A stretch of 64,000 bases of DNA from Monarcha castaneiventris obscurior. Its lineage: Eukaryota > Chordata > Aves > Passeriformes > Monarchidae. The notes under the pieces were generated by a model that was given only the letters and a program-made list of their open reading frames with translations, made no database searches and was not told where the DNA came from. This document shows, in pieces, positions 1-64,000 of this stretch (its first letter is position 1; every line of letters begins with the position of its first letter). The stretch spans positions 3,550,501 through 3,614,500 of the forward strand of contig JAMPIT010000539.1 in assembly GCA_026261815.1 (NCBI GenBank). The letters run 5' to 3'. Position numbers and translations under genes: made by a program.

Positions 1-78
1 CCGAGGTCACATCGGCCTGGAAGCGGAGGCTGTCCCCAAGCTGGAAGCTGCTGGAGAGCCTCTCCCTGCTCCAGTCGT
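1..78 (-). CDS. ZP3-like exon 4 (partial)
   Basis: Acceptor ATTCCAG/ACGACT at 79/78. The visible part encodes [20 protein letters not shown] and continues ADVTS before the window ends. The [12 protein letters not shown] segment matches TFHLGDAAHLQA of mammalian ZP3. The exon is truncated by the window edge, not by mutation. Confidence 0.88.
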
Positions 79-1286
79 CTGGAATGCAGATCCCAGGGGA
101 TGGGGTCACTTGGGGGACCGCTTAAACGCGTGGCAACCCCCATGGGGTGGATTTGGGCTCTGTTGGGGCTCCCAGGAGCCACCAGGAGCAGGGAGCTGAG
201 GGACACGAGGCCACCAGGGCTGCACCCACCGTCCATGAGGCGCAGGGAGAACCGGAGCCGCTCCTCGGCTGCCACGGTGGAGCGGAACGGGGCCCACGTG
301 GGGTGCACGGCACCGCTGCTCACGTTGCTCTTCCTAAAGGGAAGCAATGGGAATTGCCAGGGATGGCACTGCCACCTCAGGGCAGTGGCAGCACGGGGAC
401 AGCCCCACCGCTCACCTGGGGTAGTGACACTCAATGAGGACCTCGGCCGGGGTGGCCCTCACGATGAGGGGGTTGCCAGAAGGGGCAGGTTTGTAGAACA
501 GGGTCGTTCTGTAGATCAGGGAGTCCGGGGTCACCTGGAAGGAGGATTTGGGAGAGGGGAAAAGTCAGGAAAATTAACTCGGCACTAGCAGGGACTGTGC
601 CAGGACACAGAGGCCACATTCCTGATCCTATAGGACACCACGGAGCCCTGAGCTGGCACCCCAACGAGGCTCCAGCTTGCAGGAGGTCACAGAGCCTCCA
701 GGACTTGGACACAGCACCTCGGGACCCGTTATCCCATAAATTCCTGCATCCAAGTCCAAAACCCACTACTGAGCACGCACCTCATCCACAGTATCCACAC
801 CCCAAAACCCACGCACTCCTCACCCCAAACCCGCCAGCACCTTCACCAGGGCACCTCCAGGGGCGACACCTTCACCCCGACACCCCTCACCTGCAAGGTG
901 CTGCCACACTCGTGCAGCGCGGCCACGAAGGTGACGAAAGCCTGGGCAGGGTTCGGGGACAGAGGCGGGCAGGAGGCCGTGCCCAGGCTCAGCTCCGCTG
1001 CCCGCACCGGGCGCCCGGTGCCGAAGAGGTCCCTGCGCACGGTGGCCACCAGTTGCCCCTCCTGGCACCGCACGGCCACCGCGGGCCGCGGCGACAGCGC
1101 CCGCAGCTGCGACAGATCCACCCGAGCCCATGGCTGCGACACGCCGGGAACACGGCCCCGGGAGGAGTCACCCCGCAGCCGCCACGTCCCGGAATTCCTC
1201 GAGGGAAAACCCCAAGGATCGGAGGATGCGGCCGCAGCCAACATCCAGTAGAGCAGAGCGACGCCGAAGCGGCTCCCAAACCCCAT
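1..1286 (-). CDS. ZP3-like zona pellucida egg-coat protein, 5' part (exons 1-4, runs off the left edge)
   Basis: This is a secreted egg-coat glycoprotein of the ZP3/ZPC family, which polymerises through its ZP module to build the vitelline envelope. Four exons are visible: 1286-891, 534-416, 333-230 and 78 to beyond the window. Their phases join cleanly (0, 2, 1). The product starts with a hydrophobic signal peptide (residues 1-21). The ZP-N domain follows, with its four cysteines at residues 74, 106, 127 and 168, in the typical contexts [18 protein letters not shown] and IECHYPR. DLFGTG (87-91) and the sequon NVSS (175-178) are also family hallmarks. The ATG at 1286 has A at -3 and G at +4, and lies about 50 nt below a TATA box. 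The ZP-C half, furin site and membrane anchor lie outside the window. Birds have several ZP3-type genes, so I give no symbol; which paralogue this is remains open. Confidence 0.93.
230..333 (-). CDS. ZP3-like exon 3 (ZP linker / start of ZP-C)
   Basis: 104 nt between acceptor CCTTTAG/GAAGAG and donor GGACG/GTGGGT. It encodes residues 173-206 with the conserved N-glycosylation sequon NVSS, then [11 protein letters not shown] and [10 protein letters not shown], which match ZP3 LPTWLPFRTTV and LTFSLRLMEE. Confidence 0.92.
416..534 (-). CDS. ZP3-like exon 2 (end of ZP-N)
   Basis: 119 nt between acceptor TTCCAG/GTGACC and donor CCCCAG/GTGAGC. It encodes residues 133-171 plus two bases of an Arg codon. 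It holds the fourth ZP-N cysteine in IECHYPR and the [10 protein letters not shown] segment, which corresponds to VTDDALVYST of mammalian ZP3. Confidence 0.93.
891..1286 (-). CDS. ZP3-like exon 1 (signal peptide and start of ZP-N)
   Basis: Encodes residues 1-132: signal peptide, a low-complexity spacer, then the first three ZP-N cysteines. The splice donor is CAG/GTGAGG at 891/890, phase 0. An in-frame open stretch continues upstream to about 1490, but that part translates the promoter tandem repeat and lies above the TATA box, so I do not count it as coding. Confidence 0.92.
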
Positions 1287-1332
1287 CGTAACCCCAGGAA
1301 AAGCAGCGCATGGAAAAGGGGCTGCTCGGGAG

Positions 1333-1340
1333 CCTTTTAT
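1333..1340 (-). promoter_or_regulatory. TATA box of the ZP3-like gene
   Basis: The minus strand reads ATAAAAGG, 47-54 nt upstream of the start codon at 1286. That predicts transcription starting near 1308 and a 5' leader of only about 20 nt, as is usual for zona pellucida genes. Confidence 0.75.
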
Positions 1341-1370
1341 GGGAGTATTCCCGGGGGAATCCCCGCCGGG

Positions 1371-1490
1371 ATAACGGGATCCAGCTGGGGATCCCACTCG
1401 GGATAACGGGATCCAGCTGGGGGTCCCACTCGGGATATCGGGATCCAGCTGGGGATCCCACTCGGGATATCGGGATCCATCTGGGCCCAT
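1371..1490. repeat. 32-bp tandem repeat carrying E-boxes, upstream of the ZP3-like TATA box
   Basis: Three nearly perfect 32-bp units start at 1371, 1403 and 1435, and a fourth decayed unit starts at 1467. Each unit holds one CANNTG E-box: CAGCTG at 1382, 1414 and 1446, and CATCTG at 1478. Unit differences are few (ATAACGGG versus ATATCGGG), which suggests recent expansion. The array lies 30-150 bp above the TATA box, where zona genes are known to use an E-box bound by FIGLA. Confidence 0.85.
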
Positions 1491-1499
1491 CCCTCCCGA

Positions 1500-4400
1500 G
1501 GGTGATTCCCTCCCCTCGCAGCCGGGAATTGTCCCGTTTGTCCCGTGTCCCGCCCGGCTGCGGTGGCATCAGTGCCACCCGTGTCCCACTCGCTCCCTGA
1601 GCCGGAGCCGATTTTGGCCAGTGAGGTTCCCCCGGGAGTTTTCCCCCCTGATCTTCCCGGGAATTCCCCGAAATCCGGGCGGTGCATTCAGAACTGGGGA
1701 TGTGCCAACCTCACCCGGGCTCTTTGGTATCCGCCCGTGCCCGATTTCCCGGGAATGCGCCCCTGGGAATTGTCCCTGGCTAATGAGGGCACCATAACGA
1801 GCTCATTTGCATAGAGAGCAGAGGGACAGAGCAGGTCAGGGAATTCCTGGTGGGAATTCTTGCCTCAGGTCCTGCTGTCCCCTGCAGCATCCATAATGTC
1901 ACTCCCACATCCCCCTCTGGCACCATCCCGGTCGCCCCGGGTGTTTTTAGGGATGATGAATAAACGATGGGACACGGAAAACCGCTCCAGGCCTCTCCAT
2001 GAATTCCGCAGGAATGGGGCAGCTCCCAGCCCGGCTCATCCCAGGGCTGCCCTGGAATGGTTTATCCAGGGGGATGGGGGTGCTCAGGGGGCTCCAGAGG
2101 GATCCAGAGGGATGGGAGGGGATGTTCCTGCATCCAGTGGGATCCATGGGGATGGGAGGGGATGTTTCTGCTTCCCACAGCCCCATTCCCCATCCCAACA
2201 TCAGGAATGGCTCTGGAAATCCAGGATTTGATCTGCCCAGCCTCTGTGGGACCCAGGTCTCCAGGGATGGGTGCCTGCTCCCAAAGCTTCATTCCTGCTA
2301 TTCCAGAGGGAAGGATCCAGGATCTCAAAGAGCCCCTGCACAGCCCCATCCCAAGCTTTCCCTCTCCAGAGTGGATTTCTCAGCCCTGGAGCAGCTCAGC
2401 ACCTTTGCAGGTGAAGGTCCCAGCCCTGTGGGTCACTCTGTGGTCAGTGCAACAGCCCCAGGAGATCTTCCACCCTCAGAGGCGCCTCCAGCTCCGGAGC
2501 AGCAAGTCCTGCACCAAGGGATGGCTCGGGTGGATACAGGAGCAGACTTCTGCCCAGGATGAAAAGATCCCAGCACTTCCATTTTGTACAAACACACAGC
2601 TGAGCCCTCCCTGAGCCCTCTCTGAGCCCTGTCCTGCTGTCCTGCTGCTGCCCTCCACCCCAGGGGCGTTTCTGCACCGCTGCTCCTGGGCGATGCTCCG
2701 GAGAGCCGGCCCTGTGCTCCCGCTGCCTCCTCCTGCCACGCAGAGCCTCGTGCTCTTCCGTGTGGATATTACACTTGGCCGACCCTCGGGAGCTCCACTA
2801 AAGCCTTTCCACAGCTGCTCCTCGTGCAGGAGCCCGTGCGTGGGGCGGCAGCAAGGCAGGAGACCATATGCTCCAGCACGGGGGACAATGAGCCACTCGC
2901 TGAGACAGCTCGGCTGTGATGAGCCGTTGTCATGACTGATGGCACGAGGACTCTGGGGGAGCAGATTTTCACAGCAGATAAGCCCTAATGAACAGAGAAA
3001 TAACTTCCCGTATGATGAGGGAGGTGTGCAGGGTTCCAAAAGCCACGGTCCTGCGAGGAAGGAAACGCTTGATTGCCAGCAAGGCCACGGAGCTCTGCTA
3101 CCCGGGCAGCAGAGCTGAGAAAATCCATCTTCCTGCTGGCCTTGGGAGCGGGGAATGAGCCAACACTTCAGTGGAGGAGGAGGAATAAGTGGTGGCAGTG
3201 GAGCAGAAGGGGTTCACAGGGCTGGGGGCTGCACATCTGCCCTGGTGCTGCAGCTGCCAGAAAACCGTGCAGCTAAAACGCATCTCCTGCAGCACCCCTG
3301 CAGAGGGGAAACTGAGGCACAGAGCCAAGGAGTCATTCCTGCAGGGCTGGGCACCCCCACACTAAGGAAAAGAAAACTTTAAAACCCAGTATTGGTCTTT
3401 GCACCTCACAAGTTGGTTCACATAAGGAAAATCTGTCGGCTAATATTGACTTGAGCACATACCACAGCCTTCCCCACTGCCCGGGAGGAAGCTTTGCCAC
3501 AGGAACTGCTGCCGAGCCACCTCATATTAGAATTTACTACAGCTCAGCCTGGAAGCCTGCCCCGTGCTTTCTATTTTTAGCTGCAGGCAGACCTATTCAC
3601 ATCAGTCAGTGCTGAAACTCAGGTCCTTTCACAGCTTTGGTGCAGTAATTCAGGGACATGCATGAAGCCAGGTTCTCAGCTTTGAGGACAGCTCACCAGG
3701 ATAAATAATAAATCCATGAGCTGAGTGCTCCCAAGGCTGGGGGGACATAGGGGGTGCTTTGCTAAAGGCATTCTCATCACACATATTTATTCCACGGGAT
3801 CACGCCACTACTTAGGTGCAGAGAAAATCATGGACTTGAATGTGATTTACCAGCCCATAAACTGCAAGGAAAGCAGGAGAAATGGGATGAGAGAGAGGAA
3901 GGGTCCAGGAGAAGTGACAACAGCTCCACGAGGTTCCACACTGGTGGTGGTTTCCCTGCCTGTTAATTATTTTGTCTTGAAACGCTTTTAGAAGAGAGGA
4001 AATTCATTAGTGCTTAACACAGGACAAGTGAAAAAATGTGTGTTTTTACTGCTGGTCACGGTGAACATATGGAGGGTGAATGTCAGAGGTCTGCAATAAC
4101 TCAGGGTGGTTTGAGTAAACCAATGCAGCAGCAAGATGCAGATGTTTGGTGATGGAGCTCCCGATCAGCCAGACCTTGTTCTCATGACTCTTCATCACGC
4201 TTCCCCTCTCCCGTGCGTGACTGCACGTGCCAAATCCACCCAGGTCCCTGACAGTCCGACAACTAGGAAAGCTCTCAGCAGTGAGGCTGACACACACCCT
4301 GAGAGCACTGACGTTGCCCACTGACATCATCACTACACTTTATGGCAGCTAAACCCAACCTCGACAGGGGAAAGCTGAGCACAAACCCAACCCAAAGGTA

Positions 4401-5300
4401 GCTCTTCCCTTCTGCTTGGAAGAGAGTCACAGCCAGACACTGCCAGTCCAGCTGACAGGCATTGTACAGACAATATCCCAGGGTTTAATCCCACCAGTTT
4501 TCCCAAGAAGGAAACACCTCACAGAGCAGTTAAGTGGGGTTCATCCTTCCTGGCCGCAATGCCAATTCCTGCTCCTGTCTGTGGCGAGCAAGGAGCCTGA
4601 GGCTCTTCTGCTGCAGGGTGCTGCAGTCAGAGAGGTGGCAGGAGGGTCTCCACACTTGCACACGCTGCTGGTCACCACCCCTGGTCACTCAGGATGGCAC
4701 TTGCTGAAGGCAGCCCCAGCCCTCCTGCCCCGAGGTGTCAGCAGAGCAGATGGGACAAACGGGCCAACGCTGCTTCTCCCATCCACGCACTTTCCAGGAG
4801 AAGCAGCGTCAAATTAATGGGCAAAAAGAGCCCAGAACAAAACAAAACAAAACAATGAAGTGTGTGAGCGTATTAAGTCCTTTTCCATCCCCAGTTTATG
4901 CTTCAGCTGCTACCTTGAGACTGGCACAGAAGCCAATGTGCCGTTTGCTTCACACAGCTCCTGGGATCTCCGTGGCACCGTTTACGCTTGGGTAACTCAA
5001 CTTCTGGAGGCCATTAGGCAGCGTAATTTCACCAGTTCCTGAGCAAATGCCTGAAGGGGTCCTTGCAAAGCCAGTTCAGCACAGCTGAAATATGGAGGAA
5101 ATGTTCGTTTAAATCCTAAGGAGAAATGTAATGAATGCTTTGTAGTAAAGCACATTCAGATCAGCCCCGCTTCAGCTGATCAAGGCACAAGCTCATCAGC
5201 ACTCTCCAAGAAGAAATACTTCTGATCCAGAAAGTGAGTTTAACATCCTTGTGGAAGAGTTTTCATCAACTGACAACACCCATTTGGGGAAAAATTAGCT
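1500..5300. other. Intergenic, no gene recognised
   Basis: Open frames here are short and show no recognisable family. An octamer motif ATTTGCAT lies at 1805-1812, about 500 bp upstream of the ZP3-like gene. The stretch 3400-4030 is AT-richer and may be regulatory, but nothing specific can be supported. Confidence 0.5.
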
Positions 5301-8300
5301 CACAGCATCACTCAGGTGCAGACTTTAAAACAAGAGCATTCTTTTCTATTTTTTCCCCTTTTTTTCCAATTTTTTTTTTTTTTATTTTCTGAAAAGGCAC
5401 TTTCCATTTGATGGGCCCACCTCCACTGAGATGCCAGCTGGCCAAACACATCAGGGGGCTGTGGCCTGTTTATTCATCCACGTGTTGGTGAAAATAGGGC
5501 TCTGAAGAGCAGCTTCCACATCTACGTGTGGGTGCTGAGTCCTAACCAGGGTGGCTGGGAGCGATCTTGGTTGCAGGGGTCAGGAAATTGGAACAAGCCC
5601 TGGAAAACCCTGGAAGTAACAAGGCCCTGGGTCATCCCGGCCCAGCAATGCAGCACGGAGGGCAAAAACACAGAGCAACCATTCTGTGAGCAAGCAACCA
5701 GGGTAGGTGTCACTGGTGTCACCAGTTCAGCAGCACCACGAGGAGGAACTGAGTGAGAAATCCAAAGGGAACACTTACAGGTTCGCTGGCAGCTTGTGAA
5801 GCAGACAGGAGAAATAGTCCCTGGTTGGGGCATCTGTACTGGTGTGCCCAGAAGGGCACACGGGGGGCAGGAGGGATGGCTCCCAGCCCATGCTGGGTGA
5901 CAAAGCAGCTTTGGAAGTGGCAGTAGCTGGTGATTTGTTGGATCTGACTGTTTTGAGGTGCAGGTCCTCCTCAGCAATGTCTCACGCAGGAGGATGGATA
6001 TGCTCCTCACTCTGCCTTGGAAATGGGAAACCAGAGAGCTGCAGCAATGGGTGGAAACAGCCAAGTTTATCCCATGGCTCATGGATCAGAGCCCGAGGCT
6101 GCAGGCTGTCTCCTTCAGCTCCATACCTGTTCCTCTGCCCAGCCAGGCACCTGCAAAGGCTGCTTCCCTCGAGTCCCACCTCTCCTTTCACAGCCTGCCT
6201 TTGCCACCTGTGCCAAACAGGACAGGAGGCAGGTGGCTTGTTAGAAACTGTCCCTGCGCCATCCCAACTTGTGAATGTGCAACCTGCGCTGCATTTTGAT
6301 GGATGTCTGGGGACCTGACAGCATTCATTACAAGTGAGGAGGCAGGACAAGCATGAAAGGTGCTTGTGAAGAGCAGCAGGCCGGGGTGCATCAGCAAAGG
6401 TGGAGGGAGCTGCAGGAAGGAAGCAGGGGGCAATCAGCACTCCCACTGCTGTCTTACCCGGGCACAGACTGGCACTTGGCCTTGGCAGCTGCCAGCACCT
6501 GTGTGCGCTCATCTGTGCATGTTTTTGTGTGTGTATATGGCACACAGATGCTCGGCTAACGAGGGGCTGTGTGTCAGCACCGTGCCCTGGGCCGTGCTGG
6601 AGCTCAGGCAGGAGCATATGCCAGCAGAGAGCAGCAAACAAACCCCAAGGAACCCGGTTTCCTCTGCGTGGGACAAAGTGTGGGGCTGACTGGGCCCCGT
6701 GTCCCTGCAGAGGAACCTGTTCAGGTGGAGGCATCAGTGCAGGTGTCTTTCCACGCCTTTGAACAATGGGTTCTGTCAAAAAAAAAAAAAAAACAACACA
6801 TATGCAAGTTTGGGTGGAACTCAAAAATCCCTGGTCCCCCTCAAGAAGGGGGATCCTTTTGCTGTCTGCCCCAGGCAAGCTCAAACCTCTGCCCCCAAGC
6901 AGCGAGCAAGGAAGGAGGAAGGACTTGGCCCTCACTTTGATCTCCTCTCCCAGGGGCTGCACTGTCCCCGTGCAGAGGGGCTGCTGTTCCTGGGTGGGGA
7001 GCTCAGCTCCCAGCTCCAGGGATAGCACAGAGCGTGATTTGCCATTGGAAACTCCCACCTACCTTCCCCTGATGTTTAGGGGCTGCTTGATCTGCGTGGG
7101 ATTTTTTCATCTCTAGCACCGACAATCCTCTGATACTGCCTGTGCTTTTCTTTGACTCTAACCAGAGCCCTGAAGTTGTTTCTCATATCAAACGCTCCCA
7201 GTCAATCTGATTTTTAGAAAACACAGCGCGTCTGGGGAGAAACCTGAAAAATATAGAACACGTTCCCCATTTGCATCCAAATGTTGAAAAACCCCATCAC
7301 TCCTCTATGGCACATCATATCAGCACTATGCCTGCCATGAAATATTCATGGCCATTTATTATGATGTTGTTTATTATCCTCATAAAACTTTTCCAGCAAT
7401 CAGTTTCTTTATTTGCTCAGCCTGCAGCATGGATGGGCACTTTTGTGTCTCCTTCAGTGCTGCCAGAGTTTGGATGAATCCAGGGCCCCTGTCACTGTCA
7501 GAACAACACCACTGCTATCCCGAGCTCAGTCCATCCCGGGCTGCTTCCCTTCTTGTGGCATCAACCGAGCACTAACTGGGAACTGCAGGGTGACCATGGC
7601 ATACTCTGCCTGTGTTAGGCTGCTGGAATGGAATGAAATTCAACCCAGGATTGATTTCTGGAGCCCAGTGTGACAGCACAGGGAGCAGAGGGATTAAACA
7701 ATGCTGCCAGTCCTGCTTGGGTTGGCACGGCAGTGGGACACAGCGCTGGTCTCACTGTCCATGCACCCTCCAGGTGAGGTTAAAAAAGAGAAGGGAAGCA
7801 CTTAGTGAGGACAGCTCCTGAAGGTTTCATGGCAACTGCCAGATTAATGTTAATGTAAGCTGCTAAAAGATTTTCAAATGGATTAGTTCTCCATTTCCTC
7901 CTTGGCACCCTGAGGGTCTGGTGCCGGATGAATCACCTCTGCGACCACAAAGTCCCCTCGTGGCAACAAAGCAGAGGCAAGGGTTGGACCTGGAGGGAGT
8001 GTGTGAGAAAGGCAGAGATACTTTCTGGAACAGATTCAGTTTCTTTATAGCAGTTCTTTACAGCAGGACACTTTGTAAGAGTGCCCATTCTGAAAACCTT
8101 TTATTCCTCCTGCCAGAGCTTGCGAGCCCTGCCCTTTCCGTGAGGAGGGGAGTAAAAAAAGATCTCGGAGGACAGCGAGAGCAAGAGCTCTCCTTTCACA
8201 GGGACTGCAAAGCTGAGTCTCAGCGGAGTAACCTTGATAAAACCTCTTGTTTCAAACACACAGCAAACATTTCTGCGTTGAACAAGCTGCTGCAAGAGGA

Positions 8301-9090
8301 TTCAGGCTCCTCTCTTGCCAATGCACTGGCGCTGCTTTTCCCCAGAGCGCAGTGTCTTCCAAAAGCAAACTGCATCAGCCTCAGAAAAATAAATAAATCT
8401 ACTTTTCACATCATTTCATCTCCTGATAACAGTAATGAACTCAGTCTCTGGCATTACTGGGAATTAATGACTGCCTGCCTCCTGACTCACCAGCTCTTCC
8501 CGGGCTATCATAAATTCCCAGGCACCGTTGTGAACCACACATCACCCGGAAAGCTGGAAATAAAGACCTTGTCCAGAACCCTGGGGCAAACACACAGCGT
8601 GCCAGTGGCACCTGGAAGCCTGGGAAGGGAGACGAGCTCCCAGATAAACACACTGCTCTGCCCTGACGACTCACTGGGGGCGAGCACCGGGAGCTGTGTC
8701 CTGGGGCTCCCTGCAGGATCCCAGCCCTGCTTCTGTGTCACTCCTCCAGAATAATCTGGCTGAAAGCAGCACACAGCTTTGAGGAACTGCTCCTTGGAGT
8801 AGTTAAACTCGTGCTGCACACCCTGCTGTTACCCTTTATTCCTGGCCAACTCTTCAGCCTCACCATGCTCTTGTCTGAGAAAGAGCCTCTCTGAAGCTGC
8901 CCCTGCAAGCAGCCACTTCCAGACCATGATCACATCACCTCGAACCTGCTCTTAATAAAATAAAAGAAGGTGCTTCATTACTGAAGCCAAGCTCTGCAGC
9001 TCGTACCTGCTTGGCTGTCAGAAACCGTCGTGTCCCACACGCCAGGCCCCTTGGACTTTCTGCCTTTCAGATCACACAGCTTTCCGTGGG
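5300..9090. other. Intergenic, no gene recognised
   Basis: It holds short homopolymer tracts (T-run near 5370-5383, A-run 6779-6793) and an AT-rich block at 7190-7420. A stop-free plus-strand frame spans 7921-8754, but it begins with GTG, its first ATG comes only near 8467, and it resembles no family I know. Confidence 0.5.
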
Positions 9091-9480
9091 GAGACAAAGA
9101 GCTGGTGAAATTGGCATGTCTATATATTTATTTAAATATCGAGATTTCCCGCCCTGCAAGTTGCAAATGTAAATTTGCGTGTAACCAGCTCCAGTAATTA
9201 GGGTTAATGACTAAAGAGCGTTTGGAAATTGTGCAATTCATGAAGTCGTCCATCAGAAAGGACCAATTAGGTTTGCTTCTCCTTTCGAAAAATACAGATT
9301 TCTGTCATCAGCTGTTCATTGGACATGTCTGTCTGGCCTGCTTGTCTCAAGAAATTTAACTAAATTAACAGATTTAATTATCGTGTATTAATTACAGGCC
9401 ATGCCCAGATTTCTGTGAGTTCAGCATCCCACTGGCAGAACAGATAGAGGTATGGCCGAGAGTGGAATATGTTTTAATTT
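9090..9480. promoter_or_regulatory. AT-rich block, candidate conserved non-coding element
   Basis: This is a non-repetitive AT-rich island in GC-rich surroundings, with several homeodomain-type cores (TAATTA near 9197, 9266 and 9390; TTTAATTA near 9373). Texture and motif density resemble vertebrate developmental enhancers. This is inference from composition only. Confidence 0.3.
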
Positions 9481-11540
9481 GGAGGCAACGCAGCTGGTAC
9501 ATCAAACCAAAAGGCTGAGCAGCTCCACTCCAGCCCAGAGCTGAATTCATTTACTGTTGGGTCTCACTTTTGCTGGAGCCATCCATCCACACCTTATTCT
9601 CCAAGGACAATTGCTGTGCAGCGCAGGCCAGTGCAGGAGAGAGATTTGTCTCCTGACAGATTATCCCCAGGGAGAACCAGCACAACGCTCCAGGGCCTTG
9701 GAGAAGATGAGGCCTGAAAAATAATTCTGCACTACAAATGTGTTCTTCTCCCCCAGAGCTGGCAGCAGCTCTGCCCTTGGGCCTCTCAGGGCAGAGCTGA
9801 GCTCACAGGGGCTCCCAAACCAGTGTCCATCCCACTGTGGGAGCTGGGCCATGGATGCTGGTTACCCAGTGGCTGGAGCTGTGTCCCTGCAGGTCTTTAA
9901 TTAAGGCAGCTTGGGCTTCCCAAGAGGTGGGGTGTGAAAGCAGCACCTCATAAAAATGTCCCAGTCCCAATAACACTTCTAAATCAGCTTCCTGGGATGC
10001 AGCTGTAACAAGCCCCCTGGAGAAGCTGTGGCAGCAAAGGGAAGGTTTTACTGGCCCTTAATTATGAGCTCTGGCACAACTCTCTGCCTCTCGTTCTCTG
10101 CGAAACAGCGAGGAGGAGCCCTCCAGCTCTGTGTCACCTCCCCCAGCAGCTCCCCACTGCTCCCACACCTTGCCACACATGAGTGCAGACACTGCAACAA
10201 CTGCAGCCCACTCCTAACCCTCCAGAGACCCAGAAATCAACAGTTTTGGCTCTTTCCCCTATTATTTTTCTGGTGGTGACCCGTGTGCAATCGACTGAAG
10301 CCTCCTGACATGGAGCTGCTCCCAGGTTCCTTGCTGCAGCCCTGAGGAAATCCCACAGGCCAGCAGGCCACGGACTAAGAGCTGCTGAGGTGAACAAGTC
10401 CCCAAGAGGGGGAACCTCGTGATTAAGAGCTCTTTAACCCAGCTGAACCCCTGCAGGATCAAAGGCAGCGGCTGGGAGGCTGGATATGTTCAGGAAAACG
10501 TGGTTAATTGTGGGAGCAATTAGCCTCTGCAAGAATTCACCAGGTACACGATGGATTCTCCGTGCCTGGCAGTGTTTAAACCTCAGTGGAGATCTTTTGG
10601 AAAGATAAGCTCATGTTTGACCAGGGCGGACAGGCTTAATACAGGAATAGCCAATTTTATGCAAGAAGAGATGAACAGAATGGTCTTTTGAGCTGGAAAA
10701 ATCTCAAAAATCTATGAAACTATTAATAGAGAATGAGACATTTCTAGTGGGTTTGACAGCTAGATGACAAATCTGTGTTAAATTCCACAGGATCCAAAGA
10801 AACTACTCAACCTCGTTTTCTGATATCCTCCAAGGGGTTTCCCAGTGGGGGATTTTAGCTTTCCATTTTTTAGCTTTAGAATAATCTTCCAAGCTGGAAA
10901 ACTTCTCAACCTCCCCTCCTCTCACCTCCCCCTGCTCCTCCATCCTTTCCTCTGTCTTGGAGAGTACGTGCCAAGCTGTGTGTGGGTGAGCCCCTGGGAG
11001 AGGCAGCGGCGGAGCCATCCCACAGTGTGTGAGGAACAGAGCAGTGGGCAGAAGTAGGAGAAGCCAAACTTTGCACTTTGCCAGCCCAGAGCCATCTCAG
11101 AGCCTGGGCATCCCTTGCCAGCCCTGGAGAAGCCCCACGGTGTGAGGAGGGAGTGGCTGGGCCCGTTTTGCTGCTCCCAGAATAGTTTGGGTTATCTATG
11201 TTTCCCTTTTAACTCTGCGGTGGAGCCCGATCTTCCCAAATCCAGCAGGCCACAGCAGCTGTGGCTGGGGCTGTCTCATCCCCCTCCAGCCAAGGAAGCA
11301 GGCATGAGGCTCATGGCACTCTGCAGGTAAGAATTAATAACTGCTCCCAGGACCAATTGTTTCAGCCAAGGCTGCTGAGTTTGGTGTTTTATGTGTGTGT
11401 TTCGAAAAGGATGACAAATAATTGAAGGTGCAGAGTGGCTCCCAATCAGCCATCGCCCTCAGTGGACTTCCATCCCCAACAAAATAGAAACCTCTTGCTT
11501 AGATGTGCTGCACCCTCCTTCCCAATGATTTATTAAAATA
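9480..11540. other. Intergenic, no gene recognised
   Basis: Mixed-composition sequence with no plausible exon that I can identify on either strand. The stretch 10480-10780 is AT-richer, with paired homeodomain-like cores (GGTTAATTG, GCAATTAGC). Confidence 0.45.
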
Positions 11541-11544
11541 TAGA

Positions 11545-12406
11545 TGTAGATCTAATATCAATATCCACCTAAGACGGACAAAGACTCTCTAACTTGTTAG
11601 GGTTAGGAAGTGTCTGTTTATTCCAGCACTGGGAAGCTGCAGGGATCACTCCCAAACCTACAGCTCCAAGGTTACCATACAATACAGAACTATTTATCTA
11701 AAATAGTAATGCATATTTAAAATACAGATACATATTCATAACACAGACACCTCCCATTCCCTGCTTCGTATGAAAATTAGCAAAAAGTCATTAAGCAAGC
11801 ACAATTCTTGCAATGGAATTGAGTCAGTGGTCCTGAAAATGAGGAGGGGGCTGTCCTGATGAAGTAAGGCTGCTCTTCCTAGCTTTGACCTTTGTGCCTC
11901 TCTGGTTTTTAACACTACACCTGACCTTGGAAGACTCCCAGTTCCCTCCTCTATTGCTTTTGAATGAGTTGCAGGTGAAAGAATTTATAACTGTCTAGGC
12001 CTTCCTTTGAATTTTTCCTTCTAAGATTATTAATTACCTATTATAAGCACAGCTAAACAAATATCAAGAAATCAGAGCCTATCCTATACTTAACTTCCTT
12101 AATTTCCTTAATCAACTCTAGCTAAGTTCTGCGTCTTTTCTCTATTCTACTTAACTTCAGCAAAGCTAGCTTTTATTTAAAATCTCGATATTTAAGTGCT
12201 CAAAAGAAAACCCTCTGTTTCACCAACCTCCCTCTGCTGTGCTTGCTTAGAAGGGAGACTCTTCAGGAAAGCCTGAAGTACAAGTTTTGACCCTCTCCAG
12301 CAGTTTATTGTCTGTCTTGAACTGTGGAGCTCCTTAGAAAGATCAAGGAGGAAAAAAAACCAATTGAAAGTGGAAGAAATGAATGAAAAGGGGGCCAGGC
12401 CTACCA
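11545..12406 (-). mobile_element. LTR-like element (probable solo LTR of an endogenous retrovirus), minus orientation
   Basis: On the minus strand the element would run from TGGTAGGCC at 12406 to ATCTACA at 11545, with LTR-like TG...CA ends. It is AT-rich in the middle, and a poly(A) signal AATAAA at 11622-11617 is followed by CTTCCTAACCCTAAC, typical of an R-U5 region in avian retroviral LTRs. No gag, pol or env sequence flanks it. No clear target-site duplication is visible, so the ends are approximate. Confidence 0.45.
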
Positions 12407-12412
12407 ATATTA

Positions 12413-12416
<4 letters not shown>

Positions 12417-12443
<27 letters not shown>
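12417..12443. repeat. (TA)n microsatellite
   Basis: A run of about 12 TA dinucleotides just outside the LTR-like element. Confidence 0.9.
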
Positions 12444-13134
12444 AGTATTTAGGCTATTAAAAGTAAAAGCAGTCAGCCTCTGAATTTTGGTGGGACTTCC
12501 TGACAGGCATGACAACAGGACCACGTACTGGAAAAATCTGCTCTCCTATGGGGCTGCCAGCCCTTCAGAGAGCAAAGAGGTTAATGAAATAGTGGTAGAA
12601 AAGATTGCAATGTTTCCTGCACTTCCTTGTAATTTAAATGTGTGCTAAGTACTGCATTCTTCCAGAAATCCCAAGTGGAAGAAGTAAAATAACAGCCACT
12701 TGAAGGATTTAACCCAGCAGTCCCCAGTTAAATTCATATTTATAATAGAAACTTTGTGGAAAGCTCAGACAAAAAATACATAAGCAGCAGCCACTGCCGA
12801 AACTTCTGGAAGGGGGATAATTTGCAGAAAAACCCAAGATTTGGACAAGCCTTTTGAAGGTGACAATTCCCCTCCTCACAAAGGGGACCGTGATCATCCT
12901 CTGTGCACGATTCACTGGGCAACACAGCAGGGAGGCTGGGAAAGGGGTCTGGTGACCTGGAGTGGGATCTCAAAAGCCAAGGAAGATTTACCCCTTGGAT
13001 CCTGCGATGCTGCGGGTGCTGAGTTACACCAGCCTGGCTCAGGGTGGGAAGGGCCCCGATGGACGCTGAGCCAGGGAGCAGGAGCAGCTCGGGAAGGGCA
13101 GGAAGGCAGCCCAGCAGCGACCCTGCTGCAGCAG

Positions 13135-13803
13135 TGTTGGAATCCAAAGCACACCTCAGGCTGCCCTGGGGGGTCAGGAGCCCCAGCAAGGGGGTCCCAG
13201 ACCCTGGCAAGAAGCCCAGAATGGCACCGGCTTTGACCTCAGCCCATGGGAAAAGTTACCAACACTGCAAGAATCATTGCAAGCCACCAGAGTGTGAAAA
13301 TGAGTAGTGGTTTAGTATTTTACAAGGTAAAAAAGTAGATTTCAGGGTTTTTAATATGAGGACGAAGGGTTTAAGAAGGAGGATTTTGGGTGTTGCCCTC
13401 TTCCTCTTCTTCTTCTTCCTCTTCTTCTTCTTCTTCTCCTCCATCTTCTCTGGTGGTGGTGGCACAAAATGATTGGTAGAATGAAAAAGAGGTAGAAATG
13501 ACGTGTCTAGAACAGGTGCAAAATAATCAGTATAGAACAGTAACTAATAAATCCGTTGTGAGGAATGGTTGGATGATGGAAAGGGCACACAAAGGCCGGG
13601 ACAGCCCAGGACTGGGCAGTGCCCGCTCGGACTCGGCTGCATCAGATGTGCGGCCGGAGCTGAGAGCTGGCAGAGATAAGGAGAAATAAACAACCTGAAA
13701 CAACATCTGCAGCCGTTTCTCATCTGTTGGGGCTCGAGGTAAAACTTCCCAGAGGTGAAGATAAGAACCTGGATTTGTGCAGAGTACCCAACTCCCACAG
13801 CAG
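13135..13803 (+). mobile_element. LTR-like element, left arm of an inverted pair
   Basis: About 669 bp with TG...CA ends (TGTTGGAATCC to CCCACAGCA). It has a polypurine/polypyrimidine stretch in the U3-like part, AATAAA at 13685-13690 and a U5-like tail. The same sequence recurs in the opposite orientation at 20348-21032. In a 215-bp stretch compared by eye the copies differ at about ten positions. No retroviral coding sequence lies beside either copy, so each looks like a solo LTR. The family is not identified. Confidence 0.55.
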
Positions 13804-14199
13804 AGATCATGGAAAAGGAGGTGGCTTCGGGCCCCGCTGAGCTGCAGTGGGAATGGGAGCCCTCGGAATGCAGGAGTGAGAGGGCAAGCCCACAGGGCAC
13901 ATCTGGGCACATCAGCTGAAACACTGCTTCACTGGCCCTTAAAATCAGCCCCTGACATTCCCACATGTGTCTTGTGGGGCAGCCCAAGGTGAGAGAGACT
14001 GGGGAGGTGACCTCTTGCCATAAGACCCTCCAGCACTGCACATCACCCCACGGTTTCTTTGCCTGTCTGCAGTTGCCTTTTTTCTGCAGATACCACCCAG
14101 AGGGTCGACCTGTCACTCCCCATCTCCTCTCCCTCCCCAGCCCTCTGCAGTTGGCAAACGATGGAGCTGCCAGGCAGCAGCTTGCTCTGCCCACGAGCA

Positions 14200-17100
14200 A
14201 AGCCAGCAGTGCTCTGGAAACCTCGCCTCCCCTCCTCAGGAGATGTGTTTTGTCAGTGCCCTGCCACAGCGGGGCCAGAGCTGCTCTCTCTTATTCCATG
14301 GGATCTGTTCCTGCCCCAAGAAAGAGCAGAGGGGAGGGATGAACATCGAGACACAGCAGTGCAGGAGTGAGGAAGCCGCATGCACACAGGGCTCCCAGAG
14401 AGACTGCCATGCTCACACTGCAGCTGAGGTACTGCCTTGTCCCTTGTCAACTCACTGTCCCCTCTTGTCCCTCACTGTCCTGGCCCTGGCAGCCCCCTGA
14501 GATGCCTCTCCCAGGTTCTAAGTGACACAAACACCCTGGAAATGCTGAGCCAGTCAAACAAACCCTGCCCAGGCTTCTGGCTTTGCCCACAAAGAAACTG
14601 GCTGATGTTCACAGAGCTGCTCTCAGGCAGCAAAGCTTTTTCATTTGGTTGGTTTTTCCTTCTCTATTTTATTTGTCTCTCGGTTCTTAGATGGTTCTGA
14701 GCACAACCAAGAGCCTGCAGGAGGGGCCAGGCTGCAGTGGGTACATGTCAGCACAGCCTTGCTGATTCAGAGTGACCAAGCATCTGACAGGAATCCTCCC
14801 AAATGAGCAACGTGTGCTTGGTGACTCCTGGCACTGCAGGAGTGGAAACCACACAGAAAGACCCTACAGATTGGATTTCTCATCCCTCTCCACACAGCTT
14901 GAGCCCTGGAGCCACAGTGACAGGCAGCTTTGCCCACCACATGGAGGGTGAGGATAGGGAAAGGCAGATGCTGTGCCATCTCCCTGTGTCCTGGCAGGAG
15001 CACAGCACCCTGTTTCAAAGACACCAAGAGACCTAGGATCCTTCAGGTCACTCTGAAAGTGGCACTTGCTTCCAGCTCAGCTGGTCCCTGCTGCCTCAGT
15101 GATGGAGCACTGCAAGGTTTGTAGGGCACTTTCCCCTTAACAACGCAGATCTTCTTGTTCAGCTTCTCATGCCCTTTTGGAAGCTGTTCTGCCTTCACTC
15201 AAGCTCAGTTATAAAGGCACCAACAGCACAAAAAAACCAAAAAGACAGGTTTCTCTAAAACCTTTTAATGATATTCCTGATCTAACAGAGATTTACTTTC
15301 TCCAGAGAAGGCTGTAGAAAACATTGTTGTTCCATGTCCACCTGTCTGCTCCCCCTCTTGTCCATTAGCTGTGAACAGCTTGCAAGAGAAAACGTGCCTG
15401 AAAGCTCGGGTGTGCTCCTGACTTGTGGCTGGGAGACACCTGTAAATCAGGGCTTGGCACGGCAGATCCTTCTAGCCCTTCTTCTTCTCTTGCCAGAGCA
15501 GCAGAGGGGTTGGTGGAGCTTTAAAGCCAGCGGGCAGTAAATCCACGTGGCACTCACTCCGTTGTGTGAAGATTCATGGCTGTGTTGTCTGAAGGTCAGC
15601 TTCGTCTGCTGCAGGCAATTAGGGATAATCGATGGCCCCTGCCGCCGCCCCGGCCCTGCCCGTATGCTCCTTGTCAGCACCAGACCATTGGTCAAATAAA
15701 AGTCACAGCCGGTCAGCGTCCTGGAGAAATGCTGTGGGAAGAGCAGGAGGAGGCAGAGAGAGCTCTTCACCTCCTGATGGGCTCCCAGGGACCCTGCTTC
15801 TCTGAGAAAGCTGAGGATTGACAAAGGGACATGGCCACCGTCACCTCTCAGCTTCTGTCCCAGTGCTGTCCCCGCAGAGCTCACGGGGCTCCCTGCATCA
15901 CCCACGGCCCTTTGCTCTCTCCATCGTTCTCTTATGACCACATCTCCTTCATCCCTGAGAGTTGCATCACTGGCTCACCTTCCCTGCCCTGCCTGCAGCC
16001 CTGGTGCCTTCCTCGGGGGAAGGACTCCTCCTTCCTGCCCTGGTCTCCCTCTGCATCTGCTTTTTTGAGTATTTCTCTGTTTGCAGGCAGAGATGGAAGT
16101 AGACCACGTGCAATTCCCTCCTCTGCATGCTGGAGTTGGAGGACCTCAGGGTTTGGGGATGGCAGGAGGCAAAGAAGGGCTGTTCTAGAGTGGAGGCACA
16201 GGGGCAGGGAGAGGTCCCAGGTGCCTGACAGACGCCAGTGCCACAACGAGTATGGCAAAATCTGGATTCAGGAAATAACTTCGAGATCTGAGCCTGAAAC
16301 CCTTGACTTAAAGTTATTTTCTCATGGTTGCTCACTTGGTGGCATCTCTAAGCATGGTCTCTGCAGTCTGCACAAGGGGCCTTGGGATCCCACATCATTT
16401 ATGCCACTGAAACCAGCATCAGAGACAAGGCTACAACCCTGACCTGCTGACCCACAGTGGGGACCACAGTCTGAGAGTGCCCTTCCTGTGGCTTTAGGTT
16501 CTGGGATTGCAAAAATCATTACAAAACAGCATATCCTGCAAATGAAGCTGACGTTAGATTTACAAGAGTTTTCTTAACCAAGCAAGCCCCCGTGATGGGG
16601 GCAGTTTTTCACCAGGGGCTGGAAGCAAGGCCAGTGCAGGGGCAGTGGTAATGAGGTCCCTGCTGGAGTCGCTGGCAGCAGGGGGAAGGATGAAGGAATG
16701 GGAATTACGGTGACTTCAGCCATGCCCCAGGAGCTTGTGCAACTGGCACAGTCCCTCCTGCCCGGCCCAGCAGGGAACAGGAGCTGGGGCATGTTCTCCC
16801 TCTGAATTGTCTCTATGGGAGGAGGAGGTGGATGAGTTTTGAGCCTCCCTGGCCCTGTCTCTCCCTGTTTGTTTGCTTTGTTTTGAGCAGCCCTGAAGGC
16901 TGTGTTTTGGAGAGAGGGTTTCGTCAGGCAAAGGAAAGGTACAAAGATGAGTTAATGAGAACGATTATTCAGTGACAGCTGCTGCCACTCACCTCCTAAC
17001 CAGTGTAAGGTACAGCCTTGCAGAAACAAGGCTTTCTCTAATGATTATGTTCAGGAGATTAATTTAGGAAACTCTGCTTAAGACCTGTGGTGATCTTATT

Positions 17101-18900
17101 TGAAATCTAGTCAATGAACAGGCGAGTGTAGGGAAAAACATACCTTGTTTAAAGTTCAATTGCTGGGAGCAGAGAGATCCTGGGGCTGGATCGGGGCAGA
17201 GCAGAGCCGTGCAGTCCTTGCTCTGCTGTCCCTGGGGTGCTCCCCATCACCCTGGGGATGTGCAGCCACAGGGGACGGCCCACCTGGACCTCACCAAGGC
17301 ACAGTCTGGCTGCAGAAGCATTTTATTCCCTGACTGCTGCAGTCCACAAATCAAACCCTCTGTCTCAAGCCCAGGGCTGGGGAAGGACTGGACCACAAGC
17401 TCCTGCAGGGAACTCTGGCCCTGTTTGTCACTGCAGGCAGACTCCTCTCTACAACCACAGCCAGGTCTGCTAATGGTTATCCCCGTGTCCAGCCTGAGAG
17501 CTGCTCATCACTGGCCTCTCCACACGGGCATGAGATGCCCAAGCTTGGCACATGATGCCTGCCACTTAATGTCCCCATCGAGCCACAGAGAAACCAAATG
17601 GACTGGAAAGCTGGCCTGGGATCGGTGCTTCCCTTCCAAACTGGCACCCACGGAACGCAGGACTCCTCTCCGCTTTCAGCCTGGCATCCCCCCCAGCCCC
17701 CTGCCCAGCTGGCCATGGCCAGGACAGCAGCACTGCCGGGGGCTGCTGCCTCTCTGCCTGTGCTGCAGCTGCTGGGATGGGGTGTCCCTGCTGCCTCATG
17801 GCCTGGCAGCACTGACTGTGCCAGGGGGACACAGCCCCGGTGCCCCAGGGCAGGCACAACGCTCAGCTCCCTTTGGCACTGGCCTCACAGCCCTGCCACC
17901 AGCTCAGACAGATGGTGAGCGAGCCCAGCTCCATCTCCTGGGGCTGTTTGGCCACTACAGAGAGCTGCTCAGGCCAACCCGAATGTGGCTGGCCGCTGTC
18001 CATACCCCAAATGCAAATATTTGGGCAGGAGTGGCTGTAAGCCCAGTGGGTGAGACTCTGTGTTTCCCATGGAGGCCAGGGAAGGGGGATGCCCCACAGC
18101 AGCTCCTGGGATTTCCTCACCTGCAGACACCAAATCTGATGCTCAGGAGCCTTCACGAGCTCCTCCAAAAGCTGCATTTTGGGCATATACACTTTCTGCC
18201 AGGGCTGGTCTGGCTCCCAGGGCAGGATCCCAAAGTACTGGCCACAGAAATCTGCGTTTCCCGTACTGGTCTCCCTTTGAAACCATTCTCTTTGATTTGT
18301 GGCTGTTTCACCTCAGCTCCTCCCGCGGTGACGGCTGCGCTCCAGGGCCCTGCTGCGGCCTGTAGGGAGCAGCCAGTGCCAATCAACCCCTGGCTGCTTT
18401 CATAAAGCTGTGGGTGTTTTCTGGTGTTCTCTACAGTGATGTCTTTCCATTCGACCCCTTCAGTGCCTCCTTCACACCCTCTTTTAAATCTGGCAGGTCC
18501 ATGGATGGAGGGACGCACGGAGGCTCTTGGAAGGGCTGCAGTGATATTACTGCTGCCTTCAATTCCCAAGGCCTAGGAACCAAAACCAGTGTTCCCCCAC
18601 ACAAATCCGTAACATTCTTTGCACACAGCCAGTGCCTGTGGCAGTAAAACTCCCGTCACTAATCTGTACTACTCCCCTTCCTACAGAAAAGAAAGGAGTG
18701 GGGTTACCATGCTGTCAAGGGATGATGAAACCATTGCAGTCTTCTCTATATACCCAAAAGAAACCTTTATCAGCCTGTGTTTGGGGCCAGAGGTCTGCAA
18801 AAAGCAGAGCTCTTAAAAATGAAATAAGAAGCCTTGAAGAATTTTTATTTGCTATCTCTGCTCACAGGCAATTAGAGGAGCAGGACATGAGGTCTGGTTT
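14200..18900. other. Intergenic, no gene recognised; contains one unusually long open frame
   Basis: No recognisable exons. On the plus strand a frame stays open from 17209 to 18405, with its first ATG at 17473 (310 codons). It shows no known domain, and its codon content looks like ordinary GC-rich non-coding DNA. It is not annotated as a gene. Confidence 0.45.
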
Positions 18901-18911
18901 TATGTGGAGGC

Positions 18912-19336
<425 letters not shown>

Positions 19337-20347
19337 TCAGTTTGTTTTAATTGCATCCCCCTTGCACCACAGAAATGTGTCTTGCATGAGAACTAAAGAC
19401 AGAAAGAACACTCCCTCCATAAAAAGTCCAATCAATACTGCTGGGCAGCCAGAGCCAAGAACATGTCAAAAGTGAGCTGGGAATTAAAAGAAAGTAACAG
19501 ATGTCATTCAAAAGCCCAAGGCGTGACAAAGGGCTGAATCATGCCCTGCCTGGCTGAACAGCCCTGGCAGGATGGGAGCTGTGAGACCAGGGAACTCCTC
19601 GGCTTTGGACATCAGGTGGAAGGCTGGGGGAGCAATGGAAAACCACGTGAGCAACAAGAGGGAGAACGGCCCAGCCAGCACGGGGAGCTTGACCCTGTTG
19701 CAGGAGAAGCAGGAGGGACGAGATGCCAAGGGCACAAGAGTCGATGGCAAGTGGAAGTGTGGGGCAGCAGGGATGTGCAGGGACCACGGGATGAGGGGAG
19801 CAGGGCGAGACCACCCAGTGCTGGAGCCGGAGAGTGGCCACTGTGTGGGGCATGGCAGGAGCCTGAACAAAAGGGGATAGCAGGAGGATTTATGAGCACA
19901 GCCACAGTGAGAGCCAGTTATCCATGACCATCCTAAATCTTGTCAGAGACAGGAGGAGAGGGACGTCTCCAGCGGACAGGATGGAAGATTTAACGCCACT
20001 GTTCCACAGTGTAATCACAGCATGAGCCCCCCACGCCAGGCTGCTCTGTGGGAAGGGGACTGCTTGTGCTTCCAGGGCTCAGAGAGGAGGCAGGAAGGTT
20101 AAATAAGGCCAGAGGCACTGCAAAGAGGCCCAGCACCTCTCCCAAAGCCCGAGGAGGGTCAGGATGCTGCAGCCCAGGGGCAGGGTGCACAGAAAGGCTC
20201 AGGGGCCAGTGGCACACACCAGCAGAGCCCCACGCCCGTTGTCCCACAGCCTCGATTAACAACACTGCATTTCCAGCCCTGCTGCTGCAGTGCCCCTTGT
20301 CCCAGCCACAGAGAGCAGGACACAGCCCCAGGGCAGCATCCCAGGGC

Positions 20348-21032
20348 TGCTGTGGGAGTTGGGTACTCCACACAAATACAGGTTTTATGTTCACCTCTGG
20401 GAAGTTTTACCTCGAGCCCCAACAGATGAGAAACGGCTGCAGATGTTGTTTCAGGTTGTTGATTTCTCCTTATCTCTGCCAGCTCTCAGCTCCGGCCACA
20501 CATCTGATGCAGCCGAGTCTGAGCGGGCACTGCCCAGTCCTGGGCTGTCCCATCCTTTTTGTGCCCTTTCCATCATCCAACCATTCTTCACAATGGATTT
20601 ATTAGTTACTGTTCTATACCAATTCATTTGCACCTATTCTAGACACGGAATTTCTACCTCTTTTTCATTCTACCAATCATTTTGTGCCACCACCACCAGA
20701 GAAGATGGAGGAGAAGGAGAAGAAGAAGAAGAAGAACAGGGCAACGCCCAAAATCCTCCATCTTAAACCCTTCGTCCTCATATTAAAAACCCTAAAATCT
20801 CCTTTTTTACCTTGTAAAACACTAAACCACTACTCATTTTCACACTCTGGTGGCTTGCAATGTTTCTGGCAGTGTTGGTAACTTTTCCCATGGGCTGAGG
20901 TCAAAGCCGGTGCCATTCTGGGCTCCTTGCCAGGGTCTGGGACCCCCTTGCTGGGGCTCCTGACCCCCCAGGGCAGCCAGAGGTGTGCCCTGAGCTCCCA
21001 GGGCAGCCAGAGGTGTGCCTTGGATTTCAGCA
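20348..21032 (-). mobile_element. LTR-like element, right arm of an inverted pair
   Basis: Reverse-oriented copy of 13135-13803, about 685 bp. It differs by a roughly 31-bp internal tandem duplication (two copies of GGGCAGCCAGAGGTGTGCC near 20980 and 21001) and by a shorter CTT-rich tract. Its poly(A) signal has decayed to AATCAA. The arms are separated by about 6.5 kb, so this stretch could fold into a long imperfect stem. Confidence 0.55.
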
Positions 21033-21308
21033 GGCTGGAGAGAAGGTGCTGAGAAGGTGCTTTCCTTCCTCCTGCAGTCACAGAGCCGCTCCTCCGTGTC
21101 TGCACCACACAGGTCCCACTGCTCAGAGCCCAGGCTGGGGCACACCCTCACTGCTCTGCCTGCTCCCCACGCCAGCCCTCAGGTCCTAGCACAGCTCACA
21201 GACCAGCAGAAACGCCCTGTGGGTTGAGCTTTCACTGCAAGGACCTGGGGAATGTGAACTCAGGCAGCAACAGAGCGAAGCCAGGGGCCTCTCCCCGAGC
21301 CTGGGGAG

Positions 21309-21347
21309 ATGGGAGATGAGAGATGAGAGATGAGAGATGAGAGATGG
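21309..21347. repeat. (GATGAGA)n short tandem repeat
   Basis: Five tandem 7-bp units. Confidence 0.85.
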
Positions 21348-22002
21348 GTCACTACCATGGGCAGGGAAGGCTCCAGCCAAGGACACGGGGGCACGAGGGG
21401 ACTGGGAAGAGCAGTCACAGCCACTGCAGCCCCCGTACCCACAGATGGAGGCCACGGGAGCTGCCTGCCTCCCCCTCTGCAACCAAGCAGCCTCATCATC
21501 TGTCCCCAAGAGAGAAAGAAATCAGGTAAGCGATGTCTACGAGCCCATATGGAGGGGCTGGGATGCTGCCCAAGCTTCAGCTCGAAAAAAAAGTGCACAT
21601 TTTGTGGTATAAATATTTTGGTTTGCCTCCTCCTCACCAGCCCACGGGCTCCAGCACAGGAACCACAACAGCAGCCCTCCTCAGAGCCGTCTGGCAAGAG
21701 GCTGATCCCCACAGTTACCAATGTGTGCTGCAACAAAAGCCCACACACACTGACCTGGGTGCCCACATGCCTCCCAGGCATTGCCAGGGATGAGAAAGGC
21801 TTCTGGCAGAGGGGAGCCAGGCTTTCAGGCCCTGGAAGGTGCTGCTTCCCAAAGGACCTCAGTGATTGCCACATTTAGGTCCAAGGAGATGCCAGGCTGC
21901 CCTGTGACATCACCCAGTTCTCATGGAGCTGTTTGGTGCCTTTTGTTCCTGTTATCTCCCATGACAGGAAAGAGCTGATTCCTTTGCTTTTAGCAGCCTA
22001 AA

Positions 22003-22230
22003 ATCATAGAGTCATAGAATGGTTCGGGTTGGAAGGGATCCTAAAGTTCATCCAGTTCCAACCCCAGCCATGGGCAGGGACACCTTCCACTACCCCAGGC
22101 TGCTCCAAGCCCCATCCAACCTGGCCTTGAACACTTCCATGGATGGGGCAGCCACAGCTTCTCTGGGCACCCTGTGCCAGGGCCTCCCCACCCTCACAGG
22201 GGACAACTTTTCCTAATAGCTCATCTCTAG
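22003..22230 (-). mobile_element. CR1 LINE 3' fragment
   Basis: On the plus strand it begins AATCATAGAGTCATAGAATGG, the reverse complement of the ATTCTATGA-type 3' tail of CR1. The usual CR1 3'-end sequence (ggttggaagggatcc, ccaaccccagccatggg) follows. It is truncated at its 5' end. Confidence 0.85.
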
Positions 22231-22490
22231 AGCTGCTTGCTCTGAAATTCAAACAGTGGCTGTAATGCAATGTGGAATCTGTCACAGCACTCCCAACACG
22301 ACCCCTTTCATCAGCAGTGGAGCATCTCCCCAGGACAGATCCCCACTGCTGTGGGTCCTATCCTCGCCCCACACATCCACCAGCCCACCAGGAGCCACCC
22401 CACGTTCCAGTGTCTTCTTCTTTTCTCCCCCCAGTACCACGGGAGAAGCTCTCAGACACCAGAGCTGCTCTCTGCTTTTATGTGGAGCCC

Positions 22491-23082
22491 TTCCCTTCCC
22501 TTCCCTTCCCTTCCCTTCCTTCCCTTCCTTCCCTTCCCTTCCCCTTCCCTTCCCTTCCCTCTTCCCTTCCCTTCCCTTCCCTTCCCTTCCCTTCCCTTCC
22601 CTTTCCTTCCCTTCCCTTCCCTTCCCTTCCCTTCCCTTCCCTTCCCTTCCTCCCTTCCCTTCCCTTCCCTTCCCTTCCCTTCCCTTCCCTTCCCTTTCTC
22701 TCTCTTTTTTCTTCCTTTCCTTCCTTCCTTCCTTCCTTCCTTCCTCCTTCCTTCCTTCCTTCCTTCCTTCCTTCCTTCCTTCCTTCCTTCCTTCCTTCCT
22801 TCCTTCCTTCCTTCCTTCCTTCCTCTCTTTCTCTCTTTCTCTCTTTCTCTTTCTCTTTCTTTCTTTCTTTCTTTCTCTTTCTCTTTCTTTCTCTTTCTTT
22901 CTTTCTCTTTCTCTTTCTTTCTCTCTTTCTTTCTTTCTCTTTCTCTTTCTTTCTCTCTTTCTCTCTCTCTCTTTTTCACTCTTTCTTCCTTCCTTCCTTC
23001 CTTCCTTCCTTCCTTCCTTCCTTCCTTCCTTCCTTCCTTCCTTCCTTCCTTCCTTCCTTCCTTCCTTCCTTCCTTCCTTCCC
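22491..23082. repeat. Compound pyrimidine microsatellite (TTCCC)n-(TTCC)n-(CTTT)n-(TTCC)n
   Basis: Nearly 600 bp with almost no purines on the plus strand. The blocks are TTCCC to about 22694, TTCC to about 22823, mixed CTTT/CTCT to about 22985 and TTCC to 23080. All six frames stay open only because pyrimidine repeats lack stop codons. Confidence 0.97.
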
Positions 23083-23099
23083 ATGGCGTGTGAGCAGGT

Positions 23100-24480
23100 A
23101 GGGAAGACAGGGATGTGTCTTTTTTAACCATCAGAGCACCTGTGGCCATGTCTCACCAGCGCTGAAAACAAAGAGGACTGCACTGCCTCATTCCCACAGA
23201 ACCACGGTGATTTAGCCCAGCTGATGGCCCCAAAACTTTCTCCAAACGCTTGGGAAAATACAATGGGAATTTGGTGGTGTGAAAATGTGTTCATTTGATT
23301 AAACAGGAGCGGAGAGGAAATCCGTCAGGGCTTTTCTTCACCGACTCCTCTTGGAACAAGAACAAGAGAGGGAAAGAGAATTTGTCTGAGAAGAGTATTA
23401 AAAGCATTTTTTCACCAGTGTACACTCCATGGCTTTTAATCCTTGAGCCATGAGTTGAAGTCGTGCCTCCCCCAGCCCAGCTTTGGGTGTGAAGGCAGCT
23501 GGCCAGAGCCAGTCCCTCACCCTGCCCTGCTGGCACCAGGGTGCCCAGGGAGAGGCTGGGAGCAGCTCTGGAGCTGCTGGCTCTCTCTCAGACACCCAGA
23601 GCAGGCCAAATAACCTGTGACACTTGCTCAGACAGTGCCTCCCTGTGCGTGTGCTCCAGGGCTGCACACCCAGTGCCTGGGATCTGCACTTACCTGGGCA
23701 AACATTTGTTTTGTGCTCTAACAGCAAGGTGAGCAGGCTATTCCCCTGTGTAAACATCAACTCCTCAGACATAAGCACTTCTGAGCTGTGCTGCACTCCT
23801 CTCTTGAAACAGCCTCTCTCCACGGTGAAATCTGCTGCGTTCTCCTGTGTCAACAGAGTCAGTGCTCGAGGCTGTCCTGGACTCCTCTTAAATGTCTCTT
23901 GTCTTGGATGGGAACAGTCTGAGGGTATTTATTTATCCATTTTTAGATGCACTCTGTTCCTCGTGCCATCTCAGTCGATGGGTCTGCAGGAAGACAGGAC
24001 GGTCAACAGCACAGACACGGGAGGAAAAGGGCTAAACCACACTGGGGTTGTCCTCCCAGGCTAATGTGGTACCTGTCTTGAAAGATAAAGGGATTACAGT
24101 AGTTTCCCCTCTCTGGGAGATGGTGACCAAAGCAGGAACATGTGGGGAGTGGGAGGACCCAAAAATAGCCAAAAGTGACTCCTGGAACAGGAAGAATGAG
24201 GCTGGGGGGAAGGTGCCAGCAGAGCTCCCTGCAGGGCAGGTTTGTGACCCATCCCAGTGTCTCATTTGTGACCTGCTGGTGGCTTTGGAGCTGGGCCAGG
24301 AGGCAGCAGGAGCAGATGGAGCTGCACAGCCCAGCAGCCAGCCCGGGACAGCTTGGAGCCCACTGGGAGGGGAACGAGGAGCACAATGTGCAGGGCTCAG
24401 GCTCAGGAGCTTGGGGTCAGGAACAGCTGTTTCCACTGCCCAGCAAGGGCTCGTCCATGGGCAAGGGCCAAGGGAGAAAA
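23100..24480. other. Intergenic, no gene recognised
   Basis: No repeat or exon that I can name. A poly(A)-type motif ATTAAA near 23300 has no gene attached. Confidence 0.45.
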
Positions 24481-24483
24481 TTA

Positions 24484-25275
24484 TCACAGAATCACAGAAT
24501 CACCAGGCTGGAAGAGACCTTCAAGATCATCGAGTCCAACCCATGTCCGAACACCTCAACTAAACTAAACCATGGCACCGAGTGCCACATCCAATCTCTT
24601 TTTAAACACATCCAGGGATGGTGATTCCACCACCTCCCCGGGTAAACCATTCCAATATTTTATCACTCTTTCTGTAAAAAACTTTTTTCTAATATCCAAC
24701 CTATATTTTCCTTGGCACAACTTAAGGCTGTGTCCTCTTGTTCTGTCAGCTGTTGCCTGGAAAAAGAGACCAACCCCCACCTCACTACAGCCACCTTTCA
24801 AGAAGTTGTAGAGAGTGGTAAGGTCGCCTCTGAGTCTCCTTTTCTCCAGGCTAAACAGCCCCTGCTCCCTCAGACGTTCCTCATAGGGCTTGTGTTCCAA
24901 GCCCTTCACCAGCCTTGTTGCCCTCCTCTGGACACGCTCAAGCGTCTTCACATCCTTCCTGAACTGAGGGGCCCAGAACTGGACACAGCACTCAAGGTGT
25001 GGCCTCACCAGTGCCCAGCACAGGGGAAGGATGACTTCCCTGGTCCTGCTGGCCACACTATTTCTGATACAGGCCAGGATGCCATTGGCCTTTTTGGCCA
25101 CCTGGGCACACTGCTGGCTCATGTTGAGTCAGCTGTTGACCAGCACTCCCAGGTCCCTTTCTGCCTGGGCATTGTCCAGCCACTCTGTCCCCAGCCTGTA
25201 GCGCTGCAGGGGGTTACTGTGGCCAAAATGCAGGACTCGGCACTTGGACTTATTGAACTTCATCTTATTCATTAT
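24484..25275 (-). mobile_element. CR1 LINE, 5'-truncated, with ORF2 C-terminal remnant
   Basis: About 790 bp of the CR1 3' end. On the minus strand, 25122-24565 stays open for 185 codons and encodes the C-terminal end of the CR1 reverse-transcriptase polyprotein ([47 protein letters not shown]). The untranslated 3' end follows, with ATTCTGTGATTCTGTGAT at 24484. Upstream of 25122 the frame is closed by a stop, so the copy is dead, but the intact 3' part suggests moderate age. Confidence 0.92.
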
Positions 25276-25289
25276 CCAAGCCAATGAGT

Positions 25290-26340
25290 CCAGGAAAGCT
25301 TTGATAAACTCTGAATGTGACAGGACACCTGAAGAGAGAAAAGTCTGTGGGGTCTAAAATATCTTCTTAGGCACTCAAGAAACCCCTTCAGCCTCAACAG
25401 AGGGTGGCATCACACAAGTCCTCAGCTGCTGTTGTTTCCACTGGAAAACATTTTTGCCATGACTTTTCCCCCTGGTTTTAGGCTCCTGAAAGGATAGTCA
25501 GGATTTGTTTGGTGATGTGTGGGTGACTTATCACCATCCAGCCTGCTCTGGATGCCCACTTGGATTGCTCAGCTATTCTGAGCTGCCTGCAGTGGTCTGG
25601 GACAGGACTGATGGTCCCATATCTCTGCTGTTCACGTTTCTGTTGAGATGTAAATGCACAGAGTCCTGAAATGAGCCTGAAACATCACGGAACTGGGCTG
25701 GGAAGGAGGAAACTCCTGTACCTCCTCTAGCCCCTAACTCACCCCATGCCACAGGGTGGGGCACTGTCCTCTCACCATAGGTAGGGAAGCCAAGGCAAGA
25801 AAAGTGAAATTACTTGCCCAGGGTCACTCGTCAGAAGGCTCTGCACATTCAAGAAGGTTCAAAAGGAGCAGAGAAGGGCACCTGAGTGAGCTGGTGAATG
25901 GAGGACACACGGTCTAAAAGCGCTGTACAAGAACAGAGCTTGCTCAGCCTTGATAAAGCAAACTGGCAGTGATGTGATTGTTTTTTCTCTATAAATACAC
26001 CTGGAGGCCAAACGCCAGAGAGGGTGGAGGGGAGAAAAACTATTTAAGCTGAAGGACAATAGTGGCACATGAAAACATCCCTATTTATGTCTGAGGAAGT
26101 AAAAGAGCAAGTTATGGGGAGAAGGAAGGCAGAAATGAATGGCCTGAAGGGGAGGCAGAGGAGATCCAGGCAGGGACCAAGCGGGGGCTGCCTCTCCCAG
26201 AGAAGGATTCCAGTAGGATCGATGGCCTGGCAGAGCTCAGGGTCCTCACCCTTCCTGCCTGGCAAGGTGAAATGGAGAGGCAGGATTAGACAGCTTTGGC
26301 ACCAAGTGGGAGAAAGGAGGGGAAGTGATGCCTTTTCCTG
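25290..26340. other. Intergenic, no gene recognised
   Basis: Old, non-repetitive sequence; nothing specific can be supported. Confidence 0.45.
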
Positions 26341-26760
26341 GTCTTAAAATCAAGAATCAAACACGGTTGGAAGGGAAAAAGGGATTTTACCTCAGTATTT
26401 ATTTTAAGGATCCTTAGGTGCACCACGCCCCGGTGGAATGTGTTGAAATGCACCCACAATGCACACCCCCGATAGATTGACATTATAGGTTTTACTAATT
26501 AGCAGATCTATCAAAGATTCCTCAATGAGAGGCTCAAGTGAGGCCCCCTCCCCGAGGAACCTTCCCCTGCATGGTTCTATCTTAGTTTACAAAATGTGCT
26601 CTGGAGAGGACCTTGGTGTCTGGGGCTTCTAAGATGTTGAGTTTCCTATCTTAACAAAATAAGTCTAAGAATGCAGGATAAAAACCACAAAGAATACAAA
26701 AAGCCATAAAAAGGTCTATAAAAGGGGTATGAAAGAAAAGGCAAAAAATCATCATGGCAT
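26340..26760 (-). mobile_element. LTR-like fragment, minus orientation
   Basis: On the minus strand a poly(A) signal at 26403-26398 sits in CCTTAAAATAAATACTGAGG, a context I associate with songbird ERVK-type LTRs. It is preceded by an AT-rich U3-like part. Ends and target-site duplication could not be placed, so both identity and limits are tentative. Confidence 0.35.
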
Positions 26761-29700
26761 CAGAAGCAGGAGTTATGGAGGTGAGGAAGAGATGTTCAGT
26801 CCCAGATCTGAGCAGGGCGTGCAGGGAGCACCGGGGGTGAAGCTGACTGCCCAACTTCTCCTCAGAGAGAGCAGCAGGAAAACAGGGAGAAGCAGATCCT
26901 TCATCCTCTCCTCCCTCCCAGGCTTCCCACACACACTGGCAGGTGCTGGGAAGAGACCTTACATCCCTGGGTTGTGCGTGGACCAGCAAGGGGTACAGAT
27001 CCCTCCCCAAAATGCCACCAGCACAGCAGCACAGCCCTGTGCTCTGCTGTCCTCTTGGCTCAGCAGCAGAGCCAGGCATTGCTTTCTCACCCCCGCTTCC
27101 AGGAGCAAGCTGGGATTTCCATAACCATTAAAAACAAGCCTTTGTTATTAGCCCCGTGAATTATTTATCCTGTCATAATTAATGCAGGAGCGTTAAGGGC
27201 CGTGGCAGAGCTCCCCAGCTCTCCTGGCAGCAAACACTGCTGCAGCCCTGCTCACCACCCGGGCATTAAAAATGCATTGGGGCTGATAAATGGCACCAGC
27301 ACGCTGATCACTGCGAGGCTGTTCAACAAAGTGCCCTGGGCATGGACACTTCCCTCGGGAAGGGCTGTGCTGTGATAAACTGGAGGTGGCTGGGGAGGGA
27401 GGCAGCTCCCAGGGAGCACAGGCTCGTTCCCCTCTTGCAGCTCTTCCCATCCCCAGCTCTCAGCACTGAGCAGAGAAACCTTCCTGGAGGTGGTATCTGA
27501 GCCATGCTCGGGTAAATCACCCCCCTCAGGTTCTGCATTCATGTCTGGCCCGCACTGATTTCAGGTCAGGTTTGGGGAGGATGGACCCCTCCAAGTCCTC
27601 CTCGCTTTTCAGAGCTGCCAGCTGGGCTGCAGGATTCCAGGGACAGTGACCCCTCTCTGCCTGGGCCTCCCAGGACCATGAAGAGAAGGGGTGGACTTCT
27701 CTGCCTTCAGTGGCTTCACAGGTTTTAATCAAATGCCTGCAAAGAAGGAGGGAGATGGGGAGTAGCTTGCCTAATTAATAAAACAAGAGCAAATCAACAG
27801 CTGCTGTGAAGCTGCTGAACTCTTTTGCTCATTGCTCAGACCAGCCCTTAAGAAGCAAAGCAATTGCAGGGTATGAGGCTTTCTCAGTCTCAGCAGGCTT
27901 TTTGGCAGAGAGCTGTGCTGGGAACCTGGGGAGCAGGATCGCATAAGGACAGGGATTACAGGACACCACAGGGACTCTGTAACAAGCTCCCTGCTCGTCA
28001 GATTGGTGAAAAACAAACCAAATCCAGGCTTAGTGCAACAAGTCAAGCTGCCAGGGATCAACACCTGGATGTGTCACTCCTTACCCCACCAAAATCCCGT
28101 CCCATTAACTTCCCTCTGTCAGGCTGGTTCCTCCAGGACACTCTGTACCTCAGCACCCCAATGCTGCCAGTTTTACACCTTCTTCCTTTTCCAAAACTGC
28201 CATTCCTTATGGATTACAGTAGCAGGATCCAGAGAAAAGCTGGTTTCAATTACAGCTAAGTTGATTTAAATCCAGGATATGGGTACAGAGCACATTGATT
28301 TGATCCAGGGACTCTAAGAGCAGCAGTTTTGCAGCCTGGCTCCATCAGATTGCTCCAAGCAGCCTTTCCCTGGCTAGAAAGGATTATTCCAAAACATGCA
28401 ATGAGCTGACTCCACCATGGAGGTCTGAGCTCACTGGCAGGAATGGAGCTGCTCCCATCCCACCACTCAGGGGGTTTAAAGCAAGGAGAGCAAAAAAGAA
28501 GCATTAAAACTTATTGTGTGGGCTAATCCTGGCCCAGCAGTGAAGTGCACTTAAAATGACCCCTCTCTAAGCTTCATGTCTCCCATTTGACGTTTCTCTT
28601 ATTCCAGGATCTTTCTGGCTGCAACATCTATTTCTCTGTCAACAGCCCTCAGTGCATCTCTCTTGCTATCTTTAGGCTGGGTTTATTGATCCCTCGTTCC
28701 TATCTATCCATCTCACCCTTTTGTGCTTATCCCTGCCTGGCACTCGATTTACTGCAGGACACCTGTCCTGGTTTGCAATGTGCAGCTCCTGTCAGCCCCC
28801 TTCTCTCCATGTTTCCCCTTCCCTGGCGAGGAGGGACACGAGGCAGGGAACTGCTGGGCAGCCTGCAGTGCCCACCCAGCTGGGAGAGGAGCAGCCTGGC
28901 ACACAGAGCTGCTTTCTGTCCAGGAGAAACCCCCTTTGGCAGGGCTGGAACACCCCCTCGACTGCTCCTGGGAGGGAGTTAAATATAAACCAGGCAGCAG
29001 CCACCGGAGGTGTGGTGTCGGACCTTCTGCCCTGCAGCTCCTGCTGTGACACACCTTATCTGAGGAGATCAGTCAGAACTCTGTCCTAAAGCTGCCTCTG
29101 AATCCCAAAACCCAGCCATACCCTCGGAGGTAAGGGCATCGTGTCAGCGGCCTCAGTTCTCCGCACTGGCTGCTGGATCACGGCAGAGCAAGGAACAAGG
29201 AAAGGCAGATGAATGGAGGGAAAAAAAATAAAAGGACTGAGAAAAGGGGGAGGGTGAAGGTGTGAAGCTCTGAAGGTGTGCCCTCAAAGCTGCTCTTGTT
29301 TTGTTTCAACCTTTCATGTCTCCAAAGGTGAACTGGGGGAAAAGAGAGGCCAAGAACAAAGCCCTGTCACTTCCCCTGGCTGGTTAACTCATTATCCTTA
29401 ATGCGTGCCATGCTGTGGCAAAGCTGAACAAGGTGAAGGAGAAGGATTTTCTGCCTCAGAGCAGGGAAATAAAGTCCCTCCCCACTCAGCAGACAGCCAC
29501 TTTTCAGAGGGTTTAAGCTGACGGATGGCCAGACTGTCCAGACAGCCCTCCCCAGGGCTGGGCTGAGACCCTCCCAAAGGGAAAATCAGCTTTCCTAAGG
29601 ATGGGTTTATATATATAAATATAAACTATAAAGCACCCTGCCCTCCAGGCAGAGCTAAGCAGGTACACACACACAGAGTGTGGAACCACCTGGAAAACCA

Positions 29701-30715
29701 GCTGAGAGACCAGTGCCCTTTCTGAATGAGACTGAGGCCTCAGAAAACCCCAAGGAACCCCCAAATCCTGAACCCACCAAGGAGTACAACATGAAGCAGC
29801 GATAAAGGCTGAGGGGGGAAAATGGAGCTGCATGAAAATGTGGCCAAGGGAACTGCCAAACCTGACACCTCAGGGCAATGGTTCCTAGAAAAGCTTAGGG
29901 ATTTATCCTGTAGGATATGATCCATGAGGGCACAGCACTGCAGACATGTCCTGAGTCACAACGACCTTGTGCAGCAGAAATCTCAGGGCTGAACCTCATG
30001 GCCCAAAGCAGCTCAGGGGCAGAAAAGCTGCTCTCTCCATTTCTCTGCCTCAACCACCACACTGCCCCTGCTTGGGCAAGCGACACGCAAAGACACTGAT
30101 GCAAAAGCCATTTATTTTTCCTTCTGACAAAGCCACAAAGGAGAGAGATGAGGAAACAGCCACTCGTGGCAGACAGAGACTGAAGAAGATTCATGCCCCC
30201 AGTAAAAACTGTCTCCACATTGTAGTCCCAGCAATTCAAATGGAAATTGTTTTTACAGAAAAAGGACAATAACAGTGAAGCTGCAAGGCCACAGCCTTAT
30301 TTAAGAAGCCCTGTTGGGTTCTTGGGAAGATCAGGAAAAAGGGATGGGATGCTCTGGCTCTGGGTACTCCAGTGTAAGACCGCAGTCCAGGGCTTCAAAA
30401 CCACTGGTTCCAATTACTCCCGTGCTCTCTGTAAGCTGGTGGCCTTTGAAGGTGATTCCAGGAGCTTCCCCACAGCCCTGCTTGGTGCTCTCTGATGGCT
30501 CCCAGGCAGGAAAACTGGGGCCAGGATGGGTGATGGTGCCTGGGCTCAATTCCTGTCCTGCAGGGATGCTCCAGCCAGGCTTCAGCGGGCTGCACAGTAA
30601 TGGCACTCACCAGATCTGTGCTCTCATGTCTCTTGTCCAGCAGCAGCACAGGGTGAGAGGAGCCAGATCTGGCTGACTCTGTGCAGACCCTCCTCCTCCT
30701 TTGTCAGCCAGAGCT
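26760..30715. other. Intergenic, no gene recognised
   Basis: 27110-27210 is a compact AT-rich block (TTATTAGCC, CATAATTAATGC) that could be a conserved element. Elsewhere only short chance open frames are seen. Confidence 0.45.
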
Positions 30716-30718
30716 CAG

Positions 30719-30786
30719 CTTTTATTTTATTTTATTTTATTTTATTTTATTTTATTTTATTTTATTTTATTTTATTTTATTTTATT
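30719..30786. repeat. (TTTTA)n microsatellite
   Basis: About 13 tandem pentanucleotides, nearly perfect. Confidence 0.95.
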
Positions 30787-31321
30787 GCACTTTTGCCACT
30801 CTAAGCATGTTGGCCCCTCCAGTGTTGTCGTGTGCTGGAGTGGAAGAGCTGCACAGCCTCAGGACACGAGTCTCACTTTCCCAGACACATCTCACCCTCA
30901 GAAATGGTCCCAGCAGCTCTTCCCTCTCCTGCTGTCCGAGCCCCTGCTGTGTTAAATGTTGTCATAAGTCACCTGCAGCTTTCCTGTACAAGGGCAGCTC
31001 CCACAGGGTGGGGAAATCCTTCCAGGACTTCCCAGAAGTGTCAGCTCTTGTCTGACCCAACTGCTGCAGCAGCCAGCAGCTGAAACAACCTAAAACCTCA
31101 CCCGTGCAGAGCCAGGGGCACAGAAATGTGGCTTAAAAGAGGCCCCAGGAGAAAGCCGGAATGAGAACAGGAACAGAGGAAGGAAGCACGGACACTTTCC
31201 CCTCCAGCACGCTGTGGTTGCAGGGGTTTCTCAGGCTGATTTGTTTGGTTTAAAAGCTGCTCACAGCTGGTTTGTGACCACCAGGAGAGCAGGGGACAGC
31301 CTTGGGGACAGGATGTTTTAG

Positions 31322-31695
31322 GGGGGAAGGGAAGGGAAGGGAAGGGAAGGGAAGGGAAGGGAAGGGAAGGGAAGGGAAGGGAAGGGAAGGGAAGGGAAGG
31401 GAAGGGAAGGGAAGGGAAGGGAAGGGAAGGGAAGGGAAGGGAAGGGAAGGGAAGGGAAGGGAAGGGAAGGGAAGGGAAGGGAAGGGAAGGGAAGGGAAGG
31501 GAAGGGAAGGGAAGGGAAGGGAAGGGAAGGGAAGGGAAGGGAAGGGAAGGGAAGGGAAGGAAAGGAAAGGAAAGGAAAGGAAAGGAAAGGAAAGGAAAGG
31601 AAAGGAAAGGAAAGGAAAGGAAAGGAAAGGAAAGGAAAGGAAAGGAAAGGAAAGGAAAGGAAAGGAAAGGAAAGGAAAGGAAAGGAGAGGAAAGG
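31322..31695. repeat. (GGGAA)n then (GGAAA)n purine microsatellite
   Basis: About 48 copies of GGGAA run to 31560, where the array changes abruptly to about 26 copies of GGAAA. Both halves are nearly perfect. The tract is purely purine on the plus strand. Confidence 0.97.
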
Positions 31696-31699
31696 TTAC

Positions 31700-34600
31700 T
31701 CAGCCTTATCAGCCTCATCAAATGTTCACCTGGTAACTCCTCTGAACTTACAGAGAACACCAGCAGCATCAATACAATTCTTTTGCTGCATGGCAAAGTC
31801 ACGAGCTGCCATGGCAGAGGGCAGTGCAGAACATGCTGTGCTGGAGCCACAGGGCGAGTCCAGTGGGTCAGTGCACAGAACTCCATCAGCAGCTGGGGGG
31901 TCACTGGAGCATCCCCAGTCCAGGCCAGAGCTGGGTTTGGAGGTGGCAGCTGAGAAATTTGCTGGGCTCAGGAGACAACAGCTGTGCTGGTGAGCAGGTA
32001 GGAAACACCCCAGCCTGAGGTCTGCCAGCAGCTGAGCCTCCCCATCCTCCTGCTCCACACCATGGCTGGAGAAGGGAGAAGGAGTAACAGCCAGCTACTC
32101 CATGCAAACAGGTCTGTCAGTCTGAGCTCTCCCAGAGCACTCCCTGTGCCTGACAGAAAGCAATCAAGCCCAGGCCAGCTTACAGGGAACCTTTGCCATT
32201 GCTTTGCAGTAGAAAGATTTCCATAAACTGCTGGTTTGGTTGTTTTTTTTTTTTCATGAGACATTTTGTCTCAATTTGTCTTTCCCTAAAGGTCATTCTT
32301 ACAGACAGCAGCCCACTGGTGCCCATCAGTCAGAGGCTCTGACAAGCCAGAGGATCTGTCAGACCACATTTTGCCTCCCAGCTACATCCAAGGTTTCGCA
32401 TTCAACACTTTTAATTCCCCTAATGGGGTTTTCCCTTCAAGGCTAGCACACTACCAGAAACCAGCACAAGGCAGAGCTTGGCACAGGAGTTAAAATCCAT
32501 GTCACTGCCAGGGAAATGCAGGTAGGCACAGCAGGAAGGCTCCAAGCAGACACTAGCCAGGTAAGAGGGCACAGAACAGTCCCAAATTTAGGAGCATCCA
32601 GATAAGGGTGAGATACCCAGGGATCACAGCAGCCTGGGGAGGCTGGAGTCAGACCCTCTGGGAAAGCATCAGGAGGTGGCAGGGCTCTGTGTCACTGTCT
32701 CTGCGTCACCTGCTGGCTGCAGAGCTGGCAGGAGAGCCTGGTCACAGGGTGTGGGGCCCTCCTCCAGCACAGAACGGTGAAGAAACTCCACAAGAAACTC
32801 GTTCTGCTCCTGCCAGTCCTTTTGGAGGGCAGCACCCGAGCAGGGACTGCAGCTGGATGACCCAGACGAAAAACCAGGCATGTGGCAGCATCAGCTCCGA
32901 GAGGAGCCGTGTCAGCACTCAGAATTTAGAGAAATCATTTACACTTCCCTTTTGCTGAGGTGCTGGAAGGCAGCATGGGCTGAGCCTGGGCTCACCTCAG
33001 CCCAGACTGATCTCACTGGGATGTGAGGAGTGGCTCTGGGATACCTCAGGACAGTGACCTGGAGCTGGGGCCAGAGACTGGGTAGGAGGGAGAAGGGAGT
33101 GCCAGGGAGCAAAGAAGGCTCACTGTGGAGTTTAGGCCCAGAGAGTTGTTCATAATCATGACATAAATAAATGATTTAAAAGCTGAGGTAGGGCGAACCC
33201 CCTAAGGCCCCAGAATAAGCTGCAGAGGCAGCATTACGAGCCTGAGTCTCATCTTAAAGATGTGGGCACAGATGAAGTGAGACCCCAACCCCCACATCTC
33301 AGGAATGGCAGTGCAAACTCCAGAGCTGAGCAGAACCCCCCTCAGGGGTAACAGGAGCTGTCCCATGGATGTGCAAGGGAACAGATTTAGCCAAGTCAGA
33401 TGCCCCATGAACTCACAGACAAGTGAGTTCACAAGCTGAGCATGAGGCCTGCGGGAAAACAGATAAAACCAGCCCCAAGAGGAGGAGGAAACCCCCACAG
33501 TGCTCCTGGCAAAGAGTTGAGGAGGGCGATGGCTCTTTGCCCCCACTGCCTGGACCCCAAAGCACTTGGGAGAGCCCAGCACCAGGGGCACAGGGGAAAT
33601 CCTGGCTCTGACTTGTAGCTCCAAGTGCAGCACTGCTGATGGCATTTGTTAGGTATTGATTGCACAATCAATAGGCTGCCAGCGTTAGTAGCATTTTAAC
33701 TGGGCTGATAATAACAACAACTGCTCATTGCAGTTTTGGTTATGCTGTGAAAACTTTTAATTAGACAAACAATACATTTTGTGCTCGGCATCAGGAGGTG
33801 TCTTTGGCTTTTGGGCGATAACACCCCCCAGCTGGGCCAACACATCTCTGTCCTGCCCTGTCCCCCAGGGGGGATGAGTTCAGGGTATCTGACTGCAAGG
33901 CAAAGCTCAGCCCCACACCAAGCTGCTGCAGGGTCCATCCCTGTCTGCTTCACCTCCTGCAGCCTTCCCCAGGCCGCTTCTGGGGACAGATAGATGGGAC
34001 AGGCACCATCCTGAAGATTGGCACGAACCTGACAGTCCCCCAAATTGTGCCCCAGTGTGGGGCTGCTCAGCCCTGGCAAAGCCCCTCTGTGTGCCCATGC
34101 CAGCTGTACTTTCTCAGTCCAGAGAGTTTTCCCACCGTGAAGGGAGGATACAGAGGAGCTCGGCCACCTGGCACTGAGCTGGTTAGCCCCAGGTCCCCCA
34201 TCTCAAATAGAGACATTGTCCAGCTCCCCCAGCAACCCAAATAAGGCAGGCATTTCTCCATCTCCTCTGAGCCCCTGTCCCAGTGACTGGCAGCATCTCA
34301 GGGCTTCCAGGGGCAAGAAACAGCCTGTGCTCACAGCCCACCCAAGGTAACAGCTCACCACAGCATGCTCACTTTTAATTTGCTTGTCCAAGCAATAAAG
34401 CAGAAATGAGATATGGCAGCTAATTAAAAGTATCGATTCATGTGGCATTCAAAACCACCCGGACCAAGTCAGGGCGGGGAAGGAGGGATGAAGAGGCTGG
34501 AAGAGAACAGAGGACGGCAAGACTGCAGTGCTGCAATCGGGTGTATCCTTGCTCCCTGTCATTTCTCACGCGGGGAAGACTCCTCTGCTCTTAACAGCCC

Positions 34601-35090
34601 TCTCCTACAAGGCACCATCCCTAAGACACTGGGTCTTTTCTTTACCAGAGAGATCTCCAAGATTCCCATTGCCTCAGCTCCGTGTGAACCCTCGTTTGAC
34701 ATGCCCCATGTATTTTTAAGGCTGGCTGGCAGCAGGCAGACAACCACCCTGAAATGGGGAGGGGGGGGGGAACACAGCCAGGATGTGTTTCTGCAGCGAG
34801 GCTCTCAAAGGTCACCGCTTGCAGAACCCTCTGACCTTCACATCAGCGGAGCCAACGCACGGGAGATGTTTGTCTTTGTGACTCAGGTACGTGCAGGGCT
34901 CACAGGGTGCCTGGGGCCAGCAAATCCAGACAGCTTCCAGCTCACCTGCTCTGCACACCGTTGCACAAGATGGTTCTTAAAACCACAGTCAGTGTCTGTG
35001 GCTCCCATGGGAAGGGGAGTGGGAAAGATGAGGGCCATCAGCAGGGTCTGCTGCGAGCAGGTGTCTCTTAGCAGAGAGTTGATGGCAATG
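31700..35090. other. Intergenic, no gene recognised
   Basis: GC-moderate sequence with a short G-run near 34757-34770 and a T-run at 32245-32255. No recognisable exon. Confidence 0.45.
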
Positions 35091-35099
35091 GATTCCAGG

Positions 35100-35325
35100 T
35101 GAGAGGAGGTTTAGATTAGCTGGTAGCAAGAAATTCTTTCTCTGACGGTGGTGAGGCGCTGGCACCAGAGAAGCTGTGGATGCCCCATCCCTGGAAGTGC
35201 TCAAATCCAGGCTGGATGGAGCTCTGAGCAACCTGGTCTAAGGGAAGGTGTCCCTGTATACACCAGCAGGGTTGGAGCAAGATAATCTCTAAGGTCCCTT
35301 CCAGGCCATTCTATGATTCTATGAA
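35100..35325 (+). mobile_element. CR1 LINE 3' fragment
   Basis: It ends with the diagnostic octamer-type tail ATTCTATGATTCTATGA. Upstream it has the usual CR1 sequence, including aagaaattctttctctga and ggaagtgctcaaatccaggc. It is 5'-truncated, and is the only CR1 copy here in plus orientation. Confidence 0.9.
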
Positions 35326-35329
35326 GAGG

Positions 35330-38300
35330 AAGATGCTCATGACAAGACAGGAGTTGGGGTTGCCTGGGCTGGGCCAGTGTGGGTCTGTCTGGAGGGGAAG
35401 GTGGCTGCTGAATCCTCACTCCCCACAAGGGTAAAAAGTTTGCATCTCAAGAGATGAGCCAAGTGAGCAGCATCCTGACAGTGCTGTGCCAGAGACAGAG
35501 CTGGGAACAGACTCAGAAGCATCCACAGCCACGCGTGAGGTAAGAACCTGTCGCTCTCCTGCTGTGCATTACCCATCCCATCATCTCCCCACCCCTCTGT
35601 GTTGCACAGCTACCGACAGCTGCCCTCGTGGGATCATAAAAGAGCCAGAAACTCACTGAAAGCTTGCTCCTGGTCCCTCTGACCTCACACAGCAAGCAGA
35701 TGCCACCATGGCCTGGAGCACGAAGGGAGCAGAGTCCCCAAGTGAATCATCCCCGTCCGAGGGCTCAGAAGCAAAGAGGAACCTGCAGGAAAGGACTTCT
35801 GCTCTGAATACGCTCCAAAATCTTCTCAGAGAAGTGACAAAGTACCTTCTCATTTTAAAAACTGCCCTGGCAGCCTCCTCAGCGAGGTTTGCACCCACAT
35901 CGTGGGCACGGAGCCTGGGGGATCTCCATCCTCTGCCTGGGGTGTTATCAGGACCTCCTCTGAGCTCTGTGGGGACTGCAGGCATAGCTTAGCCTCCTTC
36001 TGCTCTGCTGCCTCTCCTGTTTTCCCCAGCCAGCAGCCTGCCCCACCCGAGCCATGTCAGACCATCCTGCCCTGCCAACCACCTGGGCAGCTCTTCCCAG
36101 AGCACAGGCAGGCACAGAGAGGGCCAGTGGCCACTTCACAGCCCCCCTGCCGCCATCCCACACCACACCTGGGGATCACAGCACTGGAGGAGATCAAATA
36201 CCCCGCTACAACTGCAGGTAACCCATCCATCCAGGCAGGCAGAGGGATTCACTCCCTGTGACAGACTTTATCTGGCTCCAAGAAGGATAAACCTAAATCC
36301 TCTACTGTATTTTCCCTCCACTCTCTAGTCTAGAAGATGTAATGTGACGTGTGGCCAAGACCAAAAGGCAACGTTTAGGAACACTCAGGGCTGGGCTGAG
36401 GAGGGCACCAGGGAGAGCCCCATGATGGGACAAGGAAGCCTTCACCCTCAGAAGCCCAAACTGGTGGGTCAGGGGGAAAAGGCATCCCAGCATCTTCTGT
36501 CCATCCCTCCAAGGGAGGTGGTTGAGATGGCTTCACCTCCTGCTCACCCATCACCCTGAGCTGCTGTCATGGCAACACACGCTTGGATTCAGGGAGGAAT
36601 GGGTACTTCTGCTTGTTTACTCAAGCAGGAGGCAGCATCCTGGCATTTTGAGCGGGAGAGGAGGGGAGAGAGCCAGCAGTCAGCATGGCAGCTCACAGAC
36701 AGGCTGAGCTGGACCTGCACGAGGGGCAGGGCTGCAGCCTCCTGCCACCCACAAGAGGGGTGCAGCATTCACCCCCTTGGGCTCTGCTGCTCATGGCTGG
36801 GAGATGTGCTCGTGGTGGGGATGGTGACAGTCCCCACACCACATGGAGATGGGGTAATAGAGGGATTCAGCTGCACAGGACCAAACTGGGACATGCTGGG
36901 CGCTCAGCACCAACCTTCCCCTCCAAAGGGGGGACCACACCTCAGAAAGGCCCTCTAGCACTCGCCAGGAGCTGCACAGAAAACACCAACCCAGCACCAC
37001 CAACCCGCTCTGGCAGTGGCTCCTGTACAGGGGGGTCCTGGCTGCCCTCCCCAGGCATTTCCCAAGAGCAGCCCCAGGACACAGCACGTCCAGCATCACC
37101 CCTGGGCCATGAGAACAAGCTGAGCACAGAGCCTTTCCTCTGGAACCTCGCTCCTACCTGCAGGAGAAGCAGGCAGCGCCTTGATTTCAGAGCTGCTGAG
37201 TCCAAAGGAGCCCGAGCAAGATATTTCCCCCTCCAGGAAACAACTGCATGGGAGGCTGGTGACCTTCTACACCACCTCCACATGCCAGCCTCTGGAGAAC
37301 GGGTGGAATCTCACTTGCAACAGCCCTCTGCATTCAATGCCTGACTCCTGGGATAGCAGCACCAGCACCAGCAGCAGTCCTGGTTCCCCTGGGTGCTGAG
37401 GAGGAGGAGCTGGGGGAGGAAAAGCTGTCTAGGGAGCTCTAAAAGAGGCCCATGCTGGAGAGCTTGGAGTTGCCTCCAAACTTTCCTGATTTTCAAGAGA
37501 TTTGGGTCCAGCCAGCCCACAGGAGAGACACAGTGTGGTCAGGAGGACAGAGCAAGGCTGGAGCTTGCCCCTGCACTTCACACCACTCCCCTGGCACACA
37601 GATCTCCTCACCAGGTTGAGCCTGCTGCGCTTCAGGCTTCATGCCAGACCCTGGGCTCAGAGCCAGGCCTTCTCTGCAATCCCTAAAACCACTGGTCCAA
37701 ACTCACACGAACCCTGTTTGCAGCCTGCTGACCTAACTCAGCTCTGGAGAACGGCTGAAGCCAGATGGTCTCCTGTGCTGCAGCCTCCAGCCCTGCTGTC
37801 CACAGCCTAAGCAGAGGTTATTTTGGGGCTCACGCACTACCACCAAAATGGCCTCTTCATGGACACCTTAAGAAAAACAAGAAGCAGGCAGCTGGGAGGC
37901 AGCAGTTATCACCATTGTGTCCTGGCAGGCTCTCTCCATTTCCCCCAGCTGTGAAATGGGCACTTGCACTTCCCAGAGGTCGATGAGAGAGCTTTTTCTG
38001 GGTCTCATCCAGTGACAATCATTTCATTCCTGGAAGCGATGCTCACAGGGGAGGGAAACCCAGCATGACATGACACAGTTATGGTTGATTCACCTGAGCA
38101 TCCCAGTCCTTTTCCTGCAGCTCTGGTAAAGCAGGCAAGGTCTGAGGGTGCATCCTTTGATGTCAGAAAACATCTGCTGCAGATGTCAGGGGGCTTCCCT
38201 GGTCCGATGGGCGGCTGCCTGGCAAAGTACATGTTTCCCCCTGTCATGACCTCTCCCAAAGTCAATATATTTGCTCCATATTTGATGTCTCCCATCCACA

Positions 38301-38840
38301 GCCCACAGCTGAGAAAATCCCCTGTACATCAGAAGCTATCTTCGGGGAGAGCTAAAAGAAGGGAATTATTAATAATATATGGACAAGGCAGTTCAATGCA
38401 TCGTGGCACGTCTCTGCAGGGCACTGAGCAGACCTTTACAGGGGGGCTTTCCTCCTGGATGCCTCTGGCAGCCCTCTGCTCCCCATCTCCGGGAGACCCT
38501 TAGTGGGGAAACCACTTGTGAAATGGGCAGCAGCCAAAGCTGGATCTGCTGAGCCCCGTGTCCGCTCTGCCGGGAATTTCGGCAGCCTGCAAGTGCAGCT
38601 GTGCCATTGTGTGCTTCCCTCCAACATCTGCCGGGTCCTGCTCACTGAAAAAATCACGGAGCTGCTGCTAATTTCATTAGCAGGCCCGTCAAGCGGTTCA
38701 TCAATCCATGATTTCCTGGCTTGCCGCCTTGAGGAAACAAGCGGGATCTGCTCTGAATTCACAAAGCCATCCCTCGGGGTCATTTGTCTGAAGGTTTAAG
38801 ATTTCCCGAGTGCATTATTATCTCGGATTAAAACTGGCCG
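35330..38840. other. Intergenic, no gene recognised
   Basis: No exon recognised. 38640-38780 has a distinct unique-sequence texture (CTAATTTCATTAGCAGG, GGTTCATCAATCCATGATTT) that would fit a conserved regulatory element just left of the CpG-rich block. Confidence 0.45.
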
Positions 38841-39104
38841 AGGGAGGGGGTTCGATTGGTTTTCCTCCCCATCCCCGGGAGTGAGGCAGACCTCCCCGAG
38901 CCGCCGGCAGCTCCCGAGCCGCGGCCGGAGCTGCCCCGTGCGGGGCCGGGCAGGGGCGCAGATGGAGCGGAGCCCGCGGCGCCGGGCGCGGATCGGGGCG
39001 CAGCTGCGGAGCGGCGAGCGCTGGAAGCGGCATCGGGAAACACTCGCGGTGCCGCTGCCAAAGGCTCGGCTCTCTCCGCGCCGACGGGCTGAGAGCCCGC
39101 ACCG

Positions 39105-39350
39105 AGGGTCCCGCATGCAGGGTCCCACCCGCTCGCAAGGAGGGTCCCGCATGCAGGCTCTCCCCTCAATGAGGAGCGTCCCGCACTAAGGGTCCCCCCG
39201 CAGTGAGGAGGGTCCCTCACTGAGGGTCCCCTCGCAGTGAGGAGGGTCCCGCACTGAGGATCTCCCCGCCTGCACGAAGGGTCCCGCCCGCAAGGAGGGT
39301 CCCGCCTGGATGGTCCCCTGCCCGCAAGGAGGGTCCTGCACAAAGAGTGT
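39105..39350. repeat. Degenerate G/C-rich tandem repeat (AGGGTCCCGC-type units)
   Basis: Loose repeats built on GCAAGGAGGGTCCCGC and GCAGTGAGGAGGGTCCC. They precede the tighter minisatellite to the right and probably share its origin. Confidence 0.75.
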
Positions 39351-39354
39351 ACCC

Positions 39355-39722
39355 CCCGCACAGGGGGTTCCCCCCGCCCGGAGGATGTGGCACAGGGGGT
39401 CCCAATGTGGGACAGGGGGTCCCGATGTGGCACAAGGGGTCCCCCCCTGCCCGGAGGATGTGGCACAGGGGGTCCCCCCAGCCCGGAGGATGTGGCACAG
39501 GGGGTCCCGATGTGGCACAGGGGGTTCCCCCCGCCCGGAGGATGTGGCACAGGGGGTCCCGATGTGGCACAGGGGGTTCCCCCCAGCCCGGAGGATGTGG
39601 CACAGGGGGTCCCGATGTGGCAGAGGGGGTCCCGATGTGGCACAGGGGGTTCCCCCTGCCCGGAGGATGTGGCACAGGGGGTCCCGATGTGGCACAGGGG
39701 GTCGCCCCCTGCCCGGAGGGTC
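39355..39722. repeat. Minisatellite of about 19-bp and longer composite units
   Basis: Repeats of GATGTGGCACAGGGGGTCCC alternate with CCCCCGCCCGGAG spacers, making a higher-order pattern of one or two 19-bp units per spacer. Long open frames on both strands over this array are repeat translations. Confidence 0.92.
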
Positions 39723-39899
39723 CGGCCCGGAGGGTCCCCGCGGGCGCGGCCGTTCCGCGGGCCACAGCGCCCTCTGCCGCCAGCCCTGCGCACCTGCAGC
39801 CGCCCCGCGGAGCCGCGCTGGGGAACGGGAACGGGAACGGGCAGAGAACGGGGAACGAGAACGGGGAACGGGCAAAGTGGGCTTTGCAAAGAGCCAGCG

Positions 39900-41530
39900 G
39901 CAAATCCAGGAGCGGTACTCCCCGAAAAGCAGGAATCTGGGATCTGGGGCTCGTGGCGTTATAAGGAGTAGCTGAACTGCAAGCGCGCCGACTTCAGCCA
40001 AGAGCATCTTGGTCTTAAAAGGAAAAAAAGAAACCAAACCCGGAATATCTACCGTTTAATTCAGAGATGACAAAAAAAACTTATTGTTGCCTCAAATTCT
40101 AATTTTGGTGATGTAACTGTTCCTAACCCCATAATCCCAAAAAGCAAGGCCATTACTTCTATATGGAAAACATTCATATGAAATGCAGAGAGGCAGTTTT
40201 TGCAGTGGAGCGAAAGAAAGAACAAAGGAAATAACCCCCATTTTCCACTATGAACCTTTCTGGGTTGGCATTTCCCCATGTGTCCTCCCATCATTTTTAG
40301 CCAAACTCTTGGCTCAGTTTGACCCAGAAGGTAAATTCCCTTCTCCACCAAATATTCTCCTGCTTGGAAACCAGCCCAAGCCCACCCCACAGTGGGCCCA
40401 CAGGCCCTAAACATGAGGTGCCATCCTCCAGTGCCAGCGCCTGCCCCGTACCCTGAGGCATGGCTGACACTGCTGCTTGCACTGGTGTTGCTGCTGCATG
40501 GAGGGGTCTGGGGGCTGTTCCTGCACCATCCCCTTCAAGCTGCTGGAGCCCCCAGGGCTGTAGCACAGCCCAGCAGAGCTTTGCTGGCACTCGCAGTGGT
40601 GCCACGTTTCCATCGTCACACGTGTCCCTGTGGCTCTGCCACTCATCCCTCCTCCAGAAGGCAGAGGCTTTTGCAGCCTGCAAAGCCCCAAAACTCCCAC
40701 TGAGTACAAGAAAACCCCCTGCCTAAGAAAATAAATGTGTTCTGCGCTCTCCCTGAGCTACCCACAGCAAAGCAAATATGGGCACAGCTGGCTCCCACCA
40801 TGGCTTTGTTCCTTAAAAACACGTAATTTCAGTCAAACCTCTCCTGGCACATCTGGCTGTCATTAGATAGAGGAGAGAGACACTCTCTGTCTCACTCCTG
40901 CTTGTTGCACTGCCAGCACTACACCTCTGAATGGCACTTGGCATCCCAGACAGCCACAGCCCAAAATGGGAGTCCTCCCACAGTGGGAGGGCTCGGGAAC
41001 TCTGTCCCCAGCAAGGTGCAGTGCTCAGGGCACCAAACCACCTGCACCAGGTGCCCCCTGACAGCCACCAGGTACAACAGGAGAGAGAGGCAGGCAGGAG
41101 GCAGCGGCTGCAGCCCCTGCCAGCTCAGTGCCCAGCAAGGGTGGTCACCTGGGCAGTGACAGGGACCCAGACAAGCCTCTGCATTTGCAGATGTCAGAGG
41201 CACAGTCTGGCCTGTCTTAGCTGAGTTTTGGGATCTTGTGGGGAAAGAGTCTCTGGGCGCAGAGGGGGCAGTGGCTGCAGGCACTCACTGGGCACTGGTT
41301 ACCTGAAGGGAGTTCTAAAGGCTGAACCCAAAAGGCAATGAAAAAAGGGACAGGTCAGAGGGGGAGCTGGGACAATCCCCTGATTTGGAGCTGCCTCACG
41401 AGCTGCCACCAAAGCAGTGCTAAGGACCTGAGAAAAGGCCCTTGCAAGGCAGCAGCCACAGGGTCTGCCTTGTGAAACAGCAAACACTGTCCCAGCACAA
41501 GGTCAGGCATCCTCCAGCTGACCCCTGTTC
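39900..41530. other. Region downstream of CNGA2, no further gene recognised
   Basis: It would contain the CNGA2 3' untranslated region on the minus strand. A variant signal ATTAAA near 40055 (minus) is the only hexamer I noted, and I cannot tell whether it is used. Confidence 0.35.
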
Positions 41531-41534
41531 CCCC

Positions 41535-42958
41535 TCACTGCTTCCCACCAGGTGAAGCTTTCTCCTCATCCTCAAACAGACTGTCTGAGCTATCAGAGAA
41601 GAAGTCCTCCAGTTCCTCCTGCCTCATCTTGGACTCCAGAGCAGTGATGCGCTGCTTGAGCTTCATCTGGGCATCGTTGTACTCAGTCAGGAGCCGGCCA
41701 AAGCGGGTGTGCAGCGTGTCCAGGTTCCAGGCCACCCTGTCCAGCCTCTCCTCCATGCTCTTCCCTTCTGTGCTTTCCTCTGCTGCTGACTCATCCAGCA
41801 GCCCTTCCTTGATTAGGATCTCCCGGCCACGCTCCTCCAAGATCTTTTTGGCGTCGGGATACTCTGTGACTGCCTCCATGAGATCTTCCTTTGACAGGCA
41901 GAAGAGATCAGAGTAGCCCAAGCTGCGGATGTTGGCTGTGCGCCTGTTGCCCATTTTGCTGCCTTTGATGTTGAGGATGCTGATCTCCCCAAAGCAGCCC
42001 CCTGCAGTGAGCAAAGCGTACTGCGTCATCCCATCATCCGCCACCACGGCCAGCTTGCCCTCCTTGATGATGTACATCTCCTTCCCGATGTCCCCTTTCC
42101 GGCACACGTAATCCCCTGGGCTGAACACCTGAGGGCGAAGCTTCAGCACCAGCTCCACCAGCAGCCCCGCCTCACAATTCTGGAAAATCCTCACCTTCTT
42201 CAGTGTCTCCAGGTGAACGTTGATGGCAATCTCTGCCCTTAACTTGTCGGGGAGATTCTTGAGGACCTCCCGTTCGTCTACTGCCTTCTTGTTGGTCCAC
42301 AGGTAGTCGAACCACTTGATGACTTTGGTTTCCAAGTCTTTGCTCACCTTGCGGAACTGCATGTAGTGTTTGATGGCGTCGATTTTGGCCTGGAACTCCG
42401 CCCTGGTGGCGTTCATGTTGGATATCATGGACCCCACGTTGCCCACGATGGTGGCGAAGATGAGGACGCCGATGAGGAAATCAAAGATCACGAAGAGGTA
42501 CTCTTCATCCCTCACGGGAGGAGGGGTCTCCCCGATGGTGGTCAGAGTCAGCGTAGACCAGTAAAGGCAGTAGATGTACTCCCGGGTCAGATACCCATAC
42601 TCAGGGTCCGTGACATTGGGGTAGACCCAGCTGTCCTCCCCGAAGCCTATGGCCTTGGAGATGGCATAATAAATGCAGGCATTCCAGTGGATGATGACCA
42701 GGATGTAAAGAACCAAGTTGCCGATGCGGAAGACGTTGGGGTGGCTGGTTCTGGTCTCGGTCCTGTCGAAGAACTCAAACATGCGGGAGAAGCGCAGCAG
42801 CCTGTTGAAACGCAGCTCAGGGCAGTGCAATCCCACTGCAAAATAGGCCAGGTCTGTGGGCAGGATGGAGAGAACATCCAGCTTGAACTGGAGCATGTGG
42901 ATGTAGTTATCCCGCAGCTTCTTCGGGTCCTTAACCAGGAGGCCCTGTTCCAAGAATC
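41535..42958 (-). CDS. CNGA2: CNGA2 exon 6 (S3 to C-terminus)
   Basis: A single 1424-nt exon carries S3-S6, pore, C-linker, cyclic-nucleotide-binding domain, coiled coil and an acidic Ser-rich tail ([17 protein letters not shown]). One large last exon is the known layout of CNGA genes. Acceptor CTCTTTAG/GATTCT, stop TGA at 41537-41535. Confidence 0.98.
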
Positions 42959-45900
42959 CTAAAGAGAAGCAAACCAAGGGATTGTCTTGGTTTATGGTCG
43001 ACTCTTCTGCAGGTTTTGTAAGCACCTGAGCAGCAGTTTATGGCATGCCAGGGATTTGTCGTCAGGGGTCACCCAAATACTACCCGTTCCACCTGCTCTA
43101 CTCAGTTTGTTATCACTCAAGCCCTTCATCTGGCAAAAGCCACCCAAAGGTATAACTCAGGGGTTTAGTCTGTTGCCACGAAGAAACAGGGACACAAAGG
43201 TTTCCACCCTACAGATCATGAATTATTGCAGTTCTGACAGAAAAAACACGGCCAAGTGCTGCCTTCCGAGAACATTAAATTCTACCATTTTTCCATGCAG
43301 ATAATTCATTAGCTGAACTGATGCAAAATCAGAGATACAGACCTTCAAGTATGCCCGAATACTAATAGTAATGCGGGTAATTTTGTACGATTATTCAAAG
43401 GTGAAGTTGAAAGCTGGGATGATTAATCTTTCATATTGAAACTTACTCCCTTTCTCAGATCTTCTAATTAGATTCTTTCTCTGGAGACTGCTCCGTGCTA
43501 GTGAACGCCAAGGTAGACAAAACCCTCCTTCTAATGGAACTGTGGGTTAGGCCTGTCCCTTGCAGCTCATCTCCACTTTTAAGGGATTAAAGGAAAGGCA
43601 GGATGCTGCTCACCTGTGTGCAGGCGGATCACGGTGTCTCCGAGGTAGAGAGCGTCTGAGATGTAATCTAACACCAGCCACAGGACAAAATAGGTCTTCT
43701 GCAGGTCAGTGAAGCAAGCCCTGGAAGAAGGTCGTCAAGCAGGGTGTGAGACCACAAATCCCCACATCTTCTCTAACTATTACAGCTGGATACAGGCTGA
43801 TCCTGAGGCACCCAACTCTGCAACACAGCTTGGCCACTGGGCACTCCTCTTCTAAGGATCAAAACTCCCTGCTCTGAAAAATCTGCCCTCCCTCGGTGTA
43901 GGCAAAGCAATGTCTTGAAACCACCTCCCAAATGACCCTGAGACCATGGCCCTTTCCAGCTGGGCCGGAGGGTGGATGCTCTGCCTTTGCACCACAGAAT
44001 TCATGGTGATAGTGGAGGGTCCCTTTCCTTTCGGTGCCCACCAGCCCCAGAACCGTCAGTGTCAGTGTGATCCTGGTGGAGCCACAACATCCAGGGGATC
44101 AGGAGGGTCAGAGGAGGAGGCAGGGACCCTACAACCTCCCAGCTCACCTGGCTACAAGCAGGCACCAGTTGTAGAGGACAGGAACTGCAATCACAGCCAG
44201 CCAGTGGTAATACCAGTCCCCCGCAGGATCCACCACAAAGAACAGCCATTTCTTCCTGGAAGCAGAGAGAAAAGCCAGAGCTGGCAGTGTGTGTGCAAAA
44301 GAGGGCTGGAAGGAACCATCTGAGCCACATCCTCCATCCCTTGCACCGCACTGCCTCGAACAGAGCTGCAGCTTGGGTGCCAGTCTGTAAACCAAAACCA
44401 ATCCCAGCAGTGCCTCACCCCAGCCCTGTTTAGGTTCCTTTATCCCTAAAACGGAGCTGAGAATGCAGAAGAGGAAACTCTGGGAGGGGGAGGCACAGCA
44501 GGCGGCCCACACGGCACAGCACCCCAGTGGCACAGCCAGGAACAGGTGGATGGAAGAGGGTGACCAGAAAAGTTCTCGTGACGTGACATGACATTGCTTC
44601 TCCCAGATGAGGTAGGGACCGGTGCCAGGCAGATCTGAAGAGAAGATTAATTGGAGCAGGAAGGGAAGCGTGCTGCAGATCAGTGGCAGCACCGGGAGGG
44701 GCTGCCCAAGCCCCGGAGCAGTGGCCCCGGGGGCAGCTGGCATGGCAGGGCTGCCACCACTGTGCCTCCTGCAGTCTGCACAGCCCGGGGTCCAGCCTTT
44801 GAACTGCTCCCAAGTGTTTGATCCTGCTCGTCTTGGGACTCTGAGATAAGAAGTGCGAGCTCCAGTTGCCAGATTCACTGGAGAAGCCGGGGAAGAGGAA
44901 CTCTGTGGCTGGGCTGATAGGCTTAGCTGCTGCAGCCTGATAGAGCAAAGCACCCTCTCCCTCCTCCCCTCCCTCCCTCCCAGCTTTTGAACGCACAAAA
45001 CTCCCTCCAGTGACAGGAAAGAAAACAACCCATTCGCCAACAGATTCCCCGTGCCCACCCCGTTACTTCTGGCAGCTTCAAAGGCAGAGCCCCTGCATGG
45101 AAGTCTCCTTTCCCTGGAGCCCAGGCAGTGCCTGGAGCATGGGGACAGCACTCAGCACAAAGCCAGCCCCAGTCCCTCATGTTCACCCTCTGTGCACCCA
45201 CAGACAAGTGGTGGTCCAGCCTCCCCATTTAAAGGGCTTATTTTTAACCAGAAAGTGCAACTTGAACATTTGGGGGTTTTTTTGAGAAAGAGGCTCTGCT
45301 CCCTAGGACACAAAGCACTGCTACAGGGAAAGCACTGACCCACCTGCAGCCAGCCCAGCCACTTGTGGCACCCACGGGCACCTCAATAATGCTGTTAATG
45401 ATGTTGGTAATTTCAGCTTTAAATCACCAGTGCTGCCGTGAGTGGTGACCAGAGTCACTGACATCACACTGACAGCCAGGGCTGCAAAACGGGGCTGTGG
45501 GTTAACCCAGGAACGGGGAATTATCATCTGCCACTTCCCAAAGGCTTTGCCCTCAGACCTGGAGCCGTGGAGCCTGCACACCATGAGCAGCAGCTCACAT
45601 GTGGGATCACCAGACTTGGGGCTCTTCTTACCTGTGGGGCTGAGGACCCAGAAAACCCCAGAAGTTCCCACTGTGCACCCCCAGAACCCACTGGCCCTTT
45701 CACAGCCCTTTCACAGAACACTTCAGCTCCTTCTAGTCATGAATGAGCTCCTCTTAACCTCCCAGGGCAGACCAGTTTTTCTTCCATTACTAGTAAAGAC
45801 CCACATACAAGGCTCAGATTATTTTTCTCCTACAGAAAACAATTATTTCTTGGTGTTTTAATTACCATGTATAATGGTAGGGTCCAGACTAGTCTGTGAG

Positions 45901-47950
45901 CTTTGCCCTCTAATTAGCCAGCAGAAGAAAAGCCAGGTTATTGCTTCTCACCAGGAGTGTGAGCTGAGGAGATGAAAGGGCTGGATTTGAAAGAGCCTTT
46001 TCAGAAAGCTGCTCTTTGTGGGGGCACAGGTAGCAAACACACTCCCTTCATCCTGCAGACGATGAGTGAGAGTGGCAAATCCCACAGGTTTGTGGCTCCT
46101 GGGTGGGATGCAGTGGTTGCAGGGGGGAGTCCTGCATCCCTTGGCTTGTGTCCAGCCCCTCATATGCCCAAGCTGCAGATGCATTAGTAATAATAATAAT
46201 AACAATAATAATAATAATGTATTTATTATAATAATAGATTTATTCATTATTATAATTCTTCTAGAAATAATAATTATATCTTAGTATAATATAATATAAT
46301 ATTTTATATATAATATATGAAATATAATAATTATATATTATATATTATATATTATATTATCTATTATATGAATTATTAACATAATAAATCTATTTATTAT
46401 TATAATTACATAAATTATTATTATATATTAGTATAATAGATCATATATAATATATAGAATAGAATAATTATATATAATATATTATAATTGTTATATGAAT
46501 TATTATTATTATTATTATTACTATTACTATTATTATTATTATTATTACTATTATTGACCCAGGGCTGGCTCCAAACACAACCCTAGTGTGGGACTGGTAT
46601 GAAATTTGGGAGGTCTGATGTGTTTCCCAGCGGGGCATGGACCAGGAGAGAGAACACCCCATGGCTGAGGGACAGGCCAGGTCTCTCCCACAGGGACAGC
46701 CCAGCAGGCCCTGTGTGTCTGCAAAACAGCCCAGCAGAGCCAGGCTGGCTGCCAAGGCAGGGGCTGCAGAGGGCAGCAGGGACCCTTCCCACCACTCATC
46801 CCACTTCCCTCTTCCCCATCCCCATCCGCCGTCCCCACTGGGAGCCCCCGAGCTCCAAGCACAGCTGATCCCAGCCAAGGAAGGGACCCTACTTTTTGTT
46901 TAACTTCTCAGCCTCCTCATCCTCAAGTTCATCGCCAGCACCTGCAGCTGCTGTCAGGAGCTCGGGGCCTTGAAAACGCTCCAGGAAGGGGTCTGGCCTC
47001 TGCTGCTCCTCGTGCAGGCTCTTGTTGGCCCAGTCCCTGAGAACCAGCACCAGCCGGACGATCCTGGACATGGGAGAGAGGCACACTCAGGAGCTGGCAA
47101 CTGAGCAAGGACAAAGCAAAAGCATCAGGGTCACCAGGGGAGCTACAGCTGAGAGGAAAACTCTTGCAGCTCCTTCTCAAGTGCCAGAGTTTCTTTTTTA
47201 CCCCTTGTCGTGATGATGTGGGACCAAAAATATACAAGCGAGACCACCCTGGTAGAGTTCCACAAGTTCTCCCCCAGTGCTGCTGTCATTCCCACAGAAA
47301 TATGGGGAATCTGTGGGTGGCTGAGGCAGAGGGAGGCAGGGAAAGGAGCCCCTGAGCCCTCCTGAGATCCCAGTAGGGGTGAAGGCATCCCCTACCACAA
47401 CCCTCTCCACACACAGAGAGCAGCATTCACTGCATCCCTGCATCCCAGGAATTCCAGAAGGGAATCAAGAAGGGGATCCTGACCCCATGGAAGGCCCCAG
47501 TGTCAAGGCCAGGCACAAAAGGCTCAGGCTCACCCCGTGCCAGTGGCACACACAGGTACCTGGCCAAGGCTCCCTGGCCCTGGAAAGCGTGGTCAGCTCT
47601 CTGCTCCCCCCCATCCGGGCTGGCTCCTCTCTGCAGCTCTGAGGAGGTGTCCTGGGCTGAGCAGGGCCTGCAGTGGGGAGAAGGGGGGAATCACAGCCAC
47701 ACTGTGCCACCATGGCACTGCCACAGCCGGGAGGACTGGAGGAAGCTGGCGGCAGAGCTTGGGCATCACAGCCCTGCCCACGCCAGGCCTTCCCCTCCCC
47801 TGCCCCACCACTGCCTCCCTCCAAGCAAAGCAGGGACCAGCCTGACCTCCTGGTGCCGAGCCCGGTCCCCTCGGTGCCACGCTCGGGCTGGGGAGGGCAG
47901 GGCTGGTGGTTGGCCGGGGGGCTGTGCAGGCCATTGCTCTTCGCTGGCAT
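41535..47950 (-). CDS. CNGA2: Cyclic-nucleotide-gated channel alpha 2 (olfactory CNG channel), complete six-exon coding region
   Basis: Main subunit of the olfactory CNG channel, which opens on cAMP and carries Na+/Ca2+ into the cilia of olfactory neurons. Exons (minus): 47950-47847, 47667-47560, 47063-46893, 44255-44148, 43720-43614 and 42958-41535. Together they make 2022 nt, 673 residues plus stop (human 664). In order: N-terminal calmodulin site [15 protein letters not shown] (from residue 72), S1-S6 with the S4 [15 protein letters not shown] (249-263), pore TIGETPPP with Glu343, C-linker, cyclic-nucleotide domain with FGEISIL (522-528) and RRTANIRS (538-545), and a C-terminal coiled coil (about 601-644). 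The tail [11 protein letters not shown] and LEERGREIL favour CNGA2 over CNGA1/CNGA3. Start 47950 (MPAKSNG, A at -3) aligns with MTEKTNG of mammals; in-frame ATGs at 47959 and 47998 have weaker support. Confidence 0.97.
43614..43720 (-). CDS. CNGA2: CNGA2 exon 5 (S1-S2 loop and S2)
   Basis: 107 nt, acceptor CTTCCAG/GGCTTG, donor CACAG/GTGAGC. It encodes [20 protein letters not shown] and [15 protein letters not shown]. Confidence 0.97.
44148..44255 (-). CDS. CNGA2: CNGA2 exon 4 (S1)
   Basis: 108 nt, acceptor CTTCCAG/GAAGAA, donor GCCAG/GTGAGC. It encodes [20 protein letters not shown] and YNWCLLVA, the first membrane segment. Confidence 0.97.
46186..46556. repeat. (TAA)n and AT-rich simple repeat in CNGA2 intron 3
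   Basis: It starts as (AATAAT)n, becomes irregular TATATAATA-type sequence for about 250 bp, and ends as (TTA)n. The two ends are complementary in sense (TAA versus TTA), so the block could fold into a long hairpin. Confidence 0.93.
46893..47063 (-). CDS. CNGA2: CNGA2 exon 3 (calmodulin-binding region)
   Basis: 171 nt, acceptor GTCCAG/GATCGT, donor CAAAAA/GTAGGG. It holds [16 protein letters not shown], the N-terminal Ca2+/calmodulin site of CNGA2, then [16 protein letters not shown] (human RPDSFLERFRGPELQT) and an acidic-basic linker. Confidence 0.95.
47560..47667 (-). CDS. CNGA2: CNGA2 exon 2 (cytoplasmic N-terminus)
   Basis: 108 nt, acceptor CACTGCAG/GCCC, donor GCCAG/GTACCT, phases 2-2. 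It is recognised by [14 protein letters not shown], matching human [16 protein letters not shown]. Without this exon the frame would still close, so alternative skipping is possible. Confidence 0.87.
47847..47950 (-). CDS. CNGA2: CNGA2 exon 1 (cytoplasmic N-terminus)
   Basis: Encodes residues 1-34 plus two bases of an Arg codon. Donor [24 protein letters not shown] resembles the mammalian KTNGVKSSPANNH start. Confidence 0.85.
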
Positions 47951-48239
47951 CCTCAGCATGAGGGCACACGCCCCACCCCAGGGACCTGCGAAAAGCACAG
48001 AACGGCCGCAAGAAAAGACGTGCAGGACACATCACATGGTTCGGACACAGAAATCCAGCCCAGAATGGGAAGAGAGGGTCAAATCCCACGGCACGGGCCC
48101 ACCCTGTGTTTCCCAGCACCAGCCATGGCTGCAGGAGTCCTGCACGGCATTTTGTTCTCTCCAAGAGATCCCACAGCTGCCTGGGGCCTTGAAAGGTGCT
48201 CTCCTCATCGTTCAGGCTCCTCATCCATTGCCAGAGGAA

Positions 48240-48760
48240 CACCTCTTTTTCCTTCTCTCCCCTCTCCCTTGCCTTTCCTACTCTCCTTGCCTTTGGCTGC
48301 CTGGCCTTGCCTGCCCCTGCCCTTCCCATTCCATGCCTTGCCTTGTGTACTCCTCCTTTTCCCTGCCTTTCCCTGCCCTGCCTGCCCCTCCCCTTGCCTT
48401 GCCTTTACTTGCCTTGTCCTTCCTACCCCTCCCTTGCCTTGCCTGCCTCCTCCTCCTCCTCCTTTGCCTTGCTTTGGGTTGCCTTGCCTGGCCTCTCTGT
48501 GCCTTGCCTTGTTCTGCCTTTCCTTTTCTACCCCTCCCTTGTCTTTCCTTTCCTTTTCTCCCCCTCCCTCGTCTTGCCTTTCCTTTTCTACCCCTCCCTT
48601 GTCTTGCCTTTCCTTTTCTACCCCTGCCTTGCCTACCCCACCCCTCCCTCGCCTTTCCTTTCCTTGCCTACCCCTCCCTTTCCTACTGCCCCCCTTGCCT
48701 TACCTCCCCCACTCCTGCCTTGCCCTGCCTGCCCCTCCTTTCCTCGCCTCCCCGGGCCAG
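48240..48760. repeat. Pyrimidine-rich imperfect tandem repeat upstream of CNGA2
   Basis: CCTTGCC-type sequence with a clearer repeat of about 30 bp in the middle (TTGCCTTTCCTTTTCTACCC recurs at about 48517, 48577 and 48607). It lies a few hundred bases upstream of the CNGA2 start codon, so it may lie in or near its promoter. Confidence 0.85.
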
Positions 48761-49299
48761 CAGTGCCTCTGCCGAGAAGCCACCAGCATCCACTTACGAG
48801 CCCGGTGTCCCCCGAAGCCTCGGACACTGCCTCAGGGCTGCCTGGAGAGCATCCCTGCCCCGGGAGCTTCCCGGGCTGCCTTAAACCCCCAAGCCAGGGC
48901 AGCACAAGGTGGTGCCGGCGCGGTGGCAGCGGGGACGATGCGCACACCCGTGTGGCTGTCACCGCCCCGCACGCCCTTCCCCTGAGCATCCTCGATGCCC
49001 TGAGCAGCAAGGCGCACTCCGGAGGAGCTGCCAGCAGCCAGCGTTGTGTCTGGGGATGGAAGGGGAGGAGGGAAATGCGGTGCTCAGGGATGCTCCATTT
49101 CCCTACGCACGTGTTCCCTTGTCCCCCCCCCACCCATCACCTCCTCGGGGGCTGGAGGGACCTCAGACAACTCCGGGACAGTGCCCAGCTGGAGATCACA
49201 GCCATCCCGAGCAGCTCTGTGTCCAGGGACCCCTGAGCCCCCTCAGTGAAGGGTCACTGCCCACCCAGGGACAAGCACAGCCAGCACCCCCCAAGATGG

Positions 49300-49506
49300 G
49301 CTCAGGTCCTGCCACACCGGGGATGCACCTGAGTTGCTCCCCAGGGTCATGCTCAGGTCCTGTCACACAGGGGGATGCCCCTGGGTTGCTCCCCAGGCTT
49401 CTGCCCAGGTCCTGCCACACCGGGGGATGCCCCTGGGTTGCTCCCCAGGGTCCTGCCCAGGTCCTGTCACACCGGGGGATGGACCTGGGTAGCTCCCCAG
49501 GCTTCT
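49300..49506. repeat. 52-bp minisatellite, four copies
   Basis: Units start GCTCAGGTCCTG or GCCCAGGTCCTG and end alternately in GGTCAT/GGTCCT and GGCTTCT. This suggests that a two-unit block was duplicated. Confidence 0.88.
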
Positions 49507-49509
49507 GCT

Positions 49510-52393
49510 CCCTCTCCCCTCCCAGCCCTCTGCCCCGGGGAAAAAAAAAGATGGTGATTATTTCCCTGCTTTAGAGGCTGTGCCACAGCTACTGCCAGGA
49601 TGGAAAACTGGAAAAAGTAGGCACATTTTAAGACCTTCACATCCACTTACCTCTTCTCCTGTTGGCAGAGCAGGGGACCAAAAGTGCTGCTCTGGAGTCC
49701 CATCAAAGAGAGCTGCAGAGTCTGAAGGTGATCATGAAATGTACCTTTCACTGATTTCTTCCCTCTTCTTTTGCTCAGGAAGTCATTCTAACGCCCAGTT
49801 AGCAAAAGATCTGCATCCCCAAGGCCATGAGGAAGAGGTCAGCTTCTACCCTCTTCCTCCAGGATCTAACCCCGTGCCGTGGCTGAGGCTGGATCCATCC
49901 CTCACAGGCACATGGAGTGCTGCACCTTGTGCAGGGCTGATCTGAAAGCACCGGCGCTGGGAGTCTCTTTTATCTTTGCTATCAAAGGTTTACCTTTTAC
50001 TTTCCCCTTCAAAGCCTTAAATCCCCCTTGTTCTGATCTCACTGAGCACCCAGGCAGCAGGGAGCCCAAAGGAAGAAACAGAATTTCTCAGCCTTGGCTG
50101 GGGCTGCGGTTCCTGGGTGAGCCCTCGGCAGCACAGGATGTCACCCTGCTCTTGTCCCCACATCACAGACCTCAGGTGACAGCTCACCAGGAGCACTGGC
50201 AGCAAAACATCCCCTTTCCAACTCTCTTTCTGCTCCCTGCCTGCAGCTGCCTCCAAAAGGGAACTCCAGGAGCTGCTCCCTCGGAGCTCCCTCGAGCACC
50301 ATCGTGCACAAGATGCTTTATTTGCTGTGCAGGTCCTTGTGGCCCTTGGGGACACCCAGCCCCACCACGTGTGCTGCCCTGGGACACAGCAGCCAGGAGG
50401 AGGAGGCAAGGAAGAGAAAAAAGGAAATACAAGCATCATACTCCAACAGGAGTAGCATTAACCAGAAGCTTTTCTCCTCCAGATCCAACCCCCAGCCAGG
50501 GCAGCTGGGACTGAGACATCCATGAGCAGGTCACAGTCCTGCTGCCAAGGGAATAAACCTTGCCTGTTCCCACCTGCTGGGGTATCAGGATCAGACTCCA
50601 CAGAAAAGAAACATGTCCAGAACACACAGAGTTTATTAAAATCTGCATTTTGTGCTCAGTGTCTCCCGATTTACACCAGAATTTATGCCTTACATAGAAG
50701 TCATATTGCATCTTCCACAACCTGCCAGTAACGAGCCCGTGAGAACACATCCAGTTTGACCACTTCTCCTCCAAACACCTTCGAGCCACACTTTGAAGGT
50801 GGTGTGCCCTCCCAAAGTCATCCCTTCTCACCCTAAAATACAGCTTAAAATAAACCCCAAGCACAAGCTTCCTCCAAAACACATTAACACCTCTCAAAGG
50901 AGAGAAACCAGACACACAAGTTACCTCATTTCCTGGCACGACTCACACCCCCTGATACATAACAGTGGTGCAGGGTCCTCTGGTGGACCTGGCCACATCC
51001 CTGAGCCACAAGCCACAGGAGCCACGTGTCCTGCACACCCCCCCTGCCCCAGCACAGCACACCAAGCCCACCCCACCATCCTGGCTCTCACCTGCCATAA
51101 ATCCCAGCGCTCTCCTCAGCCCAGCAATCAGCCACAGGTTCAGACCTGCAATTACTCTGGGACAGTTATTTATTAGTCACTGTCCAGCTGCCAGATTTAG
51201 TCACGGACGCTTGACGCGGTGTCAAGCAGAAAACACCCAAGCACTGATGTCTGTAAATAAGCTACAGGGACATCTGCATGGCATGTAGATCCAGCTATAA
51301 TTAGGTAGAGGTGGCACAGAGAGGTCCTGTTAAGCCTTGCCAAAACCTGCCCCCAGGGCCTGCAGGCACAACTCCAGCAGATGTGCTGGATGAAGCACCA
51401 AAAACATCTCAAAGTCACCTCAGATTCAGGTGGTACTAAACTCTAGAGAAGGAAACAAACAGAAAAGCTGTTGAACTGAGCTTTTTATGATTTTTTTTTT
51501 TTTTTTTTTTTTTTTGATGTTTACAGCTAAAGAGCATCTAGGTCAGGAATTTCCCTCACCCGTGTCCTTGCACCATCACTGAAGTTACAGCTTGGCAGCA
51601 AGACCTGGGAGTGACCCTGCCCTCTGCCACTGGGAGCCTGACAAATATCTATTTTCCCTGACCTGTTTGGTGCTATCGCTGTTGGGATGAGGTTTTATAA
51701 CCCAGACAGTCACCATGGGGAGGTTTCCCATGTGAATCTCTCTGGGAAAGAACCGAGCCCCTGGATAAGCCCAGATGTCAGCAAGGCTTTTAGGGTCCCT
51801 TTGGATCTGAACCTGTGCAAACCTGCTGTGGCTGCAGGGGCCAGGAGATCCCATCCCTGCAGCTCCATTCCTGGAGGAGGGGCTGGCATAGGACACCTGG
51901 CACTATTACCTCCACCAAACAGCAGCTGCACGAGGAAGAACACAAAACCCACCAGAAGCTGAGAAACACTCAGTCACTCTACAGAAGATGGGGAATAGAC
52001 CAGAGCAGTCGGCTGAGAACTTTCAGGGGGTCAGAGTTGAGTTCTCCAAGGTGGGATGTGGCCAGGGGAGCAGGCCCACCACAGGCTGTGACTGTAACAG
52101 GACCCCACATGCACAAACACCCAAAGCCTTGGGTTTGCATCTCCCCTGGCATCCTGAGGGCAAAAGCACAGAACAGACACCTCCTGTGCCAGCCACCGAG
52201 CTCTTAGGAGACCTCAGCTCTTCACAGCAGCTTCTCACACCTTCGCTGTCATCAAGGCCTGAAGGACACAGATTCTTGAGGCCCCACAGTGCAAAAAGCA
52301 GTCAAGAAGAAACAGCTTCACTGCTGGCAAGTGCTCCTCTCCCTGTCCTCACCCACCCTGCCAGGGTGAGCAGGGGAGCTCGGGCACGGGCCG
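49510..52393. other. Region between FATE1 stop and CNGA2; probable FATE1 3' UTR plus intergenic
   Basis: No further coding exon recognised. It contains a T-run of about 25 bases (51490-51516) and a minus-strand open frame 50939-50436 (167 codons) that resembles nothing known and probably lies in or beyond the 3' UTR. Confidence 0.4.
50632..50637 (-). terminator. Candidate poly(A) signal of the FATE1 gene
   Basis: AATAAA on the minus strand, followed by the GU-rich TGTGTGTTCTGG, about 1.76 kb beyond the FATE1 stop codon. Another AATAAA lies nearer, at about 51176-51171. Which one is used cannot be told from sequence. Confidence 0.35.
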
Positions 52394-52525
52394 TCATCTT
52401 CTCATCCAGAGCCACGTGTTGATGAGGCAAGCAGAGATCATCACGGAGTACACGAGGGCCTCCTTCTGTCTCCAGGCATGGCACTGCTCCTCCAGCACAC
52501 GGAGCCTCCCCGAGATCCTCGCCAG
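52394..52525 (-). CDS. FATE1: FATE1 exon 6 (coiled coil and tail anchor)
   Basis: 132 nt, acceptor CCCTTGCAG/CTGGCG, stop TGA at 52396-52394. It holds the coiled coil and a 17-19-residue hydrophobic anchor that ends in the short basic MRR, as in MFF (WLWFRR), consistent with insertion in the outer mitochondrial membrane. Confidence 0.95.
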   Translation of the reverse strand: MARISGRLRVLEEQCHAWRQKEALVYSVMISACLINTWLWMRR

Positions 52526-55500
52526 CTGCAAGGGAAGCAGTGGGGCCACTGTCAGCCCTGCAGCAAAGCACAGGACGCTGTCAGCACCCCAAAAGCATGG
52601 GACAGCAAGGGATGGAAGGATGGGAGCTGCTGCCTCCTTCAGGCCCTCCTTTTCTGAAGCAGCAGCTACCTTTGTGTGGGAGGACTGGCAGCAGGACCTC
52701 AGGCCTGCAGCAGATGCTTCAGGAAAAGGTTCTTACCCATCAAAGAGCATCTGAGCCACTCTCACTGCCACCAGACAGAGGGGTCTGGCTGTGTCCTGCA
52801 GCCCTTCAGCCCCTCAGGGTAGGAGCTCGATGAATCAACACACACGTGAGTCCTCTCCTGCTTCTCCTTAAGGCAGGACCAGCCTGACAGCACCAGCCCA
52901 GCAGGACTGACCAACTGACCCCTGCAGCCTCCTCACCCAGCCCCTGTGGCTTGCCCAGGGAACATCTGCAGCCCTTCACCCCCATCTCACCTGCCTCCTC
53001 ATCGCTGCCACCTCCGTCACCCCAGCCTCCTCCAAGGCGCTCTCTGCAGCTGGGATGGGCTCCTGGGAGCTAGGAAAGGAAAGCAGAGATGCAGGTGGGC
53101 AAGCACTGCTCGTGGGGGAGCAGCTGACTCCCCAGAAAGGCAGCACTGCCTCGGGGAGCTGACCTGTGCAGGCAGAGTGTGTCCCCAGGCCGGACTGCCT
53201 GGGTGCAGCACCACGAGAAAGCAAACAGCAGCTGCACAGCATCCACTCATCTCTTCTTAACCCCACCATGCACATTTGTAACCCCCCAGCATGCACCCAA
53301 AGGGATCAGGACAAACAGCCAGCACATGCCATGCCAGGTACCAGGGGAAACACATGCTGGTATTTCTGGAGAGATTCAACAAAGAAAACATATCTGCTAA
53401 GCACCCATTCTCTGCGGTCCCAGGAGTTCACTGAGGGCTGGATAAATCATCTTTAGAGCCAGTCAAGTATCACAGGGCCAGTGCAGAGATGGAGGGGTGA
53501 TCCCATTTAGGGGTGATCCCATTTACATCAGCAGGGGAGGAAGCTGCCATCAGCTGGAGGGAGCTATCACTTTTTGCTCTTGTAGAAAAATTTACCTGCA
53601 ATTTGAAACATAAACAAGCCATCCAAATGTTCACCACTTTCTTCCCTCCCTGGAAACACAGGGGCCCCCACTGGGATTAGCTGCTGCACTGGCAGAGGCA
53701 GCACAGATCTCCAGGGCACTCCCTGGAGGCACAGGGTCAGCAACACTGAGTCACAAAATAAACCAGATCCACAGTGAGAAAAATAAAAATTCCTGTCATC
53801 GTAGGCTAGCCCAAAATCAGCTGTTCTGTAACCAAAACCGTGCACACTAATAACTCACACAGGCACTCTCTGATCCCGTAGGGGTTAACAAGCATCTAAC
53901 CCTGCTCCTTGGAGACCATGAGGAGGAGAAGGTGTTTATCCCTGTCTGCAACATGATGCTGATCTCAGTGAAGACAAGCCAGAGGAGCATGTGGAGATTC
54001 ACTGGATCTCCGTCTGAAACTCCATTTGTGAGACAATACCTCCACAAAATGTAGCCACAGTGTAAAATGACAGCCACAACAGAAAGAAAATGCAATTCTC
54101 CCCGGTAGAGAACCATGAAAAAAGGACACATCCTGCAGCTTTTGACTCAAAATCCCAGTTGATACAGGTGAACACCCTTTAGAGTGGAGACTAGAAATTG
54201 CCTTCTGATGACTCACACCCTTCAAGAGGTCACAAGAGCCAGATATTCCAGTCTCTGTCTGAGACCAGACTTTGCTAAAATTTCAGGACAAACAAGTCAG
54301 CACAGTCTTTCTGTTTATTTTATTGCTGTGCAGGAGTACAAAGCTGTCATATTGAAGGGATGTCTGCAGCTGAAGGGATGTAAAGTACTGAGAAGAGGTG
54401 TTTGAGGGTGGCTGGTTTCAAAGGGAGATCAAGACCCGGGGAGAGGCCCCGGAGTCATCCCACTGCATTACAGCAGCTCTGCAGGCTACCATGGCCTGAA
54501 TGCCCTCCACTGCTGGAGGGAGGAGAGAGAGAAGGTCTTATGTAGCCACTAACCAGATCTCTTGGTCATTAAGAAATTAAAATGATGTTTGAAGACAGCC
54601 TCAGCCTGCTGTTTTTAAGAGCAGAGACGTTGCTTTGCATCATCAGCAAGCAGCAGCCAGCTGGGGAGGGAAGGCAGGACGTGCCACCGATGATGGATGC
54701 GATGATGGATGCTCGCCCTCCTCCCTTGCTGCCTGGAGGCTTTGCTCAAGGAGAATGAGAAGTATTTAGATGTTCCTCCAGGTGCTCAGCAGCCTTAGAG
54801 CAGTGGGGACATCTTAAGGCTGCAAGGAGGTCTTTGAACAAACAGAATTTACTGCAGTGGCACAGATAAGGGTGGTGGAGATGGTTCCTGCAGCATATCC
54901 GGAGGGATTGAGGCCACTCCACACCTGCTCCAGGGAGCACAAAGGCACAGCACACCCTGGCCAGGGGCACTGGCTGTGGGATGGCTGCAGCCAGTTCATG
55001 GAAAGGCTCATTAAGAGTGACCAAGACACAGCCAAAGCTGCTGGGAGCCTGCAGGAGAGGCCAGCTCAGGGACAGCACCCGGGTCAGGCCGTCTGCTCTG
55101 GATTTTGATTCCCTTCACACACCCCTCTCCAACGAGCTAGCAAAGCATACAGAAAAATTAGTCCTTGCTTAGCAGTGACCCCCCAGCAATGCCACAGCAG
55201 CTCTGGGTCACTCAGGGTGCCCAGGGGACTGGTGTTAAGCTGAGATGCAGACTCAAGCCTGGCTGGGTAAGTGAGGTGCCCCAAGGCCTGGCACCCAGAG
55301 CTGGCAGACAGGACAGGTGAGAAAGAAGGGCCAAGGCAGCCATGCAGCACCATCCTGCAGCCCAGAGCTGACAGAGCTCGTGCCCGGCTCACGCCTCAGC
55401 AAGGCACAGGCCAGTCCTTGCAGAGTGACAGAGAGCTGGCTCGGGACAAGCCAAAGTCACCTGGACGGCGCTGGGTCTTGCAGAGAGTCCTGGACACGGT

Positions 55501-57914
55501 GGAAGAGCACCTGGCCCAGGAGGTACAGGGTCTGGAAGATGTTCTGCATGGAGTAGATCCTGCCTCCCTCCGTGAGGAGGGGGAGTGGGGCACTGGGAGC
55601 GGGCGGGGGACCCGAGTCCGGCCTGGGTGCACACAGAACCACTCCTGTTACTCCCTGGCCTCGCACAACAGGGCACAGCCTGGCATTAGTGCCCCTCATC
55701 CCTTCAGCAGCTCCAAGCGTCTCTGGGCAATGCCACTGGCACCAGACTCCAATGTCATCAGCTGGGAGAACCCTCTCCATCAGCTGGAAGAACCCTCTCC
55801 AGCAGCTCCCAGACTCAGAGGCAGCCCCCTGACTCCTCCAAAGCCAAGCATGGCTGTGAGCCATGCTGCTCTCCTGCCACCCAGCACAGCTCTGGACTTC
55901 TGTGGGACAGCAGCCCCTGCTCCAGGATTAGCTCAGAGACAATTTCCCCACTGCAGAGACTCTGGAGCCCAAGGCCATGAGCAGAGGCCAGGGGAACAAC
56001 ACAGCTGCCTTCAAATCTGCCCAGCTCAAATGTCTCTGACACCAAAGGCCATGCTCCTCTCACGGATGTGCAGGACTCGCCAGGCATTGCATTGCTCTGC
56101 TTTGAATCCCCCATGCCCCTCTCAGGACAACACCAGAGAGCTCCAAAACAGCCCAGTGAGAGGAGATGCTGCTCCCCACCCACCCTGGGTGATGCTGGGC
56201 CCGTGCTCACCCCTCGTGGTGCTGTCCTGGGCTGTGCAAGGCCAGCTGGGCACAGTCACTCGGGGTCCTGTCCCGCCGTGACCTGCTGCTGTGATGGCCC
56301 TGTGGGAATCAAACACAGCCACGTTAGCACAGAGCTGAGCCCAGCCTGGTGCCCTGGGTGGGCTGCAGGGGCCCATCTGCACGGGGACAGCACCCAGGGG
56401 TGGGAGCACTACAGGAGCCCCAGCCTGGTGACCTGATGCTGGTGCAGGTGGGGAGATGTGCTCAGAGGGTCCCAGCATGAGCCTGCTGATCTGAACTCCA
56501 GCCAGATCATAAACCCTGAACCTAACCCATCCAGGATCGGTTCTTGAATTTCAGGGAGGTTAAAGCACTTCAGGAGGCAGAACAGCACCTCCAGCAGCCA
56601 AACCAAGTCTTTGCTTGCCCATGCCTGGGACCTCTCTTTGAAAGTTTCACACAAGGATAAAATCTGCTTTTGACTCTGACCCCAACACCCTTTACACAGC
56701 AGTGATGAGCCAGCTCTGCCTCGTACTTCATCAAGACGAAAAACAGGTTGAAAAGGGACTTGAAAAGTAGCAGCAGCCTGTGATGGGACTGCACCTACCT
56801 TAGCCTACCCCCTGCTCACAAAATGCAGGAGATGTGGCTGAATCAACATCCCAGCACGCAGGTGTGCCCTGGTTCTGGGACAGAAAAGAGATCCCACCAT
56901 CCCCACCCCCTCACTCCTAGGGCCTCCTGGGAGATGAATCCTGGCTCAGGGTGGTAACAGCCACCTGGAGAACCCCAAAGCTGGGACTGCTCCCGTTCCC
57001 CACCACGGGCACCCCGTCCCTGCCCGCACAGTACCGATCGCTTGCGGCGCTGGGCGCTGGCTCTGCTGGCTGAGGGCAGGAAAGGGAGGTCCCCAGAGGG
57101 GTCTGGGGACACGTGCACCACGACAGAGGGCACCTTCCTCGGCTGGGTCAACAGGACTGGCCTCAAACTGGTGTCTGATATCTCTACAGAAAGGAGAGAG
57201 GGAAGAGTTAAGCCAACCTGAACGGCCTCGGCAGAGGAGAGAAGAGAGATGCACCCACGTGGAGAGCCAAGCCTGTGTCTGGTGCCAGATGAACACACAC
57301 CATGCCCTGGGTTTTTGGGACAGCCCAGAGAGGCAGACCCACTGCTTCAGGACAGCAGGGCTGCAGAGCTGTTTGCCAAAGACAGGGCCAAATGTCCTGC
57401 ATCCCAAAGCAGGGACCCTACCAAAGGCCAAGAGGGAGCTGTAAGAGACAGGGAGGGAGATGCCTCCACATTTTGCTCCTCACCCGTTGGAACTAAGGCC
57501 CCTCCAGACTTCTGTCGGTGACCTTTGCCCACCTCTTCCCAGGCCATCCACCATCCTGTGCTACACTCCTGAAGAAAAGTGCCTACATTACCAGCCCCCA
57601 CCCTCTCCCCTAGCAAAGCAAACGACTGGGGGAGGGTTACACAGGGATCCTACTCCCCAGGATGTTGTAGTGCCCCACCAACCTTCAGCCACCCCAAAAG
57701 ACAACCCAAGGGCTTTACCCGCAAGAGAAATCCTATCAGGGATGTGCATCCGAAAGGACGGAGGGACATCCTCTGTCCTTGTCTTCCTGTCCCCAGGGCT
57801 GCAGCTCTCTGCCACCTTCAGCCTGTTGGGGACCTGCATCCTCTGGTTGATGGCTTCTGTGAAGAGCAGGTCACAGCGCACCCGGTTCAGGTCCAGTCCC
57901 CAAAGCGGCCACAT
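52394..57914 (-). CDS. FATE1: FATE1 orthologue, tail-anchored MFF-family protein, six-exon coding region
   Basis: Member of the MFF/FATE1 (Miff domain) family: adaptors anchored by a C-terminal membrane helix in the mitochondrial outer membrane and ER contacts. MFF recruits the fission GTPase DRP1. Exons (minus): 57914-57719, 57183-57035, 56299-56211, 55559-55461, 53069-52991 and 52525-52394; all phases match, giving 744 nt and 247 residues. N-terminus: two MFF-type repeats, QRMQVPNRLKVA (24-35) and FRMHIPDRISLA (54-65). Middle: basic Ser-rich stretch and a helix IYSMQNIFQTLYLL (146-159). C-terminus: coiled coil MRRQLARISGRLRVLEEQ (201-218), then anchor VYSVMISACLINTWLWMRR. LRVLEEQCHAWRQKEAL matches human FATE1 better than MFF, and the place beside CNGA2 and PRRG3 agrees. 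Exon 3 is the least certain; it is chosen by phase and splice sites. Confidence 0.88.
52991..53069 (-). CDS. FATE1: FATE1 exon 5
   Basis: 79 nt, acceptor CTTTCCTAG/CTCCCA, donor AGGCAG/GTGAGA. It ends in VTEVAAMRRQ, equivalent to LEMEVMRRQ of human FATE1 and VDAASLRRQ of MFF. Confidence 0.92.
53100..55440. other. FATE1 intron 4, no further exon recognised
   Basis: Minus-strand open frames at 53567-54131 and 54746-55078 are short and show no family. Repeats are not obvious. Confidence 0.4.
55461..55559 (-). CDS. FATE1: FATE1 exon 4 (amphipathic helix)
   Basis: 99 nt, acceptor GGAGGCAG/GATCTA, donor GTCCAG/GTGACT. GIYSMQNIFQTLYLLGQVLF resembles the GILSLIQSSTRRAYQQILDV helix of MFF. An alternative acceptor CGCTCCCAG about 28 nt upstream keeps phase and would add nine residues. 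Confidence 0.72.
56211..56299 (-). CDS. FATE1: FATE1 exon 3 (predicted)
   Basis: 89 nt with a good acceptor (TTGATTCCCACAG/GGCCAT) and donor GAGGG/GTGAGC. Its phases (0 in, 2 out) are exactly those needed between exons 2 and 4. It encodes HHSSRSRRDRTPSD and LHSPGQHHEG. Similarity to MFF is weak, so the exon rests mainly on splice sites and phase. Confidence 0.6.
57035..57183 (-). CDS. FATE1: FATE1 exon 2
   Basis: 149 nt, acceptor TTTCTGTAG/AGATAT, donor GATCG/GTACTG. It encodes ISDTSLRPVLLTQPRKVPSV and ends with a basic Ser motif QRRKRS, at the place where MFF has RLKRERS. Confidence 0.8.
57719..57914 (-). CDS. FATE1: FATE1 exon 1 coding part (two MFF-type repeats)
   Basis: Start ATG at 57914 has A at -3. 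The exon probably begins at 57937 after acceptor GAAAGCCCAG/GACACC, so a non-coding exon lies upstream. Donor GCGG/GTAAAG. It encodes FTEAINQRMQVPNRLKV, which parallels YTEGISQRMRVPEKLKV of MFF, and the second repeat. Confidence 0.9.
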
Positions 57915-57939
57915 CTTTGCAGATGTCCTCAGGTGTCCT

Positions 57940-60290
57940 GGGCTTTCACACAGAGGGAAAGAAAGCTGGAAAGTGGCAACAGGAGCAGCGCTTCCAAAAG
58001 CGACAACGAGGGCAGCTTTTCTTGCACCTGCACAGGGACAACACAACGTGCTGTACAACAGCTAAAATTCAGGCAGAAATAACCCAAAAAACAGACACTG
58101 CAGGAGCTGTGTGAGAGAAGGGGATGTCCCACAGTGCTCAGCTGGCAGGGACAAGGCTGCAGGTGTCCTGGGAGCCACGTATGAGCTTAGCACCCACTGC
58201 CTCAGCTGACAGCAAGGAAATGGCTCAGCGCATAGTTCAGTGTACCCTAAAAACTAGTGAAAAAATTCTTTCCCATCCAGAAGTAACGTTTTTTGGAGGG
58301 CCGGGATCACATTTTTGTGTTCATCTACACCTCTGAGGAAAAATGAGGTTTTCTAAAAGCAAGACACACATTTTGTGACGGGCTTTCAGCTTACCACGGG
58401 CAGGGCTTTGGTGCTCTGTTTCTCTCCACACACACACGTTCACTGCAGTATCCCCAGGGCCATACCCCACTCCCCCCACGATCCAGCACTCCTCGGGTGA
58501 CCCACATCCAGCCAAGGATGGGCTCTGCCCTGAGCAGAGCTGCCAGATGCTGAACCACCCTCCCAGAGGGGAAGGAAAAGGACACATCCCCTTCCTCAGC
58601 TTGGAGCAGAGCCCCCAGCTCAGCTTTCTTCCAGGAGGGGACTGGCACCAAGGAGGGGCAGAGCCCCCATTCTCACTGCTCCTGGGAGCAGCCCCCAGCA
58701 GGACCAGGACACGGGACACAGACACTGCCTGGGGTGTTCTGCAGCTCTCAGGACACACAGTGGCCCCGTGCCTCAGTTTCCCCTTTGCCAAGTCCCAGGG
58801 CTTTGAGGAGTGCTCTGGGGCCACAATGTCCACAGACTTTCACCGAGCCATACAAGCAGAGGGCAATCAATGTACACTTTTGGGAGAGGAGCCCCAAAAA
58901 ACACCCTCCTACCTCCCAGCATATGCACTCTTCATTCTTTCCCAAAAAGCTGCAGCTGAGGAGAAAACCCCAACAAGCAAGAGGTGCAGAGGCTGGCAGA
59001 CCCCAGCCTGACCCCAGTGCTTTCCAGGCACTCCAGACATGCATGCACATCACCCCTGCACCCTCCTTGCTGCCACCTTTTGACCTCACCGTGCCCAAAA
59101 AGGTCCTTCTTTGCTTCTAGAAAATAATCTCCACCCTAAGAGGGGACAGCAGCAGCCAGGGCTGCCCACCACCCCCCTCACTGCTGCTCCTCGAGGCTCT
59201 TTGGACTTTCTCACCTTCCCCAGCCCCCTGCAACCCTTTAGGATTTCACCCAGGGTAGAGGAGCAGAAGGAAATCCCTGGAGAAGGATCACTGTCCCCTG
59301 CAGCTGCCAGGCCTTGAGACTCCAGATACAGGAGGGTGGCAGAACCAGCTCTGCACCTGCCATGACCAGCACTTCCAGTGATCACTCACCTCGTGCTGCT
59401 CCCTCCTCCTCTGTCATTAAAAACCTTTTAATTACACAGGCATTCGTCCAGCATCAGCAGTGGCAATTCCCTGCTCCCAGCCTTGCAGACACTGCATCCC
59501 TGTCCCTGCACCAGCTCTGTCCTGGAGGCACTGCTGGGGATCCAGTGGGGGCCCCACACCACCCCCACCACCCTGCCCAACCCATGGGTCTCATAACACA
59601 CACCCCCCTGCTTCTCCCCAAAACCCCAAAGAAAGTGGATTTTCACAGGCACCCCTTAGTCGGAAACAGGACAGTAATTCCTGGGAGTGTCTCGAAATGT
59701 GTCAGTCCTGCAGGAGAAGCCTGCATCAGACTCCACAGCCATGGAGGCCAGCAGGTTTCTCCTTCACATTTTTGGTGCTTCAGAGGATGGAGCGCCCCGT
59801 GTTGCATTCCCAGCCTGTTCTCTGGGAAACCAGCATACATTAACAACAGTAAATCTGGAGAGGGCAGATGGGTTCATTTTCTAATCACCTGTGAAACCAC
59901 TGCAGCTCCCAAGGAACAAGAGGGATGGGTGGGGATGAGGAACAGGCTCTGAGACCAAGCTATTAAAAAAGGAAAAAAAAAAAAAAAAATCAGCTGTCAA
60001 AACTCATAAGAACAAATTGCTTAAGTAGCTGGATTTCCTCCTTTAACTTTCTTCAGGGCTTTTTCGAACTCTTGCCAAGCACCCCCCACTCGCCTGGAGA
60101 GGCTCAGCCTCTGCTTTGGCACTTCTCCTTGGATTTGCAGTGACAGGGAATTTCCGGCTCACTAAGCCGGACTAGGTTTAAGTCCTGCAAGCCAGGAAAA
60201 CCTGCCCTGCGGAGGGAACCTCCACAACCTCCTTCTCTCTGTCCCTCCCCAGCCCAGGACACCCCAAAACAAGGCAGGAGGGGCACCAGC
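57940..60290. other. 5' intron of FATE1, no further exon recognised
   Basis: It spans the gap between the coding start and the CpG-rich leader exon. It contains an A-run at 59971-59990. Nothing else is supported. Confidence 0.45.
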
Positions 60291-60700
60291 CTGGTCCGGC
60301 ACCCCCCGTTCGCCTCTCGGGGTGGGGGAGCTGGAGGGGGCAATGGGTTTGCTGCCAGCTCTGCCCTTGGGCTCGGGGATGAGCCTGGTCCCGGCGGAGC
60401 GGGGTCACCGCCAGGGGAAGGGGCTCCTCACCCGGCTCGGGGTGAGCCCCGGGATGGCTCCGGGCACAGGGGGGGCGATGGACAGGGGGGTCCCAAGCCC
60501 TCCCGGTGGGGACATCCCGGCCCCACTGTGCGGCCGGACAAGGGGGACACTGCGGCCCGGGGGAGGGACACTTACTTTTATTTCGCAGACCGACGCAACT
60601 TGTCGGACCTGTAAACAGCCGCGCCCGCTGCCGGGACGGGGCGGTGCCGGCGGGGGCAGCCCGGCCCCCTCCCCGTAATGAGCCCGGCCCCCGGTAATGA
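60290..60700 (-). promoter_or_regulatory. FATE1: CpG-rich promoter region and probable non-coding first exon of FATE1
   Basis: A CpG-dense block carries the strong minus-strand donor AAATAAAA/GTAAGTG at 60576/60575, which would join to the acceptor at 57938. The exon's start is not defined; it lies between about 60600 and the minisatellite edge near 60675. No in-frame ATG is needed, because translation starts in the next exon. Confidence 0.5.
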
Positions 60701-61480
60701 GCCCGGCCCCCGGTAATGAGCCCGGCCCCCGGTAATGAGCCCGGCCCCCTCCCCGTAATGAGCCCGGCCCCCGGTAATGAGCCCGGCCCCCCGGTAATGA
60801 GCCCGGCCCCCTGGTAATGAGCCCGGCCCCCGGTAATGAGCCCGGCCCCCCGGTAATGAGCCCGGCCCCCTCCCCGTAATGAGCCCGGCCCCCGGTAATG
60901 AGCCCGGCCCCCCGGTAATGAGCCCGGTCCCCTCCCCGTAATGAGCCCGGCCCCCCGGTAATGAGCCCACCCCCGGTAATGAGCCCGGCCCCTCGGTAAT
61001 GAGCCCGGCCCCGGTAATGAGCCCGGCCCCTCGGTAATGAGCCCGGCCCCGGTAATGAGCCCGGCCCCCCCCGGTAATGAGCCCAGCCCCCGGTATCCAG
61101 CCCGGTTCCCCCGGTATCCAGCCTGCCCCCGGTATCCAGCCCGGCCCCCCGGTAATGAGCCCGGTCCGGTGTCCAGCCCGGCCCCCCGGGTAACTAGCCC
61201 GGCCCCCGGTATCCAGCCCGGCCCCCCGGTAATGAGCCCGGCCCCCGGTAATGAGCCCGGCCCCCAGTATCCAGCCCGGTCCCCCGGTATCCAGCCCGCC
61301 CTCGGTATCCAGCCCGGTTCCCCCGGTAATGAGCCCACCTCCGGTATCCAGCCCAGTCCCCCGGTATCCAGCCCAGTCCCCCGGTATCCAGCCCGGTTCC
61401 CCCGGTATCCAGCCCAGTCCCCCGGTATCCAGCCCGGTTCCCCCGGTATCCAGACCGGCTTCCCCGGTATCCAGCCGCTC
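60675..61480. repeat. C-rich minisatellite, 18-19-bp units, abutting the FATE1 promoter
   Basis: The first half repeats CGGTAATGAGCCCGGCCCC with occasional CCTCCC insertions. From about 61085 the unit changes to CCGGTATCCAGCCCGG, with some mixing. Both share CCCGG...CCCGG ends, so one derives from the other. Unit length is near 18 (six codons), which is why long repetitive frames stay open. Confidence 0.96.
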
Positions 61481-62201
61481 CCTCCTCGCCTAAAGCCGCA
61501 GCCGCTGCGACTCCTCCTGGTGCCACCTCCCCCGGGAGCCCCCTGTCCCAGCCCTGCTCAGCCGCGTGTTAGAACTCAGGGACTGCTCTTGGCAGGGGCA
61601 GAAGCGAGCCCAGGACCTTCCCCGTGTCCCCGGGCAAACCTCGCTCCCCGCAGCCCCCGCAGCCCCCGGCCTGGCACAGCCCCGGGGCTGCCCGGTGCCG
61701 GAGCTAATCTCTGCCCCTCCACCGAGATAAAACGATCCCTTTGGGATTAACGGCAGTTTTAAACACTTCTGAATGGGGACAGGGCCCAAGACCTGACCGT
61801 AAAATCTGGGTTTGAAAGGACTTAAAATAAATCCCCCGTTGCCCTAGTCTTGCTATTTAAAGGGGATTATCTAAGGGGTTTAGGAGCACACAGAGGACGG
61901 CAGGACAACCTGTGCACCTCAATCCCCTCAAAGACCCTCGGAAAACCTTTCTGCACCTCACCTGCCGACTGCTCGGAGCTCACAGGACACCCTTCAGCTC
62001 TCACAGAGGGGACACCACAAGCCCAGGTGAAGTTCAAGGCTCCAGTTGGATGTGTGGGGTTCACTCCCAGATGCTCCCATCCTCCCTGGGGACGGTCCTG
62101 CAGCCGTGGCGGGGTTATTGGTGTCATTGTCCCTCACCACACCCTTTGTGGGGAAAAAGCCACCCTGTGCCACTCAGACAGTGAGGGTTTTTTAATAAAT
62201 A

Positions 62202-62234
<33 letters not shown>

Positions 62235-63900
62235 ACAGAAATATACCAAGTTTTACAGAGTACAAACTGCAGGGATAATGACTGAGCATCAAAGACAGAA
62301 GACGTGGAGCACCCTCGTGTCTCCCTCTGGTGCTCTCCAGGCTCTGGCCCTGACGCTCGCTGCCAGGTCTCCCCATAACCCCGATCTGCTAAGGCTGGGG
62401 AGGGGACAGACAAGGTGCCAGCATGTCCTGCCCCAGGAACAGCCACGCTGGGCAAGCCTCAGCTCTGGGCCGAGGGCACCGGCTGCGAGAGCATCGCTGG
62501 GGCCGGGTGGGATGCAGGCCACTGATGGATGGACAATAGCCTTTCGGTGCTGGTGGAGAGGCTGGTGCTGGGTGAACACCGGGGGGTGGCAGTGCTGGGA
62601 GTTTCTGGGCTGCTTCTGGCAGGGTTGGAGCACAACCCTTGTTTTAATCCATCAGATGTGATTGGGGAAGGGCAGTCCCACGGCTTGGACCCTAAAGGCA
62701 GCTGCCCAGGAAAAGGGGACACTCTAATCCCACAGCAAAGCACCTGGCTCTGCCCTGCCCTGGCAACACAACCACCCGAGCAGGGCTTGGCCCTGCTCCT
62801 GTCAAGGCGTGGTCTTGTGGCTCCCAGCCCTGTCAGCAGGACTTCCATGCCACAGCCCTGGACACCAAACCAGGAGAGTGGGGTCCTGCATGCCACTTTA
62901 CCGACTCTGGAGGACAAAGAGCCCCAAAGAGAGGGGCCAGGCAGGGCAGAGAGGTTTGGGGTAGGGAGAGGGCAGGTCTGGCCTGTCTGAAGGCTCTCAG
63001 CTCTGGGGGAGACACCAGATAGGCCACGCTCCAGGAGTTGAATCCCCACCACTTAAAGCCAGGGAGACCACATTTGGCTCGGGGTCAGAGACGACCCCCT
63101 TGGCCAGCTCTGCAGCAGCCAGACCTCCAGCTGCTCAGCACCCACAGGGGGAAAGAGAGAGCATCCAGAAAAGGCCCTGCTACTCCAAAGTCACTTACCT
63201 CAGGTGCAAGACCACCACGAGCCCTTTCTCCCTTTCCAAAGGGATCTAGGAGATCAGAGAGCACCTTCCTGACTGCTCCTCCCTGATCTCCACACATCAA
63301 ATATCGCTACAGACACCACAGTGTGGACCGGGCTCCCCACTCCCACTTGGCAACAAATCCACATGGGGGAAGCACCATCTCCCCAAACACAGAGCTGGCC
63401 CCACCAACTGCAGGGATGGACAAAAATTTGCCACACCAATCCTGCATCCCCAACTCCTACCCAGAGCCCTGAGCAGCAGAACAGGGCCCAGTGAGGACAC
63501 GGGGTGAGGCTGAGCAGCGGCCCAGGGAGGCAGCAAGGCTGCTCTGATCATGGGAAATGTTATGTCTGTTTGAGGGGGAAGTGAGGAAATCCAATGCACC
63601 ATGGGGAGACCCCCATGTTGAGCCAGGAACAAGCTGCTGCTCTGCTCTGGCTGCTACAGCACTTACGTGAGCGGGGAGTGAGGGGCAGGAGGTGGCTGCC
63701 TGGCTCCAGAGCCATCCCACAGCCCTGCCTCACCCCACCTGGGGACAGCTATTTTTGGTTAGGAGGGTAAGGCTATTGTGTGATGGCACCAGATCGTACA
63801 GGTGAGACGGAGGCCCGACGGACACCTGAAGGGGGTCCCGGGCACGGCGAAAGGCGGGTGGGTGGTGAGGGTGAGTGTGTGAAGAGGCAGGAGGGAGGCA
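61480..63900. other. Region downstream of PRRG3; probably its 3' UTR and intergenic
   Basis: No coding exon recognised. A T-run of about 28 bases (62204-62232) and a variant poly(A) hexamer ATTAAA (minus, about 62193-62188) lie about 1.7 kb past the PRRG3 stop and may mark its 3' end. Confidence 0.4.
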
Positions 63901-63906
63901 GAGCCG

Positions 63907-64000
63907 CTATTTGCCCGCGGCAGGGGCCGTGGCCACGATCTCTTCGTACTTGGGCGGAGGGTCGTTGTAGAACACGCTGGTCTCCTCGCCGCTGCTGCTC
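63907..64000 (-). CDS. PRRG3: Proline-rich Gla protein 3 (TMG3), C-terminal end of last exon, cut by the window edge
   Basis: The visible 30 residues, SSSGEETSVFYNDPPPKYEE followed by IVATAPAAGK and stop TAG at 63909-63907, match the human PRRG3 tail (SSSEEASVSYSDPPPKYEE then IVAANPGADK). PRRG3 is a single-pass plasma-membrane protein with an extracellular vitamin-K-dependent Gla domain. Its cytoplasmic tail carries PPxY motifs that bind WW-domain proteins, and the last of these (PPKY) is intact here. The Gla domain and membrane segment lie beyond the window. The position next to FATE1 and CNGA2 on the same strand agrees with human gene order. Confidence 0.95.
   Translation of the reverse strand, partial: SSSGEETSVFYNDPPPKYEEIVATAPAAGK

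Follow-up and report, generated by a model that had tools for sequence, protein, structure and literature searches.

Gene content of the locus

The window (the whole 64,000-nucleotide stretch that was analysed) contains a six-exon gene on the minus strand, running from 57914 to 52394, whose exons join into a single open frame of 268 codons plus a stop. The five introns have phases 1, 0, 2, 2 and 0, and 5/5 have GT-AG boundaries. The exons and the neighbouring gene are as follows.

41538..43037, minus strand: most of the CNGA2 gene, an open stretch with CNGA2 as its best PDB match (E = 1.7e-266)
57719..57914, minus strand: exon 1, with the start codon, repeat 1 FTEAINQRMQVPNRLKVA, repeat 2 SFRMHIPDRISLA and a phase 1 donor; assigned from splice sites and frame
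57035..57183, minus strand: exon 2, a predicted disordered linker, unstructured in the AlphaFold2 prediction for protein P0001, which is 94% identical
56211..56299, minus strand: exon 3 (89 nt), with the basic stretch SRSRRDRTPSD, opposite the 89-nt exon of MFF that carries GRLKRERSMSEN
55461..55622, minus strand: exon 4 (162 nt), with the predicted helix RIYSMQNIFQTLYLLGQVLFHRVQ; absent from the predicted short isoforms as well as from placental FATE1
52991..53069, minus strand: exon 5, with ALEEAGVTEVAAMRRQ, where the coiled coil starts
52394..52525, minus strand: exon 6 (132 nt), with the rest of the coiled coil, the tail anchor LVYSVMISACLINTWLWMRR and the stop; equal in length to the last exon of MFF

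Exon 1 encodes both repeats (QRMQVPNRLKVA and FRMHIPDRISLA); the coil and anchor residues AMRRQ, LEEQCHAWR and NTWLWMRR are encoded by exons 5 and 6. Miff (PF05644) was the sole Pfam family found in the predicted protein, residues 8–268 aligning to profile positions 3–291 of 291 (E = 1.5e-27); an NCBIfam search gave nothing useful. In a whole-genome search with the Miff profile, exon 1 alone matched positions 3–66 (E = 1.4e-8), and exons 1 and 6 singly exceeded the family cut-off (44 and 33.6 bits). Since the Miff match is full-length and both exons pass the cut-off genome-wide, the gene model is not a product of chance. A preliminary description had proposed a bird gene combining MFF-type repeats with a FATE1-type C-terminus, and the open six-exon frame and its Miff match confirm it.

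The closest records among the matches listed were predicted proteins of songbirds, that of Vidua chalybeata being 94% identical. Public annotation of this same gene varies between 'FATE1', 'MFF homolog A-like' and 'MFF homolog B-like'; these names show annotation, not function, and given their mixture one name is needed for the gene. For the Vidua protein, the AlphaFold2 model is of low quality as a whole (mean pLDDT 54.6), values of 70–90 being reached mostly in the C-terminal helix and in that of exon 4. It contains a short, low-confidence helix beside repeat 1 (residues 16–25), the exon-4 helix (170–193) and a long helix spanning coil and anchor (215–267), the remainder being almost structureless. 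A Foldseek search with this model returned zero matches.

The canonical MFF gene of the same bird

The bird's own 1.08-Gb assembly was searched with the Miff profile. Seven exon matches were obtained at two loci, two in the window and five on contig C328, where the gene (C328:16096120-16127034) is the canonical MFF: its last exon is 97.7% identical to human MFF. The five strongest tblastn matches of human MFF also lie on C328 (84, 79, 70, 98 and 62% identical), the values of 70 and 62% being low because those matches run past exon ends. The joined C328 exons encode 305 residues with intron phases 1, 0, 2, 2, 2 and 0, in a model that assumes a GC donor for one intron and omits one further MFF exon. 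A search of the PDB with MFF gave one chance match only, to transketolase (E = 0.051).

The window gene has the MFF intron phases minus one MFF exon, and the 89- and 132-nt exons are equal in length in both genes. The window protein and the bird's own MFF align end to end (two-sequence blastp, E = 7e-23), and their repeat cores are similar but non-identical (MQVPNR and MHIPDR in the window gene, MRVPEK and MQVPER in MFF). MFF (Tango11 in Drosophila) and the window gene thus have in common two N-terminal M-x-[VI]-P-x-[RK] repeats, a linker, a helix exon, a coiled coil, a C-terminal tail anchor, intron phases and Pfam family. MFF differs in its separate locus and clade, 24% identity, extra exons and an exon-3 serine stretch, while the window gene, unlike MFF, is flanked by CNGA2 and PRRG3. 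FATE1 and MFF are therefore paralogs over their whole length, with a common exon plan. That the window gene might be MFF itself was ruled out, as canonical MFF is on another contig and forms a separate clade (100/100).

The MFF exon-3 serine stretch, KRERSMSEN, reads RRDRTPSD in the window gene (56211–56299) and RERAPGED in monotremes. KRERSMSEN is an AMPK site of MFF, and the FATE1-type paralog may therefore escape regulation by AMPK. Collagen IV neighbours were used in an attempt to date the MFF/FATE1 duplication: collagen IV exons lie ~10 kb from MFF on C328, none were found on the window's contig, C414, and no paralogon connection with the FATE1 region was observed.

Orthology with FATE1

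The order of the human genes is CNGA2-FATE1-PRRG3. In the bird, the stretch 41538–43037 scored 888 bits against CNGA2 and 790 bits against CNGA3 in the PDB, and a PRRG3 coding match was found ~1 kb past the end of the window; over 55 residues it shares 84% identity with a bat record that carries the name PRRG3. The three genes have the same orientation, the window gene lying between the other two, in accordance with the position given in the preliminary description. A bat record, P0151, contains PRRG3 and FATE1 domains in one predicted protein, a read-through of adjacent genes; PRRG3 and FATE1 are therefore neighbours in placentals as well. The intergenic region between the window gene and PRRG3 holds a GC-rich minisatellite at 60671–61448, with ~20 copies of a 38-base unit.

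When manatee FATE1 was searched against the whole bird genome (10 candidates scored), the one match at E ≤ 1 was exon 6 of the window gene, 47% identical. At this threshold the bird's MFF was unmatched, and a second FATE1 was not found. Together with the two Miff loci, this leaves the window gene as the sole relative of FATE1 in the bird genome besides MFF.

A tree rooted on MFF was built from 26 proteins, using the C-terminal 72 residues of each. It included the window gene, 13 of the 125 non-placental hits, 10 of the 57 FATE1 records from placentals and two MFF sequences. The MFF clade stood apart with support of 100/100, and a group made up of placental FATE1 and the repeat-bearing forms of amniotes was separated from caecilians and MFF at 99/97 (72 columns in both cases). 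The repeat-bearing forms grouped with placental FATE1 came from birds, turtles, a crocodile, a lizard and monotremes. Within this amniote group the order is mostly unresolved, and placental FATE1 (100/100) is one long branch of a fan. Forcing placental FATE1 together with MFF was rejected just under the 0.05 level (AU test, p = 0.043). The tree does not unite monotremes with placentals, although a grouping of the two was not rejected (p = 0.395).

By its neighbours and by the tree, the window gene is the bird ortholog of FATE1. The phylogeny, a check set beforehand, places it outside the MFF clade, and the genome provides no second FATE1 by the manatee search. MFF, on which the tree is rooted, itself carries the repeats, which makes the long form the older of the two states. 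These sequence comparisons indicate that the repeat-bearing long form is ancestral and not avian only; the earlier proposal that FATE1 arose as an MFF paralog from such a form is supported by the whole-length paralogy and the MFF-rooted tree.

The kinship of the FATE1 C-terminus with MFF is already known: the coiled coil and transmembrane part of FATE1 are reported to be 29% identical to MFF and to place FATE1 on mitochondria (PMC4660212), and in Pfam it is the C-terminus that brings FATE1 into Miff. The titles and abstract openings among the matches listed contained no description of the full-length form, its distribution or the loss of the repeats.

Distribution and conservation of the repeats

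The non-placental set comprised 125 hits (the best 120 of 151, plus five from a further search), and the placental set 57 records (59 hits minus two short fragments). Among the matches listed, the motif test found both repeat cores in 118/125 non-placental hits, 77 with exon 4 and 41 without it. A stricter pattern retained 105/125 of the same listed hits, the difference consisting of conservative variants such as MYIPER and of the bird record P0037, in which the repeat-1 core lacks its proline (MQVHRL); with P0037 left out, the count among the matches listed is 117/125. Forms with both repeats were found in caecilians, a lizard, a crocodile, turtles, birds and monotremes. The retention of the repeats claimed for bird FATE1 is thus correct, both lying in exon 1, but it is not specific to birds.

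The seven exceptions among the listed non-placental hits are P0105 and P0111, which are without this N-terminus, and five landfowl records. In the latter (P0086, P0087, P0101, P0104 and P0120) the repeat-1 core is kept and repeat 2 is altered (THIPVR, THVPVG, AHIPAR) or missing, so that landfowl are apparently eroding repeat 2 independently of placentals.

In placental FATE1 the motif test detected repeat 1 in 0/57 records, repeat 2 in 0/57 and exon 4 in 0/57. The absence of the repeats, given for human FATE1 in the preliminary description, therefore holds for all 57 placental records; its further statement that mammals lost them has to be narrowed to placentals, since monotremes keep both. 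No marsupial appeared by name among the listed hits of the non-placental and placental searches, so the loss can be dated no more closely than after monotremes diverged and before placentals radiated. Short isoforms without exon 4 are predicted in sauropsids and platypus. In these it is exon 4 that is missing, and the repeat exon, whose skipping had been raised as a counter-argument, is not skipped.

Conservation was assessed over ten regions in 61 non-galliform bird records of at least 255 residues plus the window gene. The two repeats were the best conserved of the ten, with mean major-residue frequencies of 0.974 and 0.957, compared with 0.910 in the tail anchor, 0.907 across the first 17 residues (N-cap), 0.870 in the coil and 0.773–0.863 in the linker and the remainder of exons 2–5. 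Pairs of segments drawn at random from residues 1–199 were equally conserved in 15/5000 draws. For 16 non-bird sequences, including four exon-4-less isoforms, the repeats (0.886 and 0.878) and the tail anchor (0.900) were about equal.

Placental FATE1 and a possible route of loss

Placental FATE1 has in common with the window gene its PRRG3 neighbour, the MRRQ..LEEQ..WR..NxWLWM C-terminus and the grouping in the tree. It differs in its length, typically 183 residues, its MAGGP start (40/57 records) and the lack of repeat cores and exon 4. The six placental records scanned against Miff (6/6) matched profile positions 217–291 only. The window gene, with both repeats, does not have the short repeat-less MAGGP N-terminus, which is read as a derived placental trait and not as a defining one of FATE1.

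A profile alignment was made between 46 of the 57 placental records and 20 repeat-bearing forms, two of them exon-4-less. In this alignment the placental MAGGPP is paired with the residues that immediately follow repeat 1 (in echidna, KVAGGP), and AEELxPGSxGQSQEHLVIAEMME lies ungapped opposite AEELRPSFRMHIPDRLSLAEMMD, in register with repeat 2. With the C-termini removed, column shuffles of the N-termini did as well in 0/200 and 1/600 cases. By subset, the shuffles did as well in 0/200 for turtles, 3/200 for birds and 2/200 for all but turtles; against monotremes alone the repeat-2 remnant vanished (51/200). The repeat-2 remnant is weak, the hhalign probability between placental and repeat-bearing N-termini being 19%. 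Six placental records exceed 190 residues, and in the four of these that were checked (P0151, P0153, P0160 and P0171) repeat 1 was absent from the upstream extensions. There is thus moderate evidence, from alignment, that the placental start shifted past repeat 1 and that repeat 2 eroded.

The placental form matches the plan of the exon-4-less isoforms. Platypus P0180, which lacks exon 4, has 212 residues and would have ~177 if begun at the aligned site, compared with 183 in placentals. The exon-4-less proteins are mostly predicted isoforms, apart from P0108, a short protein encoded by a 220-residue intronless frame and by eye closest to turtle records. This frame is on contigs of at most 3204 bases from the source 'lgn', presumably Logan, and its lack of interruption fits a spliced transcript. 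From the sequences, the placental loss looks like a combination of start shift, repeat-2 erosion and exon-4 loss, not one clean deletion.

Possible function of the full-length form

The first 50 residues of MFF, with R1–R2, are described as the minimal region for DRP1 interaction (PMC10057413), and an Mff that lacks residues 1–87, the segment with both repeats, fails to recruit DLP1 (DRP1) to peroxisomes (PMC3798195). The MFF coiled coil permits oligomerisation (PMC9221819). Placental FATE1, reported as a cancer-testis antigen at mitochondria and ER contacts (PMC4660212, PMC7140037, PMC8172986), resembles in build the Mff deletion that fails at DRP1 recruitment. Both MFF repeats, taken here as the mark of a DRP1 adaptor, are present in the window gene. 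Because the N-terminal repeats of MFF are its DRP1-binding part, the bird protein is expected to be a second DRP1 adaptor. As the full-length, MFF-like ortholog of FATE1, the window gene probably provides, by analogy with MFF, a second tail-anchored adaptor whose two N-terminal repeats would recruit DRP1 to mitochondria or peroxisomes. The bird protein likely still helps to divide these organelles, and the placental version, lacking the repeats, has probably lost the fission role.

We hypothesize that the tail anchor and coiled coil would locate and oligomerise FATE1, as in MFF, and that the two N-terminal repeats would bind DRP1 oligomers. Toward placentals, the start codon would have moved past repeat 1, the repeat-2 core M-x-[VI]-P-x-R would have decayed and the exon-4-less form would have become the sole form, leaving a DRP1-blind membrane anchor free to take the ER-mitochondria spacing role reported for human FATE1. 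A wider and more tentative proposal, to which we give somewhat less than even weight, is that FATE1 is a lapsed fission adaptor: tetrapods would have inherited two MFF-type DRP1 adaptors, kept by the sampled non-placentals; one would have been beheaded in three steps before the placental radiation and now be a DRP1-blind ER-mitochondria shield reused by tumours, with landfowl repeating the decay for repeat 2 only.

Other readings of the same observations were weighed. The long form might bind DRP1 without promoting fission, either parking it (like MIEF1/MiD) or competing with MFF, with a protective or spacing role being ancestral. MIEF1/MIEF2 (MiD51/MiD49) are likewise DRP1 adaptors on the mitochondrial outer membrane (PMC10057413), and MIEF1 is on record as one that sequesters DRP1 (PMC3578726); the linker between repeats and coil has also diverged, RRDRTPSD replacing KRERSMSEN. 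However, MIEF1/MIEF2 have an N-terminal anchor and a nucleotidyltransferase domain, and Pfam finds no such domain, but Miff only, in the window protein, which has an anchor and coil of MFF type and whose repeats are under stronger constraint in birds than any other part. A DRP1-parking role is on balance unlikely. Still less likely is that FATE1 activity was never DRP1-dependent, the repeats doing something else common to both proteins and their absence in placentals being incidental: human FATE1 is reported in apoptosis and in setting ER-mitochondria distance (PMC7140037, PMC8172986), but in MFF the repeats are the DRP1 binding site (PMC10057413, PMC3798195).

The repeat-2 decay seen in landfowl copies would suit a decayed or misassembled MFF copy without function. 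This is very improbable for the window gene in view of its 268 open codons in six exons, its intact splice sites, the strong constraint on the repeats across the 61 bird records and the P0108 frame; a pseudogene was ruled out by the open six-exon frame.

If the ancestor was a working DRP1 adaptor, as in the favoured reading, this would explain why FATE1 has an anchor of MFF type but lacks the repeats that bind DRP1. The protein of a bird, turtle or platypus would then be a ready control for testing this, and two MFF-type adaptors would exist in non-placental tetrapods, with consequences for the interpretation of fission in these animals.

Other features of the window

The window holds 8 SF-1-type sites against 7.2 expected, a number no different from chance, with none upstream of exon 1 and one in intron 3. 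An open stretch on the minus strand at 24568–25128 resembles a CR1 LINE reverse transcriptase fragment. Long simple-repeat arrays at 18838–19472, 22246–23130 and 31240–31990 give rise to spurious frames of SFFL, KEGR and KGRE type.
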